This document shows, piece after piece, positions 1 through 64,000 of a DNA stretch of 64,000 bases. The notes beneath the pieces are model-generated. The model made no database searches. It had not been told where the DNA came from and saw only the letters and a program-made list of their open reading frames with translations. Made by a program: the position numbers and the translations under genes. Source of the stretch: Heterostelium album PN500 (taxonomy: Eukaryota > Evosea > Eumycetozoa > Acytosteliales > Acytosteliaceae); NCBI RefSeq assembly GCF_000004825.1, contig NW_008805086.1:186001-250000 (forward strand). The letters are read 5' to 3'. Within the stretch, counting starts at the first letter, position 1. Every line of letters begins with the position of its first letter.

Positions 1-866
1 TTTCATTAACCAATTTAAACAAACTGTTCAGTTAAATATTTTAAACTGAACTTATTATTATTATTATTATTATTATTTTTACTAGTTAACTCTAATTGAA
101 CACTTACTTTAATAAAAATACATGTGATTTTTCAAGTAGTAAGCAAACTATGTTGATAGTCTAAGTTTACTACTCTTAGATACCAAACTCTATTATTTAT
201 ATATTTGATTGATTTTTGATTTTTATTTTTGAATTTAGTTATTGGTGAGGTATTAATTAATAAATTCTATTATTGTTATTATTATGAGAATAATTCTTTT
301 ATTCTCATATTTTTGTCTTTCTTTTTCTCTCTCTCTTTTTTTCTATTTTTCACTCTGTTCTCTTTACCTGGGTGTCCCTTTTTTTTAATTATATTATTGT
401 GATGATGAATTCAAATTATTGGATTGTATTATTAATTTAATAGTATATTAAAAAATGTGATTGTAATTGTTTTGCTAAAATTTGTTCTTATTGGTTGGTC
501 AGTATGTCCGTTTAGTAATTTTCAATTCATTCTCTACTCACTAAACAACAGTCGTTTTTTAATGAATTCAATTTACACATGCATTTAAATACAGGTATAC
601 TACGTTCTTCAAAACACACAAATACTACAAAAAATAAACCCCACAATCTCATTCATAATATTACCAAAAAAGTTGATAAACACATATGTAGTAAAAAAAA
701 TAAATTAAAAATATTATTAAAAAAAATAATTATAAAACTAATAAAGATTAAATTAAAACACGTTGTTTGGTTGGTGTTTTCATGCAAAGTATTGTTGTTT
801 GTTGTTTTTTTTAATTTTTATTCAAACATCCTTTAATTATTTACAATTGCGCAACAACAACAAAAC
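1..866. other. AT-rich intergenic region upstream of the BSDC1-like gene
   Basis: No convincing gene is visible. The stretch holds an ATT microsatellite near 53-77, T-rich runs around 310-390 and A-rich runs near 690-730. It probably contains the promoter of the gene starting at 867. An 85-codon open frame at 579-836 has a K/I/N composition typical of random AT-rich DNA and was not accepted. Confidence 0.6.
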
Positions 867-2325
867 ATGGATTTACACTATGATCCTTTATATCATGTGG
901 AGCCAGTGGCTGACAGTGATACAGATGATGATGGTGAACAAGATTCACAACACAGTAATAGCAACAACAACAATGAAGAATCGTCATATTTCAAACTACC
1001 TACCATTACGACAAGTAGTTTCTTTAGTTCGTTCTCATCGATTGTCGATTCTGTCAAACAGAAATCAGAGGATATAATAAACATATATAAAGAGGATCTA
1101 CAAGGATTCGGCTCTAGTTTAAATGGTGAAGCAACAGAGGTTTTACATAGAGACAACCAGGAAGCATTAGAATCTAATCAAACTACTACTACTGGTAGCA
1201 GTAATAATTCCGAACAACAACAACAACCATTACAACAATTGAAATTTTTGAAATCAAAGATTTCAAGTAGTATCACTAGTTTCATTGGTGAATATCCTGC
1301 ACCAGAGTCAACAACAACAACACCAGCAACATCTTCAGCATCAACTACTACAACAACAACAACTAGCAACACTTCATTTTCACAACCTACAGTTAATACA
1401 TCGAAAGAAAGTTCAAATTTGACAACACCTTCATCTCCAGTGATTATAAACGAACCGTAAGTGTTTATTTATATTAATAATTATGTTTGTACTAATTTAT
1501 ATATTCTATTATAGACCATCTATTTCAATACAAGAAGAATATAAGCTATATTTAAATGATCCAGACAATCGATTGGAAGAGTTCACCAATTTCAAACAAA
1601 ACTTTAGCTTGCAAGTCTATCGTGAGAGAATAGTAGAGCTGTTGACATCAAATAAAAACAAAATACAGAAACACTACAATCTTTTGGTTCCTCAACATGT
1701 TAATGAACTTAATTTTTGGTCTAGATATTTCTTTAATCTGTATGTATTATTACATTCATTAATTATTATTATTATTATTATTATTTAGTTTAATTATTAA
1801 CTTTTTTTACTTCTAATTAGCCAATTAACTAGAGATGAACCATTAAGAAAGATGAAAGCTCTATCAGAGACTCTTGACAATGAAGAAGAGGTCAATTGGG
1901 ATGATGAATCAACATCGACAACAACAACAACAGCAGCAACAACAAATACAGAGGATTTAATTGAAGTAAACACAAAGCTTGAAGAGTTGACTACAACCGA
2001 TAATAATAACGTAATTAATAATGATAGTTTAGAAAATAATATTGTAGATAACAACAGTGATATAGAAACAAAATCAGATGATAAAGATATTATAAACAAA
2101 GAGATTCTTACATCATCTGATATCGATATTGATAATAACAGTGTAAATAGTAATGAATGTATAAATAATAATAATAATAATAATAATAGTAGCAATAGTA
2201 GTTTAAAGGAGAACTCTTCTTTCCAAGAAGTTGGTAAAGTCTTAAAGAATGGTGAAACTCTGAGTGATTGGGAAGTTATAGACAAAAAGTTTTCAGATGA
2301 AGAAGAGTGGACTTCTTGGGAATAG
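867..2325 (+). CDS. bsdc1: BSD domain-containing protein, BSDC1-like
   Basis: Three exons are inferred: 867-1456, 1515-1739 and 1821-2325. Both introns have GT..AG ends and keep frame, giving 439 residues. The N-terminus has the amphipathic stretch FSSIVDSVKQKSEDI followed by a KEDLQGF segment, which resembles the start of animal BSDC1. A Thr/Ser/Gln-rich linker follows. Exon 2 and the start of exon 3 encode the BSD domain with its hallmark aromatic pair in NFWSRYFF. The tail is acidic and Asn-rich and ends in a Trp-containing acidic motif (EEEWTSWE), as in BSDC1. Family members are cytosolic or membrane-associated and poorly characterised, so the role here is unknown. The assignment rests on domain order seen in the sequence and remembered family features. 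Confidence 0.85.
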
Positions 2326-2366
2326 AATAGAATAGAATAGAAATAGAAATAGAAATAGAATAGAAA
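2322..2366. repeat. GAATA/GAAATA short tandem repeat in the 3' UTR
   Basis: Units of GAATA and GAAATA repeat about eight times, beginning at the stop codon of the BSDC1-like gene. This is a simple purine-rich microsatellite with no sign of function. Confidence 0.8.
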
Positions 2367-2521
2367 AGTATAGTTAAATTAATTAATAGTTTGTCGAAAT
2401 AAATCTATAAAATGTATAAAGAATACTTTTTTTCAAAAAAAAAAACAGTTATCGTTATTATTATTATTTATCATCAGGTGTTATTTTGAGTTTTTGTTTA
2501 TTAATGAATTTGTTCTGATCA

Positions 2522-4404
2522 TCATTGGTTACCCCACATCTTTAATGTAGAATCATCAGAGGTTGTTAGGAAATATTTAGAGTTTGTCGACCACTTGATG
2601 TCGGTGTAAACGATAGAGTCAGAGAATGTCTTTACTTGGTCAAACTCTCTCTTTCCTTTGTGGTTGTAGATGGAGATGACCGAACCGGCAATTGCGAGGT
2701 AGGTACCGCTTGGATCCCATGAGATGTTTCCGATTTGTCCGTCGGTAAAGTCGATTGTCTTTATGCTTTTTTCTGTTCTTCTGAGATCCCAGATCTTGAC
2801 GGTGTTGCTATCGCTCGATGCCATATGATAGCCGTTCTCTGAGAATGCAATCGAGTTGACAAACTGGTTGTGTTCGGCGAGCACGATCTCACATTTCTTG
2901 GAGTTTACGGTGACGATTGCGATCTTCTTGTCGTGAGTGCCCAGTCCGACGACTTGACCGTCCGGATGGTACTGCGCGCAGTGGTATCCGCCATTGTCCT
3001 CGGGTGTCACGGTTATGAGTGTCTGGCCAGTCAGGATGTTGTGCATTGCCCAAGTGGCGTCGGTCGATGCTGACACTACGTAGTCACCGAGTGGATGCAT
3101 AGTCAGACCACAGACATCGCCGGCATGCTTCTTGATGTTGTGTAGTTGCTGACCGTTGTGATTCCAGACACGAACGGTCTTGTCGACACCAGACGAGCAT
3201 ACAACTTGCTCGGTTGGGTGGAAAAGTACACGATTGACCTTCTTTTGGTGACCTTTGAATGTGGTGACAACTGCAGACTTGTCGACATCGTACAAAGTAG
3301 CCAAACCATCGTTGGAACCAGTGGCAACCAACGTTTGATTTGCATGGTAATCTAAACAACCAAGTGAACCAGCTGTATTATTAACATTTGTAGACAACAA
3401 CACTGACATTGCCTCTACTTCTTGTGCTTTTGGTAAATCTACTGGAATACTTCTCTTCTTTCTTTTTTGTGTTAATCTATAATATATATAAATAATAAAA
3501 TCAAACATATATCTATATATTAGTATAATACTTTACTTTCTATTTTATTTGAATGTATACATACTCTTGTGTTTTTTCTGTAATTCTCTTTATATCTTGT
3601 TCACTAAGATCATCTATTAACATTGCTAAAAATAAAAGAAAACCATTAATAAAGTTATATTAATTAACAATATTATATAGATTGATTCAAGTTATATTTA
3701 TACTTACAATCTTGTGAATTATTACTATCTACTTTAATCTTGGCATTGGCAAGTGCACTGGTAGTATTAGGAATGGTAAAAGTTTTTGTTTGGTTAGTAG
3801 TTGATTCATTAAAATAAAAAAAAGATTGTAGAGAAAAGACATGTTAGTAAAGATGTAATTGTTTTGTTTTGTTTTTAGTTTAATAATAATAATAATAATA
3901 CAAACTTTCTAGCTTGATCTCTCTCTTTGATGAGACGAGCGATGACACGACACGATGCATCGTATTGATAGAGAGAGTGTGCCAATTCCTGACGAACCTG
4001 TTCAAACTGTTGTTTGAGTGTGAATGTTTCGAGCATGAGAGCGTCCCATTCGTTTTGGAACATCTGTAACATCGATGGAATGCTAGTGGCATTGCTGGTA
4101 CGTGGCTTTGCACCACCGACACCACCGCCACTCATCGATTGTTTGCTAATAACGACGATATCGGTGATTGACAATGGTTCACCTGTAGTTGGTTCTCTAC
4201 CATTGGTATCTATATACTTTTCGATCAATCGTTTCTCATATACATTTCCTGTCTTTATCGATACCACTGGTTCTTGTGGTACATCTCCAGATACTATAAT
4301 ATTATATTAAAAAAAACAAAAACAAAACAACACAATTTTTTAGTTAGTTATATATTATTATTATTAATATGAAGATAAAAAAATTACATACTTGAACAAA
4401 TCAT
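2522..4404 (-). CDS. prp19: Prp19, pre-mRNA-processing factor 19 (U-box/WD40 E3 ligase)
   Basis: Five exons on the minus strand: 4404-4392, 4293-3906, 3757-3708, 3625-3565 and 3476-2522. All junctions keep frame and give 488 residues, close to the usual size of about 500. The N-terminal U-box (first ~60 residues) begins MICSISGDVPQEPV and includes the YEKRLIEKYI helix. Next come the conserved central helices (KERDQARNALANAK) and then WD40 repeats to the end, with blades ending in VRVWN, VKIWDLR and LKMWG. Prp19 is the core ubiquitin ligase of the NineTeen complex that stabilises U5 and U6 in the activated spliceosome. Exon 1 is only 13 nt. Exon 3 was placed from the single usable AG and the family match. 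It converges on the BSDC1-like gene with about 200 bp between stops. Confidence 0.95.
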
Positions 4405-4884
4405 TGTATTATAGATATATATATATTTTAAATCTAAAACAAACTATAGTTAATGATAATACAAAGATGGTTGCTATTGGTTCCCACAATGAGAGTGAAC
4501 TTAGTTGGTGTCAAAAGAATCGTTAAAACCTAATGATTTGAAAATTTCAAAATTTTGAATTTTGTTTTTGTTTGTTGAAATTAAAACAAGAAAGTGAACA
4601 ATGAATAGTTAGATACAGTATTTTGTAGAAGAAAATAAAAATAAAAAAGTATAATTAATAAGCAGGTGTTCTTTAATCTTCTTATTCTAATAAATTTTTG
4701 GTAAATTGGAATTAGATACACATTAATATTTCAAAATTGGAAGAGGTAATATAGGATTGTTTTTTTTCTAAAGATAATGTTGGTCAATTAAATAAATATA
4801 TTTTATTTTTATTAATGAATTGAAAATATAATTTAAATAAGAGTGATTGAAAAGAAATTTTATTAATATTACAATAGGTGGAAC
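4405..4884. other. Intergenic region between prp19 and the cofilin-like gene
   Basis: Both neighbours are on the minus strand, so this should hold the prp19 promoter and the 3' UTR of the cofilin-like gene. It is AT-rich with no open frame and no recognised RNA gene. Confidence 0.5.
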
Positions 4885-5286
4885 TTATTGATTGAGATAA
4901 TAGGTGATGCAACTTGGGGTGATTTCATTCTGGTCGACGGCTTGGATCAACATTGGAATTCCAACGTCTTGAGAGAATGGAGCTCTTGCATTACTGTAGA
5001 GTTCGATCTCCTCAGCTGAGATGGCATGTGGGTACCAGAATATGAAGATTGGCTTGCTGGTGGCAACGTTTTCTTTGTTTGTGTATTGGAAGTCAACTAC
5101 CAAGAATCTTCCGTGGTCGTCAACCAAGTTTGAGATGACATCATCGTATTGTGTTCCCTCTGGGAATGTACGGTCAACAACAAGTTCTCTGGTTGCTGCA
5201 TCAGCTCTGAAAATAACGGCTCTATTTACTTTTTGTTTAAGAACATCAACAGCAGCCTTACATTCTGGATTAATTACAACTGACAT
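4885..5286 (-). CDS. ADF/cofilin-family actin-binding protein
   Basis: A single exon encodes 133 residues, the usual length for a one-domain ADF/cofilin. The start MSVVINPECKAAVD matches the family N-terminus in position. The core shows the expected strands: AVIFRADAATRELVVD, GRFLVVDFQYT and KPIFIFWYPH. The last corresponds to the family strand before the long actin-binding helix. The helix region (AEEIELYSNARAPFSQ) differs from canonical cofilins, which have a basic KMxYASSK-type motif there, so actin severing may be altered. The fold assignment is fairly firm, but equivalence to Dictyostelium cofilin-1 is not claimed. The ATG is chosen because it begins the domain and has an A-rich leader. 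Confidence 0.75.
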   Translation of the reverse strand: MSVVINPECKAAVDVLKQKVNRAVIFRADAATRELVVDRTFPEGTQYDDVISNLVDDHGRFLVVDFQYTNKENVATSKPIFIFWYPHAISAEEIELYSNARAPFSQDVGIPMLIQAVDQNEITPSCITYYLNQ

Positions 5287-6317
5287 TATTACTATTTATT
5301 TGTTAACTTTAAATATTATATACAAATAATAAAGATATTATTTTTTTCAAAATTATGAAATGTCAAGATTTTATAAGGATGTTCAACCACCACGATGGTT
5401 TCAAGCAAAAATCAACTATTTGCATATTTTAAACATTTTTTATTTATTTTTATTATTATTTAATAAAATATCATGATCATTTGTTTTGCACTACTTTTTG
5501 TGAATGTGGTATGTGATGATATCATGGTTTTCTATTTGCGCGAATTTAGATTTTAAAAATATCAAGATAAATCTTTAGATTTTTGTTTTTTATTAAATTT
5601 TTAAGTAACAGGGTATTTTTGATGTAAAGAAATATCAATCTAGTTTGGACGAAAATCAACTAATCTATTTTTTGTAAATCCAAACAATGCTTCATTCATT
5701 TTTTTTTTTAAAAAAAAAAATCATAGTTTAATAATGTTTTAAATTTGAAGTTGGTTGTTATAAATGTTATTTATAATTATGCTGAAAAGGTATCTTTACA
5801 TGTACATTTTTGTGTGTATATAAAATAATGTTCATTAAAAAAAAAATAGTGATAAAAGGGAAAAAAAAAAAACAGTTTTGCAAAAATATAAAATAAAAAA
5901 AATTGAGAATTTTAATTTTGTAGCAAAGTTGCAAAACACAGCAATCAATCTTTCAATCAATTAATTAACATTTTTATTTATTTTGATCAAAATTATTTTT
6001 TTTAAAAAAGATAGTTTTAATAATTGTAATCTATAGATTCTACAATCAATTCCTATATTATAATAGAGACAACAAACAACATTTATAAATAATATCAAAA
6101 AAAATAACCAATAACTACTTAGATATAATAGTTTGATAGTTAGATAGATCCATCATTTTTAGAGATAAATAAAAAAGATATATATTCAAATCTAATAATA
6201 ATAATCAACAACAAAAAATAAAAAAAAGTATTCTGTTGTTTTTTTTTTTTGTTAAATTAAAAAATTAATTTATTGGTTGGTTGGTAGGACAATTTAAGAA
6301 AAAAACAACGACAGTTA
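5287..6317. other. Divergent promoter region
   Basis: This 1 kb region separates the cofilin-like gene (-) from the ankyrin-RING gene (+), so both promoters should lie here. It is extremely AT-rich, with a poly-T/poly-A palindrome near 5699-5720 and several A-runs around 5838-5895. No coding potential or RNA gene is recognised. Confidence 0.5.
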
Positions 6318-7469
6318 ATGGGAGCATCGGAGAGTAAATCAAAAGAGAGGGCATTCGATGCCCTACGCTCAAAAGACTCAACCTTTAGAAAAGCATTGCG
6401 AAAATTGAAAAAGATCAATATCAATGAGGTGAAAGATGCCAACGGGTGCACTCTGCTGAACCGTGCCGTAGCGATCGGTCGCAAACCACTGGTCGCTCAG
6501 CTGCTCCAGATCGGCGCCAATCCAAACATTGCCAACAACATCGGTGTCACTCCGATACTGAACGCAGTGCTCAACAACGACGAGGAGATGGTTTCGCTGT
6601 TGTTACGCAACGGCGCCAATCCCAATGTCGTGTCGGACGCCGGCGTCACTCCGCTTGGTGTCGCCGTCAAGTCGGGCGACGAAAAGTTTGTGGAACTGAT
6701 GTTTGCCGATTACACGCAGATCGGTGTCGACGTCAACTTTTGCGATCACAAGAGTTCAAAGATGACTGCGCTGATGTGGGCAGCTAGCGAGGGAGACGAC
6801 ATTCTCACGCGATTCCTACTGAATGTGGGCGCCGACGTCAATCGTCGTGATACATCGGGTCGCACAGCCATCTTCATGGCCAAAGCAAACGGACATCTCT
6901 CCACGGTGAACATGTTAAACGACCACTTTTGTAAGGTGAATAAAGTCGCCAAGATAGTCAGTTCAGTCTCGAATACCTGTGTTAGTTTACACCAACATCA
7001 TAGTAATAATAACAATAACAATAACAATAATAATAACAACATAGCACTTCAACATCAACAATTAAATACCAATATTATAACAACTGCAGCATCTGTAGCA
7101 ACAACAACAATTATAACAAATAGTAATAATAATAATAATAATAACAATAGTAGTAGTATAGTCAACAATATTAACAATAATAATCAAACAAATAATACAA
7201 CAGCAACCAATCCAATTCATAATAATAACAATACTAGTAATGTAAATAATCATACGGGAACCGATAGTTTGGCATCTTCATGGTCAAGTTTAGATTCAGG
7301 TTCTGTATTCAATCCTTCACAGCCATCTATTATTGTTACCAACAACACCACCAGTATTGATAATTCACAGGATTCCAACATTAATAATAACAGTAGTATT
7401 AATGGACTCTCAACTTTAAATAGTAATGGTAATGGTGGTGGTGGTGGTAGTAGTACAATCAATAGTGGT

Positions 7470-7518
<49 letters not shown>

Positions 7519-7904
7519 TCAACAATAGCAGTGATATTATAATCAATAGCAGTAGTAATAGTATACCACACAATGTATCAAATAATAATTTATTAAATAT
7601 AATCACAACAACAACTACAACCACAACTACAACGACAAACAACAACAACAATATTAATAATAATCATAATAAATTTAATAGTACAATTCAACATAAAAGA
7701 GAACATAGTAATCTACACAGCACGATTTCAAGCAGTTCGAGAGGAGACGATAAATATTGTAAGGTTTGTTGGGAGAGACCTGCCGATTCTGTTTTACTCT
7801 GGTGCGGTCACTATGCAATTTGTATCTATTGTTCACAGTTCCTTCAAGTTTGCCCAATGTGTGTTCAACCCATTGAAAGAGTTCAGAGAGTTTTTATTTC
7901 TTAA
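6318..7904 (+). CDS. Ankyrin-repeat RING-finger protein, probable E3 ubiquitin ligase
   Basis: One uninterrupted 528-residue frame. The N-terminus MGASESKSK fits the N-myristoylation consensus, with Gly2 and small or basic residues after it. Residues ~35-205 form about five ankyrin repeats, with motifs such as GCTLLNRAVAIGRKPLVAQLL and GVTPLGVAVKSGDEKFVELM. A long linker of poly-Asn, poly-Thr and poly-Gly follows. The last ~55 residues are a C3HC4 RING: CKVC, then CGHYAICIYC, then CPMC. This is the compact type found at the C-terminus of XIAP-, MULAN- and neuralized-like ligases. The ankyrin-coding segment is clearly more GC-rich than its surroundings. The inference is a membrane-tethered E3 ligase that recruits substrate through the ankyrin repeats; the substrate is unknown. 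Confidence 0.85.
7470..7517 (+). repeat. (AAC)n microsatellite coding for poly-Asn
   Basis: About sixteen AAC triplets in frame encode the longest Asn run in the linker of the ankyrin-RING protein. Such tracts are length-polymorphic in dictyostelids. Confidence 0.9.
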
Positions 7905-8557
7905 CATACATTCAATCATATAATTTTTTTTATATATTTGAAAAACCTTTTTTTGTATATATTTATATATTTAGGAAAAATAGTAATAATAGATATTTAG
8001 ATTTCTTTTTCTTTTTTTTTCTTTTTTCTTTTTTTTTCTAGTAGTCAATAATTATATCACAATAATAGTTAACTATCTATCTAGCACAAAGTCATAAGAT
8101 TGAACATCACACCACACAAAATTGTATAATAAATTAAAGTTGAAAAACCACACATTTCCTTTGATTTTTTTTTTTCTTCAAGTTATTTTAACTGAAAGTT
8201 TGCGTTATGATTTGAAGTTTCGGTAATGATATCAAGTTAACTATATAAATAACCACTTTATATTTGTATATAGAACTTTGATTTTCTACCAACCCCTTTA
8301 CCATATAACTTCCAAATAAGGAAAATTCTTTACTCGGTTACTATCATCATATATCATTCGATTAATTATTTTAATTGTTTTGTGTTTTTTTCTATTTTTT
8401 TAAACTAACCCTAATCACATATAACATACACATATAAATACTTATTGTTCAATAAATCCCAAAATGAAGAAAACAAAATCAACTTTAGAGAAATATATAG
8501 ATATATAGGATAGTTATTTTTTTATTTAATTTTAATTAGAAATCAATAAATATAAAA
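7905..8557. other. Intergenic region, no gene seen
   Basis: AT-rich, with T/C runs near 8000-8035. It should hold the 3' UTR of the ankyrin-RING gene and the promoter of the first alpha/beta hydrolase. No open frame or RNA gene is recognised. Confidence 0.5.
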
Positions 8558-9619
8558 ATGTCGAATATTATTAATCATCAGGATTTAGATAGTGAAACGC
8601 TGGCTCGCTATAAATCACTGGTAAAGACAAAGAGAGAGAAGTTTTTTGCAGCAATCAAGATAAGAGCAATAGGTTTCTATACATTCATATTTGTAGCATA
8701 CAGGGTAATAAAATCGTTTTACTTTTATTTGATTGGAAGTACCTTGAGCTCTTCACCATGTACCATTCATAAGGATATCCGTTATTCTAACAACAATCCA
8801 AGAAATATTTTGGATATATACCAGCCTTACGAAATGAGAGATGGTGGTAGTCCTGTTGTGGTATTCATTCATGGTGGTTCCTGGATGCATGGTTTCAAAA
8901 CACAGCATATTAAACTTGGAAAACTGTTGGCTGCCAACGGAGTCACTGCGGTCTTGGCTAACTATACATTGTTTCCAAATTGTGATGGCGATCAACAAGT
9001 GGAAGAGATTGGACAAATCATGAGATATGTAGCTGACCATATTGAGAGCTACGGTGGTGATCTCTGCAATATTACATTGATGGGACATAGTGCCGGTGGC
9101 CATTTAATAACACAATATCTCTTGACAACTCACAACACTCCAGATAATTCAGAGAGAATCAATATCAAGAATTGTATTCCAATGTCAGCGCCACTCGATA
9201 TGAAAGAACAATTCATTTTCCAAACTCAAGTTGGAAATGAAGATACTTGTATGATAGTTCCATACTGTGGTGGTGTTAAAGGATTAGAGAGCAGATCACC
9301 TTTATATTGGATTTCATTGGCAAAAGATAAATCAGTAGAGCTACCATCAATGTATTTAGTATATGGAAACCAAGATTATATCGTTCCACCAATTGTAAAC
9401 TCTCGATTTTTACATCAATTAGAAAAGAAATGTCAAGAACATGTTCATCTTCAAGCATTGGAATACGATGATGTTGCACATGTCGACCTAATTACAGACA
9501 TAGAAGATCAAGAAAATAATGTTTGTAATTCCGAACCATTCAACGAGCATCGTGGAGCTATCACTAAAAGACATAAGAAATTCATGTTGGGTGATATCTT
9601 GAGAATTATCTTAAATTAA
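8558..9619 (+). CDS. Alpha/beta hydrolase 1, isoprenylcysteine methylesterase-like
   Basis: A single-exon frame of 353 residues. A hydrophobic segment at residues ~30-55 (FYTFIFVAYRVIKSFYFYLIG) suggests a membrane anchor. The oxyanion-hole motif HGGSW begins at residue ~105. The nucleophile elbow GHSAGG places the catalytic Ser at ~178, with the acid Asp at ~273 (GNQDY) and His at ~308 (DVAHVD). The HGG and GxSxGG combination is that of the hormone-sensitive-lipase/carboxylesterase group and resembles plant isoprenylcysteine methylesterases (ICME). The substrate is not known. It is the first of three related genes here, and its 3' third is nearly identical to that of hydrolase 2. Confidence 0.85.
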   Translation: MSNIINHQDLDSETLARYKSLVKTKREKFFAAIKIRAIGFYTFIFVAYRVIKSFYFYLIGSTLSSSPCTIHKDIRYSNNNPRNILDIYQPYEMRDGGSPVVVFIHGGSWMHGFKTQHIKLGKLLAANGVTAVLANYTLFPNCDGDQQVEEIGQIMRYVADHIESYGGDLCNITLMGHSAGGHLITQYLLTTHNTPDNSERINIKNCIPMSAPLDMKEQFIFQTQVGNEDTCMIVPYCGGVKGLESRSPLYWISLAKDKSVELPSMYLVYGNQDYIVPPIVNSRFLHQLEKKCQEHVHLQALEYDDVAHVDLITDIEDQENNVCNSEPFNEHRGAITKRHKKFMLGDILRIILN

Positions 9620-9648
9620 CAATTTCCACTAATCAATTTTGTATTTTG
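9064..9648 (+). repeat. Copy 1 of the near-identical 3' part of hydrolases 1 and 2
   Basis: This segment matches 10758-11345 on the same strand, at an offset of 1,694 bp that becomes 1,697 bp after one codon-sized indel. The match is strongest over the last ~250 bases and continues a little past both stop codons (TTCCACTAATCAATTTTGTA). Confidence 0.8.
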
Positions 9649-10251
9649 TAAATATGTATATAAAATTCATAAGAATAGTATTTTTCTACAATAAATAAAA
9701 CAATAATAATAAATGTAAAATCAATTTATAACTGGTGAAAAAGATGAATTTATCCTTTTTTTTCATTATTATCCAATTGTTTTTCTATATCCCCTTTAAT
9801 ATATATGAGCTCTTAATTTTGCAACTTTTTTTCCATTTTTTACAATGGAATCATAATAATAATAGGTATATCTATATAATATTAGAGTCGTATAATGGTT
9901 AAAAATTTTAAATTAAAATCTTAAGTTTAAAATAACTATTAATTTCTAATTTTAAGAAATTTTTTATTTTATTTTAAATTTCTCTGTTATACTATTTTCT
10001 AAGTTTCTTTACAAACCTTCCAAAGAAGGTAATATTCTTTAAAGAAATATTTAATTGGATTACTTTAATTTTTTATATATCTGGTTTTTTTTTTGTTTTA
10101 AATTTGATTTTTTAAAATAAAAAACTTTCAAAAAATCAACACCAATCCATAAAAGAAGAAAATATATTATCACTCATAGGATTTGAATAAATTTTTTAAT
10201 CAAATATTTTTTATTTTTATTTATTATCACATTCTTAATTCAAAAAAAACA
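9620..10251. other. Intergenic region between hydrolases 1 and 2
   Basis: AT-rich spacer between the tandem paralogues. It contains a small inverted repeat, TTCCATT at 9831-9837 and AATGGAA at 9844-9850. No gene is recognised. Confidence 0.5.
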
Positions 10252-11316
10252 ATGTCAATGATTGAAGATTATCAAGATTTAGATAGTGAACTGTTGACTC
10301 GCTATAAATCATTGGTTAAAACAAAGAGAGAAAAGATCTTCATTGCAATCAAAGCAAAATTTATATTTTACATCTCTGTACTTTATTTATTATTCAGAAT
10401 ATCAAAAACTTTTTATTTTTATTTTATTGGATGTAAATTAAGTTCATCGCCGTGTACCATTCACAGGGATGTCAGGTATTCGAAAGAGCGTCCAAGAAAT
10501 ATTATGGATATATATCAACCTTTGAAAACTAAGAGCGGTGGAAATCCTGTAGTTGTATTCATTCATGGTGGTTCTTGGATGTACGGGGTCAAAACACTTC
10601 ACATTAAACTTGGAAGATCATTGGCATCTCAAGGAATAACTACGGTTTTGGCGAACTACTCTTTGTACCCAAACTTTAGTGGTGATCAACAAGTGGAAGA
10701 GATAGGTCAAATCTTGGAGTATGTCTCCAATCATATTGAGAGCTATGGTGGTGATACCAGAAATATTACATTGATGGGACACAGTGCAGGTGGTCATTTA
10801 ATAACACAATATCTCTTGACGATTTACAACAAAAACACCAACATTAGAGAGAGAATCAATATCAAGAATTGTATTCCAATGTCAGCACCACTTGATATGA
10901 GAGAACAATTCATTTTCCAAACACAGCTTGGTAAAGAACATACCAGTATGATAGTTCCATATTGTGGTGGTGTTAAAGGATTAAATTATAAATCACCTTT
11001 ATATTGGATTTCATTGGAAAAAGATAAATCATTAGAACTACCATCAATATACCTAATTTATGGAGACCAAGATAACTTGGTTCCACCAATTGTAAACTCT
11101 CGATTTTTACATCAATTAGAAAAGAAATGTAAAGAACACATTCATCTACAAGCATTGGAATACGATGATGTTGCACATGTCGACCTAATTACAGACATTG
11201 AAGATCAAGAAAATAATGTTTGTAATTCCGAACCATTCAACGAGCATCGTGGAGCTATCACGAGAAGACACAAGAAATTCATGTTGGGTGATATCTTGAG
11301 AATTATCTTAAATTAA
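10252..11316 (+). CDS. Alpha/beta hydrolase 2, tandem paralogue of hydrolase 1
   Basis: Single exon, 354 residues. The ATG at 10252 is chosen because MSMIEDYQDLDSELLTRYK aligns with the start of hydrolase 1; an in-frame ATG at 10183 would add an unrelated hydrophobic AT-rich extension. The same features are present: a membrane-anchor-like segment (ISVLYLLFRISKTFYFYFIG), HGGSW, GHSAGG, an Asp in GDQDN and His in DVAHVD, so it should be active. Relative to copy 1 the N-terminal half has diverged while the C-terminal part is almost unchanged. This points to tandem duplication with later homogenisation of the 3' end. Substrate unknown. Confidence 0.85.
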   Translation: MSMIEDYQDLDSELLTRYKSLVKTKREKIFIAIKAKFIFYISVLYLLFRISKTFYFYFIGCKLSSSPCTIHRDVRYSKERPRNIMDIYQPLKTKSGGNPVVVFIHGGSWMYGVKTLHIKLGRSLASQGITTVLANYSLYPNFSGDQQVEEIGQILEYVSNHIESYGGDTRNITLMGHSAGGHLITQYLLTIYNKNTNIRERINIKNCIPMSAPLDMREQFIFQTQLGKEHTSMIVPYCGGVKGLNYKSPLYWISLEKDKSLELPSIYLIYGDQDNLVPPIVNSRFLHQLEKKCKEHIHLQALEYDDVAHVDLITDIEDQENNVCNSEPFNEHRGAITRRHKKFMLGDILRIILN

Positions 11317-11345
11317 CAAATTCCACTAATCAATTTTGTAAATTT
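10758..11345 (+). repeat. Copy 2 of the near-identical 3' part of hydrolases 1 and 2
   Basis: Partner of 9064-9648. Similarity fades upstream in the coding region and stops shortly after the stop codon. Confidence 0.8.
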
Positions 11346-11526
11346 ACTATTTTTTTTTTTCAGAGAGTTGGCGCCTTTTTCAAATTTTGTTCAAGTTAAT
11401 ATAATTGGAATTAAATAAAAGGATAGCAATTTTATAGTATTTTAGGAATACATTGTTTATTTTATTATTATGATTACAATTTTATTTGAACAAATTAGAT
11501 TATTTTTTTTTCTTTACTTGTTCAAT

Positions 11527-13453
11527 TTATTTTTTTTCTTCGATTGTCTTCTTTGGGTTGGAAGCAGCATTCACACGGTCAAAGAAAACCAATGGTGAAC
11601 TCATAAAATTACCAACATTATCCTAAAAAATATAGATAAAACAATGTTAGATATTAAAATTGGTAAATGTAATAAATAAAAATAATAGTTAACATACTGG
11701 TGTAATGTAGATGGTAGCACTGTTGAGTGCCTTGGCTTTGATCTTGGCCATCTTCAACTCTAAGAGTTGTGGGTACTTGGAGTAGAGCTCACCCTTCATT
11801 TCTTGAGCCTTACGGGCAGCATCGGCAGCAATCAAGAGTGCTTCGGCTTCACGTTGAGCGGATTGCAACTTGGCTTGAGCCTCGGCAATGATGGCATTGT
11901 TCTTTTGGACCAAAGCAATGTTGTCGGTCTCAGCCTTCAACTTGGCCTCGGTAGTCTTGATATCGTACTCCTTTACCAAGGTAGCTTGCTTGGTGGTGTA
12001 CTCGGCGGTGGTGACGGATTGACCAGCCAACTTCTTGGCGATCTCCTCATCGAGAACCTTCATTGTCTCAATTTGGAGTCTGGCCAATTCAATACCGTAC
12101 TCTGACAAATCCTTGGCCAAATTGGTCTTGACACGATCTTGGATGGTTTGGAGTTGAGTTTCCTCTGCGTTGGCAGCACCTGGCTTAGTGTTGTTGAAGT
12201 ACATGACCTCTTGGAGGGTGGACAATTGAATGGCTTTACCCATGTCAGCAAAGGAAACGTTTTCAATGTGTGGCAAGATTCCCTCCTTTCCGAGCTTGGT
12301 GACAGCGAGCTCTGGATCGACAATTTTGAAAGCGACGATCAAAACGACACCGACTCTCAATGAATCTCTGGTTTGGAAGATCTTCAAGTTGATTTCATCG
12401 CTGTTGACAGACTTGTTGTTTTTGTTGTCGTCCATGGCTTGTTGTTTGGTCTCCTTACTTGGGAACAAGCAGGTTTGGAGTGAGGTTGAGATGAAACCGT
12501 CAAAGTTGTGAGTGGCGCTGTTGATGATGACTGGCTTACCGTCCTTTGGTGGTGGAATGACGGTGAGGATACCGTTGTTGTAGGTGATAGCGACCTCACC
12601 AGTGTGTGGGATGATACGCTTGATGGAACCATGCTCAATGTAGGTGTCGATCGAGTTGTAGAACATTCCGGTCTTCTTTCCACCGTCTGGCGATACCAAA
12701 CGGAATTGAGCGTCGACAAAGACGTATGGATCACGACGTGACTCCAAGATGACTGGTTGAGTACCCAACCAAACCTTGGCAACCTTACCGGCTGGAATTC
12801 TCAAGATATTGATAGTTTGATGCTCGATGACTGGCTCGTTGGAGCTGATGAAACCTGATCCTTCGTTGAACTCAAAGGTTGGATCGATAATAACATGTGG
12901 ACCCTCACCATAGAGAATTGGTCTGTTCTTTGAGAATGCCTTTGCGTAGTGACCGGCTGGAACATTCAATACATGCTTACCGTAGGAACCGAAATAATGA
13001 GCAGTCTTGGCAACCTCACCCAAATACTTGATAGTAACAGTTGGATCTGGTGTTAAAGTCAAGGCAAATCTTTATAAAGATCAATATTAATATCACCATC
13101 AAGTTTGCTAATTATTATTATTATTAAAAGTTAGCTAACTCTTACCTTTGACCTCTTGGATCGAGCAACTCTGCGACTTGATTACGGTGACCCATAGCAA
13201 AGTAACTGACATCTACACGATCCAAAGCTCTACCGAGTGCTGGATTATCAGTGAAAGCAGAGTTCTTGATTCCAGCATTGAAACGCTCCAAGATGATTTT
13301 GGCTTGCTCCTGAGCTGAGACATTGGAAAAGTCGGATCTAATTACAATTTGACCAACGGTAATCTCCATCTTTGATTCAAGATCCTCATGATCGTGTTCA
13401 GAGCTAAAGGTGGCAGCTTCATTCTTGTGATGATCGATTTGATTGGAAATCAT
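11527..13453 (-). CDS. Vacuolin-like SPFH/Band 7 protein
   Basis: Three exons on the minus strand, 13453-13146, 13069-11698 and 11622-11527, give 591 residues. The N-terminal part carries repeated beta-rich sequence ([18 protein letters not shown]). The middle contains the SPFH-type segment ([22 protein letters not shown]), and residues ~390-540 are an Ala/Lys/Glu-rich helix likely to form a coiled coil. Size, layout and the dictyostelid context match the vacuolins of Dictyostelium, flotillin-like proteins that coat late postlysosomal vacuoles and oligomerise through their C-terminal coiled coil. There is no signal peptide, so it is probably a peripheral membrane protein. Codon use is rich in C and G at third positions, as in highly expressed genes. 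Whether it is the VacA or VacB orthologue cannot be told here. Confidence 0.8.
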
Positions 13454-14161
13454 TATTTCTATATAGATAAATAGTTATATATAAATATATAATTAGATTG
13501 ATATTATTAAATTGTAAGGTTGGTTGATTGACTGATTGAATTCAGTTGATGCCAAAGGCAGTCTCTATATATTAGTTTTCACTACCAAATTGAATCAATA
13601 TTAAAGAATTCTTTGATTTTAAAAGATTTTTGTTTTTTTTATTTTTTAGAGCACCATATTTGAGGTCAACATTAAAATTGGGGGTGTGTTTTTTTTTTTT
13701 TTTACCACTACCAATTCTGACTTTTCAAAGTTTTTTGGTGAGTATTTTTTAAACCGTTACAAAAATATCCAATTTATTCCGATTTATTAATTTATTTTAA
13801 CCATTTTGTGTGTGGGTAGCAAAAAAATTCAAAAGTTTACCAGACAAAAAATAAGAATCTTGAATAACAAATAAAAAACAAACACCAAAAAAAACACAAC
13901 AACCAAACAACATGATCAAAATATTTTGATCAACAATAACATCATCAAAAATAGCAATATTATTTCATTTTTTTTCAGTTTGGTTTTAAAAATAGTGTTA
14001 AATGATATCGATCTTTTATGAGCATCGAAATACATGATCTTTTTGTTTGATTAATAATGTTTCAAACCTTTTTATCATCCAAACAAAATGGATGATATTT
14101 TGACTTTTTTTCTTTTTCATCATTTTAGACATTTCGATTCGAATTTTATAAATATTTAACT
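13454..14161. other. Intergenic region upstream of the vacuolin-like gene
   Basis: It holds the promoter of the vacuolin-like gene and the 3' flank of hydrolase 3. T-runs lie near 13689-13704. A perfect 20-bp palindrome sits at 13913-13932 and is listed separately. No gene is seen. Confidence 0.5.
13913..13932. promoter_or_regulatory. Perfect 20-bp palindrome
   Basis: TGATCAAAATATTTTGATCA reads the same on both strands. It lies about 460 bp upstream of the vacuolin-like start codon and could bind a dimeric transcription factor. In such AT-rich DNA a chance origin is also possible. Confidence 0.35.
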
Positions 14162-15302
14162 TTATTCGATATGATAGTGCGTATTATTTCGATTAATTAT
14201 TTGTATGATATCACTTAGTTGAAATAGTTTATGTCTTTTGGTGACTGACCCACATTCGTTACTAAATGGTTCACACAATGGATTGGCAGTATCTTGATCT
14301 TGCAAAAGAATAATAATATCAAAGTGATTCATACCATCGTACTGCAGAACTTGTGTATGACTTTTAGACTTTTGTTGAATCACTTTACATAAACCAATAG
14401 GTTGATCCATTGACACAACTGTATCTTTATTACTACAATATATATAAATAGAAAATATTCAAATCAATAATAATTATTCATTATGCTAAACTAAACTTTA
14501 AAACCTACCCATGTAAGAAATACATTGATGGTAAATCAACTGATTTATCGGGATGTTGTAAGAGCTGGTAGGTAGTAGATGCTTTTTTGAATCCTGTAGG
14601 ACCGTTGCAACATCTGGTCATATCCGATTTCTTTTCGAATGCCATCTTGGCTTGATGGATAAAGTGGTCGGGTACGTCGAATATACCTGCTATTCCAATG
14701 TAGTTCTTGATGGCAACGTTCTTTGGATCGTACTTTGTCGCCAGATACAACGATGTAATGTGAGCGCCAGCACTATGTCCCATCAGTGTAATGTCATCGA
14801 CATTACCACCGTACTTTGTTATGTTATTGCCGATATACTTTATGAGCTCGTCGATGTCTTCGACTTGCTGTTCGATTCTGCCCTGTGGATAGAGCGTGTA
14901 GTTGGCAATCACCGTTGTTATGCCGTGCAGTGCGAGTCGTCGACCCAAGCAGACATACTGCGTCTTGAAACCGGCGGACCAGCCACCGCCGTGAATAAAC
15001 ACCATCACCGGATTGTCACGAGTTTCCTCACGGCGGTTCGGCATGTAGATATCCATGATATTGCGAGACCGGTTCTTTGAGTATCGGACATTCCTATAGA
15101 TGATACACGACGACGAATTCAACTGGTAGCCAACCAAGTAGAAAAGCGCAGAGAACCACATCCTCGGAATCAACATTGCATATATGATTGTCTCACCTAT
15201 CGATTTACAAAGACACATAATAAACTTGACAGACCATGGTCTCACAACTTTTTGATATCTACTCAACAGTTCATCATCCAAAGATTTATAATCATCTATC
15301 AT
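14162..15302 (-). CDS. Alpha/beta hydrolase 3, diverged paralogue
   Basis: Two exons on the minus strand, 15302-14509 and 14432-14162; the junction completes the codons for HGNKD. The product is 354 residues, the same size as hydrolases 1 and 2. It starts MIDDYKSLDDELLSRYQ and has a hydrophobic N-terminal segment, the oxyanion motif HGGGW and the nucleophile elbow GHSAGA. The Asp lies in NKDTVV and the His in MNHFD near the C-terminus. It differs from its two relatives in having an intron, in HGGGW rather than HGGSW, and in GHSAGA rather than GHSAGG. The exon 1 core is more GC-rich than the other copies. It is probably an older duplicate separated by inversion. Confidence 0.85.
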
Positions 15303-16679
15303 TTTTGTTTTATTTTTATTTTTTTTTTAGTTAGTTTTCTATATTAAAAAATCTATTCAATATAAAATAAACCAATAAACTTAAACTTTTATATATATAT
15401 ATATACAAATAAAAATACAAATAAAACAAAAACTTGCTTTATTAATAAAAATTGATTTTAAATTTAATTTATTTAAAGTGTGTGTTGTTTGTTTTTAACT
15501 TATTCCACATAGTGGGTGTTATTAATTAAAAAAAATATCAACCCGCTTTTAATTAAGATAATTAAATTCCGAATATAGATAATTACATATAAAATAATAA
15601 AAAACAATTCAATAAATAAAAATTAAGATTTAGTAAATATCTAATAAGCAATAAGATTGCTAGTAGCCATAATGGTAAAGTTACTTTAAATTTGGTATTT
15701 TTTTAATTTAATTAATTTTTATTAATTGTTAACAATGTATTGAGATACCTATAAAAAGATAAATAAACAACTATATATACGTATAGGATTTTGAAAAATA
15801 AACAAAATGAAATTGAACTTCAAATTAAACAAAAATCAAAATTTGATTGCGAAATTTAAAAAAAATTAATTCAATTTCAACAACATGCGAAACCAAATTA
15901 GGGATTGTTTTTACACATAACATGCTATGCTGACTGCAAAAAGATTTTTTAATTAAAGTTTTTTTTTTGATATTATAAAATAAAAGGTGATTAAAAAGTT
16001 TTAATTTTTTTTTAAATCATTGTATCTATTATAAAGGTAATGTAAAGTTATAAAATTAAATATATGTGTTTATTTCTATGTTTGATAAATAAGAGCAAAA
16101 GCAAAACATAAAGTTATATATATATATCATTTTCATGACATAATAACTGAATAAAAAAATAAATAAAAATGTTTATAATATGATAAATTTATGTTACAAC
16201 AGAATATCAAAAAAGAAAAAAAAAAAAAAAACCACTTTAATATAAAATACATAAATTTTTTTAAACATAAATTTAACACATTCTTTCTGTGTATTTCCAA
16301 TTGAACAACACACATTTTTTTTATTCAATTCAATTAAATCAAATAATAACTTTTTCTTTTCTTCAATAACATTTAATATTTATTTGTTCATTATTGATTA
16401 AATCAAAGATTCAGAGATATCTTTTTTTTGAAATAAAATATCAAGGTAATTGGGTAAATAAATAACTTTTTTTAAATTTTTATTTAAAAAATAAAAAAAA
16501 ACCAAAAAAGATTAAGATTCATCTGTTCAGTTCCATTGACCTTCACTCAAGTTTACCTTTTTTTTATTTTTTTATTTCATTTCAACTTTTTTTTTTATAA
16601 ACATACATATATTTCTTTTTTTTTATATTAATATAATAGTTAACGTTAATATTATATAGATAGATAGGATATATATAGA
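15303..16679. other. Long divergent intergenic region upstream of catalase
   Basis: Nearly 1.4 kb lies between hydrolase 3 (-) and catalase (+), so two promoters are expected. It is AT-rich with TA repeats near 15393-15404 and 16116-16127 and T-runs near 16556-16625. No gene or RNA structure is recognised; a 60-codon frame at 16133-16315 is of random composition. Confidence 0.5.
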
Positions 16680-18430
16680 ATGTCACAACCAATTTTAACA
16701 ACATCAAACGGTGCACCCGTTGATAACAATCTCAACTCAATTACCGCTGGTAACCCAGGTCCAATCTTGCTTCAAGACTTCCACTTGATCGACAAGTTGT
16801 CACACTTTGACCGTGAACGTATTCCAGAGCGTGTTGTACATGCCAAGGGTGCTGGTGCACATGGTTACTTTGAGGTTGTCAACGCTGACCTCCCAAAGTG
16901 GTGTCGTGCAAAGTTCTTGAATAAGGTCGGAAAGCGTACTCCAATCTTTACCCGTTTCTCGACTGTCGGTGGTGAGAAGGGTTCTGCTGACTCTGAACGT
17001 GATCCACGTGGTTTCGCTGTTAAGTTCTACACTGAGGAGGGTAACTGGGATATGGTTGGTAACAGTAAGTAGTTTAACACCTTTTAAATAACATACAAAT
17101 CAAATCAAATCAAAACATAAACAATTCTAATACTTTGTTTACTTTTACCTACAAATATAAATAGACACTCCAGTCTTCTTCATTCGTGACCCATCAAAGT
17201 TCCCAGATTTCATTCACACCCAGTAAGTTTCTTCATTGTCTTTTTATCACCTAACTTTTCAAATCAAACTTTACTAATTAAACTATTATTATTGCTATTG
17301 TTATTATTTAATAGAAAGCGTAATCCACAAACCAATTTGAAGGATCCAAATGCATTCTGGGATTTCGCTAGTTTGACACCAGAATCAACTCACCAATTCA
17401 CAGTTTTGTTCTCTGACAGAGGTACTCCAAAGTCCTATCGTCATATGGATGGTTTCTCATCACACACCTTGAAGTGGGTCAACCAACAAGGAAAGCAATA
17501 CTGGGTTAAATTGCACTTCAAGACTGAGACTGGTATTCAAAACTGGAATGCTGAGGAAGCCGGTAAGCTCGCTGGTTCCGACCCAGACTCTGCTACCCGT
17601 GATCTCTTTGAGACCATTGCCAACGGTGGTGAGCCAGCCTGGAAGGTCTACATCCAATTGATGGAGTATGACGACGCTTTCAAATACCGTTTCGATCCAT
17701 TCGATGTCACCAAGGTCTGGTCGCACAAGGACTACCCATTGATCCCAATCGGTCGTATGGTCTTGAACCGTAACCCAGAGAACTACTTTGCCGAAGTCGA
17801 GCAAGCTGCCTTCTCGCCATCCCACTTAGTTCCAGGTATCGAACCATCGTTGGACAAGATGCTCCAAGGTCGTCTCTTCTCATACCCAGATACCCACCGT
17901 CACCGTCTCGGTGTCAACTACCAACAGATCCCAATCAACTGTCCATACGCCGTCAAGGGTGGTCTCAAGAACTACCAACGTGATGGTCAGATGGCTGTCA
18001 ACGGTAACGGTGGTAAGGGTCCAAACTACCATCCAAACAGCTTCGGTGGTCCAGAGGTCCTCCCAGAGGCCGGTATTGCCAAGTACAACATCTCTGGTGT
18101 TGTCGGTCGTCAAAAGTATCAACATCCAAACGACGATTTCGTTCAACCAGGTGATCTCTACCGTTTAATGGACGAGGGTGCCAAGTCTCGTTTGGTCTCC
18201 AACATCGTTGGACACATGAAGGGTGTATCCGTTCGTGAGATCCAACTCCGTGCCATCAACAATTTCTACAGAGCCGACAAGGACTATGGTACCAGAATTG
18301 CCAAAGGACTTGGTATTGATAGTAAGTTTTATTTATTTTTTTCAAACAAAGTTATTTAAATACTAATATCATATTTTTTTTTTTTTTAGTTAACGATGTA
18401 ATTAAATCCAATGCTAAATCCAACTTGTAA
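16680..18430 (+). CDS. catA: Catalase (CatA-type, small-subunit haem catalase)
   Basis: Four exons, 16680-17064, 17165-17222, 17315-18321 and 18390-18430, give 496 residues, a typical length for small-subunit catalase. The distal active-site His is at ~54 in [12 protein letters not shown]. The catalytic Asn region [18 protein letters not shown] spans the first intron. The proximal haem-ligand Tyr is at ~338 in [14 protein letters not shown]. The enzyme converts hydrogen peroxide to water and oxygen. The C-terminus is KSNL, which resembles the non-canonical peroxisome signal KANL of human catalase, so peroxisomal import is likely. Codon choice is strongly biased to CC- and GT-ending codons, indicating high expression. 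The 41-nt last exon is supported by a clean acceptor and the family ending. Confidence 0.97.
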
Positions 18431-19069
18431 ACATTCTATTTAAAAAAAAAAAACAAACACATTTTATCAAATCAAATCAAACAAACAAATAATAATAAAA
18501 AAAATCTATGTTTTTTATTAAATACTGGTGTTATATCATAAAATTTTCAACATAAAAGGATTGCAAGACCGCAATGAGACAAGTCAGTGTATGTTTTTGA
18601 TCTTAGTCAACAAGATTGTGTGTTCCTACCTTATAATGACATGGTTTTATGTAAAAAGTAAGTTATGAGGAATACCCTTAGAATTTCTGATTATTATCAG
18701 AAATCTGTGTGATATATGACCATTTTTTTTTTTTGAAAATCGATCACACAATTTGATGTAAGTGCCTCACCACTAAAAAAATTCAAAAAAAATCGCAAAA
18801 AAAAACCAAAAGTTTTTTGCTGTTGTTTTTTTTAAATCAACCAAAAAATCAAAATAACTTTGATGATTTAAAATTTTATTATTTTTATTTTAATTTTTTT
18901 GTAAATAATTTAATTAAACAGTTAGTCAGTTCAGTTAGTAATTGTAGTAGTTAGTTGATAAAAAAACAAAAACAAACAGAACAACCAACCAACTAAATAA
19001 TCAAAATAAATATATATAGAATATATCATCTTTCATTTATACACAAAAAAGGTTATTTTTTAATATAAA
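18431..19069. other. Intergenic region after catalase, with a structured segment
   Basis: After a short 3' flank, 18545-18735 has unusual base composition and potential hairpins (listed separately). The rest, to 19069, is A/T-rich and should contain the promoter of the EF-hand gene. Confidence 0.5.
18545..18735 (+). ncRNA. Candidate structured small RNA ending in a T-run
   Basis: Three potential hairpins follow one another: ATTGC/GCAAT at 18560-18575; CCTTATAA pairing, with G-U allowed, to TTATGAGG, with a nested ACAT/ATGT; and a 9-bp stem ATTTCTGAT/ATCAGAAAT near 18687-18708. A run of about 12 T follows at ~18724-18735, as in a Pol III terminator. The segment is less AT-rich than its flanks. 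It does not match any snRNA I can recall, and structured 3' UTR is an alternative. Confidence 0.3.
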
Positions 19070-20087
19070 ATGGGAAATAAACAAGCTAAAGGTTCATCCT
19101 CTAAATCAAAGAACCCAAATGCCAAGAAATATAGTATGTATTTTTATTTATCATAATGAATATTGAAGATATTAATATTTCATTTCTTAAATAAAGAATT
19201 CGATCCAGATACCTTAAAGAAATTACAGGAATCAACAAATTGTATGTATATTAAATAATAGGAGGCTTTCTCTTCCACTTAAAATTTAAGGTGGTGAAGC
19301 TGATCACAAACCTGTGAAACAAAAATTTGCAAAAAAAAAAAACAAAAAATTATTTCGTTGCACCTCAAGGAATCTATTTTTAACTTTTACAATATTACCC
19401 ACATATATAGTTGACAAAGTAGAAGTAAAGAAATTATATGAAGTGTTTTCAGAGTTGAGCGAAGGTGGAAAGAAACCATTGAATCGTGAACAATTCAGAC
19501 AAGGTTTGGTTCGTTTGGAACAAGCAGGTCTAAAGAATCTCGACAATACACCATTCCCAGATCGTCTATTCGATCTTCTCGATGTAAATAAAGATAATAC
19601 TGTCGATCTCCAAGAGTTTGTTGGTGGTCTTTCAATGTTATGTAAAGGAACTGTCGATGAAAAGTTAGAGTGTAAGTGTTTTAGCTAAAACAACAACAAC
19701 AACAACAAACAAACAAACAAACAATGAATGATTGATACTAATCAGTTAACCAATTGATTGTATACTTTAGTATCTTTTAAGGCATATGATATCGATGGAA
19801 ATGGATATATTTCAAAGAGTGAACTTTCATTGATGTTCAAACAAGCTTGGATCAGTGGTTTCAAGGCATTGTCCTACCAGACCAACGACGAGTTGAATCC
19901 AGAGGATCTTCAAAACTTTTCAGAGGACATGGCACAGATTTTCGCAGAGGGTGCATTCTCATCGCTCGATGTCAACGGTGATGGTAAACTATCGTTCAGT
20001 GAATTCAAACAGTTTGCATTATCGCACCCCAAGATCACAGCAACATTGAACGGCTCAAAGAAGGATGTTCCAATCACATTCGGCTAA
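19070..20087 (+). CDS. EF-hand calcium sensor with N-myristoylation-type start
   Basis: Four exons, 19070-19133, 19197-19241, 19411-19671 and 19771-20087, give 228 residues. The start MGNKQAKGSSSKSK has Gly2 and a basic Ser/Lys-rich stretch, a good N-myristoylation and membrane-binding signal. Three canonical EF-hand loops are visible: DVNKDNTVDLQE (~92), DIDGNGYISKSE (~129) and DVNGDGKLSFSE (~190). A degenerate hand lies before them, around the PLNREQFRQG segment. The layout is like the calcineurin B/NCS group of calcium-myristoyl switch proteins, but the protein is longer than NCS-1 or calcineurin B, so no orthologue is named. The two small 5' exons were placed from splice signals and phase. 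Confidence 0.8.
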
Positions 20088-20477
20088 TTTTATTTCAACA
20101 ACCAAATACAACAACAACAATCACCAAACAAAACCCAACGATCTTAAAATAATATAAATAAATTATAACTTTGACTTGATTCAAAAAAAAAAAAAAAAAC
20201 TAATAAAATAAAATAAAATAAAATAAAAAAATCAAATTCAATCTATTTGTTTTTTATTGATGATGATAATTTGACTTTCAAAGTTCCCATTTTTGCATGC
20301 AAAGAAAGCAAATATTTTGAAAAAACTATTTAGTATTTATTTTTTCCATTATTGGATAAAAACAACAAGATAATAGTAATTTATATATAAGTGTTGGTGT
20401 TCATTCATTCACCATTCATTCTATTTATGTACATTATCATTCTTTTTTTTAATTAAAAAGAACAAATTGAAAAAAAG
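20088..20477. other. Intergenic region upstream of the TMF1-like gene
   Basis: AT-rich, with an AAAAT repeat near 20207-20230. It should carry the promoter of the golgin gene. No gene is seen. Confidence 0.5.
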
Positions 20478-21449
20478 ATGAACATGAATAAATATTTAGA
20501 TATCTCTGGTATTGGCAAAGCATTGAAGAATGCAAGTAAGAGTGTTGAAAAGTCAATCGATGGTTTAATTGGTATACCTGGTAAGTAGTAAATAGCTATA
20601 GTTAGATAGTTATTATTACTATTTAAGTGCTTACTTATTTTCAATTTGATAATAATTAATTTAGATACAGATCAGGCTAATAATGGTAATACAGATACAG
20701 TTCCGCTATCATCATCACCATCTTCTTATTTTGGATACTCATTCACTCAACAAACTACAAGCACTCCACAACAACAGCAACAACAAAAGACAACTACATC
20801 TACAACAACAACACCACAAAAAGTAAATAATAATAATAATAACAATAATAGTAATATATTGTCACCTAATCCTACTGATAAAAAGATAGAGAGTGCATCA
20901 ACATCAGCATCATCTTCAACGTCACCACAGAAACAAACAACCACAAGTTTAGATGTATCACCTATATTCTCCAGAAAGAATGTCATCACTGCAACGACTG
21001 AGAGCAATACAAATGATGATTCTGATGATAGCGATGAAAATAATAAGCCATTATTCACCGTTAAAGATGAAGACACCAATGAAACCAACGACAATAGTAG
21101 TAATAACAATAACATTAATAATACATCACATATTTCATCAAAATTTATGATGGATGAGCAACTTGATATTAGTAATGCTTCATTTGGTGATGATGATTTA
21201 GACATACCAGATGAAGTTATAGCAACCAGACCAATCGATAATAATAGTAATGATATACCTAGTGATAATGGTATTGATAATAATGTAGATAAAATAGATA
21301 GTAAAGAGTCAATAGTTATAGATAGTAGTATAAAAGTAGAAAAGAGAAAGAAATAGAGAAAGTAAAAGAATTGGAAAAAGTTGAAGATAATCATCAACAA
21401 CAACAACAGCAACGAGAAGAAGTAAAAGAAGATAGACAACAACAGCCTC

Positions 21450-21496
<47 letters not shown>

Positions 21497-23531
21497 GTAC
21501 AAATAGATAATAATTTAAATGTTAAAGAGTTGAATGAATTGAAACAAAAGTTATTAGAAACAGAGAGTAAATTATCAGCATTAATGATTGTCAATCAAGA
21601 GAAAGATAGAATAGTGGTAGAGCGTGAGAAGCAGTGTCAGAATCTATCATCTCATGGTGCAAAGTTACAAAAGACAATAGATCAGTTGTTGGTTGATATA
21701 GGAAAGCTAAATTCGGATCAGAAGAAAGAGGATATCGAGAATCTAAAGGAGGAGTTCTCAAGGAGAATAGCACAGATGGAAAAGAAACTGTTGGCTGCAC
21801 AGAAAGAGAGAGATTCGCACAAGAGTGGTGCTGTCATGTCTGAGCAACTCGCCACTACCATCAAAGAGAAGGACGATCAGATCAATCAGTTGATGACAGA
21901 AGGTACTAATCTCTCACACAAAGTACTACAACTGGAGAATATCATCAAGAAGCTGAGGGCATCCAACAAGGAACAAGATGAAACCATTCAAATGATGACC
22001 GAGAGAATCAAGTCTACCGAGGATCTACTGGCGACCAAGCAAGATAGACTGAAAGACTTGGAAGAGACTGATAGGAAATATCACGATACACTGCTTACAA
22101 TGAAGGAGGTCACTGAGATGACAACAAAGAAGTACGAGGAGAAAGATATTGTTGCCGAGAAGGCGTCGAAACAAGTGACAGAACTTCAGAATGCACTGGA
22201 GAAAGCATGGAAAGATATATCAGAGATGACAAAGCAACAGGCTCAAGAACAAGATAGATTCAGTAGACAGATTGAAGAGGCTAGAGGACGTGTGAAGGAG
22301 GAGATGATTGCTGCTTTTAGGGAGGAGAGAAAGGAGATGGCAAAGAGAGAGGAAACTCTGGAGATGGTCGTCCAAGAACAAAAAGCATCGATTCAAAGGA
22401 TGAATGAGCGTGCTGTTTGGAAAGAGGAGGAGCTTAACAAGGAGATTCAACATCTTAACAATCGATGTAGAGAAGCAGAGATGAGAAATGACCAGCTGGG
22501 TGCATCTATTCCCGATACAACCAGACCACTGATCAAGCAGATCGAAGCACTGCAGAATGCCAATGATGCACGACAACAGACTTGGGAGGCACTCGAGAAA
22601 AGTCTACAGCAACAACTGAAAGAAGCAAAGTTAACAACTGAACAAGCAATACAAAATGAAAAAGAAGGATTGGAAGAGCTTGAAGAGATTACAGCGAGAA
22701 CCAATCAGTTGGAGATTGAGTTGAAGAAGGAGAGAAACAATGTGAAATTGACACAGACTGATTTGACTACAGAGAGAAACAAATCAAAGGAATTGGATAG
22801 TAAGCAGAAAGAGTTGGTTGGACAACTGGAGAAACTTCAACAATCTAATCAACAACTTCAGAAACAACTGAGCAACTATGAAGATAAGTTGGAAAAGTCA
22901 TACAAAGACAATAGAGAAGCAGAAGAGTTACGACAGAAAGAGAGAGAGATGGAGAGAGAGCGAAAGGAAGAGGAAAAACGATCACCATTGAATCAATCAT
23001 ATGAGCATACACCTTCAAAGCTCTATGGATTGAGAAAGAACTCGAGTCAATTGGATTTCATTCAACTTCAACAGCAACAACAATCACAATCTGGAAACAC
23101 CAACTCTTCATTACCAATGGAATTCTATAACTCCAACATCAATCAAAAAGATGGTGAAATTGCAATATTACAATCGAAGCTTCAATCGTCTGAAACTTTA
23201 AAGAGTAACTAAATAATTAATTAATTAATTTTAAAACATATTCTATCTAACTTTTATATTTTTATTTTTAGAAAAACTAGAAGAAGAGCTTATAAAGTTG
23301 ACAACTTCAAACGAACAACTTTTATTAGAGTCAAAAGAATTTAAAAATATTAGATCAGAGATCAACGATATGCAAAAGAGATACAGTACCGCATTGGAAA
23401 TGCTCGGTGAAAAAGAAGAAGCTGTAAACGAATTAAAGATGGATATAATTGATATGAAAGAATTGTATAAGACTCAAATTAATGAGTTACTTGTTCAAAT
23501 AGAATCACAAAAGAAGTTAATAAATAAATAA
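20478..23531 (+). CDS. tmf1: TMF1-like golgin (TATA element modulatory factor family), with a one-base frame break
   Basis: Three exons are inferred: 20478-20580, 20665-23204 and 23272-23531. The first encodes an amphipathic start with GIGKALKNASKSVEKSIDG, like the TMF1 N-terminus. A low-complexity Asn/Thr/Ser/Gln region follows, then a coiled coil of ~570 residues. The last exon is the TMF C-terminal domain: RYSTALEMLGEKEEAVNEL, then DIIDMKELYKTQINELLVQ. In animals that region binds Rab6, and TMF1 tethers vesicles at the Golgi. The frame breaks between ~21328 and 21354: upstream reads to a TAG at 21354, while downstream is open in another frame. Adding one base would give 967 residues, so a single-base deletion or an assembly error in the purine run is the simplest explanation. 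A very short intron is less likely. Confidence 0.85.
21449..21496 (+). repeat. (CAA)n microsatellite coding for poly-Gln
   Basis: About sixteen CAA triplets encode a Gln run just before the coiled coil of the TMF1-like protein. Confidence 0.9.
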
Positions 23532-24012
23532 TTTTAGCCGATTTCATTAATAAATATGCTATCGTTTTTTTTTTGCTTTTCTAATCTTTAAAAAATACAA
23601 ACATTTTCAAATTGATTTAATATATATAAACTAGTATCTTTCTATTATTGATCAATCGTTTTTTGAGTTTGAAAAATAATTTGAACAAATTTATCATTTG
23701 TTGTCTCATGATCAGTCAACAAATTGCAGGTATTGATATTAACCTGCTAGTTCGTGTTTTATATACATTCTCACACAAGCCGTGAGAAATAGCCAATAAA
23801 ATATTATTATTAATATTGTTTATAGTTATTATTAATTAATAAGTTGAGTAGCATTAAGATAGAATAGATTTAACAGTAGTTGCGTGTTGATGAACAACAG
23901 TATAAAGTGGTGGCACGTAGTTGGAAGGATTTAGATTCCAATCATATTAAAATCTTTTTTTTAATAATTTTTATGTACCTCCGCATGCGGGAAAGGGATC
24001 TTTAAAAGATTT
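23532..24012. other. Intergenic region with several inverted repeats next to tRNA-Arg
   Basis: It separates the golgin from tRNA-Arg. The 23720-23945 part is less AT-rich and holds several hairpins, listed as a candidate RNA. No open frame is seen. Confidence 0.5.
23726..23941. ncRNA. Candidate structured RNA region
   Basis: Inverted repeats found by eye are GCAGGT/ACCTGC at 23726-23747, TTCTCAC/GTGAGAA at 23768-23788 (7 bp, 7-nt loop), CGTG/CACG around 23883-23917 and TTGGAA/TTCCAA at 23921-23941. A TTGATGA stretch near 23887 resembles a C/D snoRNA C box, but no CTGA box follows. Strand and limits are unknown. Confidence 0.25.
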
Positions 24013-24085
24013 CGACCAATGAGGGGCTCGAACCCGCGACCTACAGCTTAGAAGGCTGTCGCTCTTCCAACTGAGCTAATCGGCC
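24013..24085 (-). tRNA. tRNA-Arg (anticodon UCU)
   Basis: Read on the minus strand, the acceptor arms GGCCGAT and ATTGGTC pair over 7 bp with two G-U pairs. The D arm contains AGCTCAGTTGG. The anticodon stem ACAGC/GCTGT encloses the loop CTTCTAA, giving anticodon TCT for AGA codons, the main Arg codon in this AT-rich genome. The T loop is TTCGAGC, and the T stem has one apparent C-U mismatch. Length is 73 nt with the discriminator G and no intron. The RTF2 gene follows on the same strand side. Confidence 0.95.
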
Positions 24086-24182
24086 TGTCATGTTGGAAAT
24101 GTAAGACATTTCCATATTTATGCTATTATAAAAATGTTTTTGGAAAATATCTAAAAGTATTCTGTGGATCTGTTTAATGCGT

Positions 24183-25209
24183 TTATTGCTTTTGAAAAAT
24201 ACTTGAGAATGTATCTGATTTCATCTTTTTGTTTGTTAATTCCTTTGCCTGTTCTATTGTCTTTTTTGTGAAACTTGATGTTTCATTTAATTGATTGTCT
24301 TCTGTCGATTGTCTTTTTTTACTACTTTGTGATTTGGTTGGAAGAGAACTTGTTGATACTGATGTTGATGTTGATGTTGATGTTGATGTTGATGTTGATG
24401 TTGTTGATGTTGTCGATGTCAATGCTGGTGCCACTACTGATTCTTTATCTTTTGATTTATCTATTGATTTCTTTGACTTTTTGGATGATTTTGAATTCTT
24501 TTCCTATTTTATGTAAATAAACAAATAATTATTAATATATTAATTAAAATACAATATATAAATGAAAATATATCAATAATTACTTCTTTTAATCTTAATT
24601 TAATTTCTATAAGTTCTTCGTTGGATGGGTTCAGAAGGATAATATCAGATGGTTTATATTCTTTCGTACATAATAAACATTGTTTGTCTTCTTTAACCTC
24701 TTTCAGAGCTTTCTCTGCAAATACATGTCCACATGGTTTCAGTGCAATGAATCTCTGTTGATGACCTTTGATTTCGACTGTCGATACAGGGCAATACCAA
24801 GGTGATGTTGATAGATGTGTATTTTTATTGAAATCTTTATTCTTTCGAGCGGGATTCTCTGCAAAGTGTACTGTGTACACTGATTTCAAAGTACGAATGT
24901 GTGAGAGTGTAGCATTGCTAGAGAGAGTACCATCTAGTAATGCTTGTATAACGTTTGCCTTATTAAACAAATTACCATAGTCATCGACAACTATAGGATC
25001 CACCAGATCATCTTGTAACAAAGTGCATTTAAACCATCTATTCTCATCCAAATCATTTAGATTAACTTTTTCGATCTTCTTTGGATGTTTTACCAAATCT
25101 TCTCTTTTTGCTATAATAATAAATAATAATAATATTATTATTAATAATAACAAATAACAACAACCTATGAAAAGAACAACATACCTATAGATCCACCGTC
25201 ATTACCCAT
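24183..25209 (-). CDS. rtf2: Replication termination factor 2 (RTF2)
   Basis: Three exons on the minus strand, 25209-25185, 25110-24584 and 24503-24183, give 290 residues. The tiny first exon encodes the family start MGNDGGSI, followed by KREDLVKHPKK. The first degenerate zinc-binding unit includes FKCTLLQDDLVDPIVVDDYG. The second, RING-like unit has CPVS, then PCGHVFAEKAL and CLLC. The C-terminal tail is Ser/Thr/Lys-rich with an alternating Ser-Thr run encoded by a GATGTT hexamer repeat on the plus strand. In fission yeast Rtf2 acts at site-specific replication termination, and in vertebrates it is removed from stalled forks. The assignment is firm from the start motif and zinc-ligand spacing. 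Confidence 0.93.
24361..24402 (-). repeat. GATGTT hexamer tandem repeat coding for Ser-Thr
   Basis: Seven hexamer units, in coding orientation AACATC, encode the Ser-Thr repeats in the tail of RTF2. Confidence 0.85.
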
Positions 25210-25590
25210 TTTATTTACTCTAAATAATAATAATATAAATAGATTTAATAAATTTCAAAATTTTTAAGAATAAAACAAATTGTAAAAACTTTATATTTTT
25301 TGAATCGATTACATATGAATTATTTGTTTGATACAACAAAAATTCAAACAAATAAATCAATATAATATAACAGTTAATATCAATATATTGATGAAATATT
25401 TAATTTTTAAAAAATTTAATAAATCCAATTTGCAGAACTTCGGTTCTTTCAATTCGTTCGTTTTTTGTATTTAAAATTTTTTGTTTTGAATTAATAAAAA
25501 AATAATCGACAAAATTTAACAAAAAAATTAAAAATAATTATTATATTTTGTTTGGCGAATTTGATCATATTTATAAATTGTTAGACAGAG
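25210..25590. other. Divergent promoter between RTF2 and the PUM3-like gene
   Basis: Very AT-rich with no gene. The start codons of two housekeeping nuclear genes lie on either side, 381 bp apart. Confidence 0.5.
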
Positions 25591-26908
25591 ATGGTACCAA
25601 AGATTAATAATAAGAGAAAACAAGAGGAAGAAGAGGAAGAGGTCTACGAAGAGGAAGATGATCAATTAGACGAGGAGGATGCTGAAGATTATGATGGAGA
25701 AGACGGTGGAGATGATGATGAAGAACAAGGAGAAGACGAAGAAGATGGAGAAGATGGTCCATCCGATAAGAAGAAACAGAAATCAGATAAAGAAAAGACA
25801 CCAAGAAAGACAAGAGCAGAGAAACGTGAAGAAAAGTTAGTAAAGAAATCAAAATTCGACACTTCCTATGAGACTGTATATCAAGCCAAGCTCATTTGGG
25901 AACAACTAAAGCGTGTAAACTTGAAAAAAGAAGAAAGAGAACCACTGGCTGCTCAACTCTTTGAAAAGATTCAAGGTAAAATTAAAGAGGTAAGTTGAAT
26001 GTTCAAATAAAATATAGATATGTTATGTAATTTCATCAAATTTAAACTAATTTTAATAATCATTAATATCCCAAAGATTGTTGTTAAACACGATGGTTCT
26101 AGAGTTGTACAAACCCTATTAAAGTATGGTAATGACCAACAGAGAAAACAAATATATAAGGAGTTGAGTGGAGAGGAAATGAGATTGTCTGCAAGTCAGT
26201 ACGGTCGTTTTTTGGTTTTGAAGATGTTGAAATACGGAAACAAAGAGCAGAGAAACGCTATTATCTCTGCATTCTATGGAAGCATTGTTAAGCTCGTGAG
26301 TAATCGTGAGTCTGCTCAAATCGTAGAGTACATCTATTCAGAGTTGGCCGACAAGATCCAAAAGACATCGATCATCGAGGAGTTCTACAGCGACGAATAC
26401 AAGCTTTTCAAGTCAAAGGAAGCTCGTACCTTGGAACAACTGCTTGCCGCTCACCCCAACAAGAAGGAATCGATCATCAAGAATCTCTCAAAGATCTTGA
26501 CCAAGTTGCTCTCCACCAAGGGCAAAGGTGACATGTTGGTTCAGTACACACTGATTCAACGTCTCTTGGTGATCTTCTTTGAGTACTCGACACCACAGAA
26601 CAGCATTGACATGGCAGAGACACTCTCTGAGATCGTACTGCCAATGGTGCATACCAAGGATGGTGCTCTTGCCGCCTACTACGCAGTCAGCTATGGATCT
26701 GCCAAAACCAGAAAGACAATCATCAAATCACTCAAGGGATTCGTCGAGAAGGTTGCCAACGAGGAGCACAGTTGTCTTCCACTCATCCGTATCCTCGATG
26801 TTACTGACGATACCCTCTACGTAACCAAAGCACTCCTAGGTGAACTCCTTCCTAAATTACCTGAATTGGCATCTTCCAAGTAAGAACTTTAAACAGAAAA
26901 TTAATTTC

Positions 26909-26944
<36 letters not shown>

Positions 26945-27745
26945 TTTAAACTAATATAATTTTATCCTATTTTATTATCTATTCATTCAGATATGGACAT
27001 TTATGGATTCTTCATATCTTACAACCATACAGCCCAAGATATTTCTCACAATATCAAATCGGTCTTATGAAACCAAATTTAAAGAATGTCGATGGTGTTG
27101 AAACACCAGTTGGGTATGTATAAAAAGAAAAATAGAAAAAAAAGATAAATATTTATTAATATAATATATAATTATTTATTTTTTTCAGTAAAAAGACACA
27201 AGAATTAAGAAGAAAGGAATTATTGGATTTCGTTTCACCAAAATTGATTGATTTGTGCTCGAATTATACAGAACAAATGTTTAGTTCAATGTGGGGTGCT
27301 AGAGTTTTGAATTTAACATTAAAGGAAGCCACCGGTAACAAGATCATCTTGACCAACAGAATCCTCGATCAGATTACATCGAATGTCGAACTTTTAAAGC
27401 AACACGGTCCAAATGTCCAAACATTATTCAAAAACGATTATATAAAGAATTCTGGTATGTATTATTATTTGAACCAACTGAAAAAAATTTAATCACTAAC
27501 CATTTTACTTTTTAATCAATCTACTATCTATCTATATAGATTTCGCAGTCAATATGTTTGCAAAAGTAAAGGATAACATCATTGAATACTCTAAACTTCA
27601 AGATAATAATTTAGCCTATGTGTTAAAGGATATGATTTTCAATTTGCCAGAGGCACAACAAAAGGAAGCCGATGCCATTATCAAGAAGAATAATTTGAAA
27701 AACTTGGTCAGAGCACCACCCAAGCAAAAAAAAATAACCAAATAA
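25591..27745 (+). CDS. Pumilio-repeat nucleolar protein, PUM3/Puf6 family (CPL domain)
   Basis: Five exons, 25591-25989, 26077-26879, 26991-27113, 27189-27454 and 27540-27745, give 598 residues. The N-terminus is highly acidic and then basic (EEEE and KKK tracts), as in nucleolar proteins. Pumilio-like repeats follow, with HDGSRVVQTLLKYG, SQYGRFLVLKMLKYG and NRESAQIVEYIYSEL. The middle (TLSEIVLPMVHTKDGALAAYYAVSYG) and C-terminal half match the CPL region of PUM3 (KIAA0020) and yeast Puf6. These proteins bind structured RNA and DNA and act in 60S ribosome maturation. The 31-A run lies in intron 2. Splice sites were set by phase and by the continuity of repeats. Confidence 0.93.
26910..26940. 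repeat. Poly-A run of 31 in an intron
   Basis: An uninterrupted homopolymer within intron 2 of the PUM3-like gene. Its length in the assembly may be inexact. Confidence 0.9.
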
Positions 27746-27973
27746 ATTAAATTAAAAAATTTTTTTTTCAACAACCAACGAACATATTTTTGCACTAGCG
27801 TGATGGCACTGTTGATCAAAAAGGTGCACAGATCTTTAAAAAATCCAATTTTTTTATGAAAAAAAACCTTTTTTTATTTTGCAACTCTTGTTTTAATTTT
27901 GATCAAAAAAAGACCCTAAATAAAAATAAATAGATCGGGTCTGAATCTTATAAAGTCGAAAAACAAATATAAA

Positions 27974-30900
27974 ATGTATAATAAATTATACATTTTATTC
28001 ACATTTTTATTATTTTTCAAATACATATATACAGAAATATCTATACCAGCTAATGCTGCTAATGGAGTCTTAAATTCATATTTGATCTTAGATGGAACCT
28101 ATTCATACCAAGACGCTGTTGCTCAGGGTCTTTCAAGAAGTTCAGACGGTTACAAAGGGTAGGTTGAATTTACATTTACTTGTTTGTAAACTGCGATTTT
28201 ATATTAATCCAAAAGTACTACTTTTTAGATATATTCTAACGATCGAGTCTAAAGAAGAAATGGATTATATTAAAACCTCTATTCCTGTATCAGCCACCAG
28301 TTTCTGGCTTGGAGCTTCAAAGTTAGATACCTATGGTAATCAATGGGGTTGGAACAACGGAGTTATGAGAAACCAACCGTTCTATCAGACATTCCCAGAG
28401 CGATGCTTTAGTTATTGTGGAAATTTCCAAGGTTACAACTCTTCATTAACCGGTACACCAGGAATTATTTTCAACCCAAACAACGATTGGTTTGTAGTAA
28501 ACAGTAATGAACCACAGATGGTTATTTTGGAGTTTGGACCTGACAATAGTGCTATACCAATCTTTGGCTATCTCGATTATAATAGTCAGGATTTTGAAAT
28601 CTCTCAATTCGCAAGTTGGAGAGGTACTTTTACAGTCAGCTTTTCTTTTAGTTTTGGACAGGTTCCATGTACTCAGATTACTGTCTTATCGGACACCGAT
28701 AGAAAGGTACGATGCACTCTAGTTCCCAAACCATCGAGTTATACAGGAAAGGTGAAAATCACAATCGCTATTACAGGAGGAAGTAATAGTAACTATTTCT
28801 ATTATTTCAATTCACCCTATTTCCAATCCTTTCAACAGTCAGGCCCTCAGTTGTCGGTTTTTGGTCTAAATTTTCAAGCAATTTCAACAAGCACATTAAA
28901 TATTGGAGGTGTTACCGTTAACATTCTTACAGATACATCCAACACTCCAAATAGGATGACTATTAATATGATAACAGCTCCATCTATACTCAGACCAGTT
29001 ATTTTATCTGACACCAACTACATTTATGTAAATAGACCTTCATTTAGTATGTATTTATTAATTGCTAAATATAATCATTTTCTAAATCATTTAACACATT
29101 GTTTTTATTTAGTTAAAAATGGATTGCTTTATGCTTACAATCCAATTGAAATGCTTTACCAAGATGCAGTAACAGCTTCAACACAGTCAACATTATTAAA
29201 TTCAAATGGTTACTTGGCATATATAAATACAGAGGAATTGGTTACTTTTATTAAAAATTATTTTGTTCCTTCTTTTTTTAGAATATGGACAAACATCCAG
29301 TATGCTTCAGGATCAGGCTTCAGCTACTACAATACTTCAATTGGTGGCCCCTCAGAGATACCAATCATCTCATCTGGAGGAACTACATGTTTCTTTTATG
29401 ATCTTTTTATGAACCAAACAATTGGCTCAGCACTGAATCCAGCTCTTAAATATCCTACGATCGTTGCATATGGTGTGCAAAAGCCTCAAATTGATACATC
29501 TATTCAAGTTGGCACAGTACCAACTATCGGTGGTGTTTTGACTCTAAGTATGCTTTCAAATAATGGTTTGCCAGGTGGAAAAATTTCAATTAAGTTGCCG
29601 ACGTCGACTTCTACTGGTACTATTACCTATGATAGAAGACTCCAAATAGTAGTTCCTGCTGGAACTGGTAAAAATATTCCATCTACAATCAAGGTGTCAA
29701 TGGACCAAAACATTAATCCTTTCAACGGTCAATTTAATTATGCTTTTAGTTACAATGGTAAATGATAATAGATTTTTAGAAGAGATTAAAATATAGTTAT
29801 TAATTTATTATTGAAAAAATAGGACCAACAATCACAGATATTTCATCAACCGGAGCTCTACCTGGAAACCTCACTATTACTGGAGTAGATCTGGGATTAT
29901 CGCAAACTACCCGATCGGTTGGAGGTTTTCCATGTGTAATTATAGACTATTTATTGGTCCCCCAACAGAAAATTGTTTGTCAGTTTATATCATTACAACC
30001 AAAACAATCGAAATACTATATCAATGTAACCGTAGATGGACAAACTTCAAATTCATTGGAGTTTTCACCGATTTGGATCGATGGATTTAGTCCTTCAGCC
30101 TTATCATTGGATGGAGGTCTAGTTGAAATAACTGGTAATGGATTCGTTAAAAACTATACGGTTCCACCTACCATCCCTCTCCCACCGGTCTATGTGTTGG
30201 TGAAGGAATCAAACCAAAACTGTACCATTGTAAATGTATCCTCAGATAAGATTCAATGCACACTACCCCCACACAGTTCAACGCTTTTATTCAGTATCGT
30301 TGTTGTACTCGGTAGTGAAAGAGTAGAAACACAAAGACAATTTTCATATCAGGGTATGGTTAGAAAAACTATTTTACAAAAATATTATTTATAATGTTCT
30401 AAAACAAATGATTTTTTTTCTTTATTATAGAATTTGAAATAACTAAAATAGATAAATCTGGTGGTATGGTAGTCAAATTAACCGGTTCATACTTTAGTTT
30501 ATATCACCCGAATTGGAAGTTCTCCGTTGGTGCAGGTATTCCCAGTTTGGTGAATATGATTGATGATGAAAATGTTGAAATTACTTTTAGTTCTAATTGT
30601 ACAAATGGGTTTTTCGAAATTAAATCTAAAGGTGGTTTCTTCACTTATCAATCTAACCAAAATTGGTGTAAGTAAAGAATATAATGATTAAATAGATTAA
30701 ATATATTAATATTTATATTTCAAACTATTAATATTATTATAGTACCTCAAATATTATCAGTAAATTCAACTATTTTAGATCCAAATCAAAACATCATGAT
30801 CACGACTCAATTCATGGATTATCTAACGTATTGGAGAATATCGTTAAACCATAATTATATGACCAATATTTCTAAAGTTTCGGAATCTGTATACACCTTC

Positions 30901-32787
30901 TATCCAGTGTTGGGAGTTGGAAAGAACGTCCCACTCCAGGTACAAAACGGTGGTGATTTGACATTAATAAGTAGTAGTGTTATGATGTCCTATAGACCAC
31001 CTCAAATCAATACTGCCAATTGTAATGTTAATATGAATCCACAATCCGGATTCACTGCAACCGTTGCCGTCACAGGATTGCATTTCGGTCCAAGCAATAG
31101 CTCCATTTTAATAGATGAAGGTGTATATTCAGTTCCTACACTTTTGGCTACGACATCTTATGACGACGGCAACATTTTTTTCAAGGCAAACATGCAAATG
31201 AGATCAGGTAATCTATCAGTTGTTATTGGTGATCAGAAATCAAACGAAGTCTGGTTGGATATTAGTCCGTATATTACACTGGTGCGTCCACTCAAAGTTA
31301 TGGGTGGTCCGGTGACCATCTATGGATATTATTTAGCACCAACATCATATAGACAAGAGAAGATATTGGATATCTATTTTGACAAATCAAAGTGTACCAG
31401 TATTAGAATGGTTGGATCCAATATGAATCCTTATACTTTGATATGTAACGACGGACCAGCAGGCTACGGAAATATTAATTTAACATTTGCTTATGGAAGT
31501 GGAAGTTCGAATATAATATACACTGCTCAATATGAAAAACCTGTTATAGATAAAGTCTCATCTACTTATTACCAGGAGCCAGCTGATGTCACTATATTTG
31601 GTAGTGGTTTCGTCAATGTTCAGCTAGCTGTAAATATTGGTGGATCGGAATGTACCAACCCTGTAGCATCGAAGGGTGTCACCATTGTCTGTAGATTCCA
31701 ATCGGATGTAGATATGTCGAAAACCAAATCTTTGTTGGTCAATGTGACTGCCAATGGATTTTCATCTTCGTCGTACTCGTTCATCTACCTTGCTCGGTCG
31801 ACAACTTGTCCAAACTGTGAGCACGGTGTCTGTGATACCAAACTTGGTGTTTGCAACTGTAACTCTGGTTATATTGGTGCGACATGTAACAACAAACTAG
31901 CGGAAATACCAGTAGATTCTCCAAAGCCAATGGAGAATACAACTCAAGTCGAACTTGGTTCACTTCAAAAGAACATTTTGTTCAATGTTAGTATTACAGA
32001 GATTCGTGAAGTCAATGACTTGGGTGTCATTCAAAAACAGGTTTTCCTCAAGGACATCAAGTGGTTCCATTCGACAGAGATAAACAATACTTATACTTTT
32101 TCTGGAAGATTCAGCGACGATCCACAGCTACAAGTAGATATCTCAATGCAAGTATTCACAGAGCAGAAAGAATACAACTTTTACGGTGATATCTTCACGG
32201 TAGATGCAAACTCTGTTAAATATCAGGTCACAGTTTCTAATTGGACATTCGTAGACAAAATCAATTCCATTCAAATATTGTTCCTCTCGCAAATGCCTAT
32301 AAGATCGGAATCTGACTGTGTCAACTCAGAGATTACTGGTGAAACTGTAGATACCGAGAAATCACTGAGAAGGCTTGAGGTGCAGCAAGGCAGTGGTATT
32401 TTGACAGCTTACTTCTCGGATCGTATGCTTGTCGATGGCAGAGTTATACGTAGCTCCGTAAAGAACCTTCCATTGGACGATCCTTCTGTGATTGCACTTG
32501 GAAACAAAACCGAAAATCTAAATATCCTTACGGCTATTTCCGTTGGTAAATTCGATCACAACGTTACAATCGATCCCAACTTTGGATCGTTGCTCATCCA
32601 ATCCGACTCCCAATGTCCTGATTCCGAGAATAAATGGAGAATACCCGTCATTGTCACAGTCTGTGTGGTAGGTGGAGTTGCCATAGCCATCACAGCAACA
32701 ATCGTTTTGAAAAAGAAATACAAATATAATATAATGGTTCAGACTATAAAAATGAAGAAAGTTTTTGGAAGTCGAAAGGATCATTAA
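27974..32787 (+). CDS. Receptor array gene 1: lectin-TIG-EGF-ComC type I membrane protein
   Basis: Six exons, 27974-28158, 28229-29046, 29113-29757, 29823-30353, 30431-30667 and 30743-32787, give 1,486 residues with every intron in phase. A signal peptide (MYNKLYILFTFLLFFKYIYT) leads into a C-type-lectin-like module with SFWLGASKLDTYGNQWGW and a QPFYQTFPERC motif shared by the array. A second, weaker lectin-like module starts at LLYAYNPIEMLYQDAV. Several IPT/TIG domains follow, then an EGF-like unit (~1160-1190) and a ComC-type domain with FLKDIKWF and VKYQVTVSNWTF. One transmembrane helix (~1438-1460) and a short basic tail end the protein. The layout suggests cell-surface recognition or adhesion, as for the ComC and Tgr proteins of Dictyostelium. 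Ligand unknown. Exon 3 has an intron before it that genes 3 and 4 lack. Confidence 0.85.
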
Positions 32788-33096
32788 ACAATAACAATAA
32801 TTATTAATTAAAATTTAAAGAAATAATATTATTTTTTATCATGTATTATAATAATTATAATGTTTAATTTTTTTGTGTTAACCTAACCACCATTTTCTTC
32901 AAAACTTTTTTGCCCATTCTCGAAAAGTTTTTTTTTTAGCACTTTCGCTGATTTCTAAATAAGACGAATATCCAAAAATAATAAGGGGTGGATTTATTAA
33001 TAAAAATCAACTAGTCATGACTGATCATTTTTAAAATCGATGTTATGTTACTTTTTTCAAAAAAAAAAAATAACAACACAAATAAATAATTGAAAA
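32788..33096. other. Spacer between receptor genes 1 and 2
   Basis: About 310 bp, AT-rich, with the promoter of gene 2 expected. No gene is seen. Confidence 0.5.
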
Positions 33097-35862
33097 ATGT
33101 TTAAAGATAAATCTTTAATTTTTATTATTCTTTGTACTTTATTATTATTATTATTATTTAATAATGTTAATTGTCAAATTAATTTTGCTAGTATCACCCC
33201 TACACAACTACCACTAGAAGGTGGAATAATATCGATTCAAGGAGGTATTTTTACTTCGGCAGAATTAAGCACATTGTTTTATTTTCATGATGCAATCGGA
33301 CTTATCTCTTTACAAACAACAAACAACGTTGTAAAGAGTACCACGCTGATGACCACTGTAGTTCCAAATGTAACTAAAGAATATGTTGGTCTTACTGCTA
33401 AAATCAATTATACAGAGTATCCCTCTCTAACTCTAAGTTTACTAAGTAAGTAATAAAAATTAAATAAATAAAAAAATTAAATATTTATTAATATGTAATT
33501 ATAAATAGATTTTACTGTAACAAATGTTAAACAAAACTATTTTAATGTCGAGTTGATTGGTACCAACTTTAAATTATATGATTCTGGTTGGACTATATCT
33601 CTTGGTGGTGTCACTCAAAGTGGAGTGAATTGTGTCAATCAAACCTATTGTAGTTTTTCAATTGCTCCTGGCAGCGCAAATAACAATTTCTATATTAAAT
33701 CGAGTAGTCAATTGGCAGTTTATTCCAATCCTACTAAAACTTGGAGTATGTATTTAATATATGAGAAAGAGAATAGAAAGAAATTTGTTATCTAATTAAA
33801 ATGTTTTATCTTTTAGCTCCTTTAATTTATTCATTATCAAATACAACAGTAACATCAGATTCTGTAATTGTATTAAATGGACTATTTATCAATCCAACTA
33901 CACAAGCTACAGTATTGTATGGTGGTACGATCCAATTAAATGTACAGTATATCAATTCATCTGTGATTCAAATATCAAACTTCCCAAAAGTAGTTGGTTC
34001 TGCAACAGTCAGTATATTCAACACCTTTTTGTCACCATCCAATACAATAATTGTAACATACCCGCCTCCAGAAATTTATACAGTAACTTTGGATAACAGT
34101 GGACTATTGGTGATTACTGGAAACTATTTTAGAGATTTTGAAAACAACCCAAATTTACCAACCATAACTGGATTGTTATCAACCACTTTACAACTATCTA
34201 CAGATCAAGTCGAATACTCTAGAATCAACTTTACACTTCCTTTAGATTCTAAAAGTGGTAAAATTACACTTTCGGTAGTTGGTAAATCAGTTAGCTATTC
34301 TCTGGGAATCAGTAAGTAAATATAATTACAATTTATTCAATTTCTGTACAATTTGTTAATTTATTTACAAACAAACAGAACCAAATGTAACAAAAGTATC
34401 TAGAATCCCACTTGAAGGAGGACTGGTGTATATAAATGGTTACTTTTTATCTCCTCAATCAAATGATGGAAATAATGTTTTAGACATAACAATTGGTTCA
34501 GAACCATGTATAAATATCACAAGGATTGGAACTTTGTATAATCCATACACAATCTCATGTGTAGCACCACCTGGTCATGGTTTGAAATCTTTGAAAATCA
34601 ATTCCCTAGGAACAGAGGTACAATATGATGTTTATTATAAGATGGAAATATACAGTGTATCTTCTAGAATGGTCAACAATTCTGGCTTAGTTACTATTTT
34701 CGGTGATGGTTTCGAGCAAGGAACCAATGTTACCATTGGAAATAGAGAATGTACCAATCCACAGGTACCAACACCAAAAGAAATGGTTTGTTATCTACAG
34801 TCCACTGCTGGAGGAAATGTTGACAATGCAATGTCTGTCAATATTACATTGAACGGTGAGAGTGTAACACTCGATCTGTTTATGTATGAAGCCGAAGTTA
34901 AATGTCCAGATTGTGGTGTCAATGGCCATTGTCAAAATTCAACTGGAGAATGTAACTGTTTAGAAGGATGGGCAGGAATGAACTGTGATATGAAAGTAGA
35001 TAAAGACTCAAAGTTTATCAAACCTTCCATCGATAAGATAACATCCAACATTCAAGAAGTAGATAACATAAAGATTACCATTACCGAGTTGAGAGAGGTT
35101 GCGCCAGACAACTCAATAGTGAATCGATATACCTTTGACAAGATAAACTGGATTCTCGCCACTCCGAGCAACGGAAGTTTCTACAGCTATAATGGTGTAG
35201 TCTCGGACAATCTATTTGCAATTCAAGTCAACATTACAGTATTCAATCAGGATTCCACCTACAATTTCATGGGAGACATTATGGAGATGAAAGAGAATTC
35301 TTTGAAATATAAAATATCGATTTCCAATTGGAATTTCAAAGACCGTTTGAATATTCTACTAATGCTATTCCTTTCACAAACGACTGCGAGTGAATGTAGT
35401 GTAGCACCACAACAACAATCGAATGTCGACAACTCTGTTAGAAGAATGCAAATGTACACGGGAACCACTATGATGTCAGCATACTTCTCCGACAGAATGT
35501 TATCAGATGGACGACTGGTACGCGCCAATGTCTATATGACCGATCCCAACGATATCGCTTACAAAGAACTCAAAGAAACCTCACCGGACCTAGTAAACCA
35601 GCTCATGTCGATTAGTATACAAAATTTCGAGAACACCACTGTCATCGACCCGAACTTTGGTGCTCTGCTTGCAATCAATGAGAACAACGACAACAGATGT
35701 GGTTCGTCAGAAGAGCGTAAATGGTTACTACCAGTAATCGTCATTGCAAGCGTAGTCGGTGCACTCGCTATAGTAATCACTGTATTTTTAGTGTTAAAGA
35801 AGAAATATCATGTACAATACAAAATAGTTACAAGTAAATTAACAAGAATGAGCAAAAAATAA
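33097..35862 (+). CDS. Receptor array gene 2: lectin-less TIG-EGF-ComC membrane protein
   Basis: Four exons, 33097-33445, 33509-33745, 33817-34311 and 34379-35862, give 854 residues. The signal peptide is MFKDKSLIFIILCTLLLLLL followed by FNNVNCQ. The protein then goes straight into IPT/TIG repeats (FASITPTQLPLEGGIISIQG). Both lectin-like modules of its neighbours are absent. The EGF-like unit is at ~534-565, the ComC-type domain contains ISITEL-type and YKISISNWNF strands, and the transmembrane helix is at ~810-833 before a basic tail (KLTRMSKK). Frame and splice sites are intact, so this looks like a genuine shorter member rather than a pseudogene. It could be a partner or stalk-only version of the larger receptors, which is inference. 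Confidence 0.85.
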
Positions 35863-36158
35863 ATTGTATTTTTTAATGTGTATTATTAAGGACCCACTTT
35901 TAAATTTATGACTTTACAAAAGTTGGTGTTTAAAAAAAAAATCTCGATAAAAATAAAAATCAGAAAAAAAAATCGAACCACCAGTTGATCAATGGTTGCA
36001 CCGATTAAAATCAAAATCTATTGTTTTTGTTTTTTGATCACTAGCGGTGGCTTTTGGTTTTTATATTTTTGTACAAATATAATTCATTTAAAACATAAAG
36101 TTATAACTCCATATAAAACTATTATAATATATATATATATATATTCTCTCTATCTGTT

Positions 36159-39100
36159 ATGTATAATTTATCTTTATTTTTTATTATATCTTTTATATCT
36201 ATATTATTAATTAAAAATGTTGTAGTTGGAATTGTAAATCCTGCAAACGGACATTCATATACATTTGCTACCAATACCTACACCTTCGATGAGGCAATAG
36301 CTTTTTCTAAACAATCACTCGGAGTACTTAATGGGTAAGTTTGAAAATAGTTTACGCTTGAAAATAAAAACTATAGTTTATTCATATTAAAATAATAAAT
36401 CTAGTCATATCTTACAATTAGAAGATTCGGCCGAATCTAAATTTATATTAGATAATTTCATTTCACAAATAACCCCAGATACATATTCAACTGTATGGCT
36501 CAATGCAAAAGCACTCGATGGATTGCAGATGGAGTATGGTTGGTTGAATGGAACCACCAGAGGACAGCCTTTCTACCAAACTTTTCCAGAGCGTTGTCTG
36601 AAGTACTGTGGTGATTTCGCCGGAAATATGAATTTATCAACTCCTTATCTCGCTTTGGATATAGTTACAGTGCAGGGCGGAAGTTCATATGTACGTTGGA
36701 GACCTGCTTCTCCAACCGATAAATTCCAACTAATCATAGAGTTTGAGCCAGCAGACTATCATATGATCAGTCAGCAAGAACCTGGTTCACAGTCATTCGT
36801 AATAACTTTCCCATTTTTGGATACAGGATCTAGAATAATATATATCAATGGTTATACATGTTATATCGACACCACCAACGGTAACTCTTACTATTGTTCA
36901 ATTTCGCCCCAATATTCTATAGGTGGAATGTCTTTTCCCATTGTAATTAGTACGAACGGTGTGAATGCAACCTATTCATATTCCTACAACAATCCTCAGG
37001 TTCAAGCAATTAGAATACCAGCACTTGGAGTAGGGAATACCTATTGTACAATAATTGGAAATTCTTTCAATTTCCTAAGTGGTTGTATGCTCTCTATAAA
37101 CGGTGGACCACTAATGACAATACCATCATCTAATGCTCAATCCATTTCATTAGTTGTTGGAGTAGATATACTTCCAATGTTATTCTCTTGTCCAGACATA
37201 AATATTGAATATTATGTACGAAGACCAGCAGTTTTGGAGCCTTCAACCTCACTGCACTATGCCTATCTTCCTTTCCCAGTGACATATTCAGATGCTCTTA
37301 CAATGAGTACAACATACAAATTGCTCAACGAGAATGGTTATATTGCTCAGATTAATAATACTCAAACCCTCAACTTTATAAATACAGTTTTCACCAATAA
37401 CAATCCCAACTTTTCAATTTGGTCTGCTGTTACCTATGTAAATAATATCTACTACTATAATCAACAACCATTACAAACAGCGTTTGAACTAGTTGCAGGA
37501 TCAGGTGCTCAATATTCCTTTACTGGCAGCAACCAAATGACAACACCCACAAGCCAAAATAAACTACCACTTCTTGTAGTCTTTGGAGTACAGACTCCGA
37601 CATTCAATGCTACCGCTACAGCCTCTGTGCCAATTCAAGGTGGACCTACTACAATCAAAATGCTCTCCAACTATGGATGGAAAGATACTCCAGTAACAAT
37701 CACAGCACAACCAAACATTGTTTTGCAATCAACTTTAAGTTATTCAGGTGCAAGTATATCTTTCCAAGCTCCTAGTGGATATAATAAGCTATCTTTGGTA
37801 GTGTATTTGGAGAAAATAGGTTACAGAACTTCTTTTAATTATAATATAATCTATCAAAGTATGTATTTAAACAAAGATATCAATTTTAATCATTTTATTA
37901 ATAATGTTAAAATAAATCATATTTTCAGCTCCGGTTATCAATAATGTTGTTGTTAACACTACAGGATTAACTATTTCTATTACTGGAACTGGATTTGTAA
38001 GTCCTATTAGATGTGATTCTTTCGACATTTCTTTCACCAGCGTCAGTCCAATCACAGTTACTGGAATATTTACATCCTCTGCATTACAACATATATATCC
38101 AAATTTCTTTTTGACTACAGCCGCAGGAAATTCCACTGTTTTCCCTCTTGATCTTACAACATTTTATATTACTTCAATTTCACCTAATGTTTTACCTAGA
38201 GATGGTGGAGAAATTACTGTAAATGGTTACAGATTTAGTAAAAATATAGACGCGAACTCAAAAGTAACATTCCCAAATGGTGTAGAATGCTCTGGTATTA
38301 CACTAAGCCCAGATACAACCTCATTTACATGTACTGTTGGTATATCACCTAACAATGGAACCTACGATATACAAGTGAAAGGAAAGACCATTGCAGGAAA
38401 TTCTAACACGGCATCTGTTACATTCACAGGTATTTTGATATTCTATTTTTAAAAATATATTATAATATTTCTAACTAAATTACTTCTATTAATAGATTTC
38501 GTAGTATCAGATTTGGAACAAAATGGAAGATCTGTGACAATACTTGGAAGTTCATTTAAATTATACTCTCAACTACCCGGATTCACAATCAAAGTTGGTA
38601 GTGGTATTCCGTCATCCATTTCCTGCCCTCCAACTCTCCAAATTTGTTCATTCACATTGAATACTCTCGTAACAAATGGACCAGTATTTATTGGAACACC
38701 AGCATTCAATGTATCAATCAACAGAGTTTGGAGTAAATATCATATTATTAAATATATTTAATTTATATTCATTTTAAATTAACCAAATTTATTTTTACAA
38801 AATCTGTAGATCCAATTATTTCAATCACACCATCTGATATTCTTGACCCAGAGGTAACATCAACAATCAATGGATTGTTATTTGGTGATCAGACTTTGGT
38901 TGCCAAACTTAATGGTACCACATATCCAATCACAATCACTAGTTCAAGCTCTGGAACTTTCAAACCACCTAAGCTTACAGGAAAAGTAACATTCCAACTT
39001 GTTGGTCAAGGATTTTCCAATGTCATTCAAATGAAATTCCCATCGCCATCCATTGTTAACCTAGTTCTCGATCAAAGTTCACTGACTTGTCAAATCTATG

Positions 39101-40879
39101 GAAATTATTTTGGATCATCCAACGATTTAATTAATATTCAAGGAATCACAGCACAACCAATCAAAGCAACATCATCAAACTATACAAACATTTCATTCAA
39201 AGTTCCACTGAGTGCCAGAACTGGACCACTCAATGTTTCAGTCAATGGAGATGTTTCTTTATCAAAATTCTTTATGATTGGTATGTAGTATTCAATATTT
39301 TACTTTATATTGATTTTCAACATTTTATTAATTTTTTTAAATATCAGAACCATCACCAACAACATATACACCACTCAGATTCCTTGGAGGTAAATTGACA
39401 ATCACAGGTCAATTTTTAGCACCAATCAACTTTGCCAATGAAAATATTCTCAATATTTCAGTTGGAGGTGTTCCATCGCAAATCTCATTGATGGACAACA
39501 ATTTCGATCCATACCGATTGATTGTTGATTCACCACCAGGATATGGAACATCGAATTTCACAATTCAACAATACAATGCTAAAATAACCAGAGACTTAGT
39601 ATTTTCACCACCTTCAATAACATCATGCTCATCAACTGTTTATTTAAAGCCAGATACTGTGACGATTGTTGGAGATAATTTCGGAAGTTTCAATCTCAGT
39701 GTCACAATTGGAAACCAGACTTGTGAAAATCCAACGATCAACCTAATTGGATCACAAATTACATGTAAATTCAGCTCGAATATCAGTTCTACCGAATTAC
39801 TTTCAGTTAGAGTGAATGTTGCCAATCAATTCGATCAGAAAAATGCATTCATGTATTTGATTCCAAGTGATTGCAACAAATGTAGTTCAAATGGAAAATG
39901 TAATATTGCAACTGGAGTGTGTGAATGCAATGAAGGATGGATTGGAATGGATTGCAGCAAGATAGTATCAAAAACAACAACTCCTGTTAATCCACCAACA
40001 GTCGTTGACAATACCACAAGTGTCGAACTTGGAACAACAAAGAAAGATATCACATTCAACGTCAATATCACGGAGATTCGTGAAATAACAGATCTTGGAG
40101 ATACTGTGAAACAATATTTCATCAAAGACATCAAATGGTTCGATGTTCAACAAACCAACAATTCATACACATATTCTGGAAGATTCAAGAACGATGACAA
40201 ACTCCAAGTTGATATCATCATGCAAATGTTTGTCAATGACACTGAATACAATTTTGCAGGTGATATCTTCAGTATTCCAGCGAATTCCGTCAAATATCAA
40301 GTTCATCTTTACAACTGGACATTCAGTGATAAACTTAATTCACTTCAAGTATTATTCTTGACACAAGCACAACTCCAAGTTCAACAAGGATGTCAAACAC
40401 AACAATCTGGAATTGGTGACACATCATCCAACACAGAATCATCACTAAGAATGATGGAAATCAACCAAGGAAATGGAATTCTTCAAGCATATTATTCTGA
40501 TCGAATGGTTGTCGATGGAAGAATCCGTAACAGTAAAGTTTCGATGATCAATTCGACCGATGACTCTGTCAAACAAATTAACTCGCTGTATCCGAATAAC
40601 CTAAACATCTTGACAGCAATCACAATTGAACATTTTGACAACGATGCAATTGTTGATCCAAATTTCGGATCACTTTTGATTCAAGACGATGACAACCCCG
40701 AAGAATGTGGTTCCAATGATGACAAGAAATGGAGACTTCCAGTGATCATTGTTTGTTCTGTCGTTGGTGGACTTGCATGTCTTATCACTGTTGGTATTCT
40801 TTTCAAAAAGAAATTCAGATATCAATTCAAGTTAGCATCCATCAAATTGAATTCAATCGGTGGAAAATCGAGGAAATAG
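36159..40879 (+). CDS. Receptor array gene 3: lectin-TIG-EGF-ComC membrane protein
   Basis: Six exons, 36159-36334, 36405-37858, 37929-38429, 38496-38732, 38810-39280 and 39348-40879, give 1,456 residues. Order: signal peptide (MYNLSLFFIISFISILLI), lectin-like module 1 (TVWLNAKALD, EYGWLNGTTRGQPFYQTF), lectin-like module 2 (HYAYLPFPVTYSDAL), IPT/TIG repeats, EGF-like unit (~1121-1150; CSSNGKC, CECNEGWIGMDC), ComC-type domain (FIKDIKWFDVQQ), transmembrane helix (~1409-1431) and basic tail ending GGKSRK. Exons 5 and 6 are almost the same as the last two exons of gene 4, while the lectin part is only related. Likely cell-surface recognition; ligand unknown. Confidence 0.87.
38776..40879 (+). repeat. 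Homogenised 3' block, copy A (gene 3)
   Basis: This 2.1 kb segment matches 43784-45887 base for base at a constant offset of 5,008, with only scattered substitutions and no indels, including the introns. Similarity begins inside the intron before exon 5 and ends at the stop codon. Confidence 0.93.
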
Positions 40880-41194
40880 AATAAATTAACAAAAACCAAA
40901 AAAATATATGAGCACCGAAAAAAAAAACCGTTTGTAAAATAATAAAAAAAAAACAGATCTCATTTTCAGATTTTTTTTGTAGATTCGTTGAAAATTTAAA
41001 AAATGGGGGGTCGACCCATTTAAACACCTACCGATTTTTTTCGCCATCAAATTTTCGACCTTATATCCTATTTACAGTTTTTTTTTTATTTTTGTGCGTA
41101 CCATTTCGTGACAATCATAAAATTGATTAATTTCATCTAAAATCAATGAGACAAATCTTTTTTGATTTTGCAATAGAGAACAACAAATAAAATT
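40880..41194. other. Spacer between receptor genes 3 and 4
   Basis: About 315 bp of AT-rich DNA with A- and T-runs. It should include the promoter of gene 4. The 2.1 kb homology block does not extend into it. Confidence 0.5.
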
Positions 41195-44100
41195 ATGTAT
41201 AATAAATATATTGTTTGTGTTATCGTTTTCTTTTATTTGTCTAAAAATATACAGTTTATAGATGCAGCTACCTATCTCCCTACTTTCAACACTGTCAACG
41301 GACATTACTATCAGATAGTTGATGCACAACTAACTTTTTCTGAAGCGCTAATCAATTCTTCGCTAACTACAGTATCAGGTTTTAATGGGTAATGAATAAA
41401 AAAAATAAAATAAAAATACTAAATAATTGTCAAAATATTAACTCACTTAAAAATAAATTTCAATAGACATATTCTTTCGATTGATGATCTGGATGAAGCT
41501 ACTTTTGTTAATACAAACTTGTTTAATATTTTGCCTGCCACTGCTACAGTATGGCTTAATGCTAAATCATTGGACACTTTGATGTTGGAGTACGGATGGT
41601 TGAACGGAACAACAAGAGGACAGCCATTTTACCAAACTTTTCCAGAGCGTTGTCTAAAGTACTGTGGTGATTTCAAGGGTAACACTAGTCCTCTCGCTCC
41701 TTATCTGGCAGTCACCGCCAATGGAGGAGCAAAGCCACACTGGAGATCAGCAACGGCAATCGATAAATTCTATCTCATCATTGAATTTGAAGATCCCGAC
41801 TATGTTAAAATCCAGCAAGAAGAGATTGGCACTACATTTTTTACTATCCAATACCCTGGAAGTCCAGGTGCTCTATTCATATATGCAGATGGCAAGCGAT
41901 GCTACGATCAAATGGTTGGATCACCATTACGTACCTGTAAACTCGCAAATACAGACACCATCACAGCGATGTCATTCGACTTTATCTTTACGGAGGGAGG
42001 TGTCAATCGTACATTTAAATATTTCTACAACAATCCAAATATTCAGGCTTTAAGACCCGGTATATTTGGAACAACCACTTCTCTCACCGTTGTTGGTAGC
42101 TACTTTTCAGTTATGGATGCAAATAGATGCTCTTTCTATATAAATGGAACTTTGGCAGCTTACAATTCAATGCAAACACAAACACAAATCAACTCAATGG
42201 TTTTTACACAAACTACTGAAATGGCTTACGTACTACCATTTATTGTCACATGCCCTACATTGAATATCGAATATACCATCTATAGATCTGCCTTATTAGA
42301 TCCATCGTCGACTCTCCACTATGCATACCTACCTTTTTCAGTGTCCTGGGACAATGCTCTCAATCTAATCAACAAATACACACTCTTTGCCGAGAATCCT
42401 TATTTTGCTCTCATCAACGGTAGTGCAGTCAATAGTTTTGTTAAAAACTATATCACAGGTACCCCCAATTACGTTGTTTGGTCTGGTGTTTCTTTTGTAA
42501 ACAATGTGGCAACCTACAACCAACTTAAATTCCAGACACAATATCCAGTTAATCAATTGACAACAGTTGATACCAATTATTTCTTTAATGGAACTGCTTT
42601 GGCAACATTTGGAGCACCAACATCGATTGATCAATATCCATTGCTTTTAGTATTCGGTGTTGCCAATCCAATTATCGATGCAAGTGCTACTATCCCTGCA
42701 CCGATTGTAGGAGGACCAACTACCCTTAAATTGCTCAGAAACTATGGTTGGAAAGACTCAAGAGTATCAGTTGTTACAGTTCAACCTGTTCCAATGACTT
42801 ATACTGGAACTCTCAACTTTACTGCAGCAACCATTACATTCAATGCTCCGTCTGGAAACTTATCTATCCCATCCAGAATTTATTTAGAAAAGTTAGGTTA
42901 TAGATCATCCTTTGACTATAATATCACTTATTCAAGTCCTCTTATTTCAAGTATTGTTATTATAACCCCATCTAGAACTATCAACCTTTCGGGCTCTGGT
43001 TTAATTGGAAATATAACTACATATCCTTTCCCAAGTAACTGCACAGTTTCCTCTTCAAACGTACAATGTATCTATGGTATCAATGTTCTTCCGATTTATT
43101 ACCCTATTTTCTACTTAGTTTCTGACGTGACAGGACAATCGAATACCAAAAGTGTAGATCTCACAACTTTCTATATATCATCGATATCTCCGTCCGTGCT
43201 ACCTAGAGATGGAGGTATTATTACAGTTAGTGGATATGGGTTCAATTTCATCGACAAAACCACAGTGGTATCATTTTCAAATTCTGTAACCTGTACCAAC
43301 ATAGCTAGAGGCCTAGATGCCAATACAACATTCACATGTACTGTTGGTGTTTCACGAAGCAATGGAACCTATCCAATAGAAGCCAAATCAATTGGAGTCA
43401 CTGCAACAGTACCTCCTGGTGTTAATGTTACTTTCCAAGGTAACTATAAAATTAATTCTATTAACATATATACTAGTTTACTAATTATAACACTATAAAA
43501 TTGGATTAAATAGATTTTGACAATATAGATATAGAACAAGATGGTAGATTTGTGACAATTACAGGAAGGTCATTCAGATTATATAACCAATTACCTGGAT
43601 TTACAATCAAAGTTGGTTCTGAAACTCCATCAATCTCATGTCCTCCAACAACCCAAATTTGTACTTTCACATTAAGCACATTATCAACTAATGGAGTAGT
43701 ATTTATTGGAACGCCAGCATTCAATGTATCAATCAATAGAATTTGGAGTAAATATAATATTTAAAAAAAGATATATTTATTGTAAATTAACCAAATTTAT
43801 TTTTACAAAATCTATAGATCCAGTAATATCAATCACACCATCTGATATTCTTGACCCAGAGGTAACATCAACAATCAATGGATTGTTATTTGGTGATCAG
43901 ACTTTGGTTGCCAAACTCAATGGTACCACATATCCATTCACAATCATTGATTCAAGCTCTGGAACTTTCAAACCACCTAAGCTTACAGGAAAAGTAACAT
44001 TCCAACTTGTTGGTCAAGGATTTTCCAATGTCATTCAAATGAAATTCCCATCGCCATCCATTGTAAACCTAGTTCTCGATCAAAGTTCACTGACTTGTCA

Positions 44101-45887
44101 AATCTATGGAAATTATTTTGGATCATCCAACGATTTAATTAATATTCAAGGAATCACAGCACAACCAATCAAAGCAACATCATCAAACTATACAAACATT
44201 TCATTCAAAGTTCCACTGAGTGCCAGAACTGGACCACTCAATGTTTCAGTCAATGGAGATGTTTCTTTATCAAAATTCTTTATGATTGGTATGTAGTATT
44301 CAATATTTTACTTTATATTGATTTTTAACATTTTATTAATTTTTTTAAATATCAGAACCATCACCAACAACATATACACCACTCAGATTCCTTGGAGGTA
44401 AATTGACAATCACAGGCCAATTTTTAGCACCAATCAACTTTGCCAATGAAAATATTCTCAATATTTCAGTTGGAGGTGTTCCATCGCAAATCTCATTGAT
44501 GGACAACAATTTCGATCCATACCGATTGATTGTTGATTCACCACCAGGATACGGAACATCGAATTTCACAATTCAACAATACAATGCTAAAATAACCAGA
44601 GACTTAGTATTTTCACCACCTTCAATAACATCATGCTCATCAACTGTTTATTTAAAGCCAGATACTGTGACGATTGTTGGAGATAATTTCGGAAGTTTCA
44701 ATCTCAGTGTCACAATTGGAAACCAGACTTGTGAAAATCCAATGATCAACCTAATTGGATCACAAATTACATGTAAATTCAGCTCAAATATCAGTTCGAC
44801 CGAATTACTTTCGGTTAGAGTGAATGTTGCCAATCAATTCGATGAGAAAAATGCATTCATGTATTTGATTCCAAGTGATTGCAACAAATGTAGTTCAAAT
44901 GGAAAATGTAATATTGCAACTGGAGTGTGTGAATGCAATGAAGGATGGATTGGAATGGATTGCAGCAAGAAAGTTTCAACAACACCAATTCCTGTGAATC
45001 CACCAGCAGTCGTTGACAACACTACAAATGTCGAACTTGGAACAACAAAGAAAGATATCACATTCAACGTCAATATCACGGAGATTCGTGAAATAACAGA
45101 TCTTGGAGATACTGTGAAACAATATTTCATCAAAGACATCAAATGGTTCGATGTTCAACAAACCAACAATTCATACACATATTCTGGAAGATTCAAGAAC
45201 GATGACAAACTCCAAGTCGATATCATCATGCAAATGTTTGTCAATGACACTGAATACAATTTTGCAGGTGATATCTTCAGTATTCCAGCGAATTCCGTCA
45301 AATATCAAGTTCATCTTTACAATTGGACATTCAGTGATAAACTTAATTCACTCCAAGTATTATTCTTGACACAAGCACAACTTCAAGTTCAACAAGGATG
45401 TCAAACACAACAATCTGGAATTGGTGACACATCATCCAACACAGAATCATCACTCAGAATGATGGAAATCAATCAAGGAAATGGAATTCTTCAAGCATAT
45501 TATTCTGATCGAATGGTTGTCGATGGAAGAATCCGTAACAGTAAAGTTTCGATGATCAATTCGACCGATGACTCTGTCAAACAAATTAACTCGCTGTATC
45601 CGAATAACCTAAACATCTTGACAGCAATCACAATTGAACATTTTGACAACGATGCAATTGTTGATCCAAATTTCGGATCACTTTTGATTCAAGACGATGA
45701 CAACTCCGAAGAATGTGGTTCCAATGATGACAAGAAATGGAAACTTCCAGTGATTATCGTTTGCTCTGTCGTTGGTGGACTTGCATGTATTATCACTGTT
45801 GGTATTCTTTTCAAAAAGAAATTCAGATATCAATTTAAAATAGCATCCATCAAATTGAATTCCATGGGAGGAAAATCAAGGAAATAG
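41195..45887 (+). CDS. Receptor array gene 4: lectin-TIG-EGF-ComC membrane protein
   Basis: Five exons, 41195-41388, 41467-43439, 43514-43747, 43818-44288 and 44356-45887, give 1,467 residues. The signal peptide is MYNKYIVCVIVFFYLSKNIQ. Lectin-like module 1 (ATVWLNAKSLDTLMLEYGW) and module 2 (LHYAYLPFSVSWDNAL) are followed by IPT/TIG repeats, an EGF-like unit (~1132-1160), the ComC-type domain, a transmembrane helix (~1420-1442) and the tail MGGKSRK. Exon 2 covers what are two exons in gene 3; the intron at 37859-37928 there is cleanly missing here (FDYNITYSSPLISS is continuous). The last two exons and the intron between them are near-identical to gene 3. Confidence 0.87.
43784..45887 (+). 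repeat. Homogenised 3' block, copy B (gene 4)
   Basis: Partner of 38776-40879 at a fixed 5,008-bp offset. Few of the differences change the protein; one short variable patch follows the EGF-like unit (around 44970-45030). Confidence 0.93.
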
Positions 45888-45957
45888 AATAGTTATATAG
45901 CAAAAAAAAAAAAACGATTGTACAATAAAACAAACTTTTTTAGATATACATTTTGTA

Positions 45958-48776
45958 TTATTTATTTTCAAAATCTAAAATCGATTTCCAAACAGTGTAA
46001 AGATTGTTATACCATTTCATTAGATTGATAACAATCATTCTAGGTTGTTGGGCAGCAGGATCGTTGGGATGACAATGTGTCCTTATCCAATCATTGAATG
46101 AACCTATGTTATCCTTTCCTTGAGCTATGACATCTTGTAGTTGTTTTGATAGAACTTCATCTTTAAGTAAATCTATGGATCGTTGTTTTAAATTGGAGAT
46201 ACCACCTAGTAGTTGGTTAATCTTTGCCAATGTCTCATTGAATTGGCCAGTGCTTGAGAACTGTCGATAGTAATCACCAAAGACAGTTTGCAACTTGGTG
46301 ACAGGACCAAAGAGTTCGTTGTGCAAGACACGTATCTCTTCGAAAATTTCAATCAATTCTCTTATTGATTTGTTTTGTTGTACATTTTGTTGTTGTTGTT
46401 GAACGTGAATTGATGGAATATTTGAAAAGCTATTGTTATTGTTATTGTTGATGTTTGGTGGTGGATATACATTTTGCAATTGATTCAAAGCATTCAAATT
46501 GAGTGATTGACTTAGATTGTTTGAAGATGACAATGATGATGTTGATGATGACGATGAAATCGACGAAGGTGTAAATGATTGAGACATAATCCTTGAGTTT
46601 CTCTCTATTACCAATGGTTGCGCTGTTGTCTTTTCGCTCGATGATGAGGAACCAATTGAGTGCTCCGATAGTTTCGCTGACAGCCTGTGTGGATTGATCA
46701 CCGAATTCTCCTTGACCATCAAACTCTCTCTGGAGTGCTCCTTTACCATTGGCATGGGTTCCTCTTCCTTTCTGAGTGTCGATTGATTCGCTTCCCACTC
46801 TTTGACCAACTGCTTCAGTATTTCAATCCATTCAAATTGCTCGACGGCACCACGCGCATAGAAATAGAGATGTTCATTGCCAAGAACAGCGAAACCATGT
46901 TTGATCTCCTGGTCTTCGGCCGGCAATATTATACAGTTCTTGAGGTTCAGATGGGTGACCACAGAGTACCGAGCAGAGTTATCAAAAAGAGTCGGAACCT
47001 TTTTACAAACCAAAAGAGAATCATTAAAGAGGAAAAGATGTCTCTCTTTCAATTGACCTCTCTTTTCAAACAAAACAACACCATCTTTAATATGTCTTCT
47101 ATGCGGTTGAACCAATTCCTATAATTAAAAGTTGCAAATAAATTAATAAAAAACAAAAACTTTTAAAAATTTACAACAAAGAAATAATAATAACTTACAA
47201 TGTTTGTAGTTAAAGAACCTTGAATCTGTATCATCTTTTCTAAACCTTCTGCATTTCTCTTACTTTCATTAATAGAAATAGCTACATTCTGTATTGCTTT
47301 TAATGCTTGACTGATTAACTCATAGTCACTATGAATAGTTGGTGTATTTTGTAATAATTCCTAAAAAAAAGTCGATAAACAAGTTAATATTAATGTTATT
47401 ATTTTAAAAGTGATTTAACTAACTTACTGTAAATAAAAGTTTATATCTTGGTATTCTTTGAACTGGTTGAATCTGTAAATCCAAGAAATCTTTATTTTGA
47501 AGTAATGGATTACTTTTACAATCCTATAAATAATAATAATAATAACAATGAATAAATTAATAAATAATTAATAAATATAATACTTATTATTATTACTATT
47601 ATAGGTATAGATATCTAACTATCTACTTACTTTAAAGAAAAAGTTGTTTACTTTTGAATCTCTCTTTTTACATTCGTTAAGTGTTGTTAGAGATTGATTA
47701 AAGTTGTTGATGTATTGTGTGTAGAGTTTAAGATAGGGTGTAAGTGTCAAGAAGCAATCGGCAATCGATTGCTTGTTACTCCATTGTGACCATCTCGATT
47801 CGAGTGACTCTAGTAACTCCTTGTGAACGCCATACAGTGCAGAGCAATTCGAAAAGATCGATGAAATCTCACTGCTGCTTAGCAGGTCTTTCTTTGCGCC
47901 GCTTTGCAGTGGTTGCAAGAATTGACTGATGATCAACTCGAGATTGTGGACGTAGGCACGCTCGGTCTCGATGATCTCGAGAGTGCACTTGGTTCTTCGC
48001 TCGATTCTCAATCGCATCTTTTGGTAGCGACGCTTTGCTAGCCAGCCACGCACAACCGACTGAATCAAGGTGATCTTGTTGTGCATATCGATCTCACGCT
48101 TCCTCGTGGAGATCTGTGACTCGAGTGCATCGATCGATGCATTCCTACTGCCAAACAAACGTTGTTTGGCTTCGTCTAGTCGCGACTGTTCTCTTGCCAT
48201 GATATCGGACTTTAGCGATGGATCGAGCTGGTAGCGATCGAGTAACGGTTCAATCTCTGAGAGATACTCTGAGAACAGTGCGTCGAGAGTATTCGACTTT
48301 CTTCTTAGTAGCTCCTCTACCGATTGCACATAGCTAGCTTTGGTAGATTCCCAGTGCGCCACCTCATTCAAGAGTTGATCCGATACCTTGAAATATAACT
48401 TTTCTTTCTTTGTTGGTTGTTGTTGTTGTTCATATTGATATTGTTGTTGTTGATCATAATCTCGTTGTTGATGTATTTGTTGTTGTAAAAGTGAAAATGA
48501 TGGTTTACTTGATTTATTGGGAACGGTAGGTGAGTCTAACCGTTTGAAGTTGGCAGGTGCCGAGATAACTATATCTGAATCACCAGATTTCTTTTTCTTT
48601 TGCAAGTCTTTCTCTTTTTCATCTTTTTGTTTCTTCTTTTGCAATTCTTTCTCTCTCTCTTTCTCTTTCTCTCTCTCTTTTTCTTTCTCTTTCTCTTTCT
48701 CTTTTTTTGTTAGTTTTATTTGTGATGTTCTTAAGTTATCACATATCTCTTCGATATCATCACTATCATTCATCAT
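45958..48776 (-). CDS. RhoGEF with IQ motif, DH and PH domains
   Basis: Four phase-0 exons on the minus strand, 48776-47631, 47523-47428, 47360-47199 and 47118-45958, give 854 residues. The N-terminus is Lys/Glu-rich and Gln-rich. An IQ calmodulin-binding motif (IQSVVRGWLAKRRYQKM) lies at ~245-261, directly before the DH domain. The DH domain starts IIETERAYVHNLELII and contains the signature QPVQRIPRYKLLFTELL, which spans an intron. A PH domain follows (VLFEKRGQLKERHLFLFNDS to FEWIEILKQLVKEW), then a Ser/Asn-rich linker and a C-terminal helical region. DH-PH proteins load GTP on Rho-family GTPases, and the IQ motif suggests calmodulin control. Which Rac protein it acts on cannot be told. Confidence 0.92.
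48640..48712 (-). repeat. TTTCTC-type repeat coding for Lys/Glu
   Basis: A pyrimidine-rich simple repeat on the plus strand encodes the alternating Lys-Glu stretch near the N-terminus of the RhoGEF. Confidence 0.85.
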
Positions 48777-49331
48777 GATAATAATTTGAATTATGATATA
48801 AATAAATATAATGTTACTACTACAATGACAATTACTATTTTTTTTTTATTAATAAATTAATTAACCTTTTTTGAATGATTAATTTTTTTGATTTCTTTTT
48901 TATTTTTTTAAATTTAAAATTTTTTTGTTTGATCTAAAAAAAGATATTTGCAGATCTGAGGTTATCTTAGAACCATTTTCTTACACAGATAATCTTTTTT
49001 TTTTTTTTTTTTTTGATATTTTATCTGCACCCATCGTTTCTTAGATTTTTTTCAAAACAAATATTGCTATTGAGAAATAGTGATTTTCGTCTTAACATTT
49101 AATAATTTATTCAAACCAAAGAATTATTATTAATAGTAAATTATAAGCGATTTGCTATAGAAGTTTATCTGGAGGAATCGACACTGGGTCATCAGTTAAC
49201 GTTCTAAACGATCTAGTGCCAAAAATGCCAAAAAGGTGAAGCTTTATTTATTCAACAAATTCATTTCAACGACTCTTTGCAGATGGTTCCACTAACTCTT
49301 TGGTAAAACATGATTAAACTCGAACAGAACT
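48777..49331. other. Upstream region of the RhoGEF
   Basis: It includes the RhoGEF promoter and a T-run at ~48988-49014. From ~49130 the base composition becomes more even, probably continuing the coding remnants listed next. No intact gene is seen. Confidence 0.5.
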
Positions 49332-49850
49332 TCACGAATCGGGCCTAAACACCTCACCTTTGTAGGCCAACCAAAGATCTAGTTCTTCAAAGGATGATCG
49401 CTGATGGATAATCTTGTTATACTTCAATGTATCTATGATTGACAACGATATTATGGATGGGTACATAATTGAAGAAAATTTATTATGAGTCTGGAGGCAT
49501 TGAACATCGATGGGAGCAGAGACGTCTTTATCGCTAAGACTCATATCTATTATTAATCCGTACGTGTTAGCTGATTCTATGTTTCTAACTATAAATATAA
49601 CAATTTTACTAATTTTCTCTTTTTAATTATTTGTTTCTCCATCTTCCAAAATGAATAGTGAGATGGGATGGCTTTGGGAAGTTCCAGGTTTGTTGGTTCC
49701 AGATGAGTTTGAATTCGTCTAGCTTCTTCGGCCATTTGGATTGATATGCTTGAATGTTTGAGTTGTTTCGACCGAAGTCTTGTTTTGATTTTCTGATTAG
49801 TTTGTGGTATTCTAGTTTAGCTAGTCTGTTAATGTTATTTGTGGTTGCGA
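49332..49850 (-). pseudogene. Probable remnant of a coding gene next to tRNA-Asp
   Basis: Two minus-strand open segments have protein-like composition. One is at ~49850-49656 (contains IQAYQSKWPKKLDEFKLIW and a FPKPSHLTIHFGRW ending before TAA). The other is at ~49600-49332 (contains SAPIDVQCLQTHNKF and SFEELDLWLAYKGEVF). No start codon joins them convincingly and the spacing is too short for a normal intron. The base composition is less AT-rich than true intergenic DNA. I do not recognise the family. A decayed gene is more likely than an active one. Confidence 0.35.
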
Positions 49851-49899
49851 GATTTAAGGTGTTATAAAATAGTAAAATTTCATATCAGCAAACAACAAC

Positions 49900-49971
49900 T
49901 CCCCTTTGGTCTAGTGGTGAGGATTTTCGCCTGTCACGCGAAAGGCCCGGGTTCAATTCCCGGAAGGGGAG
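49900..49971 (+). tRNA. tRNA-Asp (anticodon GUC)
   Basis: The acceptor arms TCCCCTT and AAGGGGA pair fully. The D arm contains GGTCTAGTGGTGAGGA. The anticodon stem TTCGC/GCGAA encloses CTGTCAC, giving GTC. The T arm CCGGG/CCCGG encloses TTCAATT. Length is 72 nt with discriminator G and no intron. Confidence 0.97.
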
Positions 49972-50682
49972 AAAAACTTTTTAAAAGTGCTTACCCCGCA
50001 AGCGTAACAGGTCTTGTTGATCATGAGACAACAAATCTTTTTTTGAAAAAAAAAAAAAAAAAAAGATACTCTTACTCGATGAACATGATCTCATTGATAG
50101 ATAAACCAACGTGCTATTGAGCAGCGACTGTCATATGGTACAATTATAATACAGTGCCATTTCCCAATGTAAAAACAAAGTACGTACTTTGTTAATGAAT
50201 ATAGCTAAACAATTCATTATTCTTATTATTTTTATACTCCACACATCAACATATAATTTAAATATTTGTAACATCATTAATATTATATTACTATGTCTTT
50301 ATTACCACAATTAAACGAAGCTTCTAACACTAAGCCACATAACATGGAAATATTAATATTAAAAAAATAAATAAAGAGATTGTAAAGTTATCAAATTTAT
50401 ATTTATTTATATTCATATCACGCTATTATCAATTGTACAAACAAACTTTCTTAATAACCGTCAATAATGAAGATCATTTTTAACAAATATAAAGAGTGAT
50501 AACAATATTGTTTTTAAAGTGTGAAGTACCTCAATTTGGTGGGAATCGACCAGCAAAAATTAAAAATTTAAAAATCGATCCAAAAAAATAATCACCACCA
50601 CAACATTTAGCTAACTTCTATCACTGCTATTATATGATTTTGAAAACAATCATTTTTGATAAAATAAAGAATAATATTCAAA
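49972..50682. other. Intergenic region after tRNA-Asp
   Basis: A run of T then A near 50037-50062 follows the tRNA and may include its terminator. The remainder is AT-rich and should contain the kinase promoter. No other gene is seen. Confidence 0.5.
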
Positions 50683-52255
50683 ATGAATACAAGTGCATAT
50701 AGAATCGAGAAAACAGATAGATTAATCAATGGAAAGAATGTTTTGAAATTTAGATGTAATCGAACTAATTTTCATGATAAACTAATAGTTTTAGTTCATA
50801 ATCATTTGAAAGATAAAGATAATGAACAACACACAAATATCATATTAATCGGAAATTTTAAAAAGAATGATGAAATAGTAGTACCAGATACAGTCGATAC
50901 TCAATATCAATTAATTATCATAACATTATTAATAATATCAGATTACAAACCAATATGCACTTTGGTATTAAACAAATCAGAATCATACACAATCAATATT
51001 CAAAAAAGTCAATTCACACACACATTTGACTATTTCAAACAAACACACATCATTAATAACAAACGATATCATTTAATATCAAGATTTCCAAACAGTAATA
51101 ATATCAATGATGTATATTTAGTGTGTGATACTGATGATAATAGTGCTTTTTATAAAGGTTTCGTAAGATCATTTATCAAAATAATTAATCAATTGACAAT
51201 CATAAAACTAACATAATCAATTCAAAAGTATGTTTATAAAAAGATAAACTATAAAGATAATCAGAAATCTTGTGAAAGAGCTGAGAATGAAATCAAGGCA
51301 ATGATTTTACTCAAAGGTAAATTTGTTCAACTTTTTGATTATCATCATGATATAGACAATCAAATCTTTCATATCATCACTAAATATTGTGAAGGTGGTG
51401 ATCTTTCTCAAAAGTTTAAACGTTTAACTGATCTAAATCTGTATGTATAAAATATTTATCAAGATATGAATATATTACAATTAACCACATTTATATTGAA
51501 CATAAAAATAGAATCTTTAAAGAATCAGAAATTATTAATTATATTTCACAACTTTTCAATATTCTTTTGGAACTTGATAAACATGGAATTGTTCATTGTG
51601 ATATCAAACCATCAAACATATTCATTGATGTATATGGTACTTTGATTCTTGGTGATTTTGGATGTTGTAAATTCATTGATCAATCAACAATCATTGAAGA
51701 TCAAGATTCAAAAGTATTTTTTGAGCCATCTGTTGCCATAACAAGTGTTTCAAATTCGAAAGAAATAACAGATCCAACTATTTTTGATATGAATTCAAAC
51801 ACTTATAAATGCAACTCGTGGAACAATCGGTTATATTTCACCAGTATGTATATTCTATTAATTGATTTTTAAATATATTTTAAACTAAATCAAAATAATA
51901 ATACAATTAGGAAGCAATGAAACGACAATATGCACAATCATGTGACATCTTTTCAATTGGATCAACAATTCTCAAATTATTATGTTGGTAAATACTCGAA
52001 TAATCATTTTAAAATATTATTATCAATCAGATATTAACTCTGTATTTTTGAATATTTAAATTGATCAGTCATCAAGATGATCGAAATAATCATCAACTAT
52101 TCCAATCAACTGGTGAAATTAAGATTTCAGAATACAGATATTCAAAACAATTGATTGAATTTATTCATCGATTGTTGGATCAGAGTCCAAAGAATAGAGA
52201 ATCATTGAATCAATTATTAAACCAATATGGGAAACCATCACCAATCAACATTTAA
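50683..52255 (+). CDS. Divergent protein kinase with a novel N-terminal region
   Basis: Five exons, 50683-51162, 51229-51440, 51512-51843, 51915-51987 and 52069-52255, restore one 427-residue frame. Residues 1 to ~125 match no family I know. The kinase domain begins around YHLISRFPNSNNINDVYLV, at the glycine-loop position but without the glycines. The ATP-binding Lys is in VYKKINYKD and the helix-C Glu in AENEIKAM. The hinge reads ITKYCEGGDL. The catalytic loop is HCDIKPSN (D261), a Cys replacing the usual Arg, and DFG is at D279. DIFSIGSTILKLL is subdomain IX. The key Lys, Asp and Asn are present, so activity is possible. The exon 3-4 acceptor (AAG at 51912-51914) was chosen for frame over a TAG four bases earlier. 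Confidence 0.7.
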
Positions 52256-53218
52256 TTACATTGAGACATTTAAAACAAAAATTATTTGCAATATTTCTGA
52301 AGGAATAAAATACTTTTTGTTTTTATAGATTTAAATTTATTACCAGGTGTCATTTCATATCACCTCTATTAACATTTGTTAAGAGCTCTATTGAGTTTAG
52401 AAAGGATGGCATCTAATTGTTTGACTTGGAAAAAAAAAATTTTATACTGCATGCAATTTATGTATATAAAAAAAAAAAAAAAAAATGATTTAAAATATTT
52501 TTCTAAATAACTTCATATTATCTTATTTGAACTCATAAATCTATTTTTTTTAAAATTTAATTCCATTATTTGTTGTGATACAAAAAGATCGTTCATCTCT
52601 AGTATCTGCTATCATTCTATTTGCTTTATATCACCTTCGGTTACTTAAAATATACATATTCAAATACTATAGGCCCACTATCTCCACCAATACAAATTCT
52701 TTACAATAAACACTAGAACGAATAATATACATTATGTATCTAAATTTAAGCACAACTGGAGCAAGTGGCTTGTAATCTTATTTTGATATTGAGTATTCAC
52801 AATGTTACTAACTAAGAAAATTAATTTGATTTAGAATCTGTCTGCTTCTTTCATCATATCAAAAATTTGTTTAAAAAAAAAAAAAAATAGAAAAGAAATT
52901 GTAACTTCAAAAACATATGTATATAGAAATTGAAACTACTAAAAAGTAGAAAGTAGAAATGATACATAATCAATTTTAGAATAGATTTATATATTTATAT
53001 ATAAGATCGAAGTTCACTATAAAAAAAAACTCATGTTTATAAAGATGATACTTGGTTGGAAATACATTACAATAATTGATAGGATGTGAAGTTTATAACC
53101 CCAAAAAAAATATAAATAAAAATAATTATTATTCTTTTATTTACTTTTTTTTTATTCTAAATAACATTGATTAATTAATTAATTTATACAGTATTGATCA
53201 ATATTTGTACAAAAAAAA
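52256..53218. other. Intergenic region upstream of the small Cys-rich gene
   Basis: AT-rich with A-runs near 52430, 52470 and 52875 and several scattered AGTAGAAA-type repeats around 52938-52960. It contains the promoter of the secreted protein gene. No gene is recognised. Confidence 0.5.
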
Positions 53219-53678
53219 ATGAAAGGTAAAATTATTTTAACTTTATTAGTTTTGTTTGTGGTCGGACTCTATGCCCAAGGATGCAATAGAATGGCTTGTC
53301 CACAAGTTTCAAAATCACATTGCAACGCCAACAATGGTCAATTCATAGAGAGAAACCTCGATGCCAGACCTGTTCACCATTGCTGTTCCTTCTGCTTGTA
53401 TCGTGGTGAAGTAAGTTAAATAAAAAGAACAATAAAGTTTTACAAAGTCTAAAATTATTAATAAACTCTTTAAATTTAAAAAAAGATTGGTGAGCGTTGC
53501 AATAGTACCTCTGAAATTACTCCCGAATCTCGTGGATATCGTGCATCATGTCAAGATCAATATGCTGTTTGTCATAAGAATACTGGAAAATGTAAGCATT
53601 TACTTCTTTAACTGATTTACTTAATTTTAATACTTTTAATTTCAAAAATACTTAATAGGTGGACCTTATGTTACATAA
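53219..53678 (+). CDS. Small secreted cysteine-rich protein
   Basis: Three exons, 53219-53410, 53486-53591 and 53659-53678, give 105 residues. The signal peptide MKGKIILTLLVLFVVGLYAQ is followed by a mature part of ~85 residues with ten or so cysteines (CNRMAC, HCCSFC, GERC, then CQDQYAVCHKNTGKC). That spacing suggests a disulfide-bonded extracellular fold. The last exon supplies only the final residues GPYVT. I do not recognise the family. Short Cys-rich secreted proteins in dictyostelids can be matrix or signalling components, but no function is assigned. Confidence 0.7.
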
Positions 53679-54051
53679 TTACAAAAGAAAATTAAAAAAT
53701 AAATAAATGAAATATTTATTTTTGAAAGTTACAAAAACAATTTTTTATTTTGTATTCATAGTAGTATATAAATAAATAATAATTGATGTTTTGAACTATA
53801 GTAAAATATTCCTCAACTATTAACTAATATAATTGATAAGATACTATAATAATAAAGTGGTTAATTATATAGAATTCTAACCCCAAAACACAAATAAAAA
53901 TAAATATTTTTTGATTTAATTTAAAAATTTTCAAAATGCAAAAACTAACTTCTTGAATGAATTTAAGTTCATTGTTTGATCAACCAAACCTTCAACGTTT
54001 AATTCTTACCAGACATTTACACTTTAATAATGGAGAGTACAAAGAGTGGTG
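53679..54051. other. Intergenic region, no gene seen
   Basis: Mostly AT-rich. From ~53940 the composition becomes more even and leads into the possible micro-gene on the minus strand. Confidence 0.5.
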
Positions 54052-54245
54052 TTACTTCAAGTCAAATCGCTCATTTCTTTTATAAGTAGAACTATTAACT
54101 ATTAGATACCATCTGTATATCCAGCGACTGTCTGGTGAGATGTCTAAAGTTGATTGGCACAATTGGAGTGTGGCTCTGTTGGAATCTTACATGGCGGAGG
54201 ATCTTCCATATTCCTAACATTGCCGTTGAGTATGGGTGGGTACAT
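54052..54245 (-). CDS. Possible 48-residue spliced micro-gene
   Basis: On the minus strand an ATG at 54245 opens MYPPILNGNVRNMEDPPP. A GTAAGA donor follows 54191 and a TTTAG acceptor precedes 54143, giving a 47-nt intron. The downstream exon continues YISPDSRWIYRWYLIV to a stop at 54052. A GTAAGT donor upstream near 54330 and an AG just before the ATG would fit a 5' UTR intron. The segment is distinctly richer in G and C than its flanks. The product has a PPPY motif and many aromatics. No family is recognised, and the intron is short, so a remnant or ncRNA is possible. Confidence 0.35.
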
Positions 54246-54754
54246 CTCTTTAATTTTTAAAAAAAAAAATAGTAGAAAATTAGAAATATTAAAAAAAAGA
54301 ATTTAGAAATAAAAAAAAAAGTTTACTTACAAGTATTATGATATGATCCTTTGATCCATATCAATCACCTCAAAACTGATTAAAAGGAATGATTAGATCA
54401 CCCTTTTATACTTTTTTTTTTAATTATAATTATATTTTTAAAAAAAAAAATCTAATTTATTTAAAATTAATTAAAAATTTAGGAGAATTAAAGAATGATT
54501 TCTATTATCTAATTTTTATTAAAATCCAAGTAGGTTTGATATTTTATTATATTTTATAATATTAATCTCTATTGCGACAACTTAGAAAAAAAAATTAGTG
54601 AAAAACAGCTCAGCCACTATCATTGAAAAAAATTTAACATATTTTGAGGTTGCGCAAGTCGGTGATGTAATAACATTGATATCCTTTTTTTTTTGACCAG
54701 TTGAACAAAAAACAACAAAAAAGTTGTAAACTACTACAAAGAATAGGTGTTTGT
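54246..54754. other. Intergenic region, no gene seen
   Basis: A- and T-rich runs are common (54255-54320, 54412-54450). It holds the 3' flank of the methyltransferase gene. No gene is recognised. Confidence 0.5.
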
Positions 54755-55831
54755 TTAATATTGGTTTGAGTTATAAAAATACAAATCGAAACAGCATCCG
54801 CTGACTGTGAGATATCCAAGAGATTCGCCAATACAAGCTGGATTTTGACGTAGACCATAAAGTTTGAAACCAGCTTCTCTTAGACCTATAAATAGATTGA
54901 TCCAAACGAGATGTACGGAGGGATTGATTGGTGGAAAAAAATGTGCTTCAAAAGAGAGCAACTTGATACGCTTTGTAAAGTTTGGGCCTTTACTCAGCCA
55001 TTCTCCAATGACTGCCCATTCACTTCCTTCGATATCCATCTTTAGCATATCGATGTATCCGACATTCAGGATCTCCATCAAGCTCTCCAAAGTATAGACT
55101 TCCCATCGCTGAGTAATTTTGGTTCCATATGCAAAACCGGTGAAATTCTTATCGTCCTTGTATGACAATCCTACGTTCCAGTAATTTATCAATTCACTTC
55201 TTCTCCCGCTTTTCATCGTCATAGAAGGATCGAATGATTCTATAAATATTATATATGTTTAAAAAAAAACAAACATTAATAACTTATTATTATTATTATT
55301 ATTTCAAAACAACAACATACCAACTGAACAACCCATCGAACTTATTTTATCGTCAAATGTAAAGTCATTGGCAATACCGAAAGAGAAACATGTACATTGT
55401 GTTTCATTGTTGTTTTGGTTGTAAAGATGATTGTTGTCTTTGTGAGTCATCCATTTGTCTTCGTCGATGCAAACTGGCCATGAACCCTCCTCCGGCAGTA
55501 TAGAATAGAGTCCACCTCCGGCAATCTCTGTCTGATTACAAACTCCGTCTTTTGTTACAACCAAGCTCAAAAGCATAAAAGACAGCTCCTGTACATGACT
55601 TTGTAACTGATCTTGATTCTCTGAAATCTCTTTTGCTCGTTGCTTTATATTGACTATATAATTATCGAGTTTCGAATGACCAACAACGGTAGATATCTTG
55701 TTTTTCAATTCTATATGTACATCTCTTTGTTGATCTAGTGTGACGACATCATTATAAAAATAAAAAATTGAACTATATACTATGATAATAATAAATACGA
55801 TATAGATCTGTTTTCTTTTAGTAATAGTCAT
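54755..55831 (-). CDS. METTL24/FkbM-type methyltransferase, single-pass membrane protein
   Basis: Two exons on the minus strand, 55831-55321 and 55239-54755, give 331 residues. The N-terminus MTITKRKQIYIVFIIIIVYS is a signal anchor, so a type II Golgi or ER protein is likely. A stem with helical character follows. The domain starts near CTCFSFGIANDFTFDD and MGCSVESFDPS, which corresponds to the SAM-binding region of METTL24-like proteins. The FkbM signature is IDMLKMDIEGSEW, and a later strand is LLSFEAHFF. The family is thought to methylate small molecules or glycans, but the substrate is unknown. The ATG at 55831 is chosen over upstream in-frame non-ATG sequence. Confidence 0.85.
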
Positions 55832-56493
55832 TATTAGATAAAAATAATAACTAAAACCATATAAATAAAAAAAAGATAAAATAAACAACAAATAATAATA
55901 TAAATTATAATTATTTTATAAATTCATTATTTATAGTTAACTAATATAATAATTATATATATTTTTAAAGTGGTTTGTTTGCTTTGTTTTAAGATAAAGA
56001 GACTTTTTGTAGGTTATTGGGCAACGATGAAAAAAAAAAAAATGGGTTCGGAGTAATAATAAATCCGAAACTTGGATCTCTATTTTTTTTTTTTTTTTGA
56101 AAGATAATTGATTATTTAATCAATATAATATATTAATTGAGATAAATGTAAGATCAATAGAAGAAATTCTTATTGTTTTTTTGTTTTTTTAAAGTTTTGT
56201 AACTTTAAAAGTAGTAGTAGTTTTAAATTCTTTTTGTTCGCTTATTAAAATTTGAAGGTTTTATTTTCATTACAAATAAATTCTAAATTCTTAATTCTTA
56301 ATTCTTGATATGCTCAATTGACAATATCATAATGATTAAGTAATACTCTGAGAAAAAAAATTTTCATAATAAATCACAAAAAAAAAAAAAAAAAAAAAAC
56401 GAATCAATTGTAAAAAAAAAGTGATCATATGATCGTAATAAAGTTTGAATAGTGGATACTCAATCAATTAGATAATATTTCATCGAAAATAGA
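55832..56493. other. Divergent promoter region with homopolymer runs
   Basis: It lies between the methyltransferase (-) and mL41 (+). Long A and T runs occur at ~56030-56042, 56082-56098 and 56378-56399. No gene is seen. Confidence 0.5.
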
Positions 56494-57072
56494 ATGGTAT
56501 TCAGAAAGTTATTTGGTAACTTGACCCCAAAGATGGGTAACAAGCACTACTATAAAGGAAGAGGCGTTAGAAACCAGGGTATAATTAATTCAACAGGTAA
56601 TCTATCAACACTTTGTTTTTTTTCATTCACTCAATGTGAAAAACAAAACATAGAAACAAATCGTCGAACAACTAGACTAGTTCAGTTAGTTTAGATTTAG
56701 TTTATCTTTTTTTTTAACTCTACTACATAACATTTAAACTAACTTTTGACTATTTATATATTTATTAAACCTACCTACAAATAAACAGCTAGATTTCAGT
56801 TAGATTTAAGTAAAAAAGAATATATACATACACCAGATTTGACAAATTGCGAGGTATGTATCAAACGATCTTATGATCTAGATCATAACAATAAATATTG
56901 TTTCATTGTGGTAGAATAACCCGTTTTAACATCAATTTTAATTAATACTATGATATAGCTTAAACCATACGTATCTAGACATTATTTTTTCAATACTACC
57001 GAACAAGTTAAAGAGAAGCAAGATCAAAAGATTCAAAACAGACAAAAGAAACTCGAAAACCTAAAGTTTTAA
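56494..57072 (+). CDS. mrpl41: Mitochondrial ribosomal protein mL41 (MRPL41/MRP-L27 family)
   Basis: Three exons, 56494-56596, 56789-56853 and 56959-57072, give 93 residues, a normal size for this family. The first exon encodes MGNKHYYKGRGVRNQG, the basic Gly-rich segment typical of mL41. The second includes a YTPDLTNCE strand. The third begins LKPYVSRHYF, matching the family's conserved LKPYV motif, and ends in a basic tail. The protein is a component of the large subunit of the mitochondrial ribosome. The basic N-terminus (MVFRKLFGNLTPKM) may serve as a targeting sequence. An ATAAA-type polyadenylation signal lies right at the stop codon. Confidence 0.88.
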
Positions 57073-57382
57073 ATAAAATATGAATAATAATATAGAATAT
57101 TTAAATATAATCACAATGTCATTGTAGTACAAGTTCAACTTTAAATTATTATTGATGTTTGTTGTAAAGTAAAAAATACATTACTTTAATACTCTATAAA
57201 GCGTACAAATAGATCAATGATTAATAGATTACATTTATATATAATCAAGATCAAAAAAAAACAGTAAAGTACGATCGTTATTATAATATGATTGGTCTAT
57301 ATTAAATTAAAGTGTTTATTTTATTGTTGTCGATTAACATTTGATTGATGTTTTGTTGTCCTATTAATTAGTTAATTAATAT
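57073..57382. other. Convergent 3' spacer between mL41 and the PH protein
   Basis: About 310 bp between two convergent stop codons, AT-rich, with no gene. Confidence 0.5.
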
Positions 57383-59440
57383 TTAATATTTTAATGCACT
57401 CTTCAATGCAACTAACCAGTCATCCATTGACTTTGAAGAGTCACAACAAAGGTGCCAAATTCTCTTGGGTGTTCGTATATCTATTCCAAAGTATTCTGAA
57501 TCTTTATCCTTGTCTTTGCTGGCAGAGCTACTATTATTGTCAAAGTTTACATTTATATTACAATTGTTTGGTTTGATCGCTACAAAGATGGCCGTGTGCA
57601 AATCGATTGATCCTTTATACTTTAAGTTCTCGTAGTTGATTTGTTCGGACTGATGTGATATCGTATTCGATCTATCTTTATTACTTTCATTATCTTTACC
57701 ATTACTATTACTATTATTATCTTTACTATTACTATTGCTACTGTTAATATCATTTATATTGCTATTACTATTATTATTATTGCTATTACTATTTAAATCT
57801 AAATCGAATGTACTTGATGTTGTTAGTTGTGGTGTCGTTATGTGTGGTAGTTGTTCTTGTTGGTGTTCTCTTAATGATGACGTCGGAAGATCGTAATAGA
57901 TCATTGTCTTTCTCATGTCCAATATGAAATACCTCTTCTTCCAAGACTTTACTTTATTGCCACGCTTCTTCATCCAGCCTTGTTTGATAATGCCACCCGA
58001 AGGTACACCTTTACTCATTGCCTCAAGTGGATTCGATTGGAATGATACTGGTTCATTAAAACTACTACTAATATTACTATTATTACTATTACTATTATTA
58101 TTATTATTTACAATGTTTGTTGTGTTGTTGATGTTGTTTGCAGGTGGTTTCGATACTACTGCTTTATGCCACCCTCCAACAGAAACTACTCTCTCTGGTT
58201 GCAGAGGTGTCATTGATGCAGAAGCAGCAGCAGCTAATGCACTTGCTATACTATTATTATTGCTATTGGTTGTGTTGTTATTATTATTATCTATTGATAC
58301 ATCGACCAATTGTAACTCTGGGGAACTATTGCTATTGGATGTGCTAATGGGTACGGGTGGTAGTGGATATTTAGGTGGTGAATGATAACTATTGGTTTGT
58401 CTTTTTAATATTTGAATATGATTAGTAGTATTATTATTATTATTATTGTTGTTGTTGTTGTTGTTTGTAATTGAAATGGTAGATAAATCAACATCTATTC
58501 CACTGAATAGTGATGAATTTTCATTGGTTTGTTGATTTAGGTGATGATTGGTTGGTACGCCGATTGGTGAGGAGATGAATGATGATGAAACCTGATCGTA
58601 GATGTTGACTTTCTTTATCTTTTTGTCTTCGTTAATGATCTTTTGACTGTTTGCTAGCATGATTCGCCATTCTATCACTGAGAATACTAAATTGTTGATG
58701 GTGGACTCCAAGTAGAACAAACGCTCAAGATCATCGTTGATCTTTGACAGCAATGTCATAAACTCCACCCATAGCAAAGCAATCGGTCCCAGCATTCCAA
58801 AAGATCCATCCGACTTTAACTTTGATCTAGCTGCCGACACTATATTCGGTGATACAACCGCATTGCTTGTTGTTGTCATCGTTGTTGTTGCTGACGATGG
58901 ATTGGGATTAGGTCTTTTACTTCCTATTATTGTTTGATGTTGTTGTTGTTGTTGATGATGACTATGTTGTTGTTGCTGTTGTTGTTCATCTATTAATATT
59001 GTTGTTGTTGTTGTATTTGTAAGTGTATTATTAATGTTTGTGTTATGGTTGTTGTTGTTGTTGTTATTTGTAGTAGAAGATGGTCTTCCTCCAATATCAA
59101 TGATTGCCTTTTCCAGTAGTATTCTTTCGGCTTCGATGAATGTGGAGAATGACGATTGGTGTGCTTCTATTAGAAGGAGACGGTCGATGTCGTAGCTCGA
59201 CACCTCAGAGAGTGCACGCTCCAGTGAGAATCGCATTGTTTGGTATTGTCTGTCCATCGCCATCACTGCTTCTGCCACCGGTAACAATCTAACATTGACT
59301 TTCTTCATATTGACAGCAGAGATATCGTAAAAGTTATTCTCAGTGTTGAATGTCTGCTTGACATACGGCAGGAATGCAATCGATAGCCATTCATCTAGAT
59401 AGGCATTGTGAAGTGTTGCGAATGTTCCTGTTCCCTCCAT
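57383..59440 (-). CDS. PH-domain protein with N-terminal BAR-like helical region
   Basis: One uninterrupted exon of 685 residues on the minus strand. The ATG at 59440 (MEGTGTFATLHNAYLDEWL) is the first in frame. Residues ~1-140 and ~215-285 are rich in helix (MDRQYQTMRFSLERALSEV, LLIEAHQSSFSTFIEAERI, INDDLERLFYLESTIN), interrupted by an Asn/Thr/Gln insert. Their length and pattern could be a BAR or arfaptin-like dimer, but this is not certain. Long Asn/Ser/Thr tracts follow. The C-terminal PH domain starts IIKQGWMKKRGNKVKSWKKR and ends with WHLCCDSSKSMDDWLVALKS. It is interrupted by a low-complexity insert. The start of the PH domain has the basic KxWKKRYF phosphoinositide-binding motif. A role in membrane or endosome trafficking is inferred. 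Confidence 0.75.
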   Translation of the reverse strand: MEGTGTFATLHNAYLDEWLSIAFLPYVKQTFNTENNFYDISAVNMKKVNVRLLPVAEAVMAMDRQYQTMRFSLERALSEVSSYDIDRLLLIEAHQSSFSTFIEAERILLEKAIIDIGGRPSSTTNNNNNNNHNTNINNTLTNTTTTTILIDEQQQQQQHSHHQQQQQHQTIIGSKRPNPNPSSATTTMTTTSNAVVSPNIVSAARSKLKSDGSFGMLGPIALLWVEFMTLLSKINDDLERLFYLESTINNLVFSVIEWRIMLANSQKIINEDKKIKKVNIYDQVSSSFISSPIGVPTNHHLNQQTNENSSLFSGIDVDLSTISITNNNNNNNNNNNNTTNHIQILKRQTNSYHSPPKYPLPPVPISTSNSNSSPELQLVDVSIDNNNNNTTNSNNNSIASALAAAASASMTPLQPERVVSVGGWHKAVVSKPPANNINNTTNIVNNNNNSNSNNSNISSSFNEPVSFQSNPLEAMSKGVPSGGIIKQGWMKKRGNKVKSWKKRYFILDMRKTMIYYDLPTSSLREHQQEQLPHITTPQLTTSSTFDLDLNSNSNNNNSNSNINDINSSNSNSKDNNSNSNGKDNESNKDRSNTISHQSEQINYENLKYKGSIDLHTAIFVAIKPNNCNINVNFDNNSSSASKDKDKDSEYFGIDIRTPKRIWHLCCDSSKSMDDWLVALKSALKY

Positions 59441-60527
59441 ACTGTACTGTGACCCACACAACACTTTTAAGTAAAACAACTAACTATTATTATTGAACTT
59501 TAATTTAATTAAATTAATTAAAATATATTATTATTTGTTGATTGATTGATTTGTCTTTTACAAAAAAAAAAAACAAAACACACTGTTTTTTTTTAATAAT
59601 TATTTTCCAATGAGGATATCTTATAAATTTGATTTTTGAACAAAACTTCTTTTTTATTTCTTTTTTGGTTTGATTTTTTTTTTTTTTTGTTTTTATAAAA
59701 ATTTCCAAAAACCCATACCCACCCGATATTGATGACCCCACTACTTTTAAGTGTGGATATTTTTTTATCCATCGGATAAAAGTGCCTAGATCTATTTGAT
59801 CATGTCAACATTTTCAATAAAAGTGACGTTGTTGTCACTATTGAAAACTTTAAAATATGTTTTAATTAATTCTTTACACTCATATAAAAATAAAAATCAA
59901 CTTATTTACTTTTTGAAATTTTGAATTTAATAGATTACTTTTTATTTTAGACCATTGTTGTTTTTGATTTATTCTTATCTTTTTTTATTGTTGATATCGT
60001 TGTCAAAATAAATATTTTTTGTTTGATTTTTTAAAATCTTTGACTTTATTGTTCAACAACAACATCCAATTTTTATTAATCTTTGAAGTATCACAAAAAC
60101 AATTAATCTGTGCTTGCCTAAAAACAGTCTAATAAATCAACCACAAAAAAAGCCAATATCTGCAAAAAAACATAAAAAAGATACCAAAAGAAACGACGAG
60201 ATTTGCCTCCACGCACCCTTTTTGATTGAAAAGATTTTGATTTGATTGTGATTTGATTTTTGTTGTGATCAATCGTTTTTAATTAATTTACATTATTTCA
60301 AAATTATAATAATATTCATCTAGAGAAAAAAAAAGAATCATTCCTTTTGTTTTTTAGTTTTGTTTTTTATTTAATCGTCAAACAAGTAAATAAATAGAAA
60401 GATAAGAAACTTTGTTAATTATTTATTATTTTAGAAAACCATTTTTAGATATTTTGTTTTATCTTTTTTTTTATTTTTCTTTAGTTGCTTAAATAGGAAA
60501 AAGAGAAATAGTAGAAAAACAAATATA
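59441..60527. other. Divergent intergenic region with two inverted repeats
   Basis: More than 1 kb between the PH protein (-) and the TIG-DNase II gene (+). It is AT-rich apart from ~59700-59850, which has the two hairpins listed next. No open frame is recognised. Confidence 0.5.
59763..59847. other. Pair of adjacent inverted repeats
   Basis: The first is TTTTATCC/GGATAAAA at 59763-59781 (8 bp, 3-nt loop). The second is TTTTCAATA...GTGAC/GTCAC TATTGAAAA at 59811-59847 (5 bp, a 3-nt bulge, then 9 bp, with a 6-nt loop). An AACCCATA sequence about 55 bp upstream (near 59710) resembles the DUSE element of Dictyostelium small-RNA promoters. They could be a small RNA gene or protein-binding palindromes. 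Confidence 0.3.
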
Positions 60528-63500
60528 ATGGTTTTACAAATAAAACTTGTGAATATTTTAATATTCATTGTTGTTGGTAGTTTTCTATCAACTATAGGGT
60601 CGGTGAAATCTCAAGTAATCACTTTTTATTCACCACTCTTTGGTTACAAATTTGGCGTCACCGAGTTCACTGTAAGGGGAACTGGTTTTGGTGCTGCACC
60701 TGAGCTCTATATCGCTTCTATCAGACAACTGATGATAGAGGTAGATGTCAATCCATCCGGTACCTCTACATTCGTATGGGAAATCAGGAATCCCAATAGA
60801 TTGGATAGAAACTATATGAAAATTCAATATGGTTTCACAGTGGTATTTCCAGTTTTGCCAGTTGAAGAAATTTTCTTTAATTTTATAAGTAAGTTAAATA
60901 TTTTATTTAAATTCATTCTTTCAATTTTTTTTAATAATTATATATTAATATATTTATATTCTTATGATAGCTGCAAAAATAAATTCTTTTACACCAGAAT
61001 TTTATTATCCTAGAGCTCTGGATAATCAAGTGACATTGACCATTTTTGGAGAGAATTTAATTTTGTTTGACAACGATCCAAAACCAATGGTGAGATTTGA
61101 AAATAATGAAAATCAAGGAGAATTAAAAGTTGTCTCTTATTCAAAAACTCAAATCCAATGTACCATACCAAACTTGGAAGAAAATGTTGCTATGGATTTC
61201 TCAATCGTAGTCTACCCTCAAAGTCTTCCGGGTGGAGTTATTGCACCAAGTCTCTTTTTCTATACAATACCACTTCAGAATCGAGTGGTTCCAACAAGAG
61301 GAATGTCAAACCAACAGCAAATAACAATTGTTGGAGGTCCCTTCCTTGAATTCCCACAAAGCTATGCGATTGTTGTTGGTGGTCAAAACTGTGTGATTAA
61401 AAAACGTTCCAGCACAAGAACTATCTGTGATTTTGTTAACACTCAAAACGTCCAACCTGGCACTGAGTTAGCTCTTCCAATTAAGTCAACCATCGATGGT
61501 CAGTTTGTCCTTGGTCTAGTTAATTATGTTATTTTCAGTAAGTTTTAATATTATAAAAAAAAACAAACAATTTGTGAATATTTCTAAAACTAATAATATT
61601 AATAATATAAAAGAACCAAATATCTTAAGTTTTAATCCAAGTGCTTCATATTCAAATACCGAATTTGATATATCAATCAAAGGAAATTATCTTTCAACAG
61701 CTACCTCTGTTTTAATTGGACCGTCACCATGTACTATTACATCGATTTCAGACAATGAAATTATATGCAATTTTAATACTATTGGTGACGATCTTATTGG
61801 TGATCTCGATGTAAATGTTTATTTTGATGGAGATACTTTTGTTACCGGTGATGAACAATTCATATTCGTAGCCAGACCCTCGCTATTAAAAATCACACCA
61901 ACCCAAATCTTTACGGTAGGAGAATGGGAGATCAACGTAGTTGCACAACACTTCATTGATGACAATTACATTGTTATCAATGGTGTTGAGATGGAGGCAG
62001 TCCCTATCACCGACACTCTTTACAAGGTTAAAGTAGATCAAAATACGCTGAAATGGGCATTGGGAGATTATGATTTGACCATTCATTCCAAGTATGATCC
62101 AAATGTAGTATCGGAATCATTGACTTTATCAGTTGTGGATTCTGACATAACAATTAGTCCCAATTTTGGATATTACTTCTCACAAACTCCAGTTGAAATT
62201 GCATTTACAAATTTTCCAATTCAATTTTCCCCGACTGTAGCAATGGTTGCTACTCTCAACAATCAACCAATAGGTGGAAACATCATAATTCTCAGTACCC
62301 AAAAATTAGGTGTTACTGTTCCTCCATGTACATCTGATGACAACATGGTTTCTGTTCTTACCATAGATTTCACCTATTACGTTTTCACAATTTCATTCAA
62401 TTTCAACTATTTGCAACCCTCCTACGATAGTTTCATAAAGCCAGATCTAACACTTTGGCAGGGTGGTGGTTATTTCGAAATTCATGGTGCTAATTTGCAA
62501 GTAATCACTTCTATTCAACTGGGTGATTCACTTCTCGATATGTCAAAGTGTACTCATACAACCAACATTTTGATTCGATGTGAAATTCCATCTCGTACTC
62601 CTGGTAAATATTTCATGGTTTTGATTGCCAAAGACAGTTTCAATATTGATCACCCATACTCAAACGATGATGAGTTGTTCATTGAATACATGGGTCCTTC
62701 CCTTATTTCAGTATCACCAGCACGTGGATCAAAAACAACACAGAATACTCTTTACATTGATGGCACCAATTTACTTGACGACCCCACTCTTATTCAAGTA
62801 ACTGTTGGAGGATTACAATGTAACAATATTCAAATTATTAATCCTGGATCACAGATTTCTTGTGTGATCGATCCAATGGATAATGTTGGAGAGTTGGATG
62901 TCATTGTCATTGTAAATGGTGTTACATCTGATGTCATTGGAAAATATTTGTCCTACTCGATTTCTTGTCTAGGAAGAACTCAACCAGACGGAACCAATGA
63001 AGTTGTTGACTGGTGGTTTATCTATAAACTTGGGGCAAATGCACCCGGAAATCCCTATTTATATATTGACTCGAAAATGGAAAAACTTGAATTGTATAAT
63101 GATCTTCAACACCAAGCACCTATTCCAGATACACAACCCAACCCCACTTTCAGTCCTCTGGAAGCTACATTTGGACAGCCTGGAGTCACTTATTACATGT
63201 TCTACAACGACCAAACTGGAACGAGAAAAAATTCTGGCTACAGAGATCAGTCTACATCGCATGACACCTATGGTCATACCAAAGGATTTACATTTTGGGA
63301 GGAAATTGGACAGACAATCAATGGTATTCACATTCACCATTCTAACCCATTGTTTCCATCAAAGGCAGACGATGGCAATGGATACAATGGACCCCAAAAA
63401 GGTATCAAGTTTCTTGGTAAAAATGATTTCAGCCAACACTTTTTTTGTTATTCGTACAATAATCTCGAATTGGTAACGGAATATATGGTCAAGAACTATG

Positions 63501-64000
63501 CATTTATTTCGGGTGCTAATGTATTCCCTGATCTAGCAACATCGGTTTCAAGACAACAGGCATTCCCATATCTCTATGACTTGATAATTACCAAGACAAT
63601 GAGACAAGATTTGCGTAACAACCAATGTGAAGATCAAATAATAAAGGGAAATAGAGATCTCCTAAATTACTGTTATTGGATCTCAAATACTGAAGTAATT
63701 GGCAATGGTTTGAAAGCCAAATACTTTAGTAAGATTGGAACCGCTGCAAACGAGAATAATAAATTGTTCAAGGATCCATCAAGATCATCCTATATCTTGT
63801 ACAAGAGACCCGATATGAAATATGTAGATGGAGTCGATCTCTGGATGGTCGTTGCAGATACATTTGCAAAGAGAATGTTTGTTCAAATGTTTGCTTCCCA
63901 AAATAATTATGATGGAGGTCGTCCTAAATACCCAATGCAACCAACTGAGCAAATTCTGAATGTGGCTCACTTAGAATTGCCTCGATATTTATGTCCTAAT
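60528..64000 (+). CDS. IPT/TIG-repeat protein fused to a DNase II domain (right end cut by the window)
   Basis: Three exons, 60528-60888, 60971-61537 and 61614 to beyond 64000, are open throughout: 1,105 residues so far. A signal peptide (LVNILIFIVVGSFLSTIG) leads into IPT/TIG-type repeats to ~residue 750, with typical turns such as VTLTIFGENL, QQITIVGGPFLE and LYIDGTNLLDDPTLIQV. From ~759 a DNase II domain begins: SCLGRTQPDG, VVDWWFIYKLG, then YYMFYNDQTG, the first catalytic HxK motif in YGHTKGFTFW (His ~864), GIHIHHSNPLFP and FCYSYNNLELVTEYMV. DNase II is an acid, divalent-metal-independent endonuclease of the PLD fold and needs a second HxK near its C-terminus; that part lies past the edge. 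The role inferred is a secreted or lysosomal DNA-degrading enzyme with an adhesive or stalk-like N-terminal part. Confidence 0.88.

Follow-up and report, generated by a model that had tools for sequence, protein, structure and literature searches.

A gene joining IPT/TIG repeats to a DNase II domain in Heterostelium album, within a family of catalytically intact and dead branches

Does a single gene of Heterostelium album PN500 join IPT/TIG repeats to a DNase II nuclease domain and, if so, what might the joined protein do? The question is raised by the end of the stretch of DNA analyzed here (the window: 64,000 nucleotides, G000:C25:186001-250000, G+C content 32.0 %), which lies within a 32.9 Mb genome of 39 contigs. 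A preliminary description of the window had proposed such a fusion, and as a whole it was partly supported by our analysis. DNase II is a metal-free acid nuclease with two HxK domains of the phospholipase D (PLD) type (PMC9208542, PMC11430429), and its conserved disulphide cysteines are named in PMC9208542.

Results

One open frame for TIG repeats and DNase II

The part of the gene that falls in the window comprises the following features:

60528..60888, plus strand: exon 1, with ATG at 60528, a hydrophobic export-type N-terminus and the donor GTAAGT at 60889
60971..61537, plus strand: exon 2, with splice ends; IPT/TIG repeats (PF01833, E = 9.5e-11, 2 stretches)
61614..64000 and 106 bases past the window, plus strand: exon 3, TIG repeats and then DNase II in one open frame
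62696..62929, plus strand: best-scoring TIG domain (Pfam), directly 5' of the DNase II domain
62993..63628, plus strand: DNase II (PF03265, profile positions 6-194, E = 4.6e-23)
63272..63286, plus strand: first catalytic motif, GHTKG (first HxK)

We confirmed that the TIG–DNase II fusion in one gene is real. Exon 3 is open for 795 codons without a stop from its start to the window end, as had been claimed, and it holds TIG repeats and the first, larger portion of the DNase II domain in the same frame, so the join is not an artefact of splice guessing. Both introns in the window have GT..AG ends, and a single splicing choice maintains the open frame. Profile searches bore out both domain calls: PF01833 matches upstream of the DNase II domain in exon 2 and in exon 3 (the latter with E = 1.6e-20 over 4 stretches), and PF03265 matches at 82.3 bits against a curated cut-off of 23, which places the gene in the DNase II family. 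The genome-wide search with PF03265 recovered the same place, together with a second piece past the window (C25:250059-250292), and the GHTKG motif named in the preliminary description was located within the domain. Exon 1, scanned alone against Pfam, returned no match; the claim of 700 or so residues of TIG repeats is thus borne out for exons 2 and 3 but not shown for exon 1.

The N-terminus agrees with the proposed signal peptide. Among the first 1,367 residues, the eight most hydrophobic 19-residue stretches all begin at residues 1-10 (maximum 2.29), and it is on this N-terminal hydropathy only that we call the protein exported. Elsewhere in the window, a neighboring open frame on the minus strand (57383-59479) has poly-N and poly-Q tracts, and its end looks PH-domain-like by eye.

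The gene beyond the window

The remainder of the window gene (locus L009) comprises the end of exon 3, further exons, and the stop. The second HxK, which the preliminary description had proposed to seek past 64000, is present there as EHAK (equivalent to 64043-64054), with HAK beginning 46 bases past the window end, and the exon after exon 3 carries the DNase II motif C-x-GD...RGGG. Downstream of the DNase II domain lies a module of ~600 residues; the long last exon then gives matches to TIG and TIG_SUH, after which the stop follows. Because TIG matches recur in this last exon, the DNase II domain is central in the protein rather than its C-terminal part, as it had been described. The usual build of a DNase II, a stand-alone enzyme of ~350 residues, is thus replaced here by one with TIG on both sides in the same gene.

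The ~600-residue module gave no Pfam match in the last-exon part of L009, and no Pfam family scored above cut-off in pieces from L018, L017, L011, L043, L019, and L045; the L043 piece returned three matches below cut-off, the best being PEGA at E = 0.061. The best PDB match of the module from the giant branch had E = 1.4, which we regard as chance. The idea of a degenerate metallopeptidase found no support, with HExxH absent in the 23 loci scanned.

State of the window copy

Of its paralogs, the window gene is closest to L022 (C25:404 kb), with which it shares 96.6 % identity across a 5,022-base alignment. Compared with L022, the window copy has two extra single bases in the module after DNase II, each of which disrupts its reading frame, and L022 has a frame break of its own further downstream; moreover, dN/dS between the two is 0.66-0.94, against 0.18-0.35 for either of them compared with a copy on contig C7. 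A recent duplicate decaying into a pseudogene, within a family that is otherwise functional, would look like this. We give that reading slightly less than an even chance, given that exons 1-3 are open across the entire TIG–DNase II junction and the two HxK motifs, that the frame breaks could be single-base errors of a draft assembly, and that a dN/dS near 1 could equally reflect diversifying selection. The C7 copy (L019 and L045) is open throughout in a model of 2,260 residues, in which a small intron may have been left unspliced. At least one family member thus has the architecture intact, though the window copy may not.

A membrane anchor, which the preliminary description had proposed to look for downstream, did not show up at the C-terminus in hydropathy scans. 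The window gene, scanned on either side of its two frame breaks, reaches at most 1.48 in the last exon, and the last part of L022 likewise has no C-terminal membrane segment; nor does the C7 copy, in which the maximum after the N-terminus is 1.70 at residue 1747, internal and borderline. No stretch in the L044 and L045 frames exceeds 1.7. Placement on a surface would call for such an anchor.

The family in the genome

The PF03265 search returned 65 matches in the genome, clustered to 48 loci, 18 of which lie on C10, C12, C15, and C25 with 4-5 on each. A same-strand TIG match within 6 kb, which is proximity and no proof of a single gene, accompanies at least 35 of the 48 DNase II loci, and 127 of the 150 best-scoring TIG matches adjoin a DNase II locus, where rough arithmetic predicts ~1-2 of 150 by chance. 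Because the TIG scoring covered 150 of 729 candidates, the first of these figures is a lower bound and the second describes the best-scoring matches only. The view of TIG repeats in dictyostelids as stalks, normally, of surface recognition proteins is a poor description of this genome, in which most of the scored TIG matches sit beside DNase II.

The two domains share one frame in all four of the scanned long frames that reach upstream, i.e., the window gene and three paralogs on other contigs (L011, L016, and L019), and the C7 gene model likewise joins TIG and DNase II in one gene. That two adjacent genes were merged through a missing stop or a misassembly is consequently extremely improbable; the common frame here and in the three paralogs, together with the association at so many loci, led us to reject artefactual merging, in favor of which we found nothing.

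Thirteen of the 48 loci have no listed TIG match nearby. They include five on C27 and a stand-alone DNase II on C3 (C3:2986732-2987703; 344 bits, 360-residue frame, no listed TIG match within 6 kb), and the others are at C10:746728, C15:493073, C15:948139, C23:10111, C3:474680, C35:132727, and C9:28254. The stretch upstream of the C35 locus reads TIG-like by eye. At G000:C27:345964-362337, four roughly evenly spaced matches are confined to the C-terminal part of DNase II, and none has a listed TIG match nearby.

Family members vary in size and layout. L016 (G000:C10:818031-819017) has 4,436 residues in one open frame, with a catalytically dead DNase II domain and 29 TIG stretches in the 3,299 residues read. 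In L029-L032 (C3:16928, C6:218404, C15:498961, and C3:2647674, respectively) a dead DNase II domain comes straight after a hydrophobic N-terminus, and the listed TIG matches are downstream only, which would be another domain order if they belong to the same gene. Past the TIG part of the giant copy on C9, another frame (L042:2502-3038) resembles by eye a B domain of the SdrD/colossin type.

A pattern search of genome contigs for prokaryotic relatives gave 87 matches, none of which encoded a relative; the pattern came from a 4-row alignment and reaches only fairly close relatives.

Catalytic motifs and comparison with known enzymes

We read 35 loci out of the 48 for HxK motifs. In 23 of them the first HxK is intact, and in 12 its histidine is gone (L011-L018 and L029-L032). 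All 21 keepers of the first HxK that could be read for both motifs, among them the stand-alone DNase II, have the second as well; in L034 the second was read only across pieces in different frames, and in L047 and L048 it is outside the stretch fetched or was not found in it. Among the dead copies the second HxK is absent in all 11 read via the C-x-GD anchor (L011 has DHSH), and L029 has no such anchor. The window gene itself has one HxK in each PLD half, HTK and HAK, both aligned with those of the genome's stand-alone DNase II, with which it also has the HS-P-FP and C-x-GD motifs in common. When the first part of the domain from the 35 loci is placed in a tree, the 12 dead copies group together (support 0.88), and the 22 copies with HxK other than the canonical enzyme also group, with support of only 0.38. 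Because the stand-alone enzyme is the only outgroup, its split from the other 34 is trivial.

The domain resembles the DNase II family (PF03265; solved example 5i3e/5unb, putative deoxyribonuclease-2) by profile match and differs from it in lying between TIG arrays, the model of the intact C7 relative having 2,260 residues. The stand-alone DNase II matches 5i3e by itself (E = 2.9e-38), whereas the window domain alone found no match among PDB sequences (phmmer, up to E = 1). A profile from 11 family members matches 5i3e with the first HxK aligned (E = 3.5e-13; a second stretch scores 5 bits), but it is not independent support because the stand-alone enzyme is one of the 11. The single-sequence AlphaFold2 model of the DNase II part within the window had a mean pLDDT of 34.3 and was discarded.

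A lineage expansion in which DNase II copies lose the catalytic motif has a parallel in Trichinella spiralis, for which 125 DNase II-like genes are predicted and the HKD motif is said to be present in plancitoxin-1 only (PMC4148230). The set in H. album differs from that one, as far as it is described there, in retaining the first HxK in the majority of the loci read.

Selection on the DNase II domain

Over longer distances, dN/dS shows the DNase II domain to be constrained in both branches. Between the window gene and the intact C7 copy, dN/dS is 0.18 for DNase II, 0.35 for the upstream TIG repeats, and 0.20 for the last exon; synonymous sites are almost saturated there (dS 1.0-1.5). The HxK pairs L019/L020 and L009/L020 give 0.24-0.30 for DNase II against 0.41-0.45 for TIG; L019/L026 yielded no DNase II value. 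Among dead copies, six distant pairs (dS up to 2.5) have 0.13-0.22 for DNase II against 0.31-0.41 for TIG, and three closer pairs have 0.19-0.36 for DNase II, the highest being that of L017/L018, where it exceeds TIG (0.26); L012/L013 gave no TIG value. Since the domain is still constrained where it is catalytically dead, these values suggest that it keeps a binding or structural role there.

Recent HxK pairs depart from this pattern. DNase II dN/dS is 0.94 for the window gene and L022, and 1.07 for L023/L024 (TIG 0.25), and the amino-acid changes in such pairs leave the HxK residues untouched. These values near 1 may reflect relaxation, diversifying selection, or conversion. In the 431 DNase II codons of L023 (C28) and L024 (C9) there are 28 amino-acid changes, many of them charge changes, and 6 silent-only codons, and their upstream TIG repeats are 98 % identical. 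L012 and L013 (both on C12) are 87 % identical in the DNase II domain, most of which is nearly identical past a divergent start, vs 35 % identical over 385 upstream codons; this looks like an exchange of the DNase II domain between giant copies.

Discussion

We propose that the window locus belongs to a large family of exported multi-domain TIG–DNase II proteins in which the HxK branch would cut DNA and the dead branch would bind without cutting, and we put the probability of this reading at roughly 0.5. In the window gene and an intact relative, the architecture runs from an export-type N-terminus through TIG (Ig-like) repeats, a central DNase II of the phospholipase D kind, and the ~600-residue module to more TIG. 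The TIG arms may tether the protein to a surface, to a glycan, or to a partner; DNase II domains of the HxK branch would cut DNA, metal-free and at acid pH. An acid optimum points to phagosomes rather than the open medium, so the most likely site of cutting would be the phagosome or material entering it, the substrate being prey DNA, self DNA, or trap DNA; the branch without HxK would keep the fold to bind rather than cut. Outside cells at neutral pH, a DNase II with an acid optimum would be expected to have poor activity, which counts against this best explanation. So do the two frame breaks of the window copy, the pairs that depart from the constraint pattern (window/L022, L023/L024, and L017/L018), and the lack of a PDB match for the window domain alone.

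IPT/TIG proteins of dictyostelids are treated as adhesion/recognition proteins (PMC4931340) and those of social amoebae are discussed as adhesion or kin-recognition molecules (PMC4931340, PMC12821622). The family might accordingly serve TIG-based cell-cell or cell-prey recognition like Tgr proteins, with DNase II co-opted as a binding domain, whether active or not. Several results agree with this: the first catalytic histidine is lost in about a third of the loci read while the domain stays constrained in the six distant dead-branch pairs, in distant pairs the DNase II domain changes more slowly than the TIG repeats, and 18 of the 48 loci lie on four contigs. The family resembles Tgr in its export-type N-terminus (by hydropathy only), its TIG repeats (by Pfam), and its many members. 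It differs in possessing a DNase II domain and, by hydropathy in the copies checked (window gene, last part of L022, and C7), in having no C-terminal membrane segment, which Tgr proteins possess (PMC12821622); furthermore, a pure binder would not need both HxK motifs, which every fully read keeper retains. For the dead branch recognition is a strong rival to our proposal, but for the family as a whole we think it unlikely.

A role in the turnover of extracellular DNA traps, e.g., those of sentinel cells, would suit an exported protein of nuclease type, and DNase I dissolves the DNA nets of D. discoideum (PMC4773522). Yet DNase II acts at acid pH, and the relevant passages of that study name no amoebal DNase II or TIG protein, so that we consider this role quite improbable.

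Expansions of DNase II and of IPT/TIG proteins are each already known, and what may be new here is the joining of DNase II to TIG arrays. The IPT/TIG row for P. pallidum lists 110 proteins (PMC4931340, Table 4). The IPT/TIG orthogroup OG5_153020 ('IPT/TIG, EGF-like, C-type lectin'), which is expanded outside D. discoideum, has 35 genes in P. pallidum and 9 in D. discoideum (PMC4334915, Table 2); from its size and TIG label it may be the TIG–DNase II family described here, although that table names no DNase II. Our full-text literature search, mostly of papers outside subscription, found none linking DNase II with a TIG domain. The fusion may well be annotated in databases already.

The TIG–DNase II family is a candidate source of the term 'deoxyribonuclease II activity', one of the enriched terms common to dictyostelid lineage-specific expansions (PMC8535579). 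More speculatively, and with rather low confidence, the main family of TIG-repeat proteins could be built round DNase II, in some members a nuclease and in others a pseudonuclease, and handle or sense extracellular or phagosomal DNA; active members would cut, dead members would bind, and the TIG arms would direct them to prey, kin, or matrix. The catalytically intact and dead branches, side by side in one genome, form a natural experiment on the purpose of the domain. If high-scoring TIG domains mostly adjoin DNase II, part of the IPT/TIG family would have to be re-read as nuclease-derived.
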